This document shows, in pieces, positions 1 through 64,000 of a DNA stretch of 64,000 nucleotides (its first letter is position 1; each line of letters starts with the position of its first letter). The translations under genes were made by a program, and so were the position numbers. The DNA comes from Terribacillus sp. FSL K6-0262 (lineage in GTDB: Bacteria > Bacillota > Bacilli > Bacillales > Amphibacillaceae). The notes below the pieces were generated by a model. It did no database searches. It saw only the letters and a list, made by a program, of their open reading frames with translations, and was not told the origin of the DNA. Location of the stretch: contig NZ_CP150277.1 of the NCBI RefSeq assembly GCF_037977385.1, positions 1,086,001 to 1,150,000 of the forward strand, in the 5' to 3' direction.

Positions 1-213
1 ATGAAATACCCCCCTCCTATCCAGCTCTTTTAGCTGGTATGCCAAGCATCATGTTTCACCACATACTCATAAAGGGAAAATTACGATACTATAGTGTAGA
101 CTATGAAATTTCAATACCCTTCCACAAAGGCAACCAATCCTCATAGTTTTGTCTTATAATAGAAGAAGTAAATTTATGTAAAAGTTAGTAATTCTGAAAG
201 GAGATACATAATC

Positions 214-2145
214 TTGAACACCGAATACTTAGATTTACTAGCTCAGAAATATGACACGGAAGAGAAAGTTGTCACAGAAATCATCAACCTGAAAGCCATC
301 CTTAACCTTCCGAAAGGGACCGAGCATTTCGTCAGTGATTTGCACGGTGAATATCAAGCGTTCCAGCATGTACTGCGCAATGGTTCCGGTAGGGTGAAGG
401 AAAAAATAAGGGATATTTTCAGCGGGGTCATCTTCGAGAAAGAAATCGATGAGCTGGCAGCGTTGGTTTACTATCCGGAAGAGAAGCTGCAGATCATCAA
501 AAATGAATTCCATAACGAAGAAGAGCTGCATGAATGGTATAAAAAGACGATTGAACGGATGATCAAGCTCATCTCCTACGCTTCTTCCAAATACACACGT
601 TCCAAACTGCGGAAGGCATTGCCCAGTCAGTTTGCCTATATAATCGAAGAGCTCCTATATAAAACGGAAGCATCTGCGAATAAAGAGCAATATTATTACG
701 AGATCCTTGAACAGATCATCTCGCTTGGACAGGCCGACAAGCTGATCATCGGCTTGGCTTATAGCACACATCGATTGGTCGTGGACCACCTGCATGTCGT
801 GGGCGATATTTATGATCGGGGACCTGAACCGGATAAAATCATGGAAGAACTGATCAATTACCATTCCGTCGACATTCAATGGGGCAATCATGATGTGCTC
901 TGGATCGGCGCCTTTGCCGGATCCAAGGTCTGCCTGGCGAACATCCTGCGTATTTGCGCGCGCTATGATAACTTGGATATCATTGAAGATGTATATGGCA
1001 TCAACCTTCGTCCGCTGCTGAATCTGGCAGAGAAGTACTATGATGATAACCCGGCTTTCCGTCCGAAGACACATGCCGATAAAAATACATCCGAAGACGA
1101 ACTGGTGCAGATCACCAAAATGCACCAAGCAATCGCAATGATCCAATTCAAATTGGAAAGCCCGATCATCAAAAGACGCCCGGGCTTCCATATGGAGGAA
1201 AGGCTGCTGCTTGAAAAAATCGATTTTGAATCAAATGAGATAACCTTGAATGACCGCACGTACCCATTGGAAAATACATGCTTCGCCACCGTCAATCCAA
1301 AGCAGCCGGATATGCTCTTGGAAGAAGAGCAGCAAGTGATCGACAAGCTGTTGTTCTCGGTCCAGCATTCGGAAAAACTGGCCCGGCATATGAATTTCCT
1401 CATGCGCAAGGGCAGCTTGTATTTGCGTTATAATGGCAATCTCTTGATTCATGGCTGTATTCCGATCGATGAAGAAGGCAATATGGAGAAAATGGAGATC
1501 GAAGGCAAGTCTTATGCCGGCCGGGAGCTGCTCGATCGGTTTGAACAATTCCTGAGAGAGGCTTTCGCCCATCCAGAACGAACGGATGATCTCGCAACCG
1601 ATATGGTCTGGTACTTATGGACAGGCGAATACTCCTCCCTATTCGGGAAACGAGCCATGACAACCTTCGAACGCTATTTCATCAAGGACAAGTCAACGCA
1701 CAAAGAAATAAAGAACCATTATTATCACCTGCGGGAAAAGGAAGGAATCTGCGAGAAAATCCTGGCAGAATTCGGTTTGGATCCAGAACATGGCCATATC
1801 ATCAACGGGCACACACCTGTCAAAGAAATCGAAGGCGAAAACCCGATCAAGGCAAACGGCAAAATCATCGTCATCGATGGCGGCTTCTCCAAAGCCTATC
1901 AATCAAAAACAGGCATCGCCGGATACACCTTATTATATAATTCCTACGGCATGAAGCTCGTCGCCCATAAGCATTTCAATTCCAAGGATGAAGTGCTGCA
2001 TGATGGAACGGATGTATTATCCGTCAAAAGATTGGTCGATAAGGAACTGGAGCGGAAAAAGGTCCTGGAGACGAATGTTGGCGAGGAATTATGCAAACAG
2101 ATCAATGCACTCAAGGATTTGATGGAGTATCGATATATAAAATAA
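214..2145 (+). CDS. fbp: Fructose-1,6-bisphosphatase class III
   Basis: This 643-residue protein is a class III FBPase, the large Firmicutes form that removes the 1-phosphate of fructose-1,6-bisphosphate in gluconeogenesis in the cytosol. The metallophosphoesterase signatures are in order: SDLHGEY near residue 41, [12 protein letters not shown] near 197, WGNHD near 223 and INGHTPV near 530. Length is typical for the family. The start is TTG with GAAAGGAG about 10 bases upstream. It stands alone and is closed by a strong hairpin terminator. Function is established for the family; the call rests on full-length motif agreement. Confidence 0.96.
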
Positions 2146-2148
2146 AAA

Positions 2149-2180
2149 AAGAGTCCGGAGACAATTTCTTCGGACTCTTC
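2149..2180 (+). terminator. Terminator after fbp
   Basis: A stem of AAGAGTCCG paired with CGGACTCTT lies four bases after the fbp stop. The run of A before the stem and the short T tail after it are consistent with a rho-independent terminator. Confidence 0.8.
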
Positions 2181-2414
2181 AACTTTGTTCCCTGACTCGC
2201 TTAGCTCCGCAGCCCCAAAGAATGCTGCCAAATGGATAGGAAAGAAAGACAAAAACTTCCACCTCCCATTAGCACACCCACTCCTTACAACCGATAAATA
2301 TATCTGATAAACGGAAGATAGATAAGCTGATATTCTTCCTTTTATATAGGCATCCACCCAGTCTTTTGGGCAATGCCCCACATACCTTACATGGAAAGCA
2401 ATGGAGGTATGTAT

Positions 2415-2909
2415 ATGACCAATTTTTATTCCTTTCACGGAACCGTCACGATGATCAGTGATCTTCCGGGTAATGGCAGGGGGGAAGGGTGCTATAAATT
2501 CTTTACTGTGGAAAACGAAGCTGGGTCCATCGTGAATTTTGTCGTATCCCCAACTACTTATTTCGCGGACCACGCGCTGGTATCCGTAGGCGATCGCGTG
2601 ACTGGCTATTATGATGGGGATGCACCCGCCATCATGATTTATCCGCCCCAATATCCAGCACTGGTAATGGTAAAGGAAGGCCCGGATCAAAACGTGAAAG
2701 TAAGTTATTTCAATGAACAGCTCGCAAGCAGCGACGGCCAGCTGCAGCTGACTATCTCCCCCTATACCCAATTGCTGCTGCCGAACGGGCAGGCCTTTAC
2801 AAGCAGCCTTGCCAATCGCGATTTGATTGTTTCCTATGGACCTGCCACCAAGAGTATGCCGGCACAGACGACGCCATATAGAGTAATTGTTTTGTGTAAA
2901 AGCCTATAA
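2415..2909 (+). CDS. Conserved hypothetical protein, 164 aa
   Basis: I do not recognise a named family with certainty. The protein begins MTNFYSFHGTV and carries blocks such as GCYKFFTVENEAG, FVVSPTTYF and GDRVTGYYDGDAPAIMIYPP, which look like the beta-rich proteins of this type I recall from other Bacillaceae and Clostridia. No signal peptide or membrane segment is visible, so it is probably cytosolic. An upstream ATG at 2373 is in frame, but GGAGG at 2403-2407 has ideal spacing (7) to the ATG at 2415, which I take as the start. The gene stands alone between fbp and a convergent membrane-anchored protein. Confidence 0.75.
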   Translation: MTNFYSFHGTVTMISDLPGNGRGEGCYKFFTVENEAGSIVNFVVSPTTYFADHALVSVGDRVTGYYDGDAPAIMIYPPQYPALVMVKEGPDQNVKVSYFNEQLASSDGQLQLTISPYTQLLLPNGQAFTSSLANRDLIVSYGPATKSMPAQTTPYRVIVLCKSL

Positions 2910-3012
2910 AAAGGCGGATCTTTAGTCAACTTATAGATAGAAGGACTTTTCAAAGGAATAGCGAAAAAAACACAGATAGGAATCACAATTCCATATATGC
3001 AATAAAAGATAA

Positions 3013-3047
3013 AAGCCCGTTTCAAATCAAATGTTTGAAACGGGCTT
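3013..3047 (-). terminator. Terminator of the DUF4352-like gene
   Basis: A perfect 14-bp stem (AAGCCCGTTTCAAA with its complement) and 7-nt loop sits just after the stop at 3052, followed on the minus strand by a T-rich tail. It may work in both directions and also end the convergent gene at 2909. Confidence 0.85.
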
Positions 3048-3051
3048 ACTT

Positions 3052-3588
3052 TTATTCAGGTTTAATATCCCAAGTTACTTGTTCATCTGTCCAAGAGAAG
3101 GACGGTTCATAAATTAATTCATAAGAATCAGATTCTGGTACATCGAATGTAAGCGTACCACTCATTTTCTTACCAGCATTAACATCGCCAGAAAGGTCCA
3201 GACCATCTCCGCCATAATAAAAGTCCAAGCTATTTCCTTCAGCATCATAAAGATTGAATTCTGTGTTATCGATGAAGGCTTTATCATCTTTATTATTAGT
3301 CACATTGACATTCATTTGAAGAACCTTGCCCTGTTCTGCCGGGCTGTACTCATTAGCCTGCACAAACTTAGCATCAGCAATTGTGATTTCAAGGCCGTTT
3401 AGGTCTACAGTATCACCAACCACAAATGTTTTAGGTTCCTCTTTCTTTGTTTCTTCAGCTTTATTTTCCCCTACTTTTTCACCAGTATTAGATGAATCAT
3501 CTCCGCCACTAGCGGCTACCGCAATGATGATAACAATAACAATAATTGCTATAATACCTAGACAACCAAATTTAAAAAACTTACCCAC
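3052..3588 (-). CDS. Membrane-anchored DUF4352-type protein
   Basis: The 178-residue protein has a short basic N-terminus, one hydrophobic segment (about residues 8-27) without a lipobox Cys, a charged linker rich in Glu and Lys (30-53) and an extracellular beta-sandwich-like domain (about 55-178). The pattern VGDTVDLNGLEITIADAKF followed by VLQMNVNVTNNKD is typical of DUF4352 or Telomeric repeat-binding-factor-2-like immunoglobulin domains found on Gram-positive surface proteins. The role is unknown. The start is supported by an AGGAGG-like site. It is monocistronic with its own terminator. Confidence 0.8.
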   Translation of the reverse strand: MGKFFKFGCLGIIAIIVIVIIIAVAASGGDDSSNTGEKVGENKAEETKKEEPKTFVVGDTVDLNGLEITIADAKFVQANEYSPAEQGKVLQMNVNVTNNKDDKAFIDNTEFNLYDAEGNSLDFYYGGDGLDLSGDVNAGKKMSGTLTFDVPESDSYELIYEPSFSWTDEQVTWDIKPE

Positions 3589-4185
3589 TACTTTTCCTCC
3601 TAATCAACTAAATCATACCAAAAACTCATTTCCAGTTATTATAGTAAACTATTATACTAGTGCTTTCAACCAAAACATTACATTTTTTCTAGTTATTTTT
3701 TAATGGTTAATGTGTGAACCACTAAGAAAATATACCTTGTTGATGAACGAAGAACCCGCGAATGGCGATGAGTGAGTAAAGTAAAAATCGCATGTTTAAA
3801 ACCACCTATACATAGGGTATGCTTCAGCTTTTTTCAGCTCTTATTTTCTGGATGATATTTTTACAGGCCTTCAGTACAGGACTATAGGTAAAATGCGTAG
3901 TGAAAAGGCAAAAGTTAAGTATCAAGGAGGTTATGTCCAGTATACCTATTGCTCTTTTGGATTTGGCGGTGGAATTCCAGGTATTTTTACTAATAAGAAA
4001 TCTGGTGCTGGTACATATCCTTTTTTCACCCTTGTGATTTGGATAATACAGGCAATCCTCCTCTCAAATAGCTTGTTAAAAACCCCTACAAACAAGTTGA
4101 ATATCCCTTTGACCTATGAGACTTTAACAACAACACGATTGATCCAAAAAGAACGAAACACCAAAACCATGGGAGGTTTTAGAAT
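3589..4185. other. Intergenic region, possible decayed small ORF
   Basis: About 600 bp without a convincing gene. AAGGAGG at about 3922 precedes an ATG that opens only 34 codons. The neighbouring frame reads a Gly/Phe-rich stretch CSFGFGGGI and then a hydrophobic stretch, which faintly resembles YjcZ-type sporulation peptides split over two frames. An in-frame 104-codon ORF (3893-4207) has no ribosome site and runs into the amidase, so I do not call it. Confidence 0.4.
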
Positions 4186-5733
4186 TTGGAAAATCATTCT
4201 ATATTAAATCCAGCTGTCGATGATTTTGTATGGAAAGAGGTAACGGTCAAGCAACTCCTGACTGCCTATGAAACGGGCGAGTTTACTGCAGCAGAAGTAG
4301 TCCAAGCCTATTTGGACCGAATTGACAAATACGAAAAAAACTACAATGCGTTCACGTTCATGAATGATGATGCCTTGGAAGAAGCGAAGGAAATCGATCG
4401 ATTGCGCAGGGAGGGAAAACCGCTTGGGCCGCTAGCCGGGGTGCCGATTGTAATCAAGGAGGCCGTGGATGTGAAAGGGTTTCCCACAACTTTCGGCTGG
4501 GCTCCTCTTTGCAAGGATGCTGGCGGGATCGAATTGATGCCGAAAAATGATGCACCTGTTGTCTCACGACTGAAAGATGCCGGGGCGATCATCCTGGGGA
4601 AAACGAATATCCCGGCATTCAGCGCGAGAATGGATTCCGCGAATACAAGCTGGGACGGCCCAACCTATAATGCCGTAGATCGGAGATTCTCTCCAGGCGG
4701 AAGCAGCTCCGGTACTGCCACTGCGATTTCAGGCAACTTTGCCGTTCTCGGGGTAGCGGAAGAAACAGGCGGCTCCATTCAAATGCCGGCAGCCTCTCAA
4801 GCGATTGTCGGGGTCAAGACCTCCTTTGATTTGATACCTACAACCGGTGTGACACCGATTGCCGGAAGTACTCGCGATGTTTTGGGACCGCATGCCCGAA
4901 CTGTCGAAGATGCTGCACTAATGCTGGATAGCATGGCAGGCTATACCGATGACGATGCATTGCCAAAGGAAGGAAAAATCCCTGCAGGCGGCTATACCTC
5001 AGCCTTAAGCGAAAAAGCACTGCAAGGAAAAAGGCTCGGATTATTCGGTCCAGGCTGGAGCACGAAAGAACTTTCACCAGAAACGAAAGCATTATATCTA
5101 CGTGAAATAACAGCGCTGCAGGAACTAGGAGCCGGAGTATTGGAGGATCCTTTTGAAGGCTCCGGTTTCGTGGACTTCACTGAATCGATAGGTGATGATG
5201 CAGCACGGATGCTCTTTGGCCTCGACACTGTTTTTCATGACATCGAAAAGTATATCAAAAATTTGGATCCCGATGATGATACATTATCCGCTAAGCGTGT
5301 TTTTGAAAGAGCCGGAGAATTTCCTTGGGACAAAAACGGTCCGCTTGATCTCTTTGAAAACACCAAAGAATTAATCGCCGACCCTAAGCTGGATATTTCC
5401 GAATTCAATGCGGCTCGTTCCGAACTCCTCCGCATCATTACGCAGGTAATGGAAACACATAATTTGGACGGCTTCGTCTTCCCGCAGATGACCAGATCCA
5501 TTACCTCGCTGGAAGAAGGAGTCGAGGGATTGGCGAACATCACCACAACCGTCTCTGAAATCAATATCAGCGGCCTGCCGCTTGTAACAGTCCCTGGCGG
5601 CTATTATGAAAACGGCTCCCCGTTCGCATTGGTATTCATGGGAGGAATGTGGAGTGAAGCCAAGCTCTTGGGAATGGCTTATGCCTATGAGCAAGCGACG
5701 AAGCATCGAGTCGCCCCTGTTTTGGAGGGATGA
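4186..5733 (+). CDS. Amidase (amidase signature family)
   Basis: A 515-residue amidase-signature hydrolase, related to GatA and peptide amidases. The catalytic Ser-cisSer-Lys triad is visible: Lys91 in PIVIKEAVD, Ser173 in SPGGSSSG and nucleophile Ser197 in ETGGSIQMPA. The 24-residue spacing of the two serines matches known family members. It probably hydrolyses a small amide; the substrate cannot be read from sequence. No gatC or gatB is adjacent, so it is not the tRNA amidotransferase subunit. The start is TTG at 4186 with GGGAGG at 4171-4176. A terminator follows. Confidence 0.92.
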   Translation: MENHSILNPAVDDFVWKEVTVKQLLTAYETGEFTAAEVVQAYLDRIDKYEKNYNAFTFMNDDALEEAKEIDRLRREGKPLGPLAGVPIVIKEAVDVKGFPTTFGWAPLCKDAGGIELMPKNDAPVVSRLKDAGAIILGKTNIPAFSARMDSANTSWDGPTYNAVDRRFSPGGSSSGTATAISGNFAVLGVAEETGGSIQMPAASQAIVGVKTSFDLIPTTGVTPIAGSTRDVLGPHARTVEDAALMLDSMAGYTDDDALPKEGKIPAGGYTSALSEKALQGKRLGLFGPGWSTKELSPETKALYLREITALQELGAGVLEDPFEGSGFVDFTESIGDDAARMLFGLDTVFHDIEKYIKNLDPDDDTLSAKRVFERAGEFPWDKNGPLDLFENTKELIADPKLDISEFNAARSELLRIITQVMETHNLDGFVFPQMTRSITSLEEGVEGLANITTTVSEINISGLPLVTVPGGYYENGSPFALVFMGGMWSEAKLLGMAYAYEQATKHRVAPVLEG

Positions 5734-5739
5734 ACCTGT

Positions 5740-5768
5740 AAAGGCGAACATCATTGTTCGCCTTTTTT
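5740..5768 (+). terminator. Terminator after amidase
   Basis: Stem AAAGGCGAAC / GTTCGCCTTTT with a 6-nt loop and a T run, starting seven bases after the amidase stop. Confidence 0.85.
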
Positions 5769-5787
5769 ATTTGCAGGGATCACCAAT

Positions 5788-5816
5788 AAAAAAGGCATCC
5801 CTCAGCGGAACGCCTT
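5788..5816 (-). terminator. Terminator of small lipoprotein gene
   Basis: Read on the minus strand, an 8-bp stem with loop GCTGA is followed by TTTTTT, 16 bases after the lipoprotein stop. Confidence 0.75.
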
Positions 5817-5832
5817 ATGAAGCTTCTATATA

Positions 5833-5982
5833 TCATTCAGACTGCTCTGTATCTTCCTCTGTATCCCCGGAATCTTGTTCTTCGATTTGTTCATCATCCG
5901 TCGGTTCTTCATCATCATTATTACATGCTGCCAACGTCAGAACTGATACCATACCCAATGCCACCATCCATTTTTTCAGCAT
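5833..5982 (-). CDS. Small acidic lipoprotein, 49 aa
   Basis: The peptide starts MLKKWMVALGMVS and has a type II signal with lipobox LAAC, then an almost purely acidic tail of Asp, Glu and Ser. It should be lipid-anchored on the outer face of the membrane. The start at 5982 is chosen because GGAGAGG lies about 6 bases upstream; the in-frame ATG at 6030 has no such site. Such small acidic lipoproteins are common in Bacillaceae and of unknown function. The gene is monocistronic with its own terminator. Confidence 0.75.
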   Translation of the reverse strand: MLKKWMVALGMVSVLTLAACNNDDEEPTDDEQIEEQDSGDTEEDTEQSE

Positions 5983-6402
5983 GGAAACCTCTCCTTTAAA
6001 GAAATTAAGGTACATAAGGTAAGATACCAAAAGCTTGTTAAGGCTCGGTCAACAGCCCGTAAATAAGTGGTTAATGTTAAAAATATGTAAGGGCGATTCT
6101 TAACAAAAAAAGAAGGTATTTTCAAATATAAACTTCTATAAGGAAAAGCTTCCAAGTAAAGAATCCGTCATCAGCTCCTTTTACTTTGCAAACCAATACT
6201 TTTACCCGCTGGAAAAGGAATGTCCGAATAGGCTAATATACCCCGAAAACTTTCCCTGTCAAACCGGCATATCATTCTAATTATCTATTTCTGTTGTAAT
6301 TTTTGACATATAAATAATATAATGCCTATTAGAGTGTCTAAATATGTTGATAAAAAAATGCATGTTAAAAAGAATGTCTATCGAGAAGAAAGGGCTTGAA
6401 CA
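5983..6402. other. Intergenic region upstream of MCP
   Basis: About 420 AT-rich bases without a gene. A loose sigma-D-like pattern (GAAA at 6245, 15 bases, then CCGGCATAT at 6264-6272) could drive the chemoreceptor, since sigma-D controls receptors in Bacillus, but the match is partial. Confidence 0.35.
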
Positions 6403-8088
6403 GTGAGAATCAAAACAAAACTTCTAGGGATAACCTCCATTTTAATATTTTCCTTATTATTGATTGGGGGTTCATCCATATTCATCAACCACTCCATTAC
6501 CGAGAAGAATGATATCTTAAAGGATAAAATGGAATTTCAAAACAAAATAAAACATGTTCAATACAGGCTGGCCGGGCTGTCGAATGATGGAAGAGGATTC
6601 ATCATTACCGGGAATCAAGAATTTGCTGACGGAATGGAAGAGAAGGCTGATGACGTCTTCTCCACGCTGGATGAATTGGAATCACTGGTACATAATCAGG
6701 ATTATATGACGAACGTGAATGATATCCGCGATAATTTCACTGATTTCTGGAGCATGAATCAAGAAGTGGTATCCCGGTCCGCCTCTGATCCGGAAGCAGC
6801 ACAATCACTTCACTTGGGCGAGGAAAGGAAATTACGGAAGGAAGTATTGGATCCATCCGTGAATGAATTGGTCGATCAATTGAATGATGATGTAGACGGC
6901 TTGGAAAAAGAGATCGATAGGTATGGACAGATAAGTCAATGGTCCATTATCTTGGTAACCATGCTTTCTATCATTTTGGGGATCGTTTTGAGCATCCTCC
7001 TTTTAAAATCCATCCTGGTGCCGCTGAGAAGCTTGAATAGGCAGCTGGAGGATATTGCCGAGGGAGATGCGGACCTGACGCAACAAGTCATGGTAAGAAG
7101 CAAGGATGAATTTGGCCAGCTTGCCGACTCCTTCAATGCTTTCGTCAGGTCCCTGGCAGGTATCATAAAACAGATAAGCAGTTCATCCCAGCAGGTTGCA
7201 GCCGCTTCAGAGGAATTATCGGCAAGCTCCGAACAGTCAAGAGCTACATCCGATCAGATATCCCAGTCGATGCAGGGAATCGCCCTGACGAGTACCGAAC
7301 AAAGTGCAATGACAGAAAAAAGCGCACAATCGATAACAGAAATATTAAAGAGCCTCTCCAATGTGGCTGATAATACAAACAACATTGCGGAACATTCCTC
7401 TTATATGAAAGATAAGGCGGAAGCTGGTGCCTCCTCCGTGAATATGATGTCAGAACAAATGACGCTGATTGATCAATCTGTCCGGGAGGCTGGTGACGGA
7501 TTAGAGACATTGGTGAAAAGCACAACGGAAATAAGCAATATCTCTTCCCTTATCACCGATATCTCCGAGCAAACCAATCTCCTGGCATTGAATGCAGCCA
7601 TTGAAGCTGCCCGGGCCGGGGAACAAGGAAAAGGCTTTGCTGTCGTAGCGGAAGAAGTCCGCAAGCTCGCTGATGAAACCAATCAATCTGCCGGCACGAT
7701 CAAGCAATTGGTCTCTGCAATAGAAACAGACTCGAAAGAAACGGTAAACAATATCACGAACGTCCAGCACAACGTGGATACAGGCATGAATCATGCCCAG
7801 GAAACCCAGGAGCAGTTTAACGAAATAGTAGGCCTTGTGGAACAAGTGACCGCCGAAATACAGGAGATGGCAGCTGCCACCCAGCAACTGACCGCGAGTG
7901 TGGAAGGCATACAGCATACCATTTCGACACTTGAAACAGGAGCCCAGGAAACATCCTCCAGCTCCCAGGCAATTGCCTCGGCAACCCAGGAACAGTTAAG
8001 TTCCATGGAAGATATTTCGAACGCCGCTGTTTCTCTTTCGGATTTGGCCGAAGAGCTGCAGGTGATTGTTAATCGGTTTAAATATTGA
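6403..8088 (+). CDS. Methyl-accepting chemotaxis protein
   Basis: A 561-residue transmembrane chemoreceptor. Order of parts: TM1 (about 8-30), an extracytoplasmic helical sensor of about 150 residues rich in acidic heptads and resembling CHASE3/four-helix sensors, TM2 (about 181-202), HAMP (203-256), and a long cytoplasmic signalling coiled coil. The hairpin tip [20 protein letters not shown] near residues 387-406 is the invariant site that contacts CheA and CheW. The ligand is unknown. The start is GTG with AGAAAGGG upstream. No other chemotaxis genes lie in the window, so this is an orphan receptor gene. Confidence 0.95.
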
Positions 8089-8089
8089 A

Positions 8090-8126
8090 GAAAGATCCCT
8101 CAGAGAAAATCTGGGGGATCTTTTTG
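8090..8126 (+). terminator. Terminator after MCP
   Basis: Stem AAAGATCCC...GGGGATCTTT with a purine loop and TTTTT tail directly after the stop. Confidence 0.85.
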
Positions 8127-8223
8127 ATTAGAGAGGTGCTTGGATTCTCTTCCACACCATTATTTCCATTTAGCTCCTACTGCTGCCTCACCCTAACTGA
8201 ATGTATTTCATTTGTACACACCC

Positions 8224-9417
8224 TCAATTCATCACCTTTATAAACACGACTTTCAGGTAGTTAAATTCAGGGTAATTGTGCGGTACAGTAAAATCTTCTG
8301 GCAGTTGGTGTTCTTCCAAGATTTTGTAGCGTGTGTTGGATTCCATAAATGCTTTATCGATAAATGATTTGAACTTTTTCATGTTGAAGCTTGCGTTATT
8401 TGTCGACGCAATGATCAACCCGCCATCATTTGTGATTTTCAAGGCATCTTGCAGCAGCTTCGGATAATCCTTCGCCGTGCTGAATGTTATTTTCTTTGTA
8501 CGTGCAAAGCTTGGCGGATCCAATACCACAACATCAAATTTCAATTCATGACGGGCCGCATATCGAAAATAATCAAAGACATCCATTACCTTGATGTCCT
8601 GCGCCTCATCATCAATTTCGTTGACTGCAAATTGCTCGATGGTCTTTGGCAGGCTCCGTTTTGCTACATCCACACTCGTTGTCTTGACGGCACCGCCTAG
8701 AACGGCTGCTACGGAGAACGCACCTGTATAAGAGAATGTATTCAGAACCGTTTTTCCTTTTGCATAATGGTCACGCAATGCTTTTCGAACATCACGCTGA
8801 TCCAAGAAAATCCCTGTCATTGCGCCATCATTTAAATCCACCGCATATTTCATCCCATTTTCCAAGACGATCAAAGGAAATTCTCCCTTTTCACCTGACA
8901 CATAATCATCTTGTTCCACGTACTGACCATTGGTGTTAAACCGTAATTTCTCATAAAGACCACGAACTTCTGCCACTTCTCCCAAAGCTTGATAGATATC
9001 TTCCCGGAAAGAATAAATACCTTCACTATACCAGTTCACCATATAAAAGCCGTCATAGAAATCAATGATCAAGCCGCCGATACCATCACCTTCCCCATTA
9101 AACACCCGGAAAGCGGTCGTATCATCGGTTTCATATAAATTCTTCCGCTTGGCAATAGCCGCACTGATTTTCTTAACGAAAAACTTCACATCAATTTTTT
9201 CCTGTTCCTTGCGAGTCAACACCCAGCCTATTCCTTTATTTTGCAGACCATAATAGGCTGTAGCAATATACCTGCCGTTGGCGTCAATTAAGCGTAATAT
9301 GCTACCCTCTTCCAACACTCTTGCAGTGTCAACCGCTTCTTTTGTGAGTAGCGGATAGCCATTTGTTATATCTTTAACCGACTTTGAGTTTAGTTTTACT
9401 TCTAATGATTGTCTCAT
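8224..9417 (-). CDS. RlmI-like 23S rRNA cytosine-5 methyltransferase
   Basis: The 397-residue protein has an N-terminal PUA-like domain (about 1-75), a middle EEHEA-type domain and a C-terminal SAM-dependent methyltransferase. Visible motifs are LNTFSYTGAFSVAA (SAM-binding motif I), VVLDPPSF (motif IV) and the C-terminal NYPEFNYLKVVF. This matches the RlmI/YwbD family, which methylates a cytosine of 23S rRNA or is annotated as a class I SAM methyltransferase. Length is normal. AAGGATG lies upstream of the ATG. It stands alone between a chemoreceptor and a surface protein, both unrelated. Confidence 0.9.
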   Translation of the reverse strand: MRQSLEVKLNSKSVKDITNGYPLLTKEAVDTARVLEEGSILRLIDANGRYIATAYYGLQNKGIGWVLTRKEQEKIDVKFFVKKISAAIAKRKNLYETDDTTAFRVFNGEGDGIGGLIIDFYDGFYMVNWYSEGIYSFREDIYQALGEVAEVRGLYEKLRFNTNGQYVEQDDYVSGEKGEFPLIVLENGMKYAVDLNDGAMTGIFLDQRDVRKALRDHYAKGKTVLNTFSYTGAFSVAAVLGGAVKTTSVDVAKRSLPKTIEQFAVNEIDDEAQDIKVMDVFDYFRYAARHELKFDVVVLDPPSFARTKKITFSTAKDYPKLLQDALKITNDGGLIIASTNNASFNMKKFKSFIDKAFMESNTRYKILEEHQLPEDFTVPHNYPEFNYLKVVFIKVMN

Positions 9418-9487
9418 GTAGTCATCCTTACTTTTTCTTGTTTGATTTAATTATGCCATTGTTTTAAAGAATAAGCGAAGACAGAAA

Positions 9488-9520
9488 AAATAAAAGGAGC
9501 AGCAATTAGCCACTCCCCAA
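9488..9520 (-). terminator. Terminator of Ltp-repeat gene
   Basis: GGAG...CTCC stem with two mismatches and a second GC/GC clamp, followed on the minus strand by TTTTATTTTTT. Confidence 0.6.
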
Positions 9521-9537
9521 TACTATATCTATATCTG

Positions 9538-10488
9538 TTACAAGCCAACTTGATCAGCAGCGTATGTTGCATGCTCTGTGCTGAATCCTTCATAAACCAA
9601 TTGATCAATTAAACCCTGTCTTGAAAAAGAAGTATAATCGAGGTATTCTTGAGCCGCCTTAACAGCTTGCTCCTGCCAATCGACTGTGATGTTTTCTGCA
9701 CCGTATGTTGCATCTTCCGTGCTGAAACCTTCGTACTCTAACTGTTCGATCAACCCTGATTTAGAAAATGCAGTGTAACCAATATAGTCTTGAGCCGCCT
9801 TAGCTGCTTGCGCTTGCCAATCAACCGAGATGTTTTCCACACCATATGTCGCATCTTCTGCGCTAAACCCCTCATACTCTAATTGATCGATCAATCCCGA
9901 TTTAGAGAATGCAGTATAATTTATATAGTCTTCAGCAGTTTTAACCGCCTGCTCTTGTGAAACAGTCATGCTGGCTTCTTTGGATTCCTGTTCTTTCTGT
10001 ACTTGCTCCTCAGCTTTCTTCGCTTCCTGCTCTTCCTTCTCCTTCTGTGCTTGTTCCTCAGCTTCCTTCGCTTCCTGCTCTTCTTTCTCTTTCTGCGCTT
10101 GTTCCTCAGCTTCCTTCGCTTCCTGCTCTTCTTTCTCTTTCTGCGCTTGTTCCTCAGCTTCCTTCGCTTCCTGCTCTTCCTTCTCCTTCTGCGCTTGTTC
10201 CTCAGCTTCCTTTGCTTCTTGCTCTTCTTTCTCCTTTTGTGCTTGCTCCTCAGCCTCTTGAGTTTTTTCTTCTTCCTGCGCAGCCGTTTCTGAGGAAGGA
10301 TCGGTTGCAGGTTTTTCTTCACTAATTGATGCTCCAATCAGCGATATGACTATAAGTGCAATCAGGCAGCCGCCTGATTTTGCAAAGTTCCTGCGTCTGT
10401 TCCCTTTTCCTTTCACAAAAGCCAAGACAAAAAAGAGGACCATACCTGCTAAAGATAGCCACGTTAAAATGATTAAGAATGATTCCAT
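9538..10488 (-). CDS. Membrane protein with EAKKAEEQ repeats and three Ltp domains
   Basis: The 316-residue protein has two hydrophobic segments (about 4-25 and 40-55), then a highly charged helical stalk with five 16-residue repeats KEKEEQEAKEAEEQAQ (residues 85-164), then three Ltp-type repeats. Each Ltp repeat has the core YTAFSKSGLIDQLEYEGFS followed by a DATY motif. Ltp domains are known from host surface-exposed lipoproteins, including the superinfection-exclusion protein of phage TP-J34, but they also occur in many Bacillaceae proteins without phage context. No lipobox is clear here. AAGGAG sits 9 bases before the ATG. Function is unassigned. Confidence 0.85.
   Translation of the reverse strand: MESFLIILTWLSLAGMVLFFVLAFVKGKGNRRRNFAKSGGCLIALIVISLIGASISEEKPATDPSSETAAQEEEKTQEAEEQAQKEKEEQEAKEAEEQAQKEKEEQEAKEAEEQAQKEKEEQEAKEAEEQAQKEKEEQEAKEAEEQAQKEKEEQEAKKAEEQVQKEQESKEASMTVSQEQAVKTAEDYINYTAFSKSGLIDQLEYEGFSAEDATYGVENISVDWQAQAAKAAQDYIGYTAFSKSGLIEQLEYEGFSTEDATYGAENITVDWQEQAVKAAQEYLDYTSFSRQGLIDQLVYEGFSTEHATYAADQVGL
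9997..10236 (-). repeat. Five tandem 48-bp repeats inside the Ltp gene
   Basis: Five in-frame copies of a 48-bp unit encode the charged stalk. Copies are near identical at protein level, the last with two changes. The repeat keeps several frames on both strands open, which creates long spurious ORFs. Confidence 0.9.
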
Positions 10489-10834
10489 TAATTAAAACTC
10501 CTTTATGTATTTTAGCCATGCCATACTATTGTATCACGACTAAAGTCATCATTTTCTATTTTTTCATTTTATTTGAAGTTAAAAGAATTATCTTCTCTTT
10601 AAATCAGGTATATAGTCTAGCAATCACAGTCTGTATATATTTCTATAGAGCGTCAGGATGTTGCTTTAAAGTATCATATTCAATACTTACTCTTATCATT
10701 TTTTATGTTTACTTACAAAACTGCCGTAACAGCATCTATAGCAGTGAAAAAAAACTACTTCTTTACTTTAGGAAGTAGTCTTTCATGAACTGTTTATATC
10801 TCCGACCTTTGTTAGCAACCAAGCATCTCAATGA
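10489..10834. other. AT-rich intergenic region
   Basis: About 350 bases with no gene that I can support. The only clear element is the terminator at 10747-10783 belonging to the downstream minus-strand gene. Confidence 0.5.
10747..10783 (-). terminator. Terminator of DUF1445 gene
   Basis: Stem ACTACTTC / GAAGTAGT with a 10-nt loop and eight T residues on the minus strand. Confidence 0.85.
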
Positions 10835-11614
10835 TTATACGTTCATATTACGTAAAAAATCTTCATTGGTAACATCCGTTACAAACATATGCCCTGGCGC
10901 ATGCGTAATCACTAATGGAATGTGTGAATGGATTGCTGATGATTGCGGTGTTACGCCACATTCCCAAAAAACAGGCGTTTCCCCTTCTCCGAACTCCGTA
11001 AATTCACCGAAATCAGGCTTGCTGATATCGTCAATGCCTATTTCTTTTGGATCTCCTACGTGAATCGGTGATCCATGCATGTTCGGAAACTGTGCGGTGA
11101 CATCAATTGCCTTTTGAACAAGCTCGTTTTTAATCGGTCGCATGGAGACTACGACAGGCCCGCTGAATTGACCTGCTTGCTTTGTTTGCCGGTTTGTAAT
11201 GTACATGGCGACATTTTTGTTCTGCTCGATATGTTTCAAAGGAACGCCTTCCTTTAGTAATGCACTTTCAAAGGTAAAGCTGCAGCCTATTAAGAAAGAT
11301 ACAAAGTCATCCCGCCAAATTTCTTTAAGATCTTGACGCTTCTCCGTTAGTTTGCCATTCTCATATACATAGTAAAGAGGGATATCACTGCGAATATCGG
11401 AGCCAGCAGCAAGAGCAGATTCAACCACTCCTGGTTCCAATACATCAATAATCGGACAAGACTTTGGATTACGGTTAGCAAAGAGCAGGAAATCAAAAGC
11501 ATATTCCTTTGGTACGATTGCTAAGTTTGCTTGAACATAATCATTAGCCACACCAGAAGTATGGGTATTAAATGCGCCGTTTCGGATCTTTTCTCTCAGT
11601 GTACTTGGATTCAT
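10835..11614 (-). CDS. Putative hydro-lyase, DUF1445 (YcsI-like)
   Basis: A 259-residue member of the DUF1445 / D-glutamate cyclase-like family, known in B. subtilis as YcsI. Conserved blocks include FLLFANRNPKSCPIIDVLE, FLIGCSFTFE, SMRPIKNELV and FWECGVTPQSS, the last with the family Cys. In B. subtilis the gene is next to the 5-oxoprolinase genes; here no pxpA, pxpB or pxpC homologue is adjacent, so a 5-oxoproline role cannot be argued from context. AGGAGG lies before the ATG. The enzyme is probably cytosolic; the reaction is unproven. Confidence 0.85.
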   Translation of the reverse strand: MNPSTLREKIRNGAFNTHTSGVANDYVQANLAIVPKEYAFDFLLFANRNPKSCPIIDVLEPGVVESALAAGSDIRSDIPLYYVYENGKLTEKRQDLKEIWRDDFVSFLIGCSFTFESALLKEGVPLKHIEQNKNVAMYITNRQTKQAGQFSGPVVVSMRPIKNELVQKAIDVTAQFPNMHGSPIHVGDPKEIGIDDISKPDFGEFTEFGEGETPVFWECGVTPQSSAIHSHIPLVITHAPGHMFVTDVTNEDFLRNMNV

Positions 11615-11898
11615 TTATGTTTCCTCCTATGCTTCTGTCTAGTTTCATTTGTGATCCTCCCCACATCGAAATTCAAATCGATTTATAATACATGAATTTT
11701 GAGGATGATTAATAGAAATCAGAACATGACCAATTAACTATGTAGTTTAATAGATATCCCAAAAGTTTTGTTAATACTTGTAAGAAAATCTCACACAACT
11801 TTTTACCATTTGTTAATATCATGACATCTAACAGTTGTCTCAAATCAGCATTAAATACTATCCATAAAAATCCTGTGGGATTCTAGCAATAATAAAAA
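11615..11898. other. Intergenic region between groEL and DUF1445 gene
   Basis: AT-rich sequence with no supported gene. It must hold the promoter of the DUF1445 gene, but I see no clear sigma-A box pair. Confidence 0.4.
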
Positions 11899-11937
11899 GA
11901 GGCTTCTCATAAGTTCAGTGAACTTATGAGAAGCCTC
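11899..11937 (-). terminator. Terminator of groES-groEL operon
   Basis: A 39-bp near-perfect palindrome with 19-bp arms (GAGGCTTCTCATAAGTTCA) and a single central base, followed on the minus strand by TCTTTTTATTATT. The extremely small loop is unusual, but position and tail fit a terminator. Confidence 0.85.
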
Positions 11938-11973
11938 CGTTAAAGATCTTATCCGTTCGGGGTACGGACGGTC

Positions 11974-13620
<1,647 letters not shown>

Positions 13621-13659
13621 CTAATATATCTTCTATGTTATATAAATCTGTTCTTCGGA

Positions 13660-13944
13660 TTATCCTACTACTGCAAGGATGTCGCTCTCGCGAAGAATTA
13701 AGTAATCTTTTCCTTCGTATTTCACTTCTGTACCAGAGTATTTAGAGAAGATGATAAGATTGCCTTCTGCTACTTCCGGTGCAACTCTTTCTCCATTATC
13801 GGTTACACGACCGCTACCGACGGCAATAACTTTACCTTCTTGCGGTTTTTCCTTTGCAGATTCAGGAAGCACGATACCGCTTGCTGTTTTCTCCTCCTGC
13901 TCTACAAGTTCAATTACGACACGATCGCCTAGTGGCTTCAACAT
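13660..13944 (-). CDS. groES: Co-chaperonin GroES
   Basis: The 94-residue Hsp10 lid protein begins [20 protein letters not shown] and contains the mobile-loop block [17 protein letters not shown]. It caps GroEL. AGGAGGG lies about 8 bases before the ATG. A perfect CIRCE element lies 38 bases upstream. It is the first gene of the groES-groEL operon. Confidence 0.99.
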
Positions 13945-13981
13945 GTGAGAAACCCTCCTTATATAATCGATAATTTGATTT

Positions 13982-14008
13982 TTAGCACTCGAGTGTTCGG
14001 AGTGCTAA
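13982..14008 (-). promoter_or_regulatory. CIRCE operator (HrcA site)
   Basis: TTAGCACTC, 9 bases, GAGTGCTAA is a perfect copy of the CIRCE inverted repeat bound by the heat-shock repressor HrcA. A TATAAT -10 hexamer on the minus strand (14016-14021) lies immediately upstream, so the operator covers the start of the transcript. hrcA itself is not in the window. Confidence 0.97.
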
Positions 14009-14211
14009 CACAGTTATTATAATAATCAAAACGAAAACGGAATGCAAGCATGACACTCAGAAAGTTGTTCGACGAATTCCTCCTTTTTCCTGCCAAGCCT
14101 TGGATGAATTAACAGGATGATTACAATGCGCACCGCTACATACTTCCCCCGCTGTTATGTTAAAATACCTAAGATGCCAACTACATAAGTAAGGCGGAAG
14201 GAGTCGTTACA

Positions 14212-14940
14212 TTGCCAGCACGCTATTGGTACGTCATATTGACATATATCGTGATGCAGCTGTCCTCATTCGTGCTTGTCCCATTCGTTCCTTGGATGCA
14301 GGATCAAGGACTGGACTTGGCTGTCGTTTCCTATTGGTGGAGTGTGGTCAGCTTCCTGCTTGCTGTAATCCTTACATTCTTCCTGCTGCGTCAGGATATG
14401 CGCGCACCAGCAATGCGCAATGCCACGAATCCCGGGATGACGGTTGTCTGGATCATCATCGGATTCTTTGCTGCATACTTCGGGCAAATCATCGCTGGTT
14501 TGATCGAGACATATGTATTGAATATCAAGCAAGCTTCAGAAAATACCTCCTCCATCATGGATGCAGTCCGGGAAGTTCCGGCATTCGCATTGATCGTAGT
14601 CGTCTTTGCTCCGGTATTGGAAGAAATCATCTTCCGCAAGATCCTTTTCGGGGAGATTTATAAGCGGACGAACTTCTTTGTGGCTGTACTTATTTCTGCC
14701 CTTGTATTCGGTGCAGTGCATGGGGATTTCCTTCATCTTCTGCAGTACTTCGTCATGGGCGTCATCTTCGCGGCTCTCTATGTGAAGACGAAGCGGATCA
14801 TTGTTCCGATCATCACGCATGGTTTAATGAATCTCTTGGTCGTCATCCTGCAGCTTTACTTCACGCCGGAGAGACTGGAAGAAATCGAGAGAATGCAAAA
14901 ACAATTGGAAAACATGCAAACAATCATCTTTGGAGGATAA
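14212..14940 (+). CDS. ydiL: CPBP intramembrane metalloprotease (YdiL-like)
   Basis: A 242-residue multi-pass membrane protein of the CPBP (Abi/CAAX protease) family. Motif 1 VLEEIIFRKILFG carries the catalytic Glu pair and Arg, motif 2 AVHGDFLHLLQYF and motif 3 ITHGLMNLL carry the metal-binding residues, so the enzyme looks intact. In B. subtilis the homologue ydiL neighbours groES in the same divergent arrangement, which supports orthology. The start is TTG with AAGGAG upstream. ydiK follows after 6 bases, so the two form an operon. The substrate is unknown. Confidence 0.9.
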   Translation: MPARYWYVILTYIVMQLSSFVLVPFVPWMQDQGLDLAVVSYWWSVVSFLLAVILTFFLLRQDMRAPAMRNATNPGMTVVWIIIGFFAAYFGQIIAGLIETYVLNIKQASENTSSIMDAVREVPAFALIVVVFAPVLEEIIFRKILFGEIYKRTNFFVAVLISALVFGAVHGDFLHLLQYFVMGVIFAALYVKTKRIIVPIITHGLMNLLVVILQLYFTPERLEEIERMQKQLENMQTIIFGG

Positions 14941-14946
14941 CTATTC

Positions 14947-15150
14947 ATGATACGCTCGCCATTGCCCGTTGCGATTTTTTATCTATTTATCGGATGCCTG
15001 TTCATATTCTGGGCTGTAACAGATGTAAGAAATGCAGGAGAATGGACACTGCTAAGCATTTTTTGCGCTATCTTCGCTACATTCGATATTTATACAGCCA
15101 TCCGCTATATCAAGCTTCATTTCAAGATCAAGAAAATGAACCAAAAATGA
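14947..15150 (+). CDS. ydiK: YdiK-like small membrane protein (DUF4305)
   Basis: The 67-residue protein has two membrane helices (about 7-24 and 33-52) and a basic tail. Sequence and position match YdiK/DUF4305, the partner of ydiL next to groES in B. subtilis. Function is unknown. It follows ydiL by six bases and is closed by a terminator. Confidence 0.85.
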   Translation: MIRSPLPVAIFYLFIGCLFIFWAVTDVRNAGEWTLLSIFCAIFATFDIYTAIRYIKLHFKIKKMNQK

Positions 15151-15152
15151 GG

Positions 15153-15185
15153 AAAACCAGCCGCTTGAGGCTGGTTTTTTTATCT
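15153..15185 (+). terminator. Terminator after ydiL-ydiK
   Basis: Stem AAAACCAGCC / GGCTGGTTTT with loop GCTTGA and a T run. Confidence 0.9.
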
Positions 15186-15243
15186 CTCTTTCTCATTTTG
15201 AGCCTTTTTATTCACTTGATATAAATTCTCGAAGTCAAACTAA

Positions 15244-15273
15244 TTGACACAGAAAAAAAGGACGCTCTAAAAT
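15244..15273 (+). promoter_or_regulatory. Sigma-A-like promoter of leader and acyl operon
   Basis: TTGACA at 15244-15249 and TAAAAT at 15268-15273, spaced 18 bases. The transcript would begin near 15280. Confidence 0.6.
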
Positions 15274-15303
15274 AGCATAGTGGTAATAAAGGGAGATGGC
15301 ATC

Positions 15304-15525
15304 ATGAACGGTAATTTTGCTCTTGTCAAAGCATATGTAAGCAAAGATTGGACACAATCCGTATGCAATCACCTGGAAGAAGTCTATACAAATGCTGTTG
15401 TACAGAGCTCCCTTGTATCCTCCGATAACATCATATGCACTCATAGAAATTCCCATATCCATATAGTAGACAAAGAAATTGAAACACTATGTCTACTATA
15501 TGGCTTTTTATTTTATTCAGTATGA
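15304..15525 (+). CDS. Possible leader ORF, 73 codons
   Basis: The ORF has its own AAGGGAG site and follows a good promoter, but the peptide shows no recognisable domain. Its last 20 codons run through a hairpin at 15459-15503 that looks like a terminator, so a terminated transcript would carry no stop codon. It may be a leader peptide for the operon that starts at 15594, or an untranslated leader RNA. Confidence 0.35.
   Translation: MNGNFALVKAYVSKDWTQSVCNHLEEVYTNAVVQSSLVSSDNIICTHRNSHIHIVDKEIETLCLLYGFLFYSV
15459..15515 (+). terminator. Hairpin with T-rich tail before acyl operon
   Basis: Perfect 14-bp stem CCATATAGTAGACA with its complement at 15490-15503, 17-nt loop, followed by CTTTTTATTTTATT. 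It could be a terminator or attenuator in the 5' leader. Confidence 0.65.
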
Positions 15526-15593
15526 CCAGTAGAATAAGGATTAAAATTACTAGCTATTCATCACAGGATCAATCGTAAAGGAAGGTTTTATAA

Positions 15594-16064
15594 ATGGATG
15601 CTATTGCTCGATATGATATGGAAAAAGTCATTAACTGGGGCGATTGTGACGCGGCTGGCATTTCTTATTATGCCAAGAATTTTGAATGGTTCACGGATGC
15701 GCGGATGCAGCTGCTTGACCATTATGGATTACCTTACATGGAAACTTTTCATCATACGGGCATTTCACTCGTTTGTTTAAAGGCTGAGTGCGATTATAAA
15801 AGGATGCTCCATCCATTGGAAAAAGTAACAATCCGCACCTATATCACCATGTTGACCAGAACCAGAATGGTATTAGGATATCAGATCATTAAAGATGATG
15901 GCAGTCTTGCCGCAGATGGTATGACCACTCATACCTATGTTGATGATGACGGTCTTCCATTTAATTTAAAAAAGCGATTCCCAGAGCTTTGGGATAAATT
16001 GACCAAAATCTGTCCCGAGCTGCATGCGCAATCGAAGGATAAAGGTGGGCAAATGAATGGATAA
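15594..16064 (+). CDS. Hot-dog acyl-CoA thioesterase (4HBT family)
   Basis: The 156-residue protein has the 4-hydroxybenzoyl-CoA thioesterase signature WGDCDAAGISYYAKNFEWF near residues 15-33; Asp19 aligns with the catalytic Asp of that family. Members hydrolyse acyl- or aroyl-CoA or release acyl-ACP chains. AAAGGAAGG precedes the ATG. It overlaps the next gene, a ketosynthase, by 8 bases, and an acyl-CoA ligase follows. The linkage suggests that the three act on one thioester intermediate. The actual acyl substrate is not known. Confidence 0.85.
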   Translation: MDAIARYDMEKVINWGDCDAAGISYYAKNFEWFTDARMQLLDHYGLPYMETFHHTGISLVCLKAECDYKRMLHPLEKVTIRTYITMLTRTRMVLGYQIIKDDGSLAADGMTTHTYVDDDGLPFNLKKRFPELWDKLTKICPELHAQSKDKGGQMNG

Positions 16065-17289
16065 CAATCGTATTGTGGTAACTGGAATGGGAGCCATCAC
16101 TCCGCTCGGGATCGGTGTTTCCTCCTATTGGAAAAACCTATATCAAGGTAAAAATGGGATTGCCGCTTTAAGCCGTTTTGATTCAAAAGAACTGCAGGTA
16201 AAGGTAGCCGCTGAAGTAAGGGACTTTTCCCCTTTGGACTTCCTGCCAAGGAAACTGGTGAATAACACAGATATTTTTATGCAGTTTGCCCTTATTGCTG
16301 CTGAAGAAGCGCTGGAGCAAAGCAATTTGACTGCAAAACCAGAGCGAATCGGAATTGTGCTGGGTACTGCACTTGGCGGTATTTCCACTATGGCTGCCAA
16401 CCAGGAACAGCTGTCCGGGAGCGGTCGCTATCGCTTAAGTCCGCATAGTGTCCCGAAGATGCTATCAAATATCGGAGCTGCACAGATTGCCATCGCCCAT
16501 CAATTGCAGGGACCCAGCTTAACAGTCAGCACCGCATGTTCTGCTGGAGCAGACGCCATCGGAATGGCTGCGATGCTATTAAAAGCCGGACAGGCAGATG
16601 CTGTCGTTGCAGTTGGAGCGGAATCAATCCTGACTGGTCTGATGGCTGCCGGATTATCTGCTGCACGCGCGCTCTCTACTCAGGAAGATCCACAAAAAGC
16701 AAGTCGTCCCTTTGATTTAAACAGGGATGGGTTTGTTATGGGCGAAGGCGGAGGAGCTGTCGTACTCGAAACGCTGGCGTCTGCACAAAAGCGTGACGCT
16801 CCTATCAAGGCAGAGCTCCTGGGCTATGCCAATTGCTCGGATGCTTACCATGTAACGTCACCTGAACCAAGTGGTCGCGGTGAAATACTGGCTATCCAGC
16901 AAGCATTGGATCAGGCAGGACTTACACCTTCGCAAATCGATTATATAAACGCCCATGGTACTTCTACCAAGGTCGGGGATGAAATCGAGACCAAAGCATT
17001 AAAAGCCGTGTTTGGTGAAGAAATGGCAAAACAGGTTCCGGTTAGCTCCACCAAAGGGGCCACCGGCCATTTAATGGGAGCTGGCGGTGTGACAGAATTC
17101 ATTGCTTGTATCCAGGCAATCCGCGAAGGCACCATACCGCCAACCTTGCATTATCAGCATCAAGATCCCAACTGTGATCTTGATTATGTACCGAATGAGT
17201 CCAGGAAAAAGCAAGTGACAATCGCCATGTCCAACTCCTTTGGATTCGGCGGCCAAAATACATCACTGATTGTCAGCAAATATCAATAA
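16057..17289 (+). CDS. FabF-like beta-ketoacyl synthase
   Basis: The 410-residue thiolase-fold enzyme condenses an acyl thioester with malonyl-ACP. The catalytic triad is complete: Cys161 in STACSAGAD, His300 in NAHGTST and His337 in KGATGHLMGAGG. The C-terminal SNSFGFGGQN block is also present. Length fits KAS II. It sits between a thioesterase and an acyl-CoA ligase and away from other fatty-acid genes, so it is more likely a dedicated secondary condensing enzyme than the housekeeping FabF. The start overlaps the preceding gene by 8 bases, which implies translational coupling. Confidence 0.9.
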   Translation: MDNNRIVVTGMGAITPLGIGVSSYWKNLYQGKNGIAALSRFDSKELQVKVAAEVRDFSPLDFLPRKLVNNTDIFMQFALIAAEEALEQSNLTAKPERIGIVLGTALGGISTMAANQEQLSGSGRYRLSPHSVPKMLSNIGAAQIAIAHQLQGPSLTVSTACSAGADAIGMAAMLLKAGQADAVVAVGAESILTGLMAAGLSAARALSTQEDPQKASRPFDLNRDGFVMGEGGGAVVLETLASAQKRDAPIKAELLGYANCSDAYHVTSPEPSGRGEILAIQQALDQAGLTPSQIDYINAHGTSTKVGDEIETKALKAVFGEEMAKQVPVSSTKGATGHLMGAGGVTEFIACIQAIREGTIPPTLHYQHQDPNCDLDYVPNESRKKQVTIAMSNSFGFGGQNTSLIVSKYQ

Positions 17290-17315
17290 GTACAATTTAG
17301 GAAGGAACAAATAAA

Positions 17316-18980
17316 ATGGAACGACAATTCACCTACAATATAGATATGTTTAAAGAAACCTTTGAAAGCGAGTTTACATTCATGAATGGCTTTTTGCGAA
17401 ATGTCCGGCGGTTCGCAAACCGTCCGGCGTTGACAGATCCGATTCGCGGCAAGACATGGACGTATGCAGAGTTAAATAAAGACGTAAATAAGCTTGCACA
17501 TGCACTTTTGGAGGACGATGTCGATAAAAATGAAGTTGTCATGTACCAGCTGCTCAATTCGGCGGAGTTCATTTATAGCTATTTGGCACCGCAAAAAATC
17601 GGCGCTGTAAACTGCACCATCAATTTCCGCCTTTCCCCCGGGGAAACAGCGGCTATTATCGATGACAGCGAGCCCGCTGTTTTCCTTTATGATGCAGAAA
17701 TCAAAGATACTGCTGTACAAGCTTTGGAAATGGCGAACCATAAGCCGCGCCGTGTCGTGATGGTGGATATGACGGGAGAAACCGACGCACCAGAAGGTCA
17801 TGTGATATATACGGATTATGTGGCAAATCACGCCGATGAAGAACCGGATGTCAATCGCCCGGTTCATATTTATGATGAAACTACCAGATTATACACCTCC
17901 GGAACCACTGGAAGCCCTAAGGGTGTACCATTGAACAATATCAATGAAGTACTCTCAGCGCATGATGTTATCATGCATTTCCCGCTCAATCCATTGGATA
18001 AAACGATGAATATGAGCCCATGGTTCCACCGTGGCGGTATTCATTCCGGCGGTCCCACTCCTACTCTTTATATCGGTGGCGAAATCGTCATTTTGCGGTA
18101 TTTCAATCCGAAGATTTGCTTGGAGTATGTTGAAGAATACGGTATCAGCTTCCTGACAGGCGTACCTTCGATGCTAAAAATGCTTTATAATGCACAGCTA
18201 AGGAAGTCATACGATCTGTCTAATCTAAAAGGAATCGTAACAATGGGGTCCCCTCTTGAAAAAGAAGATTGCATCAAATTCCAAAAAACGCTCACAACGA
18301 ATATTTTTAATGGATATGGCACCTCCGAAGCGTTCTGGAATACATTCCTTCGCCCATTCGATTTACCGGAAATGTCCGGCTCGGCCGGACGTTCCTGCAC
18401 TGACGATGATGTTGCGGTCGTGAAAGTATATCCGGACCGGAAAGCTGAGCCGGATGACTTTGTCGCAAAAGACGGCAGTGAAATCGGAGAGATCATCGTC
18501 AGGGCACCAGGTAAAACGACGTATGCCTATGTGAACAAGGAAGAAGCAAGCAAAAAGGTATTTTATAAAGGGTGGATCTATATCGGTGACATGGGGACCT
18601 GGGATGAAAACGAATTCGTCACAGTAGTCGGACGGAAAGATGACATGATTGTATCTTCCGGTGAGAATATCCATCCTGTTCAAATCGAAGAGTTATTGAA
18701 TTTGCATCCTGGAGTAAAAGAATCCGTCGTTGTTGGTGTCCCGGACGAGTTAAGAGGAGAATCCGTGGTAGCATATATCGTAAAAGAGGACGAATCCCTT
18801 ACCGTAAAAGAATTACAAGATTATTGTACAAATAACCCTAATCTGGCAAATTACAAAAAGCCGCGTTTCTATCGCTTCATCGACGAATTACCATACACGG
18901 CCACTGGTAAGAAAATGCACTATATGATGCGGAAACAAGCAATAGTAGACCAACAGAAAGGCCTATTCAAGAGAAGATAA
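17316..18980 (+). CDS. Acyl-CoA / acyl-acid synthetase (AMP-binding)
   Basis: A 554-residue ANL-superfamily ligase that adenylates a carboxylic acid and normally transfers it to CoA. The phosphate-binding motif YTSGTTGSPKG lies near residues 193-203, the aromatic NGYGTSEA block near 330, the hinge region GRKDDMIVSSGENI near 445 and the A10-type Lys in TATGKKMHY near 530. It follows the ketosynthase by 26 bases with AGGAAGG upstream. The operon could activate, extend and release an unusual acid. No acyl carrier protein or transferase is adjacent. Confidence 0.9.
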   Translation: MERQFTYNIDMFKETFESEFTFMNGFLRNVRRFANRPALTDPIRGKTWTYAELNKDVNKLAHALLEDDVDKNEVVMYQLLNSAEFIYSYLAPQKIGAVNCTINFRLSPGETAAIIDDSEPAVFLYDAEIKDTAVQALEMANHKPRRVVMVDMTGETDAPEGHVIYTDYVANHADEEPDVNRPVHIYDETTRLYTSGTTGSPKGVPLNNINEVLSAHDVIMHFPLNPLDKTMNMSPWFHRGGIHSGGPTPTLYIGGEIVILRYFNPKICLEYVEEYGISFLTGVPSMLKMLYNAQLRKSYDLSNLKGIVTMGSPLEKEDCIKFQKTLTTNIFNGYGTSEAFWNTFLRPFDLPEMSGSAGRSCTDDDVAVVKVYPDRKAEPDDFVAKDGSEIGEIIVRAPGKTTYAYVNKEEASKKVFYKGWIYIGDMGTWDENEFVTVVGRKDDMIVSSGENIHPVQIEELLNLHPGVKESVVVGVPDELRGESVVAYIVKEDESLTVKELQDYCTNNPNLANYKKPRFYRFIDELPYTATGKKMHYMMRKQAIVDQQKGLFKRR

Positions 18981-19091
18981 GATCAATCTGAACTGTCTTC
19001 ATAAGTGAATATACGAGTGTTACTCCCTACCCTTGCTGAGATAAGCTCTCTGAACGTATGAAATGGCTGTCTTGCAACCTGGGGAATCCTT

Positions 19092-19131
19092 AAATAGCTG
19101 CGGTCCTGATGGATCGCAGCTATTTTTGCTT
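19092..19131 (+). terminator. Terminator of acyl operon
   Basis: Stem AAATAGCTGCG / CGCAGCTATTT extended by TCC/GGA around loop TGAT, then TTTTGCTTT. Confidence 0.85.
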
Positions 19132-19157
19132 TATTCGTTGATCATCCTTGGCTGGCA

Positions 19158-19667
19158 TCATATATTACGGCAGTATCGCAGTGCCGCAGGTCGTTCCCCT
19201 GCCACATCATGATATCCTTCGCGCTCATGCTGGAATACGAATTCCCTGGCCTCATAAAAAGGAATGCCCTTCTGATTGCCCTTCGCTACCGATACCCATT
19301 GTTCACCGGCGCCTCACCGCTCCTTCTGCTGAGCGGTAAGGGCAGCCAATAGCTTTGTGCCGATCCCTTCATTGCGCCGATCAGGATCGAGATAAAGCAC
19401 GAATACCTCGCCGACACCTTCTCCGATCATCCCGCCGCCGATCGCCCCGATCACTTTTCCATCTTCCAGCGCAACAAAGTATCCGCCCCAATCCCTGCTT
19501 GTCTCTGTCACTTCCTTCAGGATTCTATCGTGATTATAATATTCGTCGATGATTCCCTCGATGTATTTCCCGGAAAGTATTTCACGATAAGTGGCCCAAT
19601 AGCCGTCACTGCAAACTTTGGATATTCCTGCAACATGTTCTGGTTTTGCTAATGCTATACGGATCAT
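19158..19667 (-). pseudogene. GNAT N-acetyltransferase with in-frame TGA
   Basis: Residues 1-117 form the N-terminal and acetyl-CoA-binding part of a GNAT enzyme, with VLYLDPDRRNEGIGTKLLAAL as the pyrophosphate-binding motif. A TGA at 19314-19316 stops the frame. Directly after it, still in the same frame, come 51 codons giving GAGEQWVSVAKGNQKGIPFY and EAREFVFQHEREGY, the usual GNAT C-terminal strand and helix, ending at TGA 19158. One substitution thus removed about a third of the fold. It is either a recent pseudogene or a read-through case; the former is more likely. Confidence 0.85.
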
Positions 19668-19753
19668 GATTGCCTCCCCTTTTTGAAATTACAGGTTTTA
19701 ACAATATGATTATAGCAATCTTTCGGCAATCAATCTCGGCCGTCCACGCCTTT

Positions 19754-20170
19754 TCACTCGTCAGGCTCAAGCTTCATCATTGCCCCAAAATACTGCTGGG
19801 CTGTGGTGAAGCAAATAAAAGCGCATAATTCACTGATTTCAGCTTGCGAGAAATATTCTTCCAATATGGCAAATGCTGAATCCGGAAGATCACCTTTGGG
19901 GTGATTCAGGAAGACAGTGGCAAATCCGACAGCAACAGAAGTCTTCTCATCAAAGGCAGCTTCATCCGGCTTCCCTTTTGCTTTGCAATAGGCACATTCA
20001 TTGGACTGGGCAAGCGTGCGTCTTACTTGTTCCTTCAAGGCTGCTGATAGTTTGGCGTCATTTTCTAAAATGTCGGCTAGCTCCGACCAAGCCGTCATGA
20101 TATTGAGATTATGTCCTAATAATTTTTGAAAGCTTGTTTTTCCATATTTTGATTTCCTTATTCTTGTCAT
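19754..20170 (-). CDS. AhpD-like alkylhydroperoxidase-fold protein
   Basis: The 138-residue protein has the CxxC pair Cys59-Cys62 in NECAYCKAKGKP of the AhpD/carboxymuconolactone decarboxylase fold, used by AhpD for thiol-based peroxide reduction. The usual downstream His motif is not clear, so peroxidase activity is inferred only. AAGGAGGAGAG lies just before the ATG at 20170, which is preferred to the in-frame ATG at 20209. It is divergent from the Lrp-type regulator across 122 bases, so that regulator may control it. Confidence 0.8.
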   Translation of the reverse strand: MTRIRKSKYGKTSFQKLLGHNLNIMTAWSELADILENDAKLSAALKEQVRRTLAQSNECAYCKAKGKPDEAAFDEKTSVAVGFATVFLNHPKGDLPDSAFAILEEYFSQAEISELCAFICFTTAQQYFGAMMKLEPDE

Positions 20171-20292
20171 GCTCTCTCCTCCTTGGTTATATTTAATATA
20201 TAAAATCATTTCGCTTCATCACATATGGAATCAAAGGATTTTAGCGATTTTCACTTAATTTTCTTAACGTCTTTAGGAAGGATGTTTTAATT

Positions 20293-20736
20293 ATGAAAAT
20301 AGATGATACCGACAGGAGAATTTTGGCGGAGTTGATGACGAATAGCCGCCTGTCCATGAGTGAACTGGGCAGGCGGGTGAATCTGTCTTCGCCGTCCGTC
20401 ACAGAACGGGTCCGGCAGATGGAGACCTTCGGGGTGATCAAAAAGTATACACTGGAAATCGATTATGAAAAGCTGGGTCAGCCAGTGCAATGCATCATCG
20501 AAGCCACGATGAAAAATGGCAATTACAAAGGGTTCAAAGCCCATATCGCTTCTTTGGATAATGTCGATTTCTGTTATCGGATTGCGGGCAATGCCTGCTT
20601 TATGCTGAAGATGCGTTTCGAAAGCTTTGCGCAAGTGGAGGAGTTCATCGATTCGATCGCGTCCTTTGCAACGACCGTGACACATTTCATTTTTTCGCAG
20701 GTGGAAATCAATCCACATAAACAAAGAGCAGACTGA
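20293..20736 (+). CDS. Lrp/AsnC-family transcriptional regulator
   Basis: A 147-residue regulator with an N-terminal winged helix (MKIDDTDRRILAELMTNSRL through NLSSPSVTERVRQME) and a C-terminal RAM ligand domain. Members bind amino acids and act as octamers on nearby promoters. It is divergent from the AhpD-like gene and could autoregulate the shared intergenic region. AGGAAGG lies upstream of the ATG. The effector is unknown. Confidence 0.92.
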   Translation: MKIDDTDRRILAELMTNSRLSMSELGRRVNLSSPSVTERVRQMETFGVIKKYTLEIDYEKLGQPVQCIIEATMKNGNYKGFKAHIASLDNVDFCYRIAGNACFMLKMRFESFAQVEEFIDSIASFATTVTHFIFSQVEINPHKQRAD

Positions 20737-20751
20737 GGCGTCTGCTCTTTG
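20722..20751. terminator. Bidirectional terminator between Lrp and FusB-like genes
   Basis: Perfect 12-bp stem CAAAGAGCAGAC with complement and 6-nt loop, shared by the convergent genes ending at 20736 and 20756. T runs are short. Confidence 0.75.
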
Positions 20752-20755
20752 TCCG

Positions 20756-21412
20756 TTACCGAAACAGATGGTTCAGGAAAGTCTCCACCCTTCCTAGGTC
20801 TGTCAGTTTTTCATTACAGCTTAAGCTGTCCTTGCATATATAATTCCCTCTATTCACATAGGTCTCTTTCCCGCTCTTGACCCTTGTGACGAACAAGCCC
20901 ACGTCTCCGAGGCTGTTACACAATGAACAAATCCCTTGTGTACTGCTGTTATCGAAAACGCCGGAAATGCCTTTCAGCTTGCCTTGATATTCCACAATCA
21001 AGTGCTGCTTGTGTGCCCTTGTGTCGAACCAGCCGATATACGACAGCCTCTGGAAATCCAGGTCATCCAAATCCGGCATCTGCAGCTTCTTCGCTTTCGG
21101 GAATAGCTTCTCCACGGTTTTCTTCGACACTTTCCGAAATGAGATGACGAACTGCTTCAGCTCTGCCAGGAAGACTTCTGCTTCCATTTCATCCTCTATT
21201 TCCAAAAGGCGGTTAAGAAGCATTTCCTGTGCATCGGTCATTTCCCCGAGCAGCTCCTCCACTTTCGAAAAGGCATTCATTTTCACTCCATCGAGTGTAT
21301 CCGCGTGGTTCACCGTAGCATGGGCGCTGATGATATGGGACACCTGCTTTGCGATGAAGTTATATTGATCATTCCGAATAAATGCTTGTTCTGTGTTTTT
21401 CCGTTTATCCAT
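20756..21412 (-). CDS. FusB/FusC-family EF-G-binding protein
   Basis: The 218-residue protein matches the FusB family: an N-terminal helical bundle and a C-terminal treble-clef zinc finger with Cys162, Cys165, Cys193 and Cys199 (GICSLCNSLGD ... YICKDSLSCN). FusB and FusC bind elongation factor G and free it from fusidic-acid-stalled ribosomes. All four zinc ligands are kept, so the protein may be active. Chromosomal homologues are widespread in Bacillaceae and may have a housekeeping rescue role. Whether it protects this host from fusidic acid cannot be told. Confidence 0.88.
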   Translation of the reverse strand: MDKRKNTEQAFIRNDQYNFIAKQVSHIISAHATVNHADTLDGVKMNAFSKVEELLGEMTDAQEMLLNRLLEIEDEMEAEVFLAELKQFVISFRKVSKKTVEKLFPKAKKLQMPDLDDLDFQRLSYIGWFDTRAHKQHLIVEYQGKLKGISGVFDNSSTQGICSLCNSLGDVGLFVTRVKSGKETYVNRGNYICKDSLSCNEKLTDLGRVETFLNHLFR

Positions 21413-21488
21413 TTCCTGTTAGCTCCCTTATCTTTTTAATCTATTTCAGATAAGTGCAAAGCCCGGACAGAAAAGGGTGCATTGGCGA

Positions 21489-21587
21489 TTAGTAAACAGT
21501 CCCCTCACACAAAGTATCGCCTTTCCCAATAGGCTTTGCATGAGCTGTTACAAATTCTGACGCATGAGCATTCCTCTCAATTGCCAT
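21489..21587 (-). CDS. Small protein of unknown function, 32 aa
   Basis: A short ORF starts with MAIERNAHASEFVTAHAKP and ends LCEGTVY. It has a near-ideal GGAGGTG site 7 bases before the ATG, which is the main reason to call it. It lies between the FusB-like gene and the terminator of the next minus-strand gene, so it could be a separate unit or precede the FusB-like gene in one transcript. I do not recognise a family. It is too short for statistical confidence. Confidence 0.5.
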   Translation of the reverse strand: MAIERNAHASEFVTAHAKPIGKGDTLCEGTVY

Positions 21588-21650
21588 CAGGTATCACCTC
21601 CGCTCCCAGAATATCCAAGAAAGAGCATGACTGCAACAGTTGACGTTATA

Positions 21651-21682
21651 AAAAAAACCTATTGCTGATGCGCAATAGGTTG
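21651..21682 (-). terminator. Terminator of small membrane protein gene
   Basis: Stem AACCTATTGC / GCAATAGGTT with loop and eight T residues on the minus strand. Confidence 0.85.
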
Positions 21683-21689
21683 GTATGTA

Positions 21690-21815
21690 CTATTTATTCC
21701 TCGTATTCTCCTCGATTTGGCGCAATAATTTTATCACGTAGTAAATGGCGGGGAGAGCGACAAGGTACAAAATAATTTCGATGTAAGTAAGAATCAAGTC
21801 AAGTAAGCCAAACAT
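21690..21815 (-). CDS. Small membrane protein, 41 aa
   Basis: Starts MFGLLDLILTYIEIILYLV, one long hydrophobic helix, then a charged tail LLRQIEENTRNK. AAAGGAG is 7 bases before the ATG at 21815; the in-frame upstream extension has no such site. It is followed at once by a terminator. Function is unknown. Confidence 0.7.
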   Translation of the reverse strand: MFGLLDLILTYIEIILYLVALPAIYYVIKLLRQIEENTRNK

Positions 21816-21863
21816 ATAAAACTCCTTTGTATGAGAACCAATGCACTTAGGTACCAAATAAAG

Positions 21864-21894
21864 CGAGGAACCAGCCTCTACGATTGGTTCCTCG
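21864..21894 (-). terminator. Hairpin overlapping the end of the NTF2-like gene
   Basis: Stem CGAGGAACCA / TGGTTCCTCG; the stop codon of the upstream gene lies in the loop. The T tail is weak. Confidence 0.6.
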
Positions 21895-22267
21895 TTTTTG
21901 TCACATAGCAAGAAATGGACTGCACCTTCGCATTCTTTCCTGCACTTGCAAAAGTAAAAATAAGTGCAAATGCATACGACTGTGTATCCATCTTGAAAAA
22001 GCCATTCACGGCTCCTTGCTTACCGTGGGTGAAAGCATTGGCAATATGTACTGCTGTGACACCCTCTAGAGAAGAAAGCATTGGCACGATGGTGGCACTT
22101 CCAATATATGCTTCCGCCCCGGCTATTTCCAATTTGCAATCAGGAGCAAGTAGTTTCTCTAACTGTTGGTACTGTTGTTGGAATGCGGCAATCGTCAGCT
22201 GACGGATAAGCTCGCTTTTAGGAGAGTTGCCACATGATGCTATGCCTGTCACCTGTAGATTTGTCAT
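21878..22267 (-). CDS. NTF2/SnoaL-like protein
   Basis: A 129-residue protein beginning MTNLQVTGIASCGNSPKSEL, with a helix, then LEKLLAPDCKLEIAG and a beta-rich C-terminal half. The pattern fits the cone-shaped NTF2-like/SnoaL fold used by many small ligand-binding or isomerase proteins. No catalytic set is recognised. It lies 14 bases after the preceding minus-strand gene and probably shares its transcript. Its last codons are part of a terminator-like hairpin. Confidence 0.65.
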   Translation of the reverse strand: MTNLQVTGIASCGNSPKSELIRQLTIAAFQQQYQQLEKLLAPDCKLEIAGAEAYIGSATIVPMLSSLEGVTAVHIANAFTHGKQGAVNGFFKMDTQSYAFALIFTFASAGKNAKVQSISCYVTKTRNQS

Positions 22268-22281
22268 AAGTACCTGCTTTC

Positions 22282-22566
22282 TTAAGAAACGATGATTTTC
22301 CGTTGCAATGCTCTTGTGACGATACGCTGATAAGCTTGTCGTTGAGGATTCTTGGCAAGCTTTTTACCATTCAGCTTCCCTATCACCTTTCGGACATCTT
22401 TATCATAGATGAGCAAATCACGGTATGGCTGCTGTTTCAGATATTGCTGGAACCATTCTGTTTTTCGCAGTTGTTCGATATTGTGCTGGATATCGTCTTC
22501 TTCATAAGTACCTGTCAAAGAAGACAGCAGCATAAGATTGAATACATCTAAAAGTAAGACCATCAT
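22282..22566 (-). CDS. Hypothetical protein, 94 aa
   Basis: Starts MMVLLLDVFNLMLL, a hydrophobic N-terminus, followed by a charged helical body with TYEEDDIQHNIEQLRKTEWF and a basic C-terminus. No family recognised. GGAGGATAT precedes the ATG. It is probably the first gene of a two-gene unit with the NTF2-like gene. Confidence 0.65.
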   Translation of the reverse strand: MMVLLLDVFNLMLLSSLTGTYEEDDIQHNIEQLRKTEWFQQYLKQQPYRDLLIYDKDVRKVIGKLNGKKLAKNPQRQAYQRIVTRALQRKIIVS

Positions 22567-22642
22567 ATATCCTCCATTCTTTTCCTCATAAAGGAAAGTA
22601 TACTAATTGTACGAAAAACAACGCATGAAGTTGCATTATTCA

Positions 22643-22675
22643 GCAAAAAACCTACTGCTTGATGGCAGTAGGTCA
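22643..22675 (-). terminator. Terminator of DoxX gene 1
   Basis: Stem ACCTACTGC / GCAGTAGGT with loop and six T residues on the minus strand, nine bases after the gene. Confidence 0.85.
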
Positions 22676-22683
22676 TAAAATCT

Positions 22684-23199
22684 TTAAGAAGCAACCGGCT
22701 TCGTCGGTGTTCTCGGTGTATGTTTTGGATAGTGATTTCTTAAATATGGCAGCACCCAGCGGTCGAGTCCATAGCGTCCGGCATTGGCTCCAGCGACTAG
22801 TAAGAAGATCGTAAGCAAGACCATCTGTGCATTTGTGCTCACAGTGCCGCTGAAAAGGAAGGCGAAGTTCATCGTAATACCCATGAGGGCGGCGAAATTG
22901 GTAAAGACTCCGAGAATGAGTGCCATTCCGACAAGGATCTCTCCCCACATGACGAGGAAGCTGAACAGCCCGGCATTCGGCAAGGCCACCTGTTCCAGGA
23001 AGACTGCCCACCAGCCTTGTACCGCCGGATGCTCACCGCCTGCCTGTGCAATCGCTCCTTGCAGGAAGCCGCCAGCATCGAACCCACCGCCCGTCAGTTT
23101 GCCGAGTCCGCCCGTAAGCCACGTATATCCTAGATAAATCCGGATAATCGCCCAAAGCCCTGCAGCCGTTTTGCTGCTTCGAATCCACTTTATGATCAT
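22684..23199 (-). CDS. DoxX-family membrane protein (copy 1)
   Basis: A DoxX-type protein with four membrane helices, starting MIIKWIRSSKTAAG. The block IIRIYLGYTWLTGGLGKLTGG and the GEILVGMALILGVFTNFAALMG helix are family hallmarks. DoxX proteins are linked to thiosulfate:quinone oxidation or redox homeostasis in some bacteria; no partner supports that here. The start at 23199 is chosen by comparison with the paralogue near 31.5 kb; the upstream ATG at 23220 remains possible. The two copies share about half their residues by eye. Confidence 0.85.
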   Translation of the reverse strand: MIIKWIRSSKTAAGLWAIIRIYLGYTWLTGGLGKLTGGGFDAGGFLQGAIAQAGGEHPAVQGWWAVFLEQVALPNAGLFSFLVMWGEILVGMALILGVFTNFAALMGITMNFAFLFSGTVSTNAQMVLLTIFLLVAGANAGRYGLDRWVLPYLRNHYPKHTPRTPTKPVAS

Positions 23200-23421
23200 T
23201 TCCTTCCACACTCCATCCACGAGAATAGTTTGTTAAACATTTCACATATTAGATTGAGAGGGATCAGCGCTTTTCCTTCTACACTTGTAGTATAAACGAG
23301 AAGAATGGATTGCGCTTATTATTATGATCATTTTCACAAATCAGCAATAACTCTCTTACAGTTTTGTGACTTTGGATAAAAAGCGGTTTCAACATTGTAA
23401 ATACGGTGCTGTTATATCCCC

Positions 23422-23452
23422 TTGACTTTGAGTCGACTCTAAGGTGTAGCGT
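23422..23452 (+). promoter_or_regulatory. MerR-type promoter/operator of CMD-merR unit
   Basis: TTGACT (-35) and TAGCGT (-10) are separated by 19 bases, the overlong spacer typical of MerR-activated promoters. The spacer region holds an inverted repeat CTTTGAGTC / GACTCTAAG at 23426-23443. The gene for a MerR-family protein lies downstream in the same unit. Confidence 0.75.
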
Positions 23453-23496
23453 AAATAATGAAGATACTGAATGAATTGCAGGAAGGGGAATTTTAA

Positions 23497-23832
23497 ATGG
23501 CAGAAAAACAAACAGCAGGACGGGATTTGTTGGGGGCTTTCGCTCCGAAATTCGCTGAACTGAATGATGATGTCCTTTTTGGTGAGGTCTGGTCAAGGGA
23601 GCAGGAGTTATCACCACGCGACCGCAGTTTGATCACTGTTTCTGCACTGCTTGCGGGTGGAAATATGGAACAGCTCACCCCTCATCTCCAGAAAGCAAAA
23701 GCAAATGGCTTAATGAAAGAAGAAATTGCTGAAGTCATCACACATCTGGCCTTTTATGCCGGATGGCCGAAAGCTTGGTCAGCATTTCATATAGCCAAGC
23801 AAGTTTATGATGAAAATGAGAAAGAAGGATAA
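23497..23832 (+). CDS. Carboxymuconolactone decarboxylase-family protein
   Basis: The 111-residue protein matches the small CMD family (YurZ/YraC-like): WSREQELSPRDRSLITVSAL, then a central helix and ITHLAFYAGWPKAWSAFHI. Many members are redox or aldehyde-stress proteins rather than decarboxylases. GGAAGGGG precedes the ATG. A MerR-type operator-promoter lies 45 bases upstream, and a MerR gene follows, as in the AdhR-controlled aldehyde-stress genes of B. subtilis. It is probably induced by electrophiles or aldehydes. Confidence 0.88.
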   Translation: MAEKQTAGRDLLGAFAPKFAELNDDVLFGEVWSREQELSPRDRSLITVSALLAGGNMEQLTPHLQKAKANGLMKEEIAEVITHLAFYAGWPKAWSAFHIAKQVYDENEKEG

Positions 23833-23835
23833 CAT

Positions 23836-23907
23836 ATGACAACAACGAATGTAAGTAAGACCGATTGGCTGGAACCTGTTGACGAAGAGCGGTACAGCAA
23901 GCTGTGA
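23836..23907 (+). CDS. Short ORF or gene remnant, 23 aa
   Basis: Three bases after the CMD stop, with AGAAGGA upstream, an ORF starts MTTTNVSKTDWLEPVDEERY and ends after 23 codons. The good start and abrupt end suggest the 5' stub of a once longer gene of the operon. I cannot name the parent. Confidence 0.4.
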   Translation: MTTTNVSKTDWLEPVDEERYSKL

Positions 23908-23936
23908 ATGGCATCGGCGGACAAGGAGAATGGACG

Positions 23937-24358
23937 ATGGCATATCGTATAGGGGAATTGGCGAAACTTACGGGGCTAAGCGAGCATACCTTGCGTTTCT
24001 ATGAAAAAGAAGGCTTGCTTGTGCCAAAACGGAATAGTGGCAATATCCGTGTCTACTCAGAAGATGACCGGCTCTGGACCGAATTCATCGTGCAATCGTG
24101 CATATGAAAGGGACCGGTATGTCACTGGAGGATTTGAAAAAATACAAAGAGCTTCGGGAAGCAGAAAGTGATGACTACGAGGAATTAGTCGCTCTTTTGA
24201 TCCGGCATAAAGAAAATGTCGAAGCGAAGATTGCAGCGTATCAGCGCAATCTGGATCTGATGAACAAAAAAATAGCCATGTATACACAATATATAGAGGG
24301 CAATGAAGACAAGGATTTGTATGAGCGATTTGCGGAAAATAGAAGTACACATAAATAG
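23937..24358 (+). pseudogene. MerR-family regulator broken by 8-bp tandem duplication
   Basis: The first frame encodes a complete MerR winged helix, MAYRIGELAKLTGLSEHTLR and FYEKEGLLVPKRNSGNIRVY, and stops soon after. The second frame (from about 24103) continues with HMKGTGMSLEDLKKYKELRE and the dimerisation coiled coil typical of MerR. Between them the 8 bases ATCGTGCA occur twice in tandem (24087-24102). Removing one copy restores one continuous frame reading EFIVHMKGTGMS. Start ATG 23937 has AAGGAG upstream. An AdhR-like regulator of the CMD gene is the likely original role. Confidence 0.92.
24087..24102 (+). repeat. 8-bp tandem duplication ATCGTGCA x2
   Basis: Two perfect adjacent copies inside the merR coding region. 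The duplication shifts the frame by +2. Confidence 0.97.
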
Positions 24359-24426
24359 CCTTTGCACATGACGATTTGGATGGCTGGAGAACCATGATGT
24401 CCTCCTTGACGACATTACCCATCAGC

Positions 24427-24464
24427 AAAAAAGTGGAGAGATATTGATTCTCCCCACTTTTTTG
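24427..24464. terminator. Terminator between merR and alanine symporter genes
   Basis: Stem AAAAAAGTGGAGA with complement (one bulge) and flanking A and T runs; it can act in both directions. Confidence 0.85.
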
Positions 24465-24561
24465 GTTACATGCCCGGTAATCCTTCCGGTGCTGATGAGA
24501 AATGAAAAATGCGTCGTCCCTCTTTTCAGCCTGTTCCAGACTAGGAATCAGGTTACTCTTT

Positions 24562-26028
24562 TTACACGGTCTTTCTTTGCCTTTCATCTTCCTGTTCACG
24601 TTCCACCCAATAGTCCGCATTCTCGATATTGACCTGCGAAGGACGGAACACGGGATCAAGCCCTTGCTTCCTTTGCGCCTTATAGTCCTTGAGCGCTGCC
24701 ACCGTCGGTTTATACAGCAGGATGACAGCGATTAAGTTTACCCAGACCATCAAACCAAGTCCTATATCCGCCAATGTCCAAGCCAATGTAGCCGTACGGA
24801 CCGTACCGAAGAATATCGCTGCCAGGAATAACACTTTCAAAATATTGGAGAAAATCTTCCTCGATCTCCCTCTGACAATATAAAATAGATTCGTCTCCGC
24901 AATATAGAAATAAGCAACCAATGTGGTAAAGGCAAAGAAAAATAGGGAAATGGCTACAAACGGCGATCCGAATCCTCCAAGTACTTCATCCACGGCTGCC
25001 TGCGTATATCCTGCACCTGCTTCCATTCCATCCGTATAATCGACGATATAGCCTCCCTCTGGATCGGTTACACTGTAATTGCCTGTCATCAGTATCATCA
25101 ATGCGGTCGCTGTACAGATGAGCAGCGTATCGATATAGACGGAAAAGGTCTGCACCAACCCCTGCTTTACCGGATGGGATACTTCAGCCGCTGCCGCTGC
25201 TTGGGCTCCGGTTCCCTGCCCTGCTTCATTGGAATATAAGCCTCGTTTCACTCCCCAGCTTATGGCAGCTCCAATCATACCGCCAAACGCGGAGTCGACA
25301 CCGAAAGCACTGCTGAAAATAAGTGCAAATGTACTTGGAATCTGCTCGATATTCGCAATAATGACGATAGCAGCTACGATTAGATAGAATAATGCCATGA
25401 TCGGGACAGCATAGGATGCCAAGAAGGCGATTCTGCGGACACCGCCAAAGATGACATAACCTGTGATGGCAACCAAGGCAATTCCAGTAATCACCGGTCC
25501 GATGCCGAATGCATTATTCATACTGTCAGCTATTGCATTAGCCTGCACTCCCGGAGTCAAAAGACAGGTGGATACAGCCGCGACCACCGCAAAAATATAG
25601 CCGTACCATTTCCATCCAAGCCCTTTCTCCGCATAATAAGCTGGTCCGCCGCGATACTCGCCATCTACTTTCTTTTTATAAATCTGGGCAAGCGTCGACT
25701 CCGCAAAAGCAGCCGCCGACCCGAAGAAAGCAATGAACCACATCCAGAATACGGCTCCCGGTCCTCCTGCCGCGATGGCAGTCGCAACACCAGCTATATT
25801 CCCTGTACCGACTCTTCCGGATAGTGCGATGACCAGCGATTGAAAGGGCGAAACGCCTGATTCGGAACTTTTTCCGGTAAATGTGTGCACAACCATGTCC
25901 TTCAGATATCTGACCTGCAGCAAACCAGAAGCTATCGTATAAACGCCCGCAACCACCGCTATGAAAATCAGCATCGGCACACTCCATAAATAACCGCTTA
26001 TCGACGTCAAAAAAGCTTCAAATCCCAA
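24562..26028 (-). CDS. Sodium:alanine symporter (AGCS family)
   Basis: A 488-residue transporter with about ten to eleven membrane helices. The AGCS signature ALSGRVGTGNIAGVATAI lies near residues 68-85, and GVKRGLYSNEAGQGTGAQAA near 260-280 is the second conserved block. Members import alanine or glycine with sodium. The cytoplasmic tail is charged. AGGAGGTATCC precedes the ATG. It is monocistronic; a separate transcription unit ending at 26211 lies upstream. Confidence 0.93.
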   Translation of the reverse strand: MGFEAFLTSISGYLWSVPMLIFIAVVAGVYTIASGLLQVRYLKDMVVHTFTGKSSESGVSPFQSLVIALSGRVGTGNIAGVATAIAAGGPGAVFWMWFIAFFGSAAAFAESTLAQIYKKKVDGEYRGGPAYYAEKGLGWKWYGYIFAVVAAVSTCLLTPGVQANAIADSMNNAFGIGPVITGIALVAITGYVIFGGVRRIAFLASYAVPIMALFYLIVAAIVIIANIEQIPSTFALIFSSAFGVDSAFGGMIGAAISWGVKRGLYSNEAGQGTGAQAAAAAEVSHPVKQGLVQTFSVYIDTLLICTATALMILMTGNYSVTDPEGGYIVDYTDGMEAGAGYTQAAVDEVLGGFGSPFVAISLFFFAFTTLVAYFYIAETNLFYIVRGRSRKIFSNILKVLFLAAIFFGTVRTATLAWTLADIGLGLMVWVNLIAVILLYKPTVAALKDYKAQRKQGLDPVFRPSQVNIENADYWVEREQEDERQRKTV

Positions 26029-26210
26029 TAGGATACCTCCTGAAAAAATGTATTTGAGATGGAATATATGTTCATTATGTCCAAAGGCTCGGTAAGATGC
26101 ATGGAAGTTGTAAGGTTATATGACTATAATTTTGATTATTCAGAAAAATATCGTCATGCCTGACGAAGAAAATGGATCTGTGACAGCTCCTTTTCTTTCT
26201 TTGCAATAAA

Positions 26211-26245
26211 ATGACCCAAGCTCCCCAGTGTTGGGCTTGGGTCAT
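26211..26245 (-). terminator. Terminator of the SAM-riboswitch unit
   Basis: Stem ATGACCCAAGC / GCTTGGGTCAT with inner CCC/GGG pairs, then TTTTATTG on the minus strand. It lies 27 bases after the 87-codon ORF and shows that transcription probably extends past the M42-like gene. Confidence 0.85.
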
Positions 26246-26272
26246 CCGTATCCTGGCTTTCCTTTGTACAGC

Positions 26273-26536
26273 TTATCGAAACGTATCATGTACCGGATCA
26301 AATATATCCTCTGCTGCCGACCGTACGACAGAGAAATTATCAATATTGAAATGTCCATGAAAAGCATTAGTCGCCTGCTTATCGAATACAGGAGCCTCTT
26401 CTGGTACGTGGATCCCTGCATATATCTGGAACCCGCTTCCTTCCCCTCCCGCGACATCTGTATCACGGACAAATAGGCTGTCGGCTCCTGCTTTGTGTGC
26501 TTTGCTTATGACGATGGCTACAGTATACGGTAACAT
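26273..26536 (-). CDS. Unrecognised ORF after M42-like gene, 87 aa
   Basis: The frame reads MLPYTVAIVISKAHKAGADS through SFVVRSAAEDIFD-like sequence to a stop just before a strong terminator. Codon choice looks like real coding DNA, and the open frame continues upstream across the end of the M42-like gene, but the ATG at 26536 has no ribosome site. It may be a real small gene with a non-standard start, or the 3' end of a gene truncated by rearrangement. I do not recognise the family. Confidence 0.4.
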   Translation of the reverse strand: MLPYTVAIVISKAHKAGADSLFVRDTDVAGGEGSGFQIYAGIHVPEEAPVFDKQATNAFHGHFNIDNFSVVRSAAEDIFDPVHDTFR

Positions 26537-26559
26537 GGACGGGAATGGGAGAGCATTCC

Positions 26560-27525
26560 TTAAAATTGCAGTTCCTTGCTCCGCCAGAGATAGGTCTGGA
26601 TCAGCTGATTGGTATCCTCCAAATCCTTCACCGAAACGACCTGTGTCGTCTGGTCGAGATGCTCGATCGGGATATTCAGGATGCTTACCGGCGTTTTAGT
26701 GGACAGTTTCTTATACCGATGACGGAACAGGAATTCCAGTTGAAATGGGATGTCATGTGCAATGGCCAAATCGACCAGCTGATTTTTCAGGGTCTGATTG
26801 ATTGGTATCGTCTTATCTGCCACTTTGATTGCGACACCGCTTCCCAGTTCGATTGCTCCCCGGCTTTTATGAGCGATTCTTTGCTGGGGGACGGACCCGA
26901 TATAAAAGGCAGCTTCCCCTTCTAGCTGATTGGCAAGATGCTTCTTATTATGGAAAGGAAAGAAGATGATGGTGATGTCCCCTTCCGCTGTATCCCATTG
27001 CTGCAGAAGATTGATTGCAATTGCCGGTGCAATCTTATTATCCAGCCCTTTCCCGACGACGCGGCCGCTCACTTCGTCACCAAGATACAGGAAGTCATCG
27101 AATAATGTCACATGATTGCCTGGTTCCACCCCCATTTCACGTGCATCATGCTCGGTATTGGCCCCGATATCGATGACAGCGGCATGCTGACCTGCTTCAC
27201 CTGCCATGACCACTCCGCACAGCAATCCATTCTTTGTCTCTACCTGGACCGATTGCCCTTGCGCATACGTCAACGAAAAATAATTCGCGTCTGCTACAAG
27301 CGCCCCTGACTCGGTGATCGATGTCACCACATAGATTTCTTCCTTCACCTCTGCCAGCAAGGTGATTTTTGGCGTATACTTTTCTCCATATTTACGGACA
27401 ATAAGATTCCCCCGTCTGTCGAAGTGCATCTCATCCGCAAACGGCGTGATCTTATCGACGATTTGTGAAACAAACGATTGATTATACCCTTTGTACTTGG
27501 ATAATTCCCGGATCAATTCAAACAT
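26560..27525 (-). CDS. Catalytically degenerate M42 peptidase homologue
   Basis: The 321-residue protein aligns along its length with M42 glutamyl aminopeptidases (PDB-type names YtoP, FrvX). The scaffold is kept: IVRKYGEKYTPKITLLAEV, GRVVGKGLDNKIAPAIAINL and VSVKDLEDTNQLIQ. Metal ligands are not. The first-shell His-x-Asp (AHMDE) reads AEVKE at residues 58-62, the Glu-Glu pair reads His-Asn near 192-193, and the final His aligns with Asp. Only Asp162 remains. It is thus probably not a peptidase. It is preceded by a SAM-I riboswitch, so its level should follow S-adenosylmethionine. Confidence 0.8.
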   Translation of the reverse strand: MFELIRELSKYKGYNQSFVSQIVDKITPFADEMHFDRRGNLIVRKYGEKYTPKITLLAEVKEEIYVVTSITESGALVADANYFSLTYAQGQSVQVETKNGLLCGVVMAGEAGQHAAVIDIGANTEHDAREMGVEPGNHVTLFDDFLYLGDEVSGRVVGKGLDNKIAPAIAINLLQQWDTAEGDITIIFFPFHNKKHLANQLEGEAAFYIGSVPQQRIAHKSRGAIELGSGVAIKVADKTIPINQTLKNQLVDLAIAHDIPFQLEFLFRHRYKKLSTKTPVSILNIPIEHLDQTTQVVSVKDLEDTNQLIQTYLWRSKELQF

Positions 27526-27561
27526 GTTGCCTTCCCCTTTCGTATAGGCAGCGGGACAAAT

Positions 27562-27597
27562 ACAAAAGCCTCTCGGACAAGATGCGTCGAGAGGCTT
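27562..27597 (-). terminator. Intrinsic terminator of SAM riboswitch
   Basis: Stem AAGCCTCTCG / CGAGAGGCTT with a 12-nt loop and TTTTGTATTT on the minus strand, between the aptamer and the M42-like gene. It is the expression platform. Confidence 0.9.
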
Positions 27598-27606
27598 CCT
27601 CTATTC

Positions 27607-27711
27607 ATCTTATCTGCCGGTTATGAACCGATGGAATTAGCACAGTGTCTGTCGTCAGACCTGCTGCTGAGGCTTCGCAGGGCCATATCCCTCCACCTCT
27701 CTGGATAAGAA
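27607..27711 (-). promoter_or_regulatory. SAM-I riboswitch (S box) aptamer
   Basis: On the minus strand the element opens CTTATCCAGAGAGGTGGAGG, continues GATATGGCCCTGCGAAGCC and CAGCAGGTCTG, and closes GTGCTAATTCCATC and GATAAG. These are the conserved S-box blocks; P1 pairs CTTATC with GATAAG. High SAM favours the terminator downstream, so the unit should be expressed when SAM or methionine is scarce. Confidence 0.95.
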
Positions 27712-27730
27712 ACATATACAGTTTTCAGAA

Positions 27731-27759
27731 AGTTTATCATTCCATTCAATGATTGTCAA
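27731..27759 (-). promoter_or_regulatory. Sigma-A promoter of SAM-riboswitch unit
   Basis: Minus-strand TTGACA (27754-27759), 17-base spacer, TAAACT (27731-27736), about 20 bases before the aptamer. Confidence 0.8.
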
Positions 27760-27915
27760 TATATCTTATCGGTATACTCAGGATAACTGGATGCAGGGAA
27801 AACCTATAAACCAAAGTAATAAAAAACAGCTGAAATTGTAATTAATAAAAAATTCTCTTCGGCTTGCAATATAAAAAATGAAACAAATAATGGATATTCA
27901 AATACTCTTATGCAT

Positions 27916-27938
27916 CAAAAAAGCCACCAATAGGTGAC
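27916..27938 (-). terminator. Terminator of small membrane protein gene
   Basis: Short stem CACC / GGTG with flanking pairs and TTTTTT on the minus strand, directly after the stop. Confidence 0.55.
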
Positions 27939-28148
27939 TCAGTTATTCTCCAATTCTTCTATTTCTTTCTTTACTTGATTGGCTTTCTTAGATACAACCC
28001 AACTAATGATAGTCAGGATTACAGTTACTAACATGAGAATATCGCTAATTGTCTGTGATGTACTTCCAAATGGATAATCCCGAAGTAAGAGATACAACAC
28101 CAGAAATATACCGAACCAATACTTAGATATAAAATCCCAGATTTTCAT
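27939..28148 (-). CDS. Small membrane protein, 69 aa
   Basis: Starts MKIWDFISKYWFGIFLVLYL, with two membrane helices (about 8-23 and 35-55) and a charged C-terminal helix. GAAGG lies just before the ATG at 28148. No family recognised; the context (DegV upstream, SAM-riboswitch unit downstream) gives no clue. Confidence 0.65.
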   Translation of the reverse strand: MKIWDFISKYWFGIFLVLYLLLRDYPFGSTSQTISDILMLVTVILTIISWVVSKKANQVKKEIEELENN

Positions 28149-28281
28149 AGCTGCCTTCAACCCCTTTGTAATATTTTATTATATTACATAATTTTGGATA
28201 ATGGAAGCTGACGATTATGGCGTTACAAACCCCATAGGACTTTACACTTATCCATTTAGCAGCATTGGATTGATCATTACA

Positions 28282-28313
28282 ATAAAACCTCGGGCAATCA
28301 CGCTGTCCGAGGT
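28282..28313 (-). terminator. Terminator of DegV gene
   Basis: Stem ACCTCGG / CCGAGGT with loop and TTTTATTG on the minus strand. Confidence 0.8.
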
Positions 28314-28320
28314 CCCTGTA

Positions 28321-29196
28321 TCATGTAGCCGATTCATATGGATAGTCAGCCGGCATCCAGCTGGCACCGATACCGCCCCGTCCAAAATGAATTGCCATGA
28401 CGGAGCTTATTTCGTTGCTGATGAAGACTTCTGCTTTATCACCGAATGCTTCCATTGCTTCCTTTAACTCAGCGGCAAGCTCGGTGGAATTCACATGTGT
28501 TATCCGGACAACCTGTTTCCCGGATTGCTCGATATTATGTCGTAATTTTTCCAGCATCCACTTCAGCAGGCGTTTCTTCGTGCGGACCTTACCCATGACT
28601 TCCAGCTTCGCTTCCTCAAAACCGACAATCGGTTTTATATGCAGGAGGTTTCCGATCCTGGAGGCTGTTTTCGAAATTCGGCCGGTACGCACCAGTGTAG
28701 TCAGGTCATTTATCGTAAGGTAGAGCTGGCTGTGGGAACGGTAAAATTCAACCGCCCTCAATATTTCATCGAAAGCTTCCCCTTGCTCCATGAGCTGGCA
28801 CACTTTGATGACGATATTTTCTGTACCGATGGAGGCAGTATTCGTATCAATGACAGTGATCCTCCCGTCAGCGCCTTCGATTGTATCCCTGGCAATACGG
28901 GCGGAATTGACGGTACCGCTTACATTCTCTGTGCAGTGCAAGCTGATGATAGCATCGTATTCTGCCAGCAGTTCTTCATAAAGCTTTACAAATACCTCTG
29001 GTGACGGCAGGGAAGAAGAATATGCAGCCCCCTGATCAATGAACCGAAATAGCTGATCATTGGTGATCTCTTTTAAGTCAGCATAGGACTTGTCATCAAT
29101 AATGACATGTAAATGGGCGTAATATATAAAAGGATATCGCTGTAAATCCTCTTCTCTCAGGTTCGTGAGACTGTCTGTCACAATTGCAATTTTCAT
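28321..29196 (-). CDS. DegV-family fatty-acid-binding protein
   Basis: A 291-residue DegV/FakB-type protein. The N-terminus MKIAIVTDSLTNLREEDLQR, the block SSSLPSPEVFVKLYEELL near 60 and RTGRISKTASRIGNLLHIKP near 168-187 are family signatures. FakB proteins present a fatty acid to the FakA kinase so that exogenous fatty acids enter phospholipids. No fakA is adjacent, so the partner must be elsewhere. Length is normal and the protein is cytosolic. Confidence 0.9.
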   Translation of the reverse strand: MKIAIVTDSLTNLREEDLQRYPFIYYAHLHVIIDDKSYADLKEITNDQLFRFIDQGAAYSSSLPSPEVFVKLYEELLAEYDAIISLHCTENVSGTVNSARIARDTIEGADGRITVIDTNTASIGTENIVIKVCQLMEQGEAFDEILRAVEFYRSHSQLYLTINDLTTLVRTGRISKTASRIGNLLHIKPIVGFEEAKLEVMGKVRTKKRLLKWMLEKLRHNIEQSGKQVVRITHVNSTELAAELKEAMEAFGDKAEVFISNEISSVMAIHFGRGGIGASWMPADYPYESAT

Positions 29197-29337
29197 TTAT
29201 TCACCTCTAGTTTCAGTATAACGGGTATATAGGATAAAGATACAAAAAAATGCAGGAAATTATTCATGCATTCCAGCTGCCGGATGCAGCTTCCCGTTTC
29301 CAAGCAAAAAAGCTGCCGAGTGATCGGCAGCTTTTGC

Positions 29338-30804
29338 TCATTCAGGTGCTGTTTCATGTGATGGAGTAGTCAAATCAACTTCCTCCAATTTGTACACCTT
29401 CGTTTTCTTTTTGACTTTATAGATGATCCAGCAAAGCAGGAAGACCGGAATACCGATGTAGGATGCAATCAAGCTGCCCCAATCGATGCCGTCTGCTGTG
29501 AAAGCAGAGAAACTTTGGCCGATTATGACGATGACACATAGCACAAAGGCTAGTATCGGTGCGGCTGGATAGAATTTAGCTGTATATGGCAGATCCTTGA
29601 TATCGTTTCCTTGGGCAAGGTATGCTTTACGGAATCGGTAATGACTGACAGCAATACCGACCCAGACGATGAAGCCTGCCATACCGGATACGTTCAAAAG
29701 CCATGTATACACGACACCATTCCCGAAGAAGGATGTCAGGAAGGCTACACAGCCTACCGCCGTTGTGGCGATAAGCGCGTTTACTGGTACGCCATTTTTA
29801 TTCAGCTTACCAAGGAATGCAGGTGCTTTCCCTTCTTTCGCCAAGTTCCACAGCATCCGTGTGCTCGCGTACATGCCAGAGTTACCGGCAGACAGGACAG
29901 CAGTCAGGATGACCGCGTTCATGACTGATGCTGCAAATGCGATTCCCGCTTTCTCGAACACCAGCGTGAACGGACTCAGACGGACATCATCACTTGCCAG
30001 GCTTTCTGTTGTATAAGGAATCAGCATCCCGATGACGAAGATAGCCAAGATGTAGAACAATAGGATCCGCCAGAAGACGGAGCGAATCGCCTTTGGAATG
30101 GATTTTCTAGGATTATCAGCCTCTCCCGCAGCTGCACCGAGCAATTCCGTTCCCTGGAAGGAAAAACCTGCTGCCATGAACACACCAAGCAAGGCTAGGA
30201 AGCCGCCATTGAATGGAGCATCTTCCACCTTGAAGTTAGAGAAACCAGGTGAATCCCCGCCGAGGATGCCAAAAATCATCAATACACCGACGATGATGAA
30301 GATAATTACGGTCACGACTTTGATCAAAGCGAACCAATACTCTGATTCCCCGAAGCCTTTGACGGAAATATAATTCAATAAGAACATGATGATAAGACTG
30401 ATGGCACTCCAGATCCAAGATGGTGTATCAGGGAACCAGAATCCCATGATCAATGTTACGGCAACGAGCTCGGCTGCGATTGTGATGGCCCAGTTGAACC
30501 AATAGTTCCAGCCGAGTGCAAACCCGAACGATTCATCGACAAAACGAGATCCATATGTGCTGAAGCTTCCGGATACGGGCATGAATGCCGCCATTTCCGC
30601 CAAGCTTGTCATCAAGAAGAATACCATGCAGCCAATCAGCGCATATGCAAGTAAAGCGCCCCCTGGACCTGCCTCACTGATGGCTCCCCCGCTGGCCAGG
30701 AATAATCCTGTACCAATGGTACCGCCAAGGGAAATCATCCCTAGATGACGGGCTTTCAGTTCCCTGCGTAAGCCCTTTTGTTTCGTGTTGTTTCGATTGC
30801 CCAC
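29338..30804 (-). CDS. lysP: Lysine-specific permease (APC family)
   Basis: A 12-helix amino-acid permease of the LysP/GABA-permease branch. RHLGMISLGGTIGTGLFLAS near the N-terminus and the region MPVSGSFSTYGSRFVDESFG are strongly LysP-like. The start is taken as GTG at 30804, because GAGAGGGG lies 8 bases upstream; the GTG at 30831 lacks a site. A lysine riboswitch directly upstream supports lysine as substrate and predicts expression when lysine is low. Confidence 0.93.
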   Translation of the reverse strand: MGNRNNTKQKGLRRELKARHLGMISLGGTIGTGLFLASGGAISEAGPGGALLAYALIGCMVFFLMTSLAEMAAFMPVSGSFSTYGSRFVDESFGFALGWNYWFNWAITIAAELVAVTLIMGFWFPDTPSWIWSAISLIIMFLLNYISVKGFGESEYWFALIKVVTVIIFIIVGVLMIFGILGGDSPGFSNFKVEDAPFNGGFLALLGVFMAAGFSFQGTELLGAAAGEADNPRKSIPKAIRSVFWRILLFYILAIFVIGMLIPYTTESLASDDVRLSPFTLVFEKAGIAFAASVMNAVILTAVLSAGNSGMYASTRMLWNLAKEGKAPAFLGKLNKNGVPVNALIATTAVGCVAFLTSFFGNGVVYTWLLNVSGMAGFIVWVGIAVSHYRFRKAYLAQGNDIKDLPYTAKFYPAAPILAFVLCVIVIIGQSFSAFTADGIDWGSLIASYIGIPVFLLCWIIYKVKKKTKVYKLEEVDLTTPSHETAPE

Positions 30805-30852
30805 TTTCTTTTCCCCTCTCTGTTCTTGCACAGTTGCGCTATAGATACGAAA

Positions 30853-30893
30853 AAAGGCCGTCCCGGATAGCTTGCTCTATCCGAACGGCCTTT
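30853..30893 (-). terminator. Intrinsic terminator of lysine riboswitch
   Basis: Stem AAAGGCCGTTCGGATAG with complement (CC bulge) and a T run on the minus strand, between the aptamer and lysP. Confidence 0.9.
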
Positions 30894-30905
30894 ACTTATA
30901 AACAG

Positions 30906-31107
30906 CATCATTCTCACAAAGATAGCGCAACACGCCAGCTTTGCTACTGACGTGACAGTCCTGCCCCTATTCGAGTGCAGGCCCAGCCGAAGGATTGGAG
31001 AGCCCATCCGGCTTCGGCAGCTGTTCCTTTCCAGCCTGATCGATGATCTCTCCAGATCTCCCAGTCTGTACTTTTAACAGCCGCAACCTCTACCTCATCA
31101 AATGATG
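30906..31107 (-). promoter_or_regulatory. Lysine riboswitch (L box)
   Basis: On the minus strand the conserved blocks GTAGAGGTTGCGG, AAAAGTACAG, GGAACAGCTGCCGAAGCC and GGCTGGGCCTGCAC appear in order. P1 pairs CATCATT (31101-31107) with AATGATG (30906-30912). Lysine binding should favour the downstream terminator and shut off lysP. An ORF that crosses the element is a chance reading frame. Confidence 0.95.
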
Positions 31108-31222
31108 AGGATTTGTATGCAATTGAAAAACTCATTTAACTGTACTACACACTTCGGCTTATTTCAACAAGAAATTTTTTCTTCATGAAGAGACACGCAC
31201 TAAAAGCGCATGTCCTTCTTTA

Positions 31223-31726
31223 TCATATAAGCTGTCTCTTGCTGTTTCTGGCTCTTTTGTTGTGATCTTTGCTGCGCAGGGAAGGCATGATCCAGTTATC
31301 AATGCCGAACCGGCCAGCATTCGATCCGCCGATCAGCAGCACGATTGCCAGGACGATCATGATCAGATTTTGTGTAAAAGCCCCGCTTAATAGGAAGGAA
31401 ATATTCATCAATATCCCCATCAGAGCTGCAAATCCCGTGAAAGCACCAAGCAAAAGCGCCAATCCGACAAGTGTTTCCCCCCACATGACAAGGAAGCTGA
31501 ATATCCCAGCATTGGGCAGGACGACAGTTTCGAGGAAATCTCCCCACCAGCTCTGGATGACACCCGCCTCCGAACGTGCCAAGGCTCCCTGGACGAATCC
31601 GCTGGCATCAAAGTTTCCGCTCATCAGCTTACCCAAGCCCGCTGACAGGAATGTGTACCCAAGATACAATCTGATCACGAAGAAGACGACTGCTGCTCCC
31701 TTGCTTTGCCGTGATTTGCTGATCAT
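31223..31726 (-). CDS. DoxX-family membrane protein (copy 2)
   Basis: Paralogue of the DoxX protein near 23 kb, starting MISKSRQSKGAAVV. It has the same VIRLYLGYTFLSAGLGKLMSG and FSFLVMWGETLVGLALLLG helices and a basic tail. GGGAGAGGAAGG precedes the ATG at 31726. It is monocistronic between the lysine riboswitch and a Rap-like gene. Function is unknown; four membrane helices are visible. Confidence 0.85.
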   Translation of the reverse strand: MISKSRQSKGAAVVFFVIRLYLGYTFLSAGLGKLMSGNFDASGFVQGALARSEAGVIQSWWGDFLETVVLPNAGIFSFLVMWGETLVGLALLLGAFTGFAALMGILMNISFLLSGAFTQNLIMIVLAIVLLIGGSNAGRFGIDNWIMPSLRSKDHNKRARNSKRQLI

Positions 31727-31956
31727 TATTCCTTCCTCTCCCCTCGCTGCCAAGTTTGTGAACCGATGTGGATCGGCACTCCACAGCTTCAGTATAGGGG
31801 GAAAATTAGAAGATGGAATATTTATACGAGAAATTTAATAGAATAGTAATAATTTTGAAAGATTTTTCCGGTTCACCTAGATTGGCACTGTATATACAGA
31901 TTCCGCTTTTGCGATCCTTTAGAAATAGTAGGAAAGGCCTATCAAATGAAACAGCT

Positions 31957-33009
31957 TTACTGTATGGCAAGCCGATAATAATGATTTGCCTTCTCTTCTT
32001 CTCCTTTCAGCATGTAATATTCTGCCATGCGAAGGCTGTAATATTGCACACTGTCTTTCTCGCCAGTTGCTTCAAAATAGTCTATCCCCTGAGTCCATAC
32101 TGCTTCAAAGCTGTCACGATCGACAAACTGCTTATGAAGCATAGCGAACGCCCACTGATAATGCACATCCCCCTCTTCCTTACTCTTGGCAAACCCCAGA
32201 TGATAATAGTGCATGGCATCCTGGATGCGGTTAGCGCGGAAGCACGATTCTGTCAGATAGTAAAGACTCTTCATATAGTGCGTGCACGGATCGGAATGGA
32301 CAGCTTTTTCGAAGTGGTTGACTGCTTCATCAAATAAATGCTGAACAAAACACAGCAATCCTAAGTTATGATGCACCATCGAGGTTAAATCCAGCGATGT
32401 TTCATGGGGTGCAGGCTGACAATCGAGCACCTCACGCAGATTACGTTCCGCTTGTTCGAAATTCCGTATCTCCATGTGATTCAATCCGAGCAGCAGCTTG
32501 CATTTAGCCAGATGCAGCTGTTGTTTATGAACTGCTGCAAAGCTCAGCGCTTTTGTTGTATGCAGTGCTGAAAGAGCTGGAATATAAGTCTGATAATACG
32601 CATTGGCCAGCTTATAGTAGAAATCCGCTTTCTCTTCTTCCTCCGTCATATAATTCTCTGCATACTCGTAATAGCGGATCGCTTCTTTCCATTTTTTCTT
32701 TTTAAAAAGAATCTGTCCTTTAAAATAATGATAAAAGTATGCATTCTGCCGAGACAATGAATGCCTCCGTGCTTCGAACTGCTCTAAAAGCTCCTCTGCA
32801 GTCCTCACTTCATTCCGCATTACCTGATAGCGTATATGCAGCAAATCTGCGGTAATTCGTTCTTCCTCCGATTCACTGGCATTTTTCATCGCATCGATTG
32901 TCTCTGCCAGAATCGCCGCTTCATTTTCTCTTTCCAGTTTCATCACATTATAGAAGTCATGAAGCAACTCCCCAAAAACCTTATCATCAACCGACAAAAC
33001 CAGGCCCAT
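31957..33009 (-). CDS. Rap-like TPR protein (RRNPP family)
   Basis: The 350-residue protein starts MGLVLSVDDKVFGELLHDFY. It has an N-terminal helical bundle and a run of TPR-like repeats, among them YFKGQILFKKKKWKEAIRYY and HHNLGLLCFVQHLFDEAVNHF. Size and order fit Rap aspartate phosphatases or related peptide-sensing regulators, which act on Spo0F or ComA and are inhibited by Phr peptides. No phr-like ORF is found in the 230 bases downstream. GGGGGGAG lies 8 bases before the ATG at 33009. Its target is not known. Confidence 0.78.
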   Translation of the reverse strand: MGLVLSVDDKVFGELLHDFYNVMKLERENEAAILAETIDAMKNASESEEERITADLLHIRYQVMRNEVRTAEELLEQFEARRHSLSRQNAYFYHYFKGQILFKKKKWKEAIRYYEYAENYMTEEEEKADFYYKLANAYYQTYIPALSALHTTKALSFAAVHKQQLHLAKCKLLLGLNHMEIRNFEQAERNLREVLDCQPAPHETSLDLTSMVHHNLGLLCFVQHLFDEAVNHFEKAVHSDPCTHYMKSLYYLTESCFRANRIQDAMHYYHLGFAKSKEEGDVHYQWAFAMLHKQFVDRDSFEAVWTQGIDYFEATGEKDSVQYYSLRMAEYYMLKGEEEKANHYYRLAIQ

Positions 33010-33133
33010 GGTCACTTCTCCCCCCATTACAGATGCATCCTTATTTCATCATATTTTCCTGATCCTTTTTTATCAAAATTTTCTTTATATCTATTTCTCC
33101 ATCGGTTGGGAATTTCCTCCTGTTTTGCAGAAA

Positions 33134-33172
33134 GCAAAAAAAGATTGACGGAATATCACCGTCAATCCTTTT
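33134..33172 (-). terminator. Terminator of ribA-ribD-HAD operon
   Basis: Stem AAGATTGACGG / CCGTCAATCCTT with 7-nt loop and seven T residues on the minus strand. Confidence 0.9.
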
Positions 33173-33740
33173 ATTTACTGCGTATAATTTTCTTGATTTC
33201 CGATAAATCGACTATTCTAGGCAGCGTTACAAGTCGATTATACGATTGATCTTTTACGAACACCTTTGTTGCGGATTCTTCAAGCAGCGTATGCAATACG
33301 TCTGGCTTATCGTCGAAATAATAATCAAGTCCCAATTCTTTGATGATATGCACCTTTTCTTGATCTTTCATACCGCAGAAGAACTGATTCTCCTTGACTG
33401 GAAAGCCTGTATCACGAAGCCAGTCCATCGTTCTTTCTCTATGCTCCTTCGGTCTGGAGGTAATATAGTAGATTTCATGACCGTCCTGCTCCAGTTCCTG
33501 CAATAGCTCGACTGCATCCGGAAACGGCGGGCACGCAGTATAATAGATTTCTTCCAAAGTGGCATTCCACATCTGGGAGCCTTGTTCATCTGTCAGCCCG
33601 AATGGTTCATGGATTTCGACTCGTTCCAGTTCATGAAATGCTTCGATTGGAATCTTTTGATTCAATTTCCTGTTATAAATATGGAAAGCATGCTCCCGCA
33701 AATTAATCAGTGTATCATCGATGTCAAAGCCGAATTTCAT
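33171..33740 (-). CDS. HAD-family phosphatase / nucleotidase
   Basis: A 189-residue HAD hydrolase. The nucleophile motif is GFDIDDTL (Asp6, Asp8), motif II is YYITSRPKEHRERT and motif IV is YYFDDKPDV. It resembles the 5'(3')-deoxyribonucleotidase-like YqfW group. It overlaps ribD by 4 bases (ATGA), so it is translationally coupled. By context it could be the phosphatase that removes phosphate from the RibD product, a step done by HAD enzymes in Bacillus; this is inference only. Confidence 0.85.
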   Translation of the reverse strand: MKFGFDIDDTLINLREHAFHIYNRKLNQKIPIEAFHELERVEIHEPFGLTDEQGSQMWNATLEEIYYTACPPFPDAVELLQELEQDGHEIYYITSRPKEHRERTMDWLRDTGFPVKENQFFCGMKDQEKVHIIKELGLDYYFDDKPDVLHTLLEESATKVFVKDQSYNRLVTLPRIVDLSEIKKIIRSK

Positions 33741-34846
33741 TGATTCTTTTCCCCTTTGTCATAGAGCGGATAGCCGATGAATTTGAAGTCTTGTCCGATT
33801 TTGATGATCTCCGTATCGGTCAGCTCCACTGCATCGGCCATCTTGGCAAAGCCCGTACCTTCCAGGAAAGTTGGTGCATCCTGTCCGCCGATTAATTTCG
33901 GGGCGAAGTAAAGGACGACTTTATCAATCAAGTGGTTTTCCAGGAAGGAGGCATGGATGCTCCCGCCTCCTTCAATCAAAACGGAAGAAACCAGCTGTTC
34001 ACCCAATATCCCAGCCACTTCGTTTACGTCCACCCGGTTTGATCCGCTTGTCCGAAAGACTTTTATGCCTTGCGCCAGCAGCTCCTTCTCTTTTTCTTCA
34101 TCCGCTTGCTGACTTGCGAAAATCCAAGTGTCAGCCAAGTTATCAGTGATCACCTTGGCATCCATCGGGATCCGCAAAGTGGAATCCAGGATGATCCGGA
34201 TTGGATTCCGTCCATTCGGAATTCTGGCTGTCAGTTCCGGATCATCTTCTATAACCGTATTCACCCCGACAAGGATTGCCTTATTCTGACTGCGCAGCTG
34301 ATGGACATCCTGTCTGGAAGCTGCCGATGTGATCCACTTGCTATCAAGCGTATGGCTAGCAATTTTACCGTCCAAGGTCGTGCCTGCTTTCAGCGTGATA
34401 AAAGGTTTCTTCTCGACGATGAACTTATTGAAAACCTCATTCATCCTGCGGGATTCTTCCTCGCGGACGCCGATGATCACCTCAATACCGGCTTCCTCAA
34501 GAATTTTCACACCGTTGCCAGCCACCAATGGATTCGGATCCAGCGCGGCAATGACTACTCTCTTTAATCCGGCCTCTTTGATAGCCACTGCACAAGGCCC
34601 CGTCCGACCATGGTGGGAACAAGGCTCGAGCGTGACATAAATCGTCCCGCCCCTCGCTTTCTCTCCCGCCATCCGAATGGCATGAATCTCGGCATGCGGT
34701 TCCCCGGCTTTCAGATGGGTACCGATACCGACAATGCGGTTGTCATTCACAATCACCGATCCTACCAGCGGATTCGGATCCGTTTGCCCTTTCATCGCCT
34801 TGGCGTTTTGCAAGGCCAAGTCCATATAGAAAGTGTGATCAGTCAT
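33737..34846 (-). CDS. ribD: Riboflavin deaminase/reductase RibD
   Basis: A two-domain enzyme of about 369 residues. The N-terminal cytidine-deaminase-like domain has the zinc motif HAEIHAIRMAG and PCSHHGRTGPCAVAI; the C-terminal RibD_C reductase domain begins near residue 145 with ITLKAGTTLDGKIA. It deaminates and reduces the pyrimidine intermediate made by RibA. The start at 34846 is chosen because its MTDHTFYMDLALQNAKAM matches the family and overlaps ribA by 8 bases. No ribB/ribE or ribH is in the operon. Confidence 0.94.
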   Translation of the reverse strand: MTDHTFYMDLALQNAKAMKGQTDPNPLVGSVIVNDNRIVGIGTHLKAGEPHAEIHAIRMAGEKARGGTIYVTLEPCSHHGRTGPCAVAIKEAGLKRVVIAALDPNPLVAGNGVKILEEAGIEVIIGVREEESRRMNEVFNKFIVEKKPFITLKAGTTLDGKIASHTLDSKWITSAASRQDVHQLRSQNKAILVGVNTVIEDDPELTARIPNGRNPIRIILDSTLRIPMDAKVITDNLADTWIFASQQADEEKEKELLAQGIKVFRTSGSNRVDVNEVAGILGEQLVSSVLIEGGGSIHASFLENHLIDKVVLYFAPKLIGGQDAPTFLEGTGFAKMADAVELTDTEIIKIGQDFKFIGYPLYDKGEKNQ

Positions 34847-35594
34847 TGCTGCAGATCTCCTCATCACCAAGGTGACCGGATCGGGCGATTTTCGTCTTCA
34901 GATATTTCTCGTTGAATTCCGATACATCCCCCCATAATGCCGACCGTCCGGAAAGCTCCATTCCTGCCTGCTCCATGGCAGCCAGCTTACGCGGGTTATT
35001 CGTCATGAGTGTAACAGGCTTCGTACGGAGTGTCTTCAGCACTTGAATCGCATCGGTATAATCCCGGGAATCATCCACAAAGCCAAGGCTTTCATTCGCT
35101 TCCACTGTATCATATCCATTTTCCTGAAGGATGTAAGCCATAGCTTTGCTGAATAAGCCTATTCCGCGTCCTTCATGATTTGCCAGGTAGAACAATGCAC
35201 CTGTGCCATGCTCCACGATCCTCTGCATGGATTGCTTCAGCTGGAAGCCGCAGTCACAGCGCTTGCTGCCAAAAATATCGCCGGTATGGCAAATGGAATG
35301 CATCCGGATCAAAGCATCCTCGGCCTCGGCAAAATCTCCATACACCAATACACTGGACTGCTGCATTTCCGCCAGGTTCATGTCAGATAGCTTTTCGATG
35401 ATTTTTTCATAGTCCTCGGCCACTTCATCGCAATTCAGCCAGCAGTACCATTGGAAAATGACTGTTTCCCCGTAAAGGTTCACAGGCAGTTTGATTGGTC
35501 CGACAAGATAAATCGCTCCTTCAGCTGTGGGTATAAGTTCAATTTTATCTTTTAAGATCGAAACGGCTTTCGATTCTAATTTCATATCTGTCAT
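34839..35594 (-). CDS. ribA: GTP cyclohydrolase II (RibA-type)
   Basis: A 251-residue GTP cyclohydrolase II. Zinc ligands are Cys102, Cys113 and Cys115 in HSICHTGDIFGSKRCDCGFQ, and EGRGIGL near 141-147 is the second family motif. It opens GTP to the diaminopyrimidine that enters riboflavin or related pathways. The DHBP synthase half present in the usual Bacillus RibBA is absent. It is the first gene of ribA-ribD-HAD. No FMN riboswitch is visible upstream. Confidence 0.93.
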   Translation of the reverse strand: MTDMKLESKAVSILKDKIELIPTAEGAIYLVGPIKLPVNLYGETVIFQWYCWLNCDEVAEDYEKIIEKLSDMNLAEMQQSSVLVYGDFAEAEDALIRMHSICHTGDIFGSKRCDCGFQLKQSMQRIVEHGTGALFYLANHEGRGIGLFSKAMAYILQENGYDTVEANESLGFVDDSRDYTDAIQVLKTLRTKPVTLMTNNPRKLAAMEQAGMELSGRSALWGDVSEFNEKYLKTKIARSGHLGDEEICSND

Positions 35595-35803
35595 CCATCT
35601 TTCTCCTTTTTTATCAGTGTGTGTTAAATAACTGAATTTATGTAGGGCCCAGTTCCGCCCATCATCCTCTGGTCAAAAACAACTTCTTCCATCATAGTAT
35701 GGCAAACAGCGTCTTGGAAGTAGGCACATATTGCTTATTCAGTATAAAAAAGATACCAGACTCTCTAGTCCTAACTATACACCGTCTGAGGAAAACGGAA
35801 AAT

Positions 35804-35840
35804 AAAAAGGCTCCGCTTCTTGATGAAGCTGGAGCCTTAC
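35804..35840 (-). terminator. Terminator of YbaK-type gene
   Basis: Stem AAGGCTCC...GGAGCCTT extended by GCTTC/GAAGC, with TTTTTATT on the minus strand. Confidence 0.85.
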
Positions 35841-35841
35841 T

Positions 35842-36312
35842 CTATTGGCTGAGTGAAGTCAATTTATAAGGCAAGATCCTCCCCAGGTCCGTCAGGGTGA
35901 TTTCTACCTGATAGCCTATTTTCCCGGCACTGAAAATGATGGTATGGAAATCCAAAGCACTTTCATCCACCACGGTATGGAAAACCTTCTTCATACCAAT
36001 CGGTGAACAGCCTCCGTGTACATAGCCCGTAAGCGGCAGCAGCTCCTTTGCCGGGAGCATCCGGATCGATTTCTCCCCTACACTTGCCGCAGCTTGCTTC
36101 AAATCCAGCTCCTTGGGGACAGGGATGACAAATACATAGTGCCGACCCGATTTGCCGACCGTCACAAGTGTTTTGAACACCTGAGCCGGATCCTGTCCCA
36201 GCACCTCCGCCACTTCTGTTCCGCTGATGGCTCCTGTATCGGCATAGCTGTGCGATTCGTATGGTATTTTCCGTTGATCAAGCAAGCGCATGACATTGGT
36301 TTTATAATCCAT
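35842..36312 (-). CDS. ybaK: Cys-tRNA(Pro)/aminoacyl-tRNA deacylase YbaK
   Basis: The 156-residue protein matches the YbaK/EbsC trans-editing family that hydrolyses mischarged Cys-tRNA(Pro). Visible hallmarks are VFKTLVTVGKSGRHYVFVIP with the essential Lys, and GYVHGGCSPIGMKKVFHTVV. The start at 36312 is preferred because GAAAGGA has spacing 9 to it and none to the ATG at 36321. It has its own terminator. Confidence 0.92.
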   Translation of the reverse strand: MDYKTNVMRLLDQRKIPYESHSYADTGAISGTEVAEVLGQDPAQVFKTLVTVGKSGRHYVFVIPVPKELDLKQAAASVGEKSIRMLPAKELLPLTGYVHGGCSPIGMKKVFHTVVDESALDFHTIIFSAGKIGYQVEITLTDLGRILPYKLTSLSQ

Positions 36313-36339
36313 GGATTGCATTCCTTTCTTCTTGGATGA

Positions 36340-36747
36340 TCAGAACCTTTTCACGACAAATAATCCTGCTGTCATGAGAAAGGCAATCACTCCTCCGTAT
36401 ACGGCAAGCCACCCGAGCTCGATCGTATTGCAGCCTACCCCAATAAGTACGAGCAACAGACTCCCTGACAGAAATGATATAACGAAGAAGGCAGCCAGCA
36501 GATAATCTTTCATCATCCGGAAGGTGCGTTCATCCATATCAGGCTCTCGCCGCTTACGCTTGAACCAGCTGAGCATCATTGGCAGGCCAATTCCCCCGAT
36601 GACTCCTGCCAGGATGATGAAGAGCAAGCCATTTCCCGATGGAAGCTGTTCCTCCGCGAGCTCCCATCCAAGCCATAAGCCCGCGAAACAGCAAAGCGTG
36701 ATAAAAACATAGATCAGCAATTCGTAGCGTTTCTTCATCTTTCGCAT
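36340..36747 (-). CDS. Four-helix membrane protein, partner of XRE regulator
   Basis: A 135-residue membrane protein starting MRKMKKRYELLIYVFITLCC with four predicted membrane helices and a central basic stretch FKRKRREPDMDERTFRMMKDYL. GGAGGAGGAG lies 5 bases before the ATG, inside the end of the XRE gene. Pairs of a small XRE repressor and a DUF2178-like membrane protein are common in Firmicutes; the membrane protein's role is unknown. Confidence 0.78.
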   Translation of the reverse strand: MRKMKKRYELLIYVFITLCCFAGLWLGWELAEEQLPSGNGLLFIILAGVIGGIGLPMMLSWFKRKRREPDMDERTFRMMKDYLLAAFFVISFLSGSLLLVLIGVGCNTIELGWLAVYGGVIAFLMTAGLFVVKRF

Positions 36748-36748
36748 C

Positions 36749-36952
36749 CTACTCCTCCTCCAGATAAAAAAGCTGTTCCATAGGCACATCAAAGTATGCA
36801 AGCATGCGAAGAGCAAGCTCCAAACTGGGATTATACTTCCCTTTTTCGATCGCATTGATCGTTTGACGGGTAATAGCCAAATCCTCTGCCATTTTCACTT
36901 GTGTAATCGATCGTTCCTGCCGTAGCTCTTTTACTCGGTTATTTACTTTCAT
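36749..36952 (-). CDS. XRE-family repressor, 67 aa
   Basis: Starts MKVNNRVKELRQERSITQVK and consists of one Cro/CI-type helix-turn-helix (DLAITRQTINAIEKGKYNPS) plus a short acidic end. It belongs to the YozG/PBSX-type small regulators. It directly precedes the membrane protein gene (one base between stop and next ATG). A perfect 22-bp palindrome 19 bases upstream is its likely autoregulatory operator. Confidence 0.9.
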   Translation of the reverse strand: MKVNNRVKELRQERSITQVKMAEDLAITRQTINAIEKGKYNPSLELALRMLAYFDVPMEQLFYLEEE

Positions 36953-36970
36953 CTGCAACCTGCCCATCCA

Positions 36971-36992
36971 TGTGTAAAGGTACCTTTACACA
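36971..36992. promoter_or_regulatory. Palindromic operator of XRE gene
   Basis: TGTGTAAAGGT and its exact complement form a 22-bp perfect palindrome just upstream of the XRE start. No T run follows, so it is not a terminator. Confidence 0.75.
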
Positions 36993-37005
36993 CAAGATAT
37001 ACCAA

Positions 37006-37040
37006 AAAAGACCAGATGTAAAGGATGCTTTACATCTGGT
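37006..37040 (-). terminator. Terminator overlapping end of P-loop kinase gene
   Basis: Perfect 13-bp stem ACCAGATGTAAAG with 4-nt loop, followed by CTTTTTTGG on the minus strand; the stop codon lies inside the stem. Confidence 0.85.
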
Positions 37041-37545
37041 CTTTCATTTTATCTAAAAATGCCTTTACTTCCCGACTGCTTCTCAATTGGACGATCTGCT
37101 TGTCCTGTTCCAGTTGCGAAAGCTTATCCAGCAGACCCTGGCGTTTGTTCGCGGGAAATTCCCATACCCATTTCAGGAATTGGATATCAATTTTTTCCTT
37201 GCATCCTTCCTGCATATCAGGCCGCGAACGATTATGATACATCAGCCGTCTTTTCAGGACACGGTACAAACATAGGCATCGCGGCATATCCAGGAAAATG
37301 ATCATATCAGCTGGTTTCAGCCGGATATCCAAGGTGCTGTCATAATTGCCATCGATGATCCAACCATCCTTTTTAACGAGCTGGGATTGAATCTCCCCCT
37401 GTTCTTCCTTGGAAGCGAGGATCCAATTCGGTTTCCAAAGTATCGCGTCCAAATGCCATACATCCAGATGCATTATCCGGCCGAGCATCCTAGCCAAAGT
37501 AGACTTCCCCGATCCAGGTGAACCGACTATGGCAATTTTGTTCAT
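37030..37545 (-). CDS. P-loop nucleoside-kinase-like protein (topology modulation/FlaR type)
   Basis: A 171-residue P-loop protein with Walker A GSPGSGKSTLAR at residues 8-19 and Walker-B-like MIIFLDMP near 80. It belongs to the adenylate-kinase-like group annotated as DNA topology modulation protein (FlaR). The substrate is unknown. The ATG overlaps the stop of the preceding DUF523 gene by 4 bases, so the two are translationally coupled. Confidence 0.85.
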   Translation of the reverse strand: MNKIAIVGSPGSGKSTLARMLGRIMHLDVWHLDAILWKPNWILASKEEQGEIQSQLVKKDGWIIDGNYDSTLDIRLKPADMIIFLDMPRCLCLYRVLKRRLMYHNRSRPDMQEGCKEKIDIQFLKWVWEFPANKRQGLLDKLSQLEQDKQIVQLRSSREVKAFLDKMKDQM

Positions 37546-38003
37546 CCTCCCATTTCCTGCTCAAGCTCCGCTTCGGAAATGACACGGATGCCTGCTCTTC
37601 TGAACATGGAGGTTGTCACCCCTGCTCCCGCTTGCTTTTGCCCCTGGAAAGTACCATCGTAAATGACGGAGCTGCCGCATGACGGACTGTTTTCCTTTAA
37701 TACGACCAGCTCCACCTTTTGCTCTTTGGCGATGGCTAAAGAGCGCGCTGCACCTTCTATGTACATATCGGTGACATCTGCACCCGACAGCTCGATGACT
37801 TTTGCTTTTCCATCCAAGACATCATACCCATTCCCGCCGATGATTTCAGCTGGTTCCCTTGGCGTCATAAAGCCGCCTAGCAATTCAGGGCATACGCTGA
37901 TTGCTTTCTTCTGGGCAATCAGCTGTCCCACCATTGTATCCGTCGCAGGTGATCCATCATAGCGGACAGGCTTCCCTGCCAAACATGCACTTACCATTAT
38001 CAT
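37542..38003 (-). CDS. DUF523 protein (YbbK-like)
   Basis: A 153-residue protein starting MIMVSACLAGKPVRYDGSPA, with VCPELLGGFMTPREPAEI and VVLKENSPSCGSSVIYDGTF, the conserved Cys-rich blocks of DUF523. The function of this family is not established; the Cys positions suggest thiol or metal chemistry. GGGGGGAA precedes the ATG at 38003. It is the first gene of a coupled pair with the P-loop kinase. Confidence 0.85.
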   Translation of the reverse strand: MIMVSACLAGKPVRYDGSPATDTMVGQLIAQKKAISVCPELLGGFMTPREPAEIIGGNGYDVLDGKAKVIELSGADVTDMYIEGAARSLAIAKEQKVELVVLKENSPSCGSSVIYDGTFQGQKQAGAGVTTSMFRRAGIRVISEAELEQEMGG

Positions 38004-38126
38004 AGCGATTCCCCCCTTATGCTTCTGGTTTTGCTGCACCTGTTAGTTCAAGACTGGCGCTATCCTTGCATCTCATCCCTCATTTTATCAAAGAATCTTC
38101 GGCATGATGGAAGAATCCTTTGACAT

Positions 38127-38162
38127 AGAAAAGAGGCCTCATCCTGAGGATGAAGCCTCTTT
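38127..38162 (-). terminator. Terminator of HpaB-type gene
   Basis: Stem AGAGGC(T)TCATCC / GGATGA(G)GCCTCT with TTTT tail on the minus strand, overlapping the stop codon. Confidence 0.8.
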
Positions 38163-39592
38163 CATGACAGCAAATCATCTACCTTCTCTTTATATGGCCG
38201 GAAGTCGATTGAACCGTAAAATTGGCTGATCAGCCGAACAGGATCTCCAAAAAAGAAATATTCATATAAGGTCTCCCTTGTGCCGAAGGAGGACATGGCA
38301 AAATCCCAAGCCACCCGGAACAGCTGCACGCGATCCTTCCCCGGTTTCGTCGCACCCTGCAGATAATGGTTCAATTCCATTCCTTTATCCGATTTGAACA
38401 CCTGCACCGGCGGGATGCTCATCAGTCCGCTCGCCCCCAGCTGTTGGATCATCGGCGCAATCTCCATATATTTTCGGGCAAATATATTGGAAGCCACCTG
38501 GAGCGGCTTCAAATCCGGACAACATGCACCCCAACGATCAGGGGCAGCTCCTGCCTCCGCCTGCTGCAGCAGTGATTGAAGGACCTCCGATAGGATGAAC
38601 AGCTTTGCTGCCTTCTCCCGCACATGATCATATTCCGCGATATTGATTTCCTCTATCAAGGATTGGATGAGGCCGATGATGAAATCAAGCTTTGCAATCC
38701 GCCGGATCAGCACCTGGTGTAAACCAAAGGGGGCGAAACTGCTCTCATTCTTGAAGCTGTTTGCCACTGCGACATTATCATAGTAGAAAATCCGCTCCCA
38801 AGGTATCAGGACTTTGTCAAACAGCACAATTGTATCCATCTCTTCATATCGGGCACTGAGCGGATGATCAGTTTTGCTTTTCCCGCCAGTGAAGGACTCC
38901 CGCGCTACGAAGGTCAGGCCCTCTGTATTACTCGGAATGGCAAATGCATAACACCTATCCTGCTCGAAGCCTGCGGAAGACATCACGACAAGCTCATCCG
39001 TAATGCCGCCTTGAGTGGCCAACAGCTTCGCCCCATGGATAATGATCCCTTCCGCATTGCGCCCGACGACTTTTGCGGCAATCGGATCGTCTTTCTGTTC
39101 AAAATAAAATCCCCCTCTGTTCACCTGGGGATCGATGAATGTATGTGTCATGGTCAGATCATGCTCTCGTACATATTCATAATAGCTTCGCAAATGAGCA
39201 GGGAAGCAATTTTCCTTCCCTTCCAATAACGAAGCGGAAGAAGCCAGCGCCATCAGGACTGTATTCATATAATCCGGGCTCCGTCCGATCATCCCGTGTG
39301 TCTTCTCCGCCCAGCACCTGATCATGCCGCTTCGCCGTGCCAAATCGCTGCTTGTTTCAGGCTTTAGAAAAGAAAGCCCATAAATCTCTCCGGAATCACG
39401 ATCGGTATATGTCAGCTTATCAGCATATGCAGCATCATGCTGTAAATCATACAACCCCGCTTGTGTGCACATTACTCCTCGGAATGCAGCATGCTTGGAA
39501 AGAGGCTTATTGATGATCGTTTTGCCGCTAAGGACTTTATTGCCCATTGCATCGATTCCAGCAAGATAGTCCTCTCCAGTTCTCACAGCCAT
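38162..39592 (-). CDS. 4-hydroxyphenylacetate 3-monooxygenase large subunit-like (HpaB)
   Basis: A 476-residue FADH2-dependent monooxygenase of the HpaB/YoaI family. GEDYLAGIDAMGNKVLSGK at the N-terminus, MTHTFIDPQVNRG near 153 and VLIPWERIFYYDNVAVAN near 265 are characteristic. It would hydroxylate a phenolic substrate with reduced flavin from a partner such as HpaC, which is not in the window. GGAGGTG lies 6 bases before the ATG at 39592. A 30-codon membrane peptide gene lies 68 bases upstream on the same strand. Confidence 0.9.
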   Translation of the reverse strand: MAVRTGEDYLAGIDAMGNKVLSGKTIINKPLSKHAAFRGVMCTQAGLYDLQHDAAYADKLTYTDRDSGEIYGLSFLKPETSSDLARRSGMIRCWAEKTHGMIGRSPDYMNTVLMALASSASLLEGKENCFPAHLRSYYEYVREHDLTMTHTFIDPQVNRGGFYFEQKDDPIAAKVVGRNAEGIIIHGAKLLATQGGITDELVVMSSAGFEQDRCYAFAIPSNTEGLTFVARESFTGGKSKTDHPLSARYEEMDTIVLFDKVLIPWERIFYYDNVAVANSFKNESSFAPFGLHQVLIRRIAKLDFIIGLIQSLIEEINIAEYDHVREKAAKLFILSEVLQSLLQQAEAGAAPDRWGACCPDLKPLQVASNIFARKYMEIAPMIQQLGASGLMSIPPVQVFKSDKGMELNHYLQGATKPGKDRVQLFRVAWDFAMSSFGTRETLYEYFFFGDPVRLISQFYGSIDFRPYKEKVDDLLS

Positions 39593-39660
39593 GCATTTCA
39601 CCTCCGGCATTTTGTTACCCCGATTGGATGACCTGTTGTTCCCCTGCAGATACTAAAACA

Positions 39661-39753
39661 TCATTCTCCCTTCCCTTTCTCTATCATTGTGCGCGCTGCC
39701 GCAAAGAAGACGATCAAAATGAAGATCCCGAAAGCAAACAGTATCGTAAACAT
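39661..39753 (-). CDS. Small membrane peptide, 30 aa
   Basis: MFTILFAFGIFILIVFFAAA, then a short charged tail RTMIEKGKGE. GAGGAGGG lies 7 bases before the ATG, an unusually good site for a chance ORF. One membrane helix fills most of it. It lies upstream of the HpaB-type gene on the same strand and may share its transcript. No family recognised. Confidence 0.55.
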   Translation of the reverse strand: MFTILFAFGIFILIVFFAAARTMIEKGKGE

Positions 39754-39813
39754 GCGAAACCCTCCTCAACGAAGAATATTCCAAACGTTCACAAATTATT
39801 CAAAGCAAAGGTC

Positions 39814-39873
39814 TTGATAAAGTTTGTGAAGTATCGCACAATATAAATATAAAGAATGTGAAGTTATTCACAT
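39814..39873 (+). promoter_or_regulatory. ldh promoter with two Rex-type operators
   Basis: TTGATA (39814-39819), 17 bases, CACAAT is a plausible promoter. Site 1, TTGTGAAGTATCGCACAA (39824-39841), overlaps the spacer and -10. Site 2, ATGTGAAGTTATTCACAT (39856-39873), is a near-perfect Rex-like inverted repeat downstream. Rex represses fermentative genes when NADH is low, and its gene is in this window. Confidence 0.8.
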
Positions 39874-39880
39874 ATTATAA

Positions 39881-40858
<978 letters not shown>

Positions 40859-40866
40859 CCCAATTC

Positions 40867-41064
40867 CAACAGGAGGATGAAAATCATCCTTCCCATGGCA
40901 GGTTCAATTTCAACGTTTCAGATATAGAATCCTTATGGGACGAATTGAAAGAGGAAGTACATGTAATAGAAGAATTATTCTCCACTCCCTGGGGAAGCAA
41001 AAAATTTACGATCGCTGATTTAGACGGGAATGAATTGGGGTTCGTGGAGGAAAAGAATAGTTAA
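40867..41064 (+). pseudogene. C-terminal remnant of a VOC (glyoxalase-like) gene
   Basis: Right after ldh one frame reads QFQQEDENHPSHGRFNFNV, then SDIESLWDELKEEVHVIEEL and TPWGSKKFTIADLDGNELGF before a stop. This is the C-terminal half of a vicinal-oxygen-chelate domain with its final metal-ligand Glu region. The N-terminal half and any start are missing. The remnant is fused to the 3' end of ldh and followed by an intact terminator, so a deletion probably joined them. Confidence 0.8.
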
Positions 41065-41097
41065 AAAGCCTGTCAGCAGCTGCTGACAGGCTTTTTG
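41063..41097. terminator. Bidirectional terminator after ldh/VOC remnant
   Basis: Perfect palindrome AAAAAGCCTGTCAGCAG with complement, T runs on both strands; serves the convergent gene as well. Confidence 0.92.
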
Positions 41098-41643
41098 TCA
41101 TTTCCAAATCCGACTGTATTTTTTCCTATACTTCTCATCTTCTACCGTCTGGATCAATTCCAGCGCCGTCTGTCTGATTCCTTCATCACCAAGCTGATCG
41201 TACAAATGCTTCATATTCTGGATGATATCGAATCGGATCAACGTATGATTCTTTTCATTTCTACCATTTACAAAGCGGTCTGCCATGCAGGACATGACTT
41301 TCCCTTTTAGGACATCATCGGCAAGCCCGACTTTCCAGATGGCTTGCAGACTATGCCTGGCGGTGACAAACTTCTCATCCTTCGTCACTTCCCAGAGCTT
41401 TGGCAGGTCAGTGAGCATTCTTTTTTCTGGATCGCTTTTCGCTAGATTGGCTAGATATTGAGCTGATCTGGATCGCTGATGATTATCTTTGTCCCTTAAA
41501 CCTTCCAGCAAATCATCCCAGACCTCATATGCCCAGTCTACCTGTTTCCCTGTGGTTTGCAGGATATACAGATATGCTTCATAGCTTTCCTGCTTGTCCT
41601 TGGACCTGGATCTAAGAAATGCTTCTTTAATTCGGTCATCCAT
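41098..41643 (-). CDS. HEAT-like helical repeat protein
   Basis: A 181-residue all-helical protein starting MDDRIKEAFLRSRSKDKQES. Repeating helix pairs such as LLEGLRDKDNHQRSRSAQYL and KFVTARHSLQAIWKVGLAD look like HEAT or PBS-lyase-type repeats. The role is probably protein binding. AAGGAGG precedes the ATG at 41643. It is 33 bases after the DUF554 gene and may be cotranscribed with it. Confidence 0.75.
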   Translation of the reverse strand: MDDRIKEAFLRSRSKDKQESYEAYLYILQTTGKQVDWAYEVWDDLLEGLRDKDNHQRSRSAQYLANLAKSDPEKRMLTDLPKLWEVTKDEKFVTARHSLQAIWKVGLADDVLKGKVMSCMADRFVNGRNEKNHTLIRFDIIQNMKHLYDQLGDEGIRQTALELIQTVEDEKYRKKYSRIWK

Positions 41644-41676
41644 GTGCTTCCTCCTTATCTGCTTCATCCATACGAT

Positions 41677-42354
41677 TCAGAATAACTTCAAAATCAAAAA
41701 GAACACGGGCGGGACAAGCAGCGCAGGCAGGAAGTTCATGGTCTTGAATTTCTTGATCCCTAGGATGCTCAATCCAGAAGCCATGATCAGCACGCCGCCC
41801 ACGATGCTCACTTCATTCAGCAAATCGATATTCACGGTGCTTTCCAATGCCTTTGCCACCATATAAATCGATCCTTGCCATACAAAGAGAACACCAGCGG
41901 ATATCGCTATCCCGAATCCGAAGGTGGAAGCAAGGACGAGTGAGGTTACGAAATCCAGCATGCCATTGGCCATCAAATAGGAATAATCCTTATGCAGCGC
42001 CGCTTCAACCGGTCCCAATATGGAAAGAGATCCAATACAGAACAGGAGGATGGCTGTGGATAGTCCTTCTGCCAAATTTGACTTGGAAAATTTCTTTACG
42101 AGATGGTTGAATCTTGCGTCCAAATCCAGACTTTCCCCGAGAATTGCTCCAATTGCCAAGCTGACGATGAAAAGAACGGAATACTTACTGGCCGGCAAAT
42201 GCTCCACGATTGCGTTGGCCCCTAATGCCAGAGCCGCCAATCCCATGGCTTGGAGCAGGATTGTTTGATATCTATCCTTCATTCCCTTCTTGAATACGGT
42301 CCCAAGTGTACTTCCTATGATGATCATTGCTACATTGAATAATGTCCCAAACAT
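41677..42354 (-). CDS. DUF554 membrane protein
   Basis: A 225-residue protein with about seven membrane helices, starting MFGTLFNVAMIIIGSTLGTV. GAILGESLDLDARFNHL and the C-terminal SIVGGVLIMASGLSILGIKK blocks match the DUF554 family (YdfK/YqgA). It is probably a transporter or channel of unknown substrate. GGAGGATAG precedes the ATG. It lies 30 bases downstream of the LacI-type gene. Confidence 0.88.
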   Translation of the reverse strand: MFGTLFNVAMIIIGSTLGTVFKKGMKDRYQTILLQAMGLAALALGANAIVEHLPASKYSVLFIVSLAIGAILGESLDLDARFNHLVKKFSKSNLAEGLSTAILLFCIGSLSILGPVEAALHKDYSYLMANGMLDFVTSLVLASTFGFGIAISAGVLFVWQGSIYMVAKALESTVNIDLLNEVSIVGGVLIMASGLSILGIKKFKTMNFLPALLVPPVFFLILKLF

Positions 42355-42384
42355 AAACTATCCTCCAAAACTGCAGTTGACTCT

Positions 42385-43347
42385 TTACTGCACTGTCTCA
42401 CGTTTTCTCAGTGTGGCGCGGAATACTTTATCTTTTGATTCCTTTTCCACTGCCTGCTTGAACAAATGCTCACCCATCTCCTCAAGCGGTATATGCATGC
42501 TTGTGATTCCCATCATTTGTGCCATCGGATGGTCATCAAAACCGATGATGGCCAGCTTTTCCGGTATATGCATGCCAACTCTGCCGGCGCAGGTCATCAC
42601 GCCTGCGGCGACTTGATCATTCGTTATGATGAGTGCGGATGGCGGATCCTCCAAGCGCCGGATCTGATTTACCAGTCTTTTTCCATCCTCGAAATATAAC
42701 ATCTTATCAAACACATAATCCAATCGGTATGGCAGCCCCTTCGCTGCAAGGAAATCCCGATAAGCCGCTGCTCGCTCCTTACTGCTCGTCCCGCCGAGCC
42801 TGCTGACAGAGTAACCTATTTTCCGATGTCCCGACTCATACAAATAGGCGAGTGCATCTTGAAAAGCCTGATAATGATCGATGTAAGCAGAAGAAAGTGT
42901 ATCTCCATTCGCTTTTTCGCCTACAACAATCGGTCCATATTGCGTGTAAGATGTAATCAAGTCCAAATCACAACTCCGGGAGCAGATGATCAGTGCATCT
43001 ATTTGTTTTTGCCGCAGCATGTGCAGGGCTTCCTTTTCCCTCTTTTCCTGGTAATCCGTCTGAATCAATACAAGTTTATAATTATGCTTGAATGCTTGCT
43101 TCGCTATTCCCTTCAATAGCTGCCCAAAATAAGGGTGATCCGAAAAAGGCAGTACGACACCGATCAGCTGCGTCTTGCCTGTTTTCAGATGTACGGCATT
43201 CACGTTTTTCTCATACTTGGTCTGCTTGATCGCTTCCAGCACTGCCTTCCGTTTCCCCTCACTCACATAAGGGTGATCATTGAGCACGCGGGATACAGTC
43301 GTCACCGAAACACCAGCCAATTTGGCTAAATCCTTAATCGTCGCCAT
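42385..43347 (-). CDS. LacI-family transcriptional regulator
   Basis: A 320-residue LacI/GalR-type repressor: helix-turn-helix and hinge MATIKDLAKLAGVSVTTVSR at the N-terminus, then a periplasmic-binding-protein-like core with IGVVLPFSDHPYFGQLLKGI and IGFDDHPMAQMM. Such proteins usually control sugar genes, but none lies next to it; DUF554 and HEAT-like genes follow. AAAGGAGAG precedes the ATG. The effector is unknown. Confidence 0.93.
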   Translation of the reverse strand: MATIKDLAKLAGVSVTTVSRVLNDHPYVSEGKRKAVLEAIKQTKYEKNVNAVHLKTGKTQLIGVVLPFSDHPYFGQLLKGIAKQAFKHNYKLVLIQTDYQEKREKEALHMLRQKQIDALIICSRSCDLDLITSYTQYGPIVVGEKANGDTLSSAYIDHYQAFQDALAYLYESGHRKIGYSVSRLGGTSSKERAAAYRDFLAAKGLPYRLDYVFDKMLYFEDGKRLVNQIRRLEDPPSALIITNDQVAAGVMTCAGRVGMHIPEKLAIIGFDDHPMAQMMGITSMHIPLEEMGEHLFKQAVEKESKDKVFRATLRKRETVQ

Positions 43348-43466
43348 ACGCTCTCCTTTATTCCACAGCTTTATCCTTGATAACAGTATAACGCTTACTC
43401 ATTTCAAAAAAAACTTGACCTGATATCGTTTTCAGCACGTAACCTATGAATATGGGTACCGGGCAT

Positions 43467-43498
43467 CGGAGCGTGATCCGTTCTGGCGGAGCGTGATC
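43467..43498 (+). repeat. Direct repeat CGGAGCGTGATC x2
   Basis: Two exact 12-bp copies (43467-43478, 43487-43498) start 20 bases apart and are flanked by two GGTACCGG motifs, in the upstream region of the LacI-type gene. Function unknown; an operator is possible. Confidence 0.6.
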
Positions 43499-43521
43499 TG
43501 GTACCGGTACTTTTCCTCGAT

Positions 43522-43548
43522 CAAAAAAGGCCGTACCGGCCTTTTTAC
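43522..43548 (-). terminator. Terminator of TSUP gene
   Basis: Stem AAAAAGGCCG / CGGCCTTTTT around TAC, T run on the minus strand. Confidence 0.85.
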
Positions 43549-43550
43549 TT

Positions 43551-44321
43551 TTACATGAGCTCCTTTATGTAATCATATACATTCTTCACAATCAGCACTG
43601 TCGTTACGACGATGAACAGGATCCGCACATAGCCGCTCCCCCGCTTGATGGCAAAACGCGAACCAGCGATGGAGCCGAAAATTCCGGATATTCCCATGAT
43701 CAGCCCGACTGCATAGTGTACTTGCCCTAAAATGATAAAGAGGATGAGTGCTGCGATGTTGCTGCCGAAGTTCAGCAGCTTAGCGTTACCGGCTGCGTGC
43801 AAGAAGTCATAGCCTATGAATAGGAACGCAAACATGAGGAATGAGCCTGTGCCCGGTCCGAGAAACCCGTCATAAAAACCAATAAGCGCAAGGACAGCCG
43901 CGAAGATGAGCAGCCTTTTTGCCGTCAAGCGCTTAAAGGTCGAGACACTGCCCCAATCCTTTTTTATGATGGTATAAATCGCCACGGCAATCAGCATGAC
44001 CAGCATAAGCGGCTTGAACAGTGACGGATCGATGATATGGACGGTCCAGGCGCCGAGCAGCGAGCCAATGAACGATAAAGGAAAATACTTCATGACCGAT
44101 TTCAGTTCAAGATTGCCTGACCGATAGAACATAAGCGTGCTTGTAAATGACCCCATCGTCCCGGCCAATTTATTTGTCGCCACTGCAGCAGCAGGATTCA
44201 AGCCTGCAAACAGCAGCGCCGGGATGGTGATCAGCCCTCCCCCTCCCACTACAGAATCAATGAATGCGGCAAGAAATCCGAAAAGAGCGATGATTAAGAT
44301 TGTGTCCAATTCCAATTGCAT
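43551..44321 (-). CDS. TSUP-family (TauE/SafE) membrane transporter
   Basis: A 256-residue membrane protein with eight predicted helices. GFLAAFIDSVVGGGGLITIP and NKLAGTMGSFTSTLMFYRSG form the first half-repeat, and GFYDGFLGPGTGSFLMFAFL with NAKLLNFGSNIAALI the second. These are the hallmarks of the sulfite/sulfonate exporter family, as in YfcA. The substrate is unknown. AGGAATG precedes the ATG. Confidence 0.9.
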   Translation of the reverse strand: MQLELDTILIIALFGFLAAFIDSVVGGGGLITIPALLFAGLNPAAAVATNKLAGTMGSFTSTLMFYRSGNLELKSVMKYFPLSFIGSLLGAWTVHIIDPSLFKPLMLVMLIAVAIYTIIKKDWGSVSTFKRLTAKRLLIFAAVLALIGFYDGFLGPGTGSFLMFAFLFIGYDFLHAAGNAKLLNFGSNIAALILFIILGQVHYAVGLIMGISGIFGSIAGSRFAIKRGSGYVRILFIVVTTVLIVKNVYDYIKELM

Positions 44322-44490
44322 GAAGTCATTCCTGCCCTTTCTTTAAAAGATTTTATCAACCTCCTTATCTTAACATAAGGAAAATAGATGCAAGCAGTCC
44401 ATTCTGAACCTCTGCTGCATGATGCCTGACGATATGCAGCTCACTTCTTCACATAGCATCCATCAATTACTCTTTATGCTTCAAAATACA

Positions 44491-44519
44491 TTGACATTAT
44501 GCTGATTTCATTCTACTAT
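44491..44519 (+). promoter_or_regulatory. Sigma-A promoter of siderophore-binding protein gene
   Basis: TTGACA (44491-44496), 17 bases, TACTAT (44514-44519), followed closely by a Fur box. Confidence 0.8.
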
Positions 44520-44529
44520 TTACCTAATT

Positions 44530-44548
44530 GATATTGATTATCATTATC
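44530..44548 (+). promoter_or_regulatory. Fur box
   Basis: GATATTGATTATCATTATC matches 17 of 19 positions of the classical Fur consensus and lies just downstream of the -10 box. Confidence 0.9.
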
Positions 44549-44591
44549 AAAATTTCGGTGATTCAAACCATAAAGAAGGCGGGTAAATGAA

Positions 44592-45506
44592 ATGAAAAAA
44601 GCAATGATTGCATGTATTGGGCTCTTTTTACTTTTGCTGAGTGCATGTGGAACTTCAGAGGAATCCACAGCGGACGGAAGTGAGAAAGAGACAAAAGAGA
44701 CTTTTACTTACGAATCCGAAACAGGTCCGGTTGAAGTTCCTACCGATCCGCAAAGAGTCGTGGTCTTGGCATCTTATGCTGGTGATGTACTTTCCCTTGG
44801 TGTCAATATCGTCGGTGTCGATGAATGGGCCAAGAGCAGCCCTGTGCTTGCCGATGGATTAAAAGATGCTGAAACTGTATCGGAAGACGATGTGGAAAAG
44901 ATCCTTGAGCTTAAGCCTGATCTGATCATCGCAGCTGATACAACAAAGAATCTGGACAAGTTTAAAGAAATTGCACCTACTGTCACATATACATATAACA
45001 AGGTCGATTACCTGACACAGCACGTCGAAATCGGGAAACTGCTGAATAAGGAAGAGGAAGCACAGCAATGGGTGGATGACTTCAAGGAACGTGCCAAGGC
45101 TGCAGGCGATGAAATCAAAGCCAAAATCGGGGAAGATGCCACTGTCACTGTAATGGAGAGCTATGACAAAGGGATGGGCGTGCTTGGCGACAGCTGGGGG
45201 CGCGGTACGGAAGTCCTTTATCAAGCGATGGGCCTTGCAATGCCTGATAAAGTAAAGGAAATGACTGAAAAAGAGGGATATATGATGATTTCCCCGGAAG
45301 TGCTGTCTGATTATGTCGGTGATTATCTTGTCATCAGTGAATACAGCGACCAGGATAATTCCTACCAGGATACAGAACTCTTCAAAGAAATACCTGCTGT
45401 CAAGGAAGGTCATGTTTTGACTGCGGATGCAAATGCCTTCCTGTTCAATGATGCATTGACCTTGGATTACCAGCTGGACTTCTTCAAAGAGCAATTCTTG
45501 AAGTAA
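44592..45506 (+). CDS. Iron-siderophore ABC transporter substrate-binding lipoprotein
   Basis: A 304-residue lipoprotein: signal peptide with lipobox LLSAC (Cys19), an acidic linker, then a FecB/FhuD-type binding fold (GPVEVPTDPQRVVVLASYAG, LELKPDLIIAAD, LGVNIVGVDEWA). It captures ferric siderophores at the cell surface. No permease or ATPase gene is linked, so it must use a transporter encoded elsewhere. A Fur box and sigma-A promoter upstream predict iron repression. Confidence 0.93.
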   Translation: MKKAMIACIGLFLLLLSACGTSEESTADGSEKETKETFTYESETGPVEVPTDPQRVVVLASYAGDVLSLGVNIVGVDEWAKSSPVLADGLKDAETVSEDDVEKILELKPDLIIAADTTKNLDKFKEIAPTVTYTYNKVDYLTQHVEIGKLLNKEEEAQQWVDDFKERAKAAGDEIKAKIGEDATVTVMESYDKGMGVLGDSWGRGTEVLYQAMGLAMPDKVKEMTEKEGYMMISPEVLSDYVGDYLVISEYSDQDNSYQDTELFKEIPAVKEGHVLTADANAFLFNDALTLDYQLDFFKEQFLK

Positions 45507-45533
45507 GTGCTGGATGATGGGAAGACGCAGCCG

Positions 45534-45567
45534 AAAAAGGAGCTTGGATCATCCAAGCTCCTTTTTA
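45534..45567. terminator. Bidirectional terminator between convergent genes
   Basis: Stem AAAAAGGAGCTTGGAT with complement and small loop. The last codons and stop of the minus-strand CPBP gene (45549) lie within the hairpin. Confidence 0.9.
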
Positions 45568-46388
45568 TTTGCAATGAATCTTGATTCATATGATGTTGCA
45601 TTGGATTTACTTTTATTCACGATCAATAAATAGCCAATGAAGATGACATGGACGATTGAAACAATGATACTGCCTTCCATTTTATATATGCCGCCTGATA
45701 ATAATTGATTTCCTTGAAAGGAACTGTTCAAGAGATTTGGATAATCACTCGCCAATGATACACCGCCAAGTACAATCGCTCCAATCGTATTCCAAGTAAA
45801 GTGGGCTATTATGGGGGCTGTAATCGTACCTGTATATTCTAAAAGCAATGTAGCAAATATACTCATCGAAACGACATTGAATACTGCGATCATACCTGCT
45901 TCAAAAGCTCCGCCGTGCATCACTGTAAATAAGATGGTAGTAAAAACAGCTGCCGCAGCTGCATTATATTTTTGCTTCCATAACTGATATAGATAACCTC
46001 TCATCAGCAATTCCTGCATAGCAGCATTCAATAGGGAGGCCAGAATCCAAACCCAGATAAAATCAATATGGCTGTGACCTGTTATATGCATTGTTTTTGT
46101 AAGGAATAGGATCGCTGCCACACTCCCCAGCCATAGGATACCTGCTGCCATGCCGATCAGTGAATTTTTAAAGAATCCGTAAGTTATCGGAATCCGTATT
46201 TTCCCCTTTTCTATGATAAGAACAAAGAAAACAGAAAATAAAGCAACTACCGCAAAAGGGGAAAACTCCCACCATAATCTCAAAAATGCTGGATTATTCG
46301 TTTGTATATCGGGCGTAAAAGAAATGATAATCGCCCATCCGATAAAAAAGATGATCGTTTTCAAACATGTAGTCAGTAACTTTTTCAT
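45549..46388 (-). CDS. CPBP-family intramembrane protease homologue
   Basis: A 279-residue protein with seven or eight membrane helices. Motif 1 reads MQELLMRGYLYQ (Gln125-Glu126...Arg130) where most proteases have Glu-Glu; motif 2 VMHGGAFEAGM and motif 3 IIAHFTWNTIG keep His and Asn. Replacement of the first Glu, thought to be the general base, may lower or abolish catalysis. GAGAGGA precedes the ATG. It is not next to a bacteriocin gene. Confidence 0.85.
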   Translation of the reverse strand: MKKLLTTCLKTIIFFIGWAIIISFTPDIQTNNPAFLRLWWEFSPFAVVALFSVFFVLIIEKGKIRIPITYGFFKNSLIGMAAGILWLGSVAAILFLTKTMHITGHSHIDFIWVWILASLLNAAMQELLMRGYLYQLWKQKYNAAAAAVFTTILFTVMHGGAFEAGMIAVFNVVSMSIFATLLLEYTGTITAPIIAHFTWNTIGAIVLGGVSLASDYPNLLNSSFQGNQLLSGGIYKMEGSIIVSIVHVIFIGYLLIVNKSKSNATSYESRFIANKKELG

Positions 46389-46552
46389 GACGCTGTCCTC
46401 TCTAATCTAGTCCCCAATCAAGATGGATAATAAGAACCCTGCCCCGCTAAAAATGGCTCACTGAAAGTTTAGTGAACTACCATTAAAATTATATAATATT
46501 TTCCAGCGTCTTCCTTATAGTATTTCTCTATGGCCCGGATGTCCGGCAGCAG
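46389..46552. other. Intergenic region upstream of CPBP gene
   Basis: AT-rich, with a TATATAAT stretch on the minus strand near 46490 that could be the CPBP promoter. No gene seen. Confidence 0.4.
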
Positions 46553-46588
46553 ACAAAAAAGCCCAAATCATAAACGATTTGAGCTTGG
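46553..46588 (-). terminator. Terminator after decayed ORF
   Basis: Stem AAGCTCAAATC / GATTTGGGCTT with loop GTTTAT and six T residues on the minus strand. Confidence 0.8.
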
Positions 46589-46592
46589 CACA

Positions 46593-46751
46593 TCATACTT
46601 TCGCTTTATCCTTGGCGAGTTCGAAAGTCAGCTGTTCAGGCCTGCTTCTATGGCCAGCTTTCGGATCAGCATTCAAGAAGTTCTTCAACAGCTATACAAA
46701 ACCAATCAATGTCGCAATGTGTTTACTGCTTGTATATTCAGCACTCTCCAT
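46593..46751 (-). pseudogene. Possible gene remnant with internal TAG
   Basis: Between the catalase terminator and another minus-strand terminator one frame reads MESAEYTSSKHIATLIGFV, then TAG, then LLKNFLNADPKAGHRSRPEQ and LTFELAKDKAKV to a stop. The second part looks like coding sequence. There is no ribosome site. The presence of a dedicated terminator suggests that a gene once ended here. I cannot name it. Confidence 0.4.
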
Positions 46752-46765
46752 TCTGTGAGATACTA

Positions 46766-46822
46766 AAAAGAAGAGCGCCGGAAAGTCAGGGTCACTGGCC
46801 TTCCGGCACTCCTCTTTTTTCC
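46766..46822 (-). terminator. Terminator of catalase gene
   Basis: Long imperfect stem AGAGGAGTGCCGGAAGG against CTTTCCGGCGCTCTTCT with a T run on the minus strand. Confidence 0.85.
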
Positions 46823-46830
46823 TATATGAC

Positions 46831-48492
46831 TCAGTAAGGATCCGTTTCGCGGCTTTTCTTCACAGCCTCATCTGTTGCTTCGTTGGCTGCTATTGTACCT
46901 TGACCCATACCTTGACCGAATTTTGACTGACCTGCTTCACGGCCTGGAACTTGGTTGTCCATTTTTGCTTCCTGGGCTTCTTTCATTACTTTTTCGATAC
47001 CTTCCTTCACACGGCGGCCATATTCTTCATCGGCTTGTGTGAAGTGATGGATCATCGCATCCTGGATTCGTTTATCGCATATCGCAAGCGCTTCGGAAAG
47101 GTTCTTGATCAATTCATCGCGCTCCCAATCTTCGAAACTCCGGTATGTGTGACCAGCTTGTCCATAATTGTTGGGGCGGTCGATCGGTGCAGACATCGCC
47201 GCAGCATTATACGTCGGCTGATGCGGCTTGCGATTCCCTTTACCTTCCTCCTGATATCCCCCGACCATGGATGGCTCATAGTTGATCGATGGATTTTCCC
47301 CAGACTCTTTCGGATCACGTGTATCCATTTGACCGCGGTGCTGGTTAGTGCGGACAGGCGCTTTAGGTGCATTGACAGGCAACTGCAGATAGTTCGCCCC
47401 TACACGGTAGCGCTGTGTATCCGAATAAGAGAAGGTACGTCCCTGGAGCATTTTATCATCCGAGAAGTCCATCCCATCAACAAGAACACCAGTACCAAAG
47501 GCTGCTTGCTCAATTTCCGCATGGTAATCGACTGGATTGCGATTAAGGACCATTTTCCCGACCGGCAGCCATGGGAACTTATCCTCCGGCCATAGTTTAG
47601 TATCGTCAAGCGGATCAAAATCCAATTCCGGATGATAACCGTCTTCCATGATCTGCACATATAGTTCCCATTCAGGGTACTCTCCCCGTTCAATTGCCTC
47701 GTACAAATCCTGGGTAGCATGGCCGACGGTTTTCGCTTGGATTTTCCTTGCTTCTTCTGTTGTCAGATTGCGAATACCTTGCTTCGGCTCCCAGTGATAC
47801 TTGACCAATACAGCTTCGCCTTTATCATTTACCCATTTATAGGTGTTTACGCCGGAACCTTGCATATGGCGATAGGTAGCCGGGATACCCCATGGAGAGA
47901 ATAGGAATGTAATCATATGGGTTGCTTCGGGACTGCGGGATACAAAGTCGAACATGCGGGCTGGATTCGGAACGTTTGAAGCTGGATCTGCTTTGAACGC
48001 ATGAATCATATCAGGGAATTTCATTGCGTCACGGATAAAGAAGATCTTAAGGTTGTTCCCGACCAGATCCCAGTTCCCATCCTCTGTATACATTTTCACG
48101 GCAAAGCCGCGCGGATCCCGATCCGTTTCAGGTGAATCCTTCGCCCCTGCCACTGTGGAGAAGCGGACCATCAAAGGCGTTTTTTTACCAGCACCGGAAA
48201 ACACTTTTGCGCGCGTATACTTCTCTACCGGTTCATCCCCTACTTTTCCGTATGTTTCAAAATAGCCGAATGCTCCCGTTCCCCGTGCATGTACGACACG
48301 CTCTGGTACTTCTTCCCGGTCAAAGTGGGAAATCTTCTCGATGAAATGGTAGTTCTCCAATGTTGCCGGACCGCGATCGCCTATTGTACGGATATTCTGG
48401 TTATCCAAGACAGGATGCCCCTGGCGTGTTGTCAAGGTATCGCGTTTTACGTCTTGTTCATTTGAGGAATTCACATCTTTGTTCTCTGCCAA
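46831..48492 (-). CDS. Monofunctional haem catalase
   Basis: The protein of about 553 residues degrades hydrogen peroxide. [15 protein letters not shown] holds the distal His, [20 protein letters not shown] the next block and the proximal haem-ligand region reads [17 protein letters not shown] with the Tyr. A C-terminal tail of about 60 residues rich in Gly, Gln and charged residues extends beyond the core, similar to KatX-like Bacillus enzymes. The start is TTG at 48492 with AGGAGG 8 bases upstream; the in-frame ATG at 48543 has none. Confidence 0.95.
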
Positions 48493-48573
48493 AATAAAAA
48501 CCTCCTTAAAGTATTCAGTCTTATCTTTCCTGAAAAATGACATTTCAAACTAAAATAAGTATGCCACCTTCAA

Positions 48574-48599
48574 TAATCAATATCATTTCACATTGATTA
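48574..48599. promoter_or_regulatory. Inverted repeat upstream of catalase
   Basis: TAATCAAT, 10 bases, ATTGATTA lies about 80 bases before the catalase start. It also partly resembles Fur-family (Fur/PerR) boxes. An operator role is possible. Confidence 0.45.
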
Positions 48600-48755
48600 C
48601 CATAAAATTGAATTTAGTTTAAATCCTAAGAAAAATTCATGCGAATAATTGACTCCTAATGGAATCCTTCCCTGATGGAACCGATCTTAAGCGTTTTTTT
48701 ACGGATTATTTTTCTTATCTAACCCCTCCCTTCTTCCATAATGGCGACAAATGAA

Positions 48756-48790
48756 AAATACCCATTCCGCCGCTGGCGGAATGGGTATTT
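48756..48790. terminator. Terminator of HxlR gene
   Basis: Perfect 14-bp stem ATACCCATTCCGCC with complement around GCT; T run on the minus strand. Confidence 0.85.
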
Positions 48791-48818
48791 CTCGTATGGA
48801 AGCCGAAAGGAGCTTTAT

Positions 48819-49190
48819 TTACTTGAATGCAGAATCGCTCACCAGTACATCCGTATCCTTCAGGACAGTGCTTGCATAGTTCTTTCCCCACTCATACATC
48901 GCATCAAGTATCGGCAGCAAGGAAAGGCCTTCTTCGGTCAGGGAATATTCAACTTTTGGCGGGACGACCGGATACACTTCCCTATGTACAATTTTATCGT
49001 CCTCCAATTCCCGAAGCTGGGAAACGAGCATGCGCTGCGTAATACCCGGAATCAGTCCCTTCAATTCATTGAAGCGTTTCGTTCCTTCCTTGCCCAAATG
49101 CCACATGATCAGCATTTTCCACTTCCCGCCGATGATGGACAGCGTCAGTTCCTTCTCACAATTGAATTTTTGTTTCTCTAAACGACTCAT
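48819..49190 (-). CDS. HxlR-family winged-helix regulator
   Basis: A 123-residue HxlR regulator: [20 protein letters not shown], then the recognition helix region [21 protein letters not shown] Cys at position 11 ([10 protein letters not shown]) matches the redox-sensing Cys of YodB and HypR, which respond to quinones or hypochlorite. It is divergent from an alcohol dehydrogenase gene across 142 bases with an inverted repeat, a typical target arrangement. Confidence 0.92.
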
Positions 49191-49223
49191 CCGCCATTCC
49201 TCCTTACAGTATACTATTCGTCA

Positions 49224-49254
49224 CTATGTAAGAAAAAAGTGCGTACTTACATAG
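49224..49254. promoter_or_regulatory. Inverted repeat, probable HxlR operator
   Basis: CTATGTAAG (49224-49232) and its exact complement CTTACATAG (49246-49254) lie between the divergent HxlR and alcohol dehydrogenase genes, just before a TATAAT-like box near 49261. Confidence 0.7.
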
Positions 49255-49332
49255 AAAAAGTATAATTCCTATAATGAAAGTTGCAAAGGATAACCTATTT
49301 GGTTATACCACTCAACCTAGGAGGGATATCAC

Positions 49333-50499
49333 TTGAACAGATTCACCATACCCCGGGATATTTACTTTGGCGAAGGTGCCTTGAAGGTTCTGGAAAGCAT
49401 CGAAGGAAACAAAGCCATGCTCGTCATTGGCGGGGGTTCCGTCAGAAAAAGCGGCGTGCTGGACCGTGTCCAGGCCCATCTTGCAAAAGCCGGCATCCAG
49501 ACAGAAATAACAGAAGGCATCCGGGAGGAACCTACAACTGATAAAATCAATGAAGCATTGGAAGCCTTCCGGGAATTCAATCCTGACTGGATCATCGGTA
49601 TCGGCGGCGGTTCCGTCATGGATGCAGCCAAAGCGATGTGGGTGTTTTATGAGCACCCTGGATTATCATTTGAAGATGCCGCCAAACCATTCGAATTGCC
49701 AGCATTGCGCTCCAAGGCCAAGTTCATCGGTATTCCTACAACAAGCGGCAGCGCATCGGAAATTTCGAACCTTTCTGTCGTGACTGATTCCAAAACAAAC
49801 ATCAAATATCCATTGGCCGACTTTGAACTTACGCCGGACATCGCCATCATCGATCCGATTACCATTTTCGACATGCCCAAAAACATCACTGCCTTCACTG
49901 GCATGGATGCTGTGACGCATTGCATCGAATCCTATGTTGCCAAGCCAAGAACTGTATTCACGGATTCCCTGGCAATCGAAGGGGCAGAGATTCTCCGTAA
50001 TCACCTGATTCCATCTTATAATGGCGAGCGCATCTCCCGTGAGCAAGTCCATTATGCTCAAGCAATGGCTGGGATGGCATTCGCCAATGCCGTACTTGGC
50101 AATGTCCATAGTATGGCCCATAAAAGCGGTCCCACTTTCGGAATCGCCCATGGATTGGCGAATGCAATCTATTTGCCGTATGTCATCCAATTCAATCGGA
50201 CTGTCTCCGAGGAAAGATACGCTGTCCTGGCCCGCCGCCTGCAGCTAAGCGGTGATAATGATTCCGAACTGACGGATTCCCTGATCGAATGGATACGTGA
50301 TCTGAATCGACAAATGGATATTCCATTGAATTTGCGTGACTTCGGCGTCAGCGAAGCGTTATTCAATGCCCACGTGGAGGAGATGGCTGCCAATGCAGTT
50401 ACAGATCCATGTACCGGAACCAACCCGCGCGAAACTTCAGCAGAACAAATGAAACAGCTGTATATTGCCGCGTTCGAAGGAAAAGACGTAGATTTCTAA
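49333..50499 (+). CDS. Iron-containing alcohol dehydrogenase
   Basis: A 388-residue group III ADH. GGGSVRKSGVLDR and IIGIGGGSVMDAAKAMWVF give the NAD(P)-binding half; the metal-binding half carries Asp, His and His in FTGMDAVTHCIESYV, HSMAHKSGPTFGIAHGLANA. It reduces or oxidises alcohols or aldehydes. The start is TTG with AGGAGGG upstream. Divergence from an HxlR regulator suggests induction by electrophile stress. Confidence 0.94.
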   Translation: MNRFTIPRDIYFGEGALKVLESIEGNKAMLVIGGGSVRKSGVLDRVQAHLAKAGIQTEITEGIREEPTTDKINEALEAFREFNPDWIIGIGGGSVMDAAKAMWVFYEHPGLSFEDAAKPFELPALRSKAKFIGIPTTSGSASEISNLSVVTDSKTNIKYPLADFELTPDIAIIDPITIFDMPKNITAFTGMDAVTHCIESYVAKPRTVFTDSLAIEGAEILRNHLIPSYNGERISREQVHYAQAMAGMAFANAVLGNVHSMAHKSGPTFGIAHGLANAIYLPYVIQFNRTVSEERYAVLARRLQLSGDNDSELTDSLIEWIRDLNRQMDIPLNLRDFGVSEALFNAHVEEMAANAVTDPCTGTNPRETSAEQMKQLYIAAFEGKDVDF

Positions 50500-50508
50500 A
50501 CCTAAAAT

Positions 50509-50540
50509 AACACCTGGAGGGATCGATTTCTCCAGGTGTT
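50509..50540. terminator. Bidirectional terminator between ADH and dehalogenase
   Basis: Stem AACACCTGGAG / CTCCAGGTGTT with 10-nt loop. Confidence 0.8.
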
Positions 50541-50545
50541 TCTTG

Positions 50546-51208
50546 TTACCATTCGCTTTTTACATCCTTCAGATCTTCATATACCTTATCCGGTGCCTGC
50601 CCCAATTTCTCGGCTGGTGTTCCTTTACGATCAATCCAAGCTGTATGAAAGCCGAAATTCTTCGCACCGGCAATATCCCAGCCATTCGAGGATAAAAAGA
50701 GCAGCTCTTCCCGCTTCACATCCAATCGCTTCAATAAATAAGCATAAGAAGCAGTGGCTGGCTTGTATTGTTTTATTTCATCGACACTGATGATCATATC
50801 GAAGTATGCATCAAGCTTCGCATGCCCTAAGAGCGGTTTCAGCATACTATCGGGTCCATTTGAAAAAACAACGAGCTGCCTGTCTTGGAAATACTGCAGT
50901 ACTTCTTCTGTTTCTTCATAGGGAAGCAGCCGGTTATAGGCATCCATCAATTCCAGGATCAGTTTGTCAGTATAACTGCATCCATGCATCTCCAAGGTAT
51001 ACTGCAGAGCATCTCTTGTTACATTGGTAAAAGGCTCATACTGCCCCATAAGCTGGCGGAGGAAAGCATATTCCAGCTGCTTATTTCTCCATGCAGCCGC
51101 TATGGCCTCGCCTTTTCCCGGAAAATGCCGATCGCACGCCTCCTGCACACTATGGACATCGAACAGCGTACCGTACACATCGAAAGCAATCGCTTTTATA
51201 TCAGCCAT
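50546..51208 (-). CDS. Haloacid dehalogenase type II
   Basis: A 220-residue HAD hydrolase of the L-2-haloacid dehalogenase type. The nucleophile Asp is in AIAFDVYGTLFDV, Ser in LVVFSNGPDSML, Lys in VDEIKQYKPATASY and the late FLSSNGWDIAGAKNFGF block matches the type. The start at 51208 has AAGGAG 6 bases upstream and overlaps the MFS gene by 8 bases. Coupling with an exporter suggests a detoxification pair, which is inference. Confidence 0.9.
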   Translation of the reverse strand: MADIKAIAFDVYGTLFDVHSVQEACDRHFPGKGEAIAAAWRNKQLEYAFLRQLMGQYEPFTNVTRDALQYTLEMHGCSYTDKLILELMDAYNRLLPYEETEEVLQYFQDRQLVVFSNGPDSMLKPLLGHAKLDAYFDMIISVDEIKQYKPATASYAYLLKRLDVKREELLFLSSNGWDIAGAKNFGFHTAWIDRKGTPAEKLGQAPDKVYEDLKDVKSEW

Positions 51209-52634
51209 TGGAAACTCCTTTCTCCTTTTGTTCCTGCTTCTTCTCCGTTTTGTACCGCATGATGAAAGATATCGGAACCATGACAAGCATCAGGATACCG
51301 GAAATGACAAACGCCTCATTGATCGTTTGCAGACTTGCCTGCTGTGCAGCCTCCCCTGCCGCCGTCAAATGTGCTCGGCGCACCTCGAAATAGATGCTGA
51401 AAAACACGATTCCGAAAGCTGAAAACATTTGACGAAGGACATTGTTCATCGCAGAACCTTGCGAGACAAGATGCTCTGGTATGTCGTTCATACCTGCAGT
51501 CGTGGCTGGCATATTACTCAGGCCCAATCCCGCTCCTCTGATCATATTGATGACAAGGATCAGCCAGAAAGGCGTAGATAAATGCAAGTTCCCGATCAGG
51601 AAAGTGGATATTGCCAAAATCAACAAACCAGGCGGGACGACCCATCGCGGCCCTTTTTTATCCAATAGCCGGCCTCCCAGTGACATCATGCCCCCGCTCA
51701 GCAATGCTGCCGGCAGAAAGAGCAATCCTGTCTGTATCTCACTGAGACCGTAAACATTTTGGATCAGCAGCGGCAATAGGAAAATCCCTGAGAACAGCCC
51801 GATGGATGCTGTCGCTGTCACTGCTATCGAAACCGCATAGGTTGGATTACGGAAGAGCGATAGCTCCAATAGCGGCTGATCCTTTCGTCGTTCGTAAAAA
51901 ACAAAAATCGCTATCGCTGTCATACCTGCAGCAATAAGCGCCAAATTAGATGGCGATACAAGCACATCCAATGTCTGCCCGCGTCCCAATGCATACAGAA
52001 CCAAGCCAATGCCAAGCGTCACGAACACAAAACCGCCTTTATCGAAGCGGCGCTTCGGATCAGGCACAGTCGATTTCAAGTAGCGGCTGGCCATCAATAA
52101 ACCGAGAAGGCCAAATGGGAGGTTGAAAGCGAACAGAAAAGGCCAGGGGAAGTAAGCAATCAATACACCGCCGACTGTCGGTCCGATGGCAGGAGCCACC
52201 ATCGCCGCCACACCATATACACCGACAGCAAGACCGCGTTCCTGCTTCGGGAAGGCTTGGAAAATGAGTGCCATCGAAATCGGCATCATCAAACCGCCGC
52301 CGATACCTTGGATAAAGCGTGCCGCGATGACGAATGGCAGACTGCCGGAAAAGATCCCAAAGACGGACCCCGCCAGGAAAACGACGAGACCCAGCAAGTA
52401 AATCGACTTCTTGCCGAATCGATCTCCCAAGTAACCTGTGACAGGCATGGTCATTCCCATTGCCACCATGAAAATCGTCAGGATCCAGCCCCCACTGACA
52501 GCATTGGCATCGAAAGTGGCAATCAGCGATGGCAACGCCGGATTAAGCATACTATTATTCAAAATGACAGTGAATGTCCCGAATAGGACAGCAACAACGA
52601 CCAACCATTTGGATTCTAGTTTACCCACATGCAT
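51201..52634 (-). CDS. MFS drug exporter, DHA2 (EmrB/QacA) family
   Basis: A 477-residue, 14-helix exporter. NNSMLNPALPSLIATFDANA is the DHA2 motif in helix 1, GYLGDRFGKKSIYLLGLVVF motif A, and VAAMVAPAIGPTVGGVLIAY motif C of proton antiporters. It likely exports organic compounds. GGGAG precedes the ATG. It is cotranscribed with the dehalogenase gene. Confidence 0.93.
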   Translation of the reverse strand: MHVGKLESKWLVVVAVLFGTFTVILNNSMLNPALPSLIATFDANAVSGGWILTIFMVAMGMTMPVTGYLGDRFGKKSIYLLGLVVFLAGSVFGIFSGSLPFVIAARFIQGIGGGLMMPISMALIFQAFPKQERGLAVGVYGVAAMVAPAIGPTVGGVLIAYFPWPFLFAFNLPFGLLGLLMASRYLKSTVPDPKRRFDKGGFVFVTLGIGLVLYALGRGQTLDVLVSPSNLALIAAGMTAIAIFVFYERRKDQPLLELSLFRNPTYAVSIAVTATASIGLFSGIFLLPLLIQNVYGLSEIQTGLLFLPAALLSGGMMSLGGRLLDKKGPRWVVPPGLLILAISTFLIGNLHLSTPFWLILVINMIRGAGLGLSNMPATTAGMNDIPEHLVSQGSAMNNVLRQMFSAFGIVFFSIYFEVRRAHLTAAGEAAQQASLQTINEAFVISGILMLVMVPISFIMRYKTEKKQEQKEKGVSNG

Positions 52635-52677
52635 GCTCCCTACCGTTCTTTCGCTTTGCCGCGGTTGTCAGCGCTTT

Positions 52678-53103
52678 CTATTTCACGACCAATACTGGGC
52701 ATTTCGCTCTTTTTATCACCTCGGTACTCACACTTCCTACCACTAGCTTTTGGAATCCGTTCAAGCCGCGCGTCCCAATGACAACCAAGTCAAACGCATC
52801 ATTGTTGGCTTTATTGGCAATCATTTTTCCGGCATCGCCTCGTTCGATCGTACGGGTATAAGGGATATTCGCATTCCGAAGCTTCTCTTCATTAGGCTGG
52901 ATGCGCAGCTCCCCATCACGATGCACATCATCGGGCTTCACCTGCTGCAGAACGATCTCACTATTCTTTATCTCCTGCAAAGCATTGACTACTTCAAGCT
53001 GTACAGGATGTGCACTTGCCTGACAGATTTTGATTACTTCCTCTGTCGCTCGGATCGAGTGCTCCGAACCGTCGACGGCCAAAAGAATCTTTTCGTACAT
53101 AAT
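52678..53103 (-). CDS. Universal stress protein UspA-type
   Basis: A 141-residue UspA protein starting MYEKILLAVDGSEHSIRATE. The ATP-binding signature GTRGLNGFQKLVVGSVSTEV near the C-terminus is intact (G-2x-G-9x-G-S), so it belongs to the ATP-binding class. GGAGGCG precedes the ATG at 53103; the longer frame to 53196 has no site. Role in stress endurance is a family property. Confidence 0.92.
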   Translation of the reverse strand: MMYEKILLAVDGSEHSIRATEEVIKICQASAHPVQLEVVNALQEIKNSEIVLQQVKPDDVHRDGELRIQPNEEKLRNANIPYTRTIERGDAGKMIANKANNDAFDLVVIGTRGLNGFQKLVVGSVSTEVIKRAKCPVLVVK

Positions 53104-53273
53104 AGCGCCTCCTCCAAAACCATGATAGTAGCCATTTCCCCTAAAATGATCCACACAAACGAGAAGACAAAAAAGCTTCGGCACCCGAAATTTCATTGTA
53201 TGAAATTAACAATAACATTAAATATCCATTTGGAAAAGTATGAGATGATGGAGAAAAGATCGGGGGCTTACAT

Positions 53274-53654
53274 ATGATTGCCAAGACTATCAGTTTCATT
53301 GTTATATGCCTTTTGATTACCGGAGTGGTTGTCTGGACATTTGCTGCCTTCGATGAGAAGACAGTCATTAAGGATAAGATCGAACGGATAGAAGTATACA
53401 AGGCAGAAGCAGCAGAGCCATCAGAAACGATTACCGACAAAGGATACATCGAGGGTTTACTGAAATGCATCAATGAATGTGAGCGCGAGGAAATGAGCCA
53501 GGAGGCGTCCTACGCAGCTGCTGATGTGAACCTTATTTTATATGGAGAAAAGGCCGATTATGAAGTCGGCGTTTGGCAGCAGGCAGGGACCGTCAGCTTC
53601 GTCTATGATGCCGCTATAATCGATAGCGATTTGGAACCTTTCCCTGTAAAATAG
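53274..53654 (+). CDS. Hypothetical membrane-anchored protein, 126 aa
   Basis: Starts MIAKTISFIVICLLITGVVV, one N-terminal helix, then an extracytoplasmic domain of about 100 residues with two Cys (LLKCINECEREE) and a beta-rich end. It is probably an exported anchored protein. No family recognised. GGGGG precedes the ATG. Confidence 0.7.
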   Translation: MIAKTISFIVICLLITGVVVWTFAAFDEKTVIKDKIERIEVYKAEAAEPSETITDKGYIEGLLKCINECEREEMSQEASYAAADVNLILYGEKADYEVGVWQQAGTVSFVYDAAIIDSDLEPFPVK

Positions 53655-53689
53655 AAAGCCGCCCAACCAAGGGGCGGCATTTTTTATCA
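53655..53689 (+). terminator. Terminator of hypothetical gene
   Basis: Stem GCCGCCC / GGGGCGGC with 6-nt loop and TTTTTT. Confidence 0.85.
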
Positions 53690-53693
53690 TTGG

Positions 53694-54446
53694 TTATCTA
53701 TTCTCGATAATTTGCATCCGCTCATTGAACCTCGTCGGATAAGATAAAAAGCCCAGCATGATACTTGTCACGATTGCAGTTGTCAGCAAAAGAAACAGAA
53801 TGAGCAGCTGGAACATGACTGCCTGGAGCGGATCGGCTCCGGCAATGATCTGCCCGCTCATCATACCAGGCAGCTGAACAAGACCTATCGTTTTTTGGCT
53901 CTCGATGGTGGGGATCGTGCTTGCCTTGATTGACGCAAGCAATGATTGCTGGATCGCTTGTTTCGGTGTACCGCCCAGTGATAAAATGAGCTCCATCTCC
54001 TCTTTTCTGGATGCCACTTCCGCAGTGAAGCGATTCAGGAACAAAATGCCCAGCACCATCGAGTTCCCTATCACCATCCCGCTTAACGGAATGATATATT
54101 GCGCAGTCGGCGGTGTGATCCGCAGCCCCAATAATATCCCTTGTGTCAGTATTTCAATAACAATGAAGGTAAGCACCAGCTTCCAGGTGATGCCTCTGAT
54201 GGATGCCCCTTTTTTCCTGGCGTTTTGTGTTGCTGCACCGATCATCAGTGCCACCATCAGGAGGATATACATGATATTTTCCGAATCGAAGATGAACTGC
54301 AATACATATCCGACTGCAAACAGCTGGATGATGGAACGAATGGTGGCAACGAGTGTATCCTTTTCAAGTCCCAGCCGCAATGTCTTGGACAGAGCAAGCG
54401 GGATCAGGACAAATATCAAAGTAAGCAACATGGCTTGTACAGTCAT
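53694..54446 (-). CDS. fetB: FetB-type ABC permease (UPF0014)
   Basis: A 250-residue membrane protein with seven helices. TLRLGLEKDTLVATIRSIIQ, IIPLSGMVIGNSMVLGI and VQLPGMMSGQIIAGADPLQA are UPF0014/FetB signatures (B. subtilis YjkA). FetAB has been linked to iron export and oxidative-stress resistance in E. coli. The start overlaps the ATPase gene by 4 bases. Confidence 0.9.
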   Translation of the reverse strand: MTVQAMLLTLIFVLIPLALSKTLRLGLEKDTLVATIRSIIQLFAVGYVLQFIFDSENIMYILLMVALMIGAATQNARKKGASIRGITWKLVLTFIVIEILTQGILLGLRITPPTAQYIIPLSGMVIGNSMVLGILFLNRFTAEVASRKEEMELILSLGGTPKQAIQQSLLASIKASTIPTIESQKTIGLVQLPGMMSGQIIAGADPLQAVMFQLLILFLLLTTAIVTSIMLGFLSYPTRFNERMQIIENR

Positions 54447-55168
54447 TTTTCCGCCTCCATGACAAAGCTTCTGACAGCTTCATTCCCCGGATCATCCAAT
54501 AATTCAATGGCCCCCGCTTCGGCAATTCCCCCATCCATCATGACCCAGACTTCATCGGCCACCGACTGTGCCTGCTGAAGGCTATGCGTGATCCAGATGA
54601 CAGTGGTTCCATGCTCTTTATTGATCCGTTTAATGAGATTCTCGATATCCTGCTTGGAAACTCGGTCCAAAGAAGATGTGATCTCATCCAGCAGCAGGAT
54701 TTCCGGCTTGTTCAGCAATGTCCGGGCGATGGAGACCTTTTGCTTTTGCCCGCCTGACAAATCCCTGCTGTTTTGATCCAATATATCCCGCTCCAGTCCC
54801 ACTAACCTGGTGATTTGTTCTGCCCTGTCATTTGACAGCCCCTTTCCAGCTAACTGCAGCGGCAATTCCAAATTATCCCGGACACTGCCCTCAAGCATGA
54901 TTGCCTGCTGGAGGACGACGCCCACATGACGGCGCAGGGCAACCGGATCATACTGTGCAATATCCTTTCCATCGATCAGGATGCTCCCGCTTGTTGGTGA
55001 CAGCATACCATTGCATAACCGAAAAAGTGATGTCTTTCCAGCACCTGAGGGGCCAATGACTGCTGTAATCCTGCCTTTGGTGAAGCTGCCCGTTACATTG
55101 CGGATGATTTCATGCTTATTTATTTCATACGTCACTTTCTGTAAAGTGATGGCGGCTTGCTGGCACAT
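54443..55168 (-). CDS. fetA: FetA-type ABC transporter ATPase
   Basis: A 241-residue ABC ATPase: Walker A GPSGAGKTSLFR near 39-50, signature LSGGQKQKVSIAR near 138, Walker B ILLLDEITSSLD and H-loop WITHSLQQA. It forms the YjkB/FetA partner of the downstream permease. AAGGGACG is the only upstream purine stretch, so the ribosome site is weak. It probably exports a metal ion; the substrate is inferred from homology. Confidence 0.9.
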   Translation of the reverse strand: MCQQAAITLQKVTYEINKHEIIRNVTGSFTKGRITAVIGPSGAGKTSLFRLCNGMLSPTSGSILIDGKDIAQYDPVALRRHVGVVLQQAIMLEGSVRDNLELPLQLAGKGLSNDRAEQITRLVGLERDILDQNSRDLSGGQKQKVSIARTLLNKPEILLLDEITSSLDRVSKQDIENLIKRINKEHGTTVIWITHSLQQAQSVADEVWVMMDGGIAEAGAIELLDDPGNEAVRSFVMEAEK

Positions 55169-55258
55169 TCTTTTACGTCCCTTCTTTTCCTGATACCTTT
55201 CCCCAGTCTAACCGAGTAAAACGCATTAAGGAAGTATGATCATCAGTGAATTTATGTA

Positions 55259-55290
55259 AGAAAAAACACCTCTGCTTGAGAGGTGCGGGA
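55259..55290 (-). terminator. Terminator of rex
   Basis: Stem CACCTCT / AGAGGTG with loop CAAGC and TTTTTT on the minus strand. Confidence 0.85.
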
Positions 55291-55297
55291 ATTGGAA

Positions 55298-55930
55298 TTA
55301 ATAGTGCTTCAAAAAATAAACCAATGACTGCAATTCGATTGCCAGATCGATATGATGCACACGGATATTGCTGGGCACTGCGATACGCGCAGGGGTAAAA
55401 TTCAGGATTCCGGCAATACCGCATTCGACAAGGCGGTCCGTGATTGCTTGGGCAGCATGCGCCGGCACCGTCAGGATAGCTGCGCTTACATTGCCGATAT
55501 ATTTCTCTAAGTCATCGATATGGTAGACGGGGACCCCGCCGATATTATGATCCACTTTTCCGGGATCGGTATCGAATGCCATTTCGATTTTTGTATTGTT
55601 ATTTTTCGTGAAATTATAATGCAGGAATGCTGTACCAAGATTACCGACCCCGATAAGTGCCACTTTCGTGATCTCGTCTTGATCCAGTGTCTTCCGGAAG
55701 AAGTTCAGCAAGTACTCTACATTATAGCCATAGCCCTTTTTGCCAAGTGCTCCGAAATAGGAAAAGTCACGGCGGATTGTGGCCGAGTCGACTTTCACCG
55801 ATTCACTGAGTTCCTTCGAGGAAACCCTTGTTTTGCCTTGCAGATGCAGGCTGTTAAGGAACCGATAATAAAGGGGCAGCCGCTTTGCCGTAGCTTTTGG
55901 TATTTTATTTTGATCCATATACATGCTCAT
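55298..55930 (-). CDS. rex: Redox-sensing repressor Rex
   Basis: A 210-residue Rex: N-terminal winged helix with [20 protein letters not shown] and a C-terminal NAD(H)-binding Rossmann domain with [17 protein letters not shown]. It represses fermentation and respiration genes until NADH rises. GGAGG lies only 4 bases before the ATG at 55930; ATG 55924 with spacing 10 is an alternative. Probable targets include ldh in this window. The position between fetAB and ABC-F keeps the B. subtilis neighbourhood on one side. Confidence 0.95.
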
Positions 55931-55939
55931 TTTTCCTCC

Positions 55940-56167
55940 TAAAGCCTGCAGCTTCCAAAAGCGAACTTCGTGCAGCCATGCAGCTGGTCAAAAAGGCCTC
56001 TCGGACTAGAACAGCATGGTTCTGTTACCTTTTCTGAATATGACCAGCCCCATTCCGAGTAGACGGTATGATGGGTTGCAGACAGGTTCCCTTCCGGCAT
56101 CTGCAAGGAGTTACAGATGCTGCCTGCGGCTTCGTCCTTGAATTGTTACGATATGATACTTTCACAA
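55940..56167 (-). ncRNA. Structured leader or RNA candidate upstream of rex
   Basis: The region has several strong inverted repeats on the minus strand: GCATCTG/CAGATGC, GCTGGTCA/TGACCAGC, AAAAGG/CCTTTT nested around AACAG/CTGTT, and CTCGGA/TCCGAG, which crosses the others and so would make a pseudoknot. A TATAAT at 56174-56179 on the minus strand would start a transcript at its edge. No known riboswitch consensus is recognised. Confidence 0.4.
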
Positions 56168-56376
56168 AGTACGATTATAGTTAACACCTTATTCTAACAG
56201 ATAAGAGAAGGAAAGTCTTGTACAGATTCACAAAGAAGATGAGATTGGGGCATCTTGTCTCCATTTTAACAAATCCATTCACGATGTCCATCCGCATGAA
56301 AGCGTATACGCGCAGGAATTCGGCGCTTGCTACTGTTTTGTCACATAGGATACACTGATAGTATGAGGTGAACAAG

Positions 56377-58332
56377 ATGATTTTATTGCAAGCGAACAAT
56401 ATTACAAAACTATTTGGCGCAGATGTCATTTTATCAAATATAAAGCTGGAAGTACAAACACAGGATCGTTTGGCCATCGTCGGTCGCAACGGTGCCGGTA
56501 AATCGACATTGCTGAAGATCCTGGCAGGGGAGTTGAGTTCTGACGAGGGGAATGTATTCCTGTCAAAAGATGCTACCCTAGGTTATTTGGAACAGCATAC
56601 AGGCTTGGAGTCCGAAAAGAGCATCTTGGAGGAAATGAAGACCGTCTTTGCTGATTTGATCCAGCAGGAAGAAGAATTACGCCGTCTGGAAGCAAAGATG
56701 GGCGACCCCGATCTTATTTCCGATGAAGCGGCTTACCAGCAGCTATTGACGAATTATGATACAAAACAGCAGGCTTTCCGCCTGAATGGAGGCTATCAAT
56801 ATGAAGCGGATATCCGCTCCGTATTGAACGGGCTTAATTTCGGCGATAAAGATCTGTCCACCCCTATCGGTTCCTTGAGCGGCGGACAGAAAACCCGGCT
56901 TGCCTTAGGGAAGCTGCTGCTTCAAAAACCGGATGTATTGATACTGGATGAGCCGACCAACCATCTGGACATTTCCACGCTGGACTGGCTGGAAGGTTAT
57001 TTGAGCAGCTATCAGGGAGCTGTCGTAGTCGTATCGCACGACCGTTATTTCCTCGACAAAACAGTCAATACCGTCATTGAGATAGCCCATAATCACTCTG
57101 TCCGTTATAAAGGAAATTACAGCAGCTATCTGGAACAGAAAGCTGCCAATTTTGAACGGGAAATGAAGCAATACGAAAAGCAGCAGGCCGAAATCAAAAA
57201 GATGGAGGAATTCGTCCAAAAGAATATTGCCCGTGCTACAACCACCAAACGGGCTCAAAGCAGACGCAAGCAACTGGAAAAAATGGAACGAATCGATCGT
57301 CCGCTCCAGGATGCATCATCTGCAAGACTCACATTCGATATCGATAGACGCAGCGGGAATGATGTATTGAAAGTGAAGGACTTGGCTTATCAATACCCGG
57401 AGAGTGCCTCCCCTGTCTTCGAGCATGTCACCTTCCATATGAACCGTCAGGATCGCATTGCCCTTACTGGTCCGAACGGAACTGGTAAAACGACATTGCT
57501 CAAGACAATCATCGGAAAGCTTCCCGCTAAATCCGGACAAGTAGAGCTGGGTACCGGCGTCAGCATCGGATATTATGATCAGGAACAGACTGAACTCCAT
57601 TCTTCCAAGACCGTTCTGGCTGAGCTTTGGGATGAATATCCGCTTATGGACGAAAAGGATATCCGGACCATCCTCGGTAATTTCCTATTCACTGGCGATG
57701 ACGTCCTGAAAGTGGTCAATACATTGAGCGGTGGGGAAAAAGCCCGCCTCGCACTGGCCAAGCTCATGATGCAGAAATCGAATCTGTTAATCATGGATGA
57801 ACCTACCAACCACTTGGATCTGGATAGCAAGGAAGTATTGGAGAGTGCATTGGCTGATTACCCTGGCACCATCCTCTTTGTCTCCCATGACCGATACTTT
57901 ATGAACAAAATTGCCACACAGGTGCTGGAACTTGCAGACAAACAGATAGTTTCCTACCTAGGCAACTATGATTATTTCCTTGAGAAGAAGCAGGAGCAGC
58001 AGGAAATTGCGGAATTGGAGGCATCTGCTGCAGAAACGAAGCAGTCATCTGCCAGACAGGAGAATAAATCCACTTATCACCAGGACAAGGCACTCAAGCG
58101 GGAAATCCGGAAACGCGAAAGACGCATTGCCGAGCTGGAAGAAAAGATCGCCGAATTGGAGACAGAGATCGAAAGCAATGAGACATTGCTCACAGATCCG
58201 GAAATCTTCCAGGATTATCAGAAAGCACAGGAGATCACCGAGAAGAATGAGCAGCTGCAGGCGACTTTAATGGAAGTGATGGAAGAATGGGAAACACTAA
58301 GCGAAGAGCACGAAAGTTATGCACAGGACTGA
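56377..58332 (+). CDS. ABC-F family ATPase (YdiF-like)
   Basis: A 651-residue protein with two ABC domains and no membrane part. Walker A motifs are GRNGAGKSTLLK (near 35) and GPNGTGKTTLLK (near 365); signatures are LSGGQKTRLALGK and LSGGEKARLALAK. The interdomain linker is long and charged, and the C-terminal 100 residues form a coiled coil. This is the Uup/YdiF branch acting on ribosomes. The start is ATG 56377 with GAGGTG 6 bases upstream. Synteny with tsaD and rex matches B. subtilis ydiF. Confidence 0.94.
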   Translation: MILLQANNITKLFGADVILSNIKLEVQTQDRLAIVGRNGAGKSTLLKILAGELSSDEGNVFLSKDATLGYLEQHTGLESEKSILEEMKTVFADLIQQEEELRRLEAKMGDPDLISDEAAYQQLLTNYDTKQQAFRLNGGYQYEADIRSVLNGLNFGDKDLSTPIGSLSGGQKTRLALGKLLLQKPDVLILDEPTNHLDISTLDWLEGYLSSYQGAVVVVSHDRYFLDKTVNTVIEIAHNHSVRYKGNYSSYLEQKAANFEREMKQYEKQQAEIKKMEEFVQKNIARATTTKRAQSRRKQLEKMERIDRPLQDASSARLTFDIDRRSGNDVLKVKDLAYQYPESASPVFEHVTFHMNRQDRIALTGPNGTGKTTLLKTIIGKLPAKSGQVELGTGVSIGYYDQEQTELHSSKTVLAELWDEYPLMDEKDIRTILGNFLFTGDDVLKVVNTLSGGEKARLALAKLMMQKSNLLIMDEPTNHLDLDSKEVLESALADYPGTILFVSHDRYFMNKIATQVLELADKQIVSYLGNYDYFLEKKQEQQEIAELEASAAETKQSSARQENKSTYHQDKALKREIRKRERRIAELEEKIAELETEIESNETLLTDPEIFQDYQKAQEITEKNEQLQATLMEVMEEWETLSEEHESYAQD

Positions 58333-58359
58333 ATAGGTTTACATCGTTGATTTAATGGG

Positions 58360-58489
58360 ATATACACAAACTTATACACATTATACACAATATCCACAGC
58401 TATTTCGTGCTGTTTTATCCACTTCTATACCTGATACTAATAGCGGGTTTTAAGAAGTTATACACAATCATTGGCTTATCTGTGAATAA
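58360..58489. promoter_or_regulatory. DnaA-box cluster
   Basis: Seven DnaA-box-like 9-mers occur in 130 bases. Perfect TTATNCACA boxes: 58372-58380, 58381-58389, 58458-58466 and the reverse box 58481-58489. One-mismatch boxes: 58360-58368, 58390-58398 and 58415-58423. The cluster lies between convergent ABC-F and tsaD genes, where no promoter is needed. Confidence 0.88.
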
Positions 58490-58530
58490 AAAAAGCATCG
58501 TTTTCTTGATCGAAAACGATGCTTTTTTTC
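58489..58530. terminator. Bidirectional terminator between ABC-F and tsaD
   Basis: Stem AAAAAAGCATCGTTTTC with complement, loop TTGATC, T runs on both strands. Confidence 0.92.
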
Positions 58531-59536
58531 ATAACGGCATGGATGCTCTTGCATTCATGGACATATCAGCAAATTTCCCTCGGTGATACAGGATGGAAGC
58601 AGCTGCTCCGATCATAGCCGCATTATCTGTACATAAAGCCAGCGGCGGAATAAGCAGTTCTGCCTGCTTGTCTGCAAATGCTTCTTCCAAAGAAGCTCGC
58701 AGCCCTTTATTTGCAGCGACACCACCTGCGACGATGATTTGCTTCGCACCGAACTCTTCGGCCGCGCGAATTGTCTTGCCTACGAGCACATCCACGACGC
58801 TTGCCTGGAAGCTCGCAGCTACATCGGCAGGCGGCAATGTTTCTCCTTTTTGTTTGGCATTATGCAGTGTATTGATCACAGCAGATTTCAACCCGGAAAA
58901 ACTGAAGTCATAGCTTCCCGGCTCCAGCCACGCACGGGGGAAATCAATCGACTGTTCTCCTTCAGCTGCCAGCTTATCAATCCGGGGACCTCCCGGATAG
59001 GGCAGCTGTAATGTTCTGGCCACTTTGTCATATGCCTCTCCAGCTGCGTCATCACGCGTTTCTCCGATAACCTCGAAACTGCCATGCTCCTGCATGAGGA
59101 CAAGCTCGGTATGACCGCCTGAAACGACTAATGCAAGCAGCGGAAACGCAAACTCCTGCTCCAGTCGATTGGCATAAATATGACCAGCAATATGATGGAC
59201 ACCGATCAAAGGCTTACCAAGGGAAAATGCCAGTGCTTTGGCAGCATTCACCCCGACCAGCAATGCACCGATAAGGCCAGGTCCCTGCGTAACAGCAATG
59301 GCGTCCAAATCTTCTTTTTGGATACCTGCCTGCCGGATAGCTTCTTCAATGACGAGCGTTATCTGTTCCACATGATGCCTGGATGCTATTTCCGGTACTA
59401 CACCGCCAAAGCGCTTATGACTTTCGATTTGGGAAGCAACGATATTCGATCTGATCACCCTTCCCCCTTCAATGACGGCAGCTGCTGTTTCATCACAGCT
59501 AGTTTCTATTGCTAAGATAAGTTCTGATGTTTTCAT
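58529..59536 (-). CDS. tsaD: tRNA t6A threonylcarbamoyltransferase TsaD
   Basis: A 335-residue ASKHA protein that transfers threonylcarbamoyl to A37 of ANN-decoding tRNAs together with TsaB and TsaE. The iron-binding [13 protein letters not shown] is near residues 110-122, followed by [12 protein letters not shown]. The start at 59536 overlaps rimI by 4 bases. It is last of the tsaE-tsaB-rimI-tsaD operon. Confidence 0.97.
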
Positions 59537-59982
59537 AAATTCACCCACATTACAATCGCATCTTCTTGATTGTCTGTATAATAGTTTTTCCGAATGCCAC
59601 CCGGCACCAATCCGAATTTCCGATATAAATGCTGCGCCGGTATATTGGATACGCGTACTTCAAGAGACAAACGGTAAGCACCTGCAAAGATTGCCTGCTC
59701 CAAGACATGCGCAAACAGCTTCTCACCCAGTTTTTGTCCCCTGTACTCAGGAAGGATCGCGATATTCGTTATCTGTGCCTCATCGATGACAAGCCACATC
59801 CCGCAATAACCAGCAATTACACCATCGCTTTCAATGACAAAATAATTTGCAAAGTTATTCTCGGTGATCTCTCGTTCAAAGATGTCCATGGACCATGGTA
59901 CAGCAAATGATGCTGTCTCGATTGCATAGACAGCCGGCACATCGGCTAATCGCATCGGACGGACCGTTACTTGCGCACTCAC
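59533..59982 (-). CDS. rimI: Ribosomal-protein-alanine acetyltransferase RimI
   Basis: A GNAT enzyme of about 149 residues. The acetyl-CoA motif reads [20 protein letters not shown], and the C-terminal [15 protein letters not shown] is typical of RimI. It acetylates a ribosomal protein N-terminus. A TTG at 60009 would overlap tsaB by 31 bases; the GTG at 59982 has AGGAG 9 bases upstream and a clean GTGA overlap, so I prefer it. Confidence 0.93.
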
Positions 59983-60677
59983 TTCTGCTGCTCCTGCTGT
60001 TTCAGCCAATTTGATTCCGCCTCCGTCATCCGGACATAGTTCGGTACAATCCGATGCACATCATCCGTTTTCTTTGCAGCCCCGATTTGGGCCAGGACGG
60101 AAGGCCGCGCATAATGTACAGCGCCGTCCGGAATAACTGCTTTCTCACCTAACATCTCCGTGATCATACTGCGATACATTTCGATATCCGGACTCAAGAA
60201 TAGAATTTTCCCTTCTCTTGTCCGCAGTTGTTCGAGCCAATCCGAAAAAAGAGGATTAACTGCTTCCTCAGCCTGCTCAAAAGACGCCTCATTACTGGCG
60301 TAAAGGGCTGTATATACCTGCCCCCTGCGTGCATCAAAGAAAGGACAGACATAACCAGGGAATAACTCCCCTTGACTGGCAAGCCCCTCAAGGCTTGAAA
60401 CACCAATCACATCGATGCCAAGTGCCCATGCCATTGTCTTGGCAGTGGCCATACTGATTCGCACACCTGTATAGGAACCAGGTCCTTGTCCGACGACAAT
60501 CCGATCCAAGTCGGCTGGTGCCGTTTTTGTTTCTTTCATCAATTGTTCGATTGCCGGAAGCAAACGAACAGAGTGATCCCTGTGACCATGCATGACATGT
60601 TCACCCAATGTTACACCATCCTTCACAATCGCTACTCCCAGCAGCTGATTGGATGTATCCATGGCTAATATATTCAT
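59979..60677 (-). CDS. tsaB: tRNA t6A biosynthesis protein TsaB
   Basis: A 232-residue TsaD paralogue starting MNILAMDTSNQLLGVAIVKD. The RIVVGQGPGSYTGVRISMAT block is diagnostic. It is a non-catalytic partner of TsaD. AAGGAG precedes the ATG, which overlaps tsaE by 4 bases. Confidence 0.95.
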   Translation of the reverse strand: MNILAMDTSNQLLGVAIVKDGVTLGEHVMHGHRDHSVRLLPAIEQLMKETKTAPADLDRIVVGQGPGSYTGVRISMATAKTMAWALGIDVIGVSSLEGLASQGELFPGYVCPFFDARRGQVYTALYASNEASFEQAEEAVNPLFSDWLEQLRTREGKILFLSPDIEMYRSMITEMLGEKAVIPDGAVHYARPSVLAQIGAAKKTDDVHRIVPNYVRMTEAESNWLKQQEQQK

Positions 60678-61126
60678 TCCATTAACTCCTTACAAAGCTT
60701 TTCATAACGTTCACCGATGGGCTTAAGCATGATCGTCCTTCCTTCTCCATCATGCTTGAGCGTAAGCTCCAATCGCTCCTTTGGCAAGTACTCTTCAATG
60801 AATTGCGCCCATTCCACAATGGAAACACCTTCACCTGAAAAATATTCTTCAAAACCAATATCTTCCTCACTGTCCTCCAGCCGGTATACATCCATATGAT
60901 ATAACGGCAGGCGTCCGTCGTATTCCTTGATAATGGTGAAAGTTGGGCTGTTGATCGTCCGTTTCACACCCAGACCAGCTCCAATCGCTTTTGTCAGTGT
61001 CGTCTTACCTGCACCAAGGTCACCTTCCATTGTAATGATGTCTCCTGGCTGTAGCAGTTCAGCAAGCTGCCGGCCGAACGAATTGGTTTCTTCTATTGTA
61101 TGCATCGTCTTCCTTAAATGGGTCAT
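60674..61126 (-). CDS. tsaE: tRNA t6A biosynthesis ATPase TsaE
   Basis: A 150-residue P-loop ATPase with Walker A GDLGAGKTTLTKAI near 39-52 and the conserved SPTFTIIKEY. It drives turnover of the TsaB-TsaD complex. ATG 61126 has AGGTG 6 bases upstream. It is the first gene of the operon; thiL, which precedes it in B. subtilis, is absent here. Confidence 0.95.
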   Translation of the reverse strand: MTHLRKTMHTIEETNSFGRQLAELLQPGDIITMEGDLGAGKTTLTKAIGAGLGVKRTINSPTFTIIKEYDGRLPLYHMDVYRLEDSEEDIGFEEYFSGEGVSIVEWAQFIEEYLPKERLELTLKHDGEGRTIMLKPIGERYEKLCKELME

Positions 61127-61266
61127 TACCATCACCTGACTCGCTTTCTTTATTCATCTATTTATCATAGCAAAGTATAGCCTAAAAGCAAAAGCACCAG
61201 AAACAAAAAGGCTTTCCTGAATTTATGGAGAATAGTTATACTATCAGCTAATAAAGGAGCATGCAT

Positions 61267-62049
61267 ATGGAAGCATTGGAACAGATGTACAGCTACAGCT
61301 GGAATGGTGAAATGAAATCCTATTTGGATCAAGTCGATCTGCACAGATACCAACATATATGGATCGGGCGTTTCGGCGGCAGCATTGCACACGGCGCCTA
61401 TAAGAATGAGGATGCTTGTCTCATCTTTACAGGGAGCGATTGGGAGCTTGCAGCCATCATGGGAGCAGAGCACACTGTCGAAAGTGCTGCCTTCATTGCC
61501 GACTCGCTTATCCTTAGACAGAGGAAAATCATTGAAACTCTTGAGGAAGATGTTTCCAGCGCAATCAAAAAGATCGACAGCTTTCTCATGAGTATGTTCA
61601 ATAGTGTCCGTTTCCGATCGACTGCCGCCAAGGTGAATGGGAATAGCTCTTGTTTGATTGCCGTGCGAAAAGCAGGCTATTTGTATTGGCTGTCCATCGG
61701 CGAGAATGCACTTTTTCATTTGTCATCCATCTCGGATCATTCGAGCTCCATCCAGTTGAATCAGCAAAACCGTTCCAGTCGAATCGGCGCTGACAATACC
61801 TTCGATCAAGAGGTGCCTGCCTATAATATGGGAATAATACCTCTCGCAGACGGAAGCAATCATATCTTATTGTCTACAATAGGTTTGCAATGCTTCCCAG
61901 TTTCCCCATATAAAAATGCATCCCGTTTGCAACGTGCTTTTAATAAGAGCGAGAGCGCACCACATTTCCTGCAGACATTGCTAAGAAATGCCCAAGCTGC
62001 AGGTGCGGCGGAAAGCATTACACTGATGTGCTGGGAAATACACATATAA
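61267..62049 (+). CDS. Degenerate PP2C-like protein
   Basis: The 260-residue protein follows the PP2C fold: GRFGGSIAHGAYKNEDACLI with the family Asn-Glu-Asp, a strand ending AAIMGAEHTVESA, and later SSCLIAVRKAGYLYWLSIGE and NHILLSTIGLQ. In active PP2C the second block is DGHGG or DAH with a metal-binding Asp; here it is MGAEH, and the late Asp-Gly reads STIGLQ. It is probably not a phosphatase. AAAGGAG has ideal spacing to ATG 61267. It is opposite in strand to its neighbours tsaE and tRNA-Asp. Confidence 0.7.
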   Translation: MEALEQMYSYSWNGEMKSYLDQVDLHRYQHIWIGRFGGSIAHGAYKNEDACLIFTGSDWELAAIMGAEHTVESAAFIADSLILRQRKIIETLEEDVSSAIKKIDSFLMSMFNSVRFRSTAAKVNGNSSCLIAVRKAGYLYWLSIGENALFHLSSISDHSSSIQLNQQNRSSRIGADNTFDQEVPAYNMGIIPLADGSNHILLSTIGLQCFPVSPYKNASRLQRAFNKSESAPHFLQTLLRNAQAAGAAESITLMCWEIHI

Positions 62050-62084
62050 AAAAAGCTTTAGGATTAACTCCTAAAGCTTTTGAA
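62050..62084 (+). terminator. Terminator of PP2C-like gene
   Basis: Stem AAAGCTTTAGGA / TCCTAAAGCTTT with loop TTAAC, then a T run; it may also end the rRNA-tRNA transcript from the other strand. Confidence 0.85.
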
Positions 62085-62096
62085 TGATCTTATGTA

Positions 62097-62173
62097 TGGC
62101 GGTCCGGACGGGACTCGAACCCGCGACCTCCTGCGTGACAGGCAGGCATTCTAACCAACTGAACTACCGGACC
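62097..62173 (-). tRNA. tRNA-Asp (GTC)
   Basis: A complete cloverleaf: acceptor GGTCCGG/CCGGACC, D arm, anticodon loop CTGTCAC with anticodon GTC, T arm GGGTTCGAGTCCC, discriminator G and encoded CCA. It is the last gene of the rRNA-tRNA unit. Confidence 0.97.
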
Positions 62174-62244
62174 AAAACTGCTGCTACTATGTATTAGTGC
62201 ATGATCATTTGGTTGCACTCTTCGAGTACTTCCATTTAATGATG

Positions 62245-62322
<78 letters not shown>

Positions 62323-62342
62323 ACAATAATAAGTGAATATTC

Positions 62343-62457
62343 GGCCTGGCAGCGTCCTACTCTCGCAGGGCGAACCCAACTACCATCGGCGCTGAAGAGC
62401 TTAACTGCTGTGTTCGGCATGGGAACAGGTGTGACCTCTTCGCTATTACCACCAGAC
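62343..62457 (-). rRNA. 5S ribosomal RNA
   Basis: The minus strand reads TCTGGTGGTAATAGCGAAGA at the 5' end, CCGAACACAGCAGTTAAGCT in the middle and GAGAGTAGGACGCTGCCAGG at the 3' end, the usual Bacillus 5S pattern. Confidence 0.95.
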
Positions 62458-62696
62458 CTGGCTTATCTTTTCCAAAGACAAAATTTATTATACTTTATCT
62501 CAATCGAAAAAACAAGTTTGAAGTGTAAACCTTCAAAACTAGATAAGAAACATTGATGCTGCACATCTCTCATGCGTGCCAAGCACCGGAGTGCTTGGTC
62601 TTTGGCGTTGACTTACTAAGGGATCTGGCGCTGCGGCTAGATCCAGCTCCAAAGGCCATAGTTTCTAAACGGCCTTTTCCGCTTTTCGTTTTTTAG
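62458..62696 (-). other. 23S-5S spacer
   Basis: Spacer of about 240 bases with a hairpin CCAAGCACC/GGTGCTTGG, probably part of processing stems. No tRNA in it. Confidence 0.7.

Positions 62697-64000
<1,304 letters not shown>

Follow-up and report, generated by a model that had tools for sequence, protein, structure and literature searches.

We found that in the soil bacterium Terribacillus sp. FSL K6-0262 a SAM-I riboswitch (S-box) lies directly ahead of a gene for an M42-fold protein whose active site, as read from the alignment, is dead; the protein, here called pseudo-M42, is a look-alike of a peptide-cutting enzyme. In three genomes from two other families of the order we observed an S-box followed by an intact M42 gene, oppBCDF and oppA, an arrangement that is new in this analysis. 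We tentatively prefer the reading, quite possibly correct, that pseudo-M42 is a pseudopeptidase made at low SAM, descended from such an S-box-M42-opp unit and acting as a non-catalytic partner of active M42 paralogues. Positions given below are those of the window, i.e. the whole 64-kb stretch of DNA that was analysed.

Loss of the metal and catalytic site

The ORF 27525-26560 on the reverse strand (26560..27525) encodes 321 aa and was matched by Pfam Peptidase_M42 over the profile length with 92.6 bits (cut-off 23.2), which bears out the full-length M42-fold protein called in the first-pass annotation. The loss of four of five metal or catalytic positions reported there was confirmed as a loss and turned out to be larger in extent. 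Seven positions were scored: H and D of AHMDE, D of LDDR, both E of QEEVG, D of AIDTT and H of RYTHS. Six of them (H, D, E, E, D and H) are gone, and the LDDR Asp, D162, is kept in 13/13 rows of the pseudo-M42 family (12 distinct rows, as P0003 is identical to the G002 copy). All seven positions were present in 175 of the 176 other M42 rows (163 distinct), the exception, L084, being shortened by a stop codon. The replacements E59, K61, N193, G210 and D291 are fixed in the family; residue 192 is His in nine rows and Gln in four, so the earlier reading of Glu-Glu as His-Asn is right for the window protein and does not extend to every member of the family. Around 192-193 the register is approximate, as the alignment has a 5-residue gap at that point. 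Which aligned residue of pseudo-M42 stands for which M42 ligand, or for the general base, is a presumed assignment.

In the alignment the active-site loops QEEVGLRG and GTDGGA are shortened or replaced, and so is the stretch aligned with the flexible chamber loop; in PhTET2 a conserved His of this loop is described as stabilising the substrate (PMC8993905). Five metal ligands and the catalytic Glu are described as conserved across the M42 family (PMC3511314); pseudo-M42 does not carry the set of five metal ligands, general-base Glu and HxD Asp that marks an active M42 enzyme. It differs from the M42/TET aminopeptidases PhTET2, TmPep1050 and B. subtilis YsdC and YtoP both in the replacement of six of seven positions and in having these three loops cut back.

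The old active site may instead have been rebuilt, either into a binding pocket of its own (for methionine, SAM or a peptide) or into a metal-free catalytic pocket, a reading that we regard as a possibility on the unlikely side. Among ten Terribacillus orthologues 102 of the 321 positions are variable, as against 0/6 in AEVKEE, 0/7 in GKGLDNK, 2/17 at 261-277 (FQLEFLFRHRYKKLSTK) and 2/15 at 283-297 (LNIPIEHLDQTTQVV); the former chamber loop, in contrast to these rebuilt segments, varies at 8/12 positions, and D162, K61 and D291 are identical in 13/13 rows. Still, 6/11 positions vary in the segment standing in for QEEVG and 2/7 at 205-211, no known ligand motif was recognised in pseudo-M42, and conservation of the rebuilt segments would also agree with a place in the structural core or at a protein interface.

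Leader of the gene and downstream region

The sigma-A promoter, S-box aptamer and terminator that had been proposed ahead of the gene were all found, each on the reverse strand. The promoter (27731..27759; TTGACA-17-TAAACT with an extended -10 TG, 10/12 consensus matches) was the top scorer among six promoter-like sites in a scan of the stretch; since shuffling already leads one to expect 3.5 such sites, the scan by itself is no proof. All ten Terribacillus leaders share TTGACA and the 17-base spacing without change, with a -10 element reading TAAACT in eight and TACACT in two. The aptamer (27607..27711) scored 80.8 bits (E 1.9e-17) with Rfam RF00162, for which the gathering score is 44.4 bits, and an aptamer above this cut-off precedes the gene in all ten Terribacillus loci (79.2-81.2 bits).

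The intrinsic terminator of the expression platform (27558..27597) forms a hairpin of -19.8 kcal/mol, and its stem and T-rich tail are almost invariant across the ten leaders. This hairpin was absent from the list of a simple terminator scan of the stretch, presumably owing to a bulge in the stem. The minimum-energy fold of the leader alone reproduced neither P1 nor an antiterminator; we infer control of the terminator by the aptamer from the riboswitch class. Two further elements on the same strand were read from the sequence: a ribosome binding site, AAAGGGGAAGG (27530..27540), and a terminator-like hairpin with a T-rich tail (26205..26243), a possible 3′-end of the transcript, which does not appear in the simple scan, where loops of up to 8 are permitted.

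The second ORF (26273..26536, reverse strand), into which the transcript had been suggested to continue, is not supported as a working member of the unit and is not counted in it; it is a remnant of an isochorismatase-family gene. Its Pfam score is 13 bits against a cut-off of 27, and comparison with whole genes in relatives shows that two stretches are missing, one on the start side and one in the middle. An intact 185-codon isochorismatase-family frame is present behind pseudo-M42 in eight of the nine other Terribacillus genomes, at a distance of 142-147 bases in six (L008, L009, L010, L012, L013 and L014) and ∼765 bases in two (L007 and L011); in the ninth, L006, isochorismatase motifs occur in one frame from base 765 on. 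In L008, L009, L010 and L012-L014 a short ORF of ∼19 codons, preceded by a strong ribosome binding site, stands between pseudo-M42 and the isochorismatase gene.

Elsewhere in the window we saw a lysine riboswitch (30915-31100, reverse strand, 112.6 bits) that precedes an amino acid permease gene of the PRK10836 subfamily (29338-30831, reverse strand), and two genes for DoxX/DoxD-like membrane proteins (22684-23220 and 31223-31753, both on the reverse strand) ∼8 kb apart.

S-box regulon and sulfur content

In the genome 17 S-boxes score above the Rfam cut-off, 16 besides that of pseudo-M42; the L045 S-box (38.8 bits) is below the cut-off and was excluded. Behind each S-box one ORF was read, the first or the longest, and named by its best family match, in some cases below the curated cut-off. 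The targets so named are MetK, MetX, MetY, MetI, homoserine dehydrogenase, two MetN, MetQ, an NhaC-type antiporter, SsuE, an NtaA/DmoA monooxygenase, two SfnG-type monooxygenases, a DszC/SfnB-type oxidoreductase, an M20 amidohydrolase and a GldA-like dehydrogenase. Methionine and organosulfur supply is the common theme of the S-box regulon in this genome. Pseudo-M42 resembles the other members in being preceded by an Rfam SAM aptamer and a terminator; it differs from them in that, by family names, all 16 others are predicted active enzymes or parts of transporters, whereas pseudo-M42 is neither. Two S-boxes are divergent and 200 bases apart (G000:C1:716790-717196; L032 and L038), serving MetI and the M20 amidohydrolase.

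Met+Cys make up 0.6-1.25% of residues in the pseudo-M42 family. Values as low as that of the window protein were observed in 2 of 241 genome ORFs and 1 of 65 soluble-like ORFs, the background being ORFs of at least 220 codons collected mechanically from 20 sampled genome stretches, possibly with some non-genes, and in 2 of 175 active M42 rows (L088 and L089) drawn from the 176-row set. The other 16 S-box targets have a median Met+Cys of 1.8% versus 3.2%; the difference is significant against all 241 ORFs (Mann-Whitney p 8e-5) and weaker against the 65 soluble-like ones (p 0.002). Low Met+Cys fits a protein long made during sulfur shortage. In MetY (L041), the 476 residues read up to the locus end contain a single internal Met and no Cys.

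The predicted S-box-M42-opp operon in other families

Among 397 genomes of the order the best match of pseudo-M42 outside the genus was found in G488, where an intact M42 gene has an S-box ahead. An S-box likewise stands before M42 in G544, of the same genus as G488, and in G312, of another family. The M42 proteins of the three genomes keep all seven positions, and each M42 gene is followed by oppB, oppC, oppD, oppF and oppA, identified by family names in G544 and by comparison with G544 in the two others. No second S-box was found within the operon stretches of the three genomes (L117, L118 and L148). We predict that S-box-M42-oppBCDF-oppA is an S-box-controlled operon for import and trimming of oligopeptides.

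An S-box adjoining M42 is rare in general. Genes for a near M42 (E 1e-110) are present in 5/34 genomes of the G488 family and 3/36 of the G312 genus, and in three of these eight genomes, namely G488, G544 and G312, an S-box is beside the gene. With Rfam, an S-box next to M42 was seen at 0/7 non-Terribacillus M42 loci, 0/20 M42 loci and, in further sets, 1/9 (L083) and 1/4 (L113); model R1 gave six matches at 66 M42 loci, three at pseudo-M42 and the others at L083, L113 and L121, these loci overlapping with the Rfam-scanned ones, such that some are the same gene. No S-box was found in wider stretches around six more near M42 genes (L149-L154) and at L155 and L156, or within ∼6-12 kb of the low-sulfur M42s of G207 and G244. 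The S-box signature pattern occurs in 28/43 genomes of the G312 family, in exact form in G312 only and with a one-base difference in 27, where the longest ORF behind it is not M42.

Two side observations concern further riboswitches. In the genus of G312, L186 (1500-1970) and 26 similar loci (L187-L211 and L213) carry a near-identical S-box with no ORF of at least 100 codons within ∼500 bases; in L186 a 70-codon ORF is behind it. An FMN riboswitch (L005, 2587-2734) lies near one of the other M42 genes of the genome that holds the window.

Terribacillus shares with the operon the S-box directly ahead of the M42 gene and differs in lacking both the intact M42 there and the adjoining peptide transporter. 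Neither the 64-kb window nor 7 kb of sequence around seven related copies showed an OppA, OppB or OppC of the operon kind, and comparison with OppD and OppF gave distant ABC ATPases as the sole matches in the window.

Possible joint descent of leader and protein

The occurrence of the S-box-M42-opp operon in other families suggests an evolutionary origin for pseudo-M42. To the S-box tree (n = 55) we admitted 10 pseudo-M42 leaders, 3 M42-opp leaders, 16 other S-boxes of the own genome and 26 others of G488 and G312, one long S-box (L185) being excluded. The 13 M42-linked leaders form one group with moderate support (81/93.5, below the 95/80 mark). Three tabulated pseudo-M42 leaders, out of the ten, have 72-76% identity to the three M42-opp leaders.

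In the tree of 38 protein rows, pseudo-M42 and the three S-box M42s fall on one side of a branch with support 94/98. A warning from the tree program concerned the meeting of two long branches, those of L121 and pseudo-M42; once L121 and three more long rows are removed, the grouping is no longer the best tree, though it is not rejected (p-AU 0.24). Placement of pseudo-M42 with L119/L120 was not rejected (p-AU 0.11). The protein trees and placement tests took in six of the ten pseudo-M42, and as the placement is fragile we do not use it as proof. Separately, descent from an M42 of the L002 type, of the own genome, was tried and rejected (p-AU 0.006).

The S-box might also have been captured locally from another S-box gene, with a protein origin unrelated to the M42-opp operon. 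We consider this unlikely. Such a capture would be compatible with the moderate support of the joint clade, given that S-boxes are short, with the failure of the protein grouping once L121 is left out, and with the L037 S-box of the own genome, which, seen from two M42-opp leaders, is as close (75%) as the pseudo-M42 leaders are; against it, the same three tabulated pseudo-M42 leaders have at most ∼71% identity to any of the other 42 S-boxes. Leader and protein appear to agree in direction, each moderately. That an S-box-controlled M42-oppBCDF-oppA operon gave rise to pseudo-M42, its leader along with its gene, is supported but not proven.

Distribution and selection

One pseudo-M42 copy was detected in each of ten Terribacillus genomes (E 1e-30), always with an S-box ahead, and the ten orthologues all have 321 residues with no change in length. 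Pairwise dN/dS is 0.030-0.061 between the window gene and its nine orthologues and 0.028-0.102 for five further pairs, a range resting on 14 of 45 pairs. Three sets of active M42 paralogues gave 0.019-0.040, with three pairs of saturated dS set aside; the least saturated pseudo-M42 pairs (dS 0.34-0.57) gave 0.06-0.10. Pseudo-M42 is under strong purifying selection, somewhat weaker than that on the enzymes. In the trees the pseudo-M42 stem has ∼6 changes per column and the inner branches of the genus are short, which we read as one episode of change with later conservation.

No pseudo-M42 orthologue outside the genus was found in protein clusters, contigs or whole genomes. Protein searches, restricted to candidates with short words in common with the query, returned three clusters, all named Terribacillus; a contig search returned seven loci, six titled Terribacillus and one (L047) titled Virgibacillus sp. 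7505 but presumably of the genus as well. The whole-genome matches outside the genus, in 8/159 genomes of the family (E 1e-25) and 9/397 of the order (E 1e-33), were normal M42s in which all seven positions are kept, one of them truncated, and a phylum sample of 397 other genomes gave 0 matches at E 1e-33.

That pseudo-M42 is still an aminopeptidase with another metal geometry is very improbable: the fold is intact and one metal-site Asp is kept, but the general-base Glu, both His, two Asp and the second Glu are gone along with the GTDG and QEEVGLRG loops. Simple decay, i.e. a dying M42 gene with its leader kept by chance, would find a parallel in the neighbouring isochorismatase copy decayed in this genome, but it is hardly credible given ten orthologues of equal length, a leader intact in 10/10 and six of seven positions replaced alike, residue 192 apart, and it was rejected by the dN/dS test (0.03-0.10). 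The first-pass annotation had proposed a pseudo-enzyme under S-box control, with a putative sensor, chaperone or inhibitor role in sulfur metabolism; ligands kept in relatives would have meant decay, and an S-box absent from relatives an accidental link. With the ligands lost and the S-box present in all ten genomes of the genus, the proposal of a pseudo-enzyme under S-box control is upheld. As dN/dS stays within 0.028-0.102, pseudo-M42 is not decaying, and values so far below 1, alongside an active site lost throughout the family, mark it as a pseudoenzyme under selection.

Proposed function and significance

Pseudo-M42 probably contributes to sulfur supply in a non-enzymatic way. For the preferred reading, that of a non-catalytic partner, we propose the following course. 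An ancestral S-box-controlled M42-oppBCDF-oppA operon would have imported and trimmed oligopeptides for sulfur supply; in Terribacillus the opp genes would no longer be adjacent and the active site would have been lost along a single long branch. At low SAM the terminator would not form, as in riboswitches of this class, and pseudo-M42 would be made. It would then join one or more active M42 paralogues without taking part in catalysis, and may shift their assembly or their choice of peptides towards methionine recovery, the mechanism that we prefer. In its most specific form, a SAM riboswitch governing a dedicated pseudopeptidase, formerly the catalytic subunit of an S-box peptide-import operon, that joins and retunes active TET aminopeptidases in methionine starvation, the proposal is rather doubtful.

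Candidate partners exist: there are five other M42 genes in the genome, and the four that were fetched have all seven positions. Mixed M42 assemblies are described, namely PhTET2-TET3 heterododecamers (PMC4220976), and in B. subtilis a YtoP-YsdC paralogue pair was modelled, consistent with in-cell crosslinks (PMC10090944). The main objection to the partner model, in our analysis, comes from the formation of M42 dodecamers, described as mediated by the active-site metals (PMC7948507), because of which a metal-free subunit may not enter them.

Pseudopeptidases, among them nicastrin and the transferrin receptor, occur in other metallopeptidase families. Those treated in a review (PMC11266112) have in common with pseudo-M42 that catalysis is lost, and have protein-interaction roles; 'M42' is absent from the main text of that review, as is 'peptidase' from the main text of an S-box regulon survey (PMC3766115). 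Among open-licence PMC papers we found none joining the SAM riboswitch with the M42 family, or joining SAM riboswitch, oligopeptide, aminopeptidase and methionine, and the single paper on Terribacillus and riboswitches was, by title and abstract, on another subject; in this literature we recognised no paper describing the S-box pseudo-M42 or the S-box-M42-opp operon.

The S-box-M42-opp operon makes recovery of methionine from peptides testable as an S-box function. Pseudo-M42 offers a clear-cut natural example in which an enzyme became a non-enzyme with its gene switch retained, the same kind of riboswitch answering to the same starvation signal.
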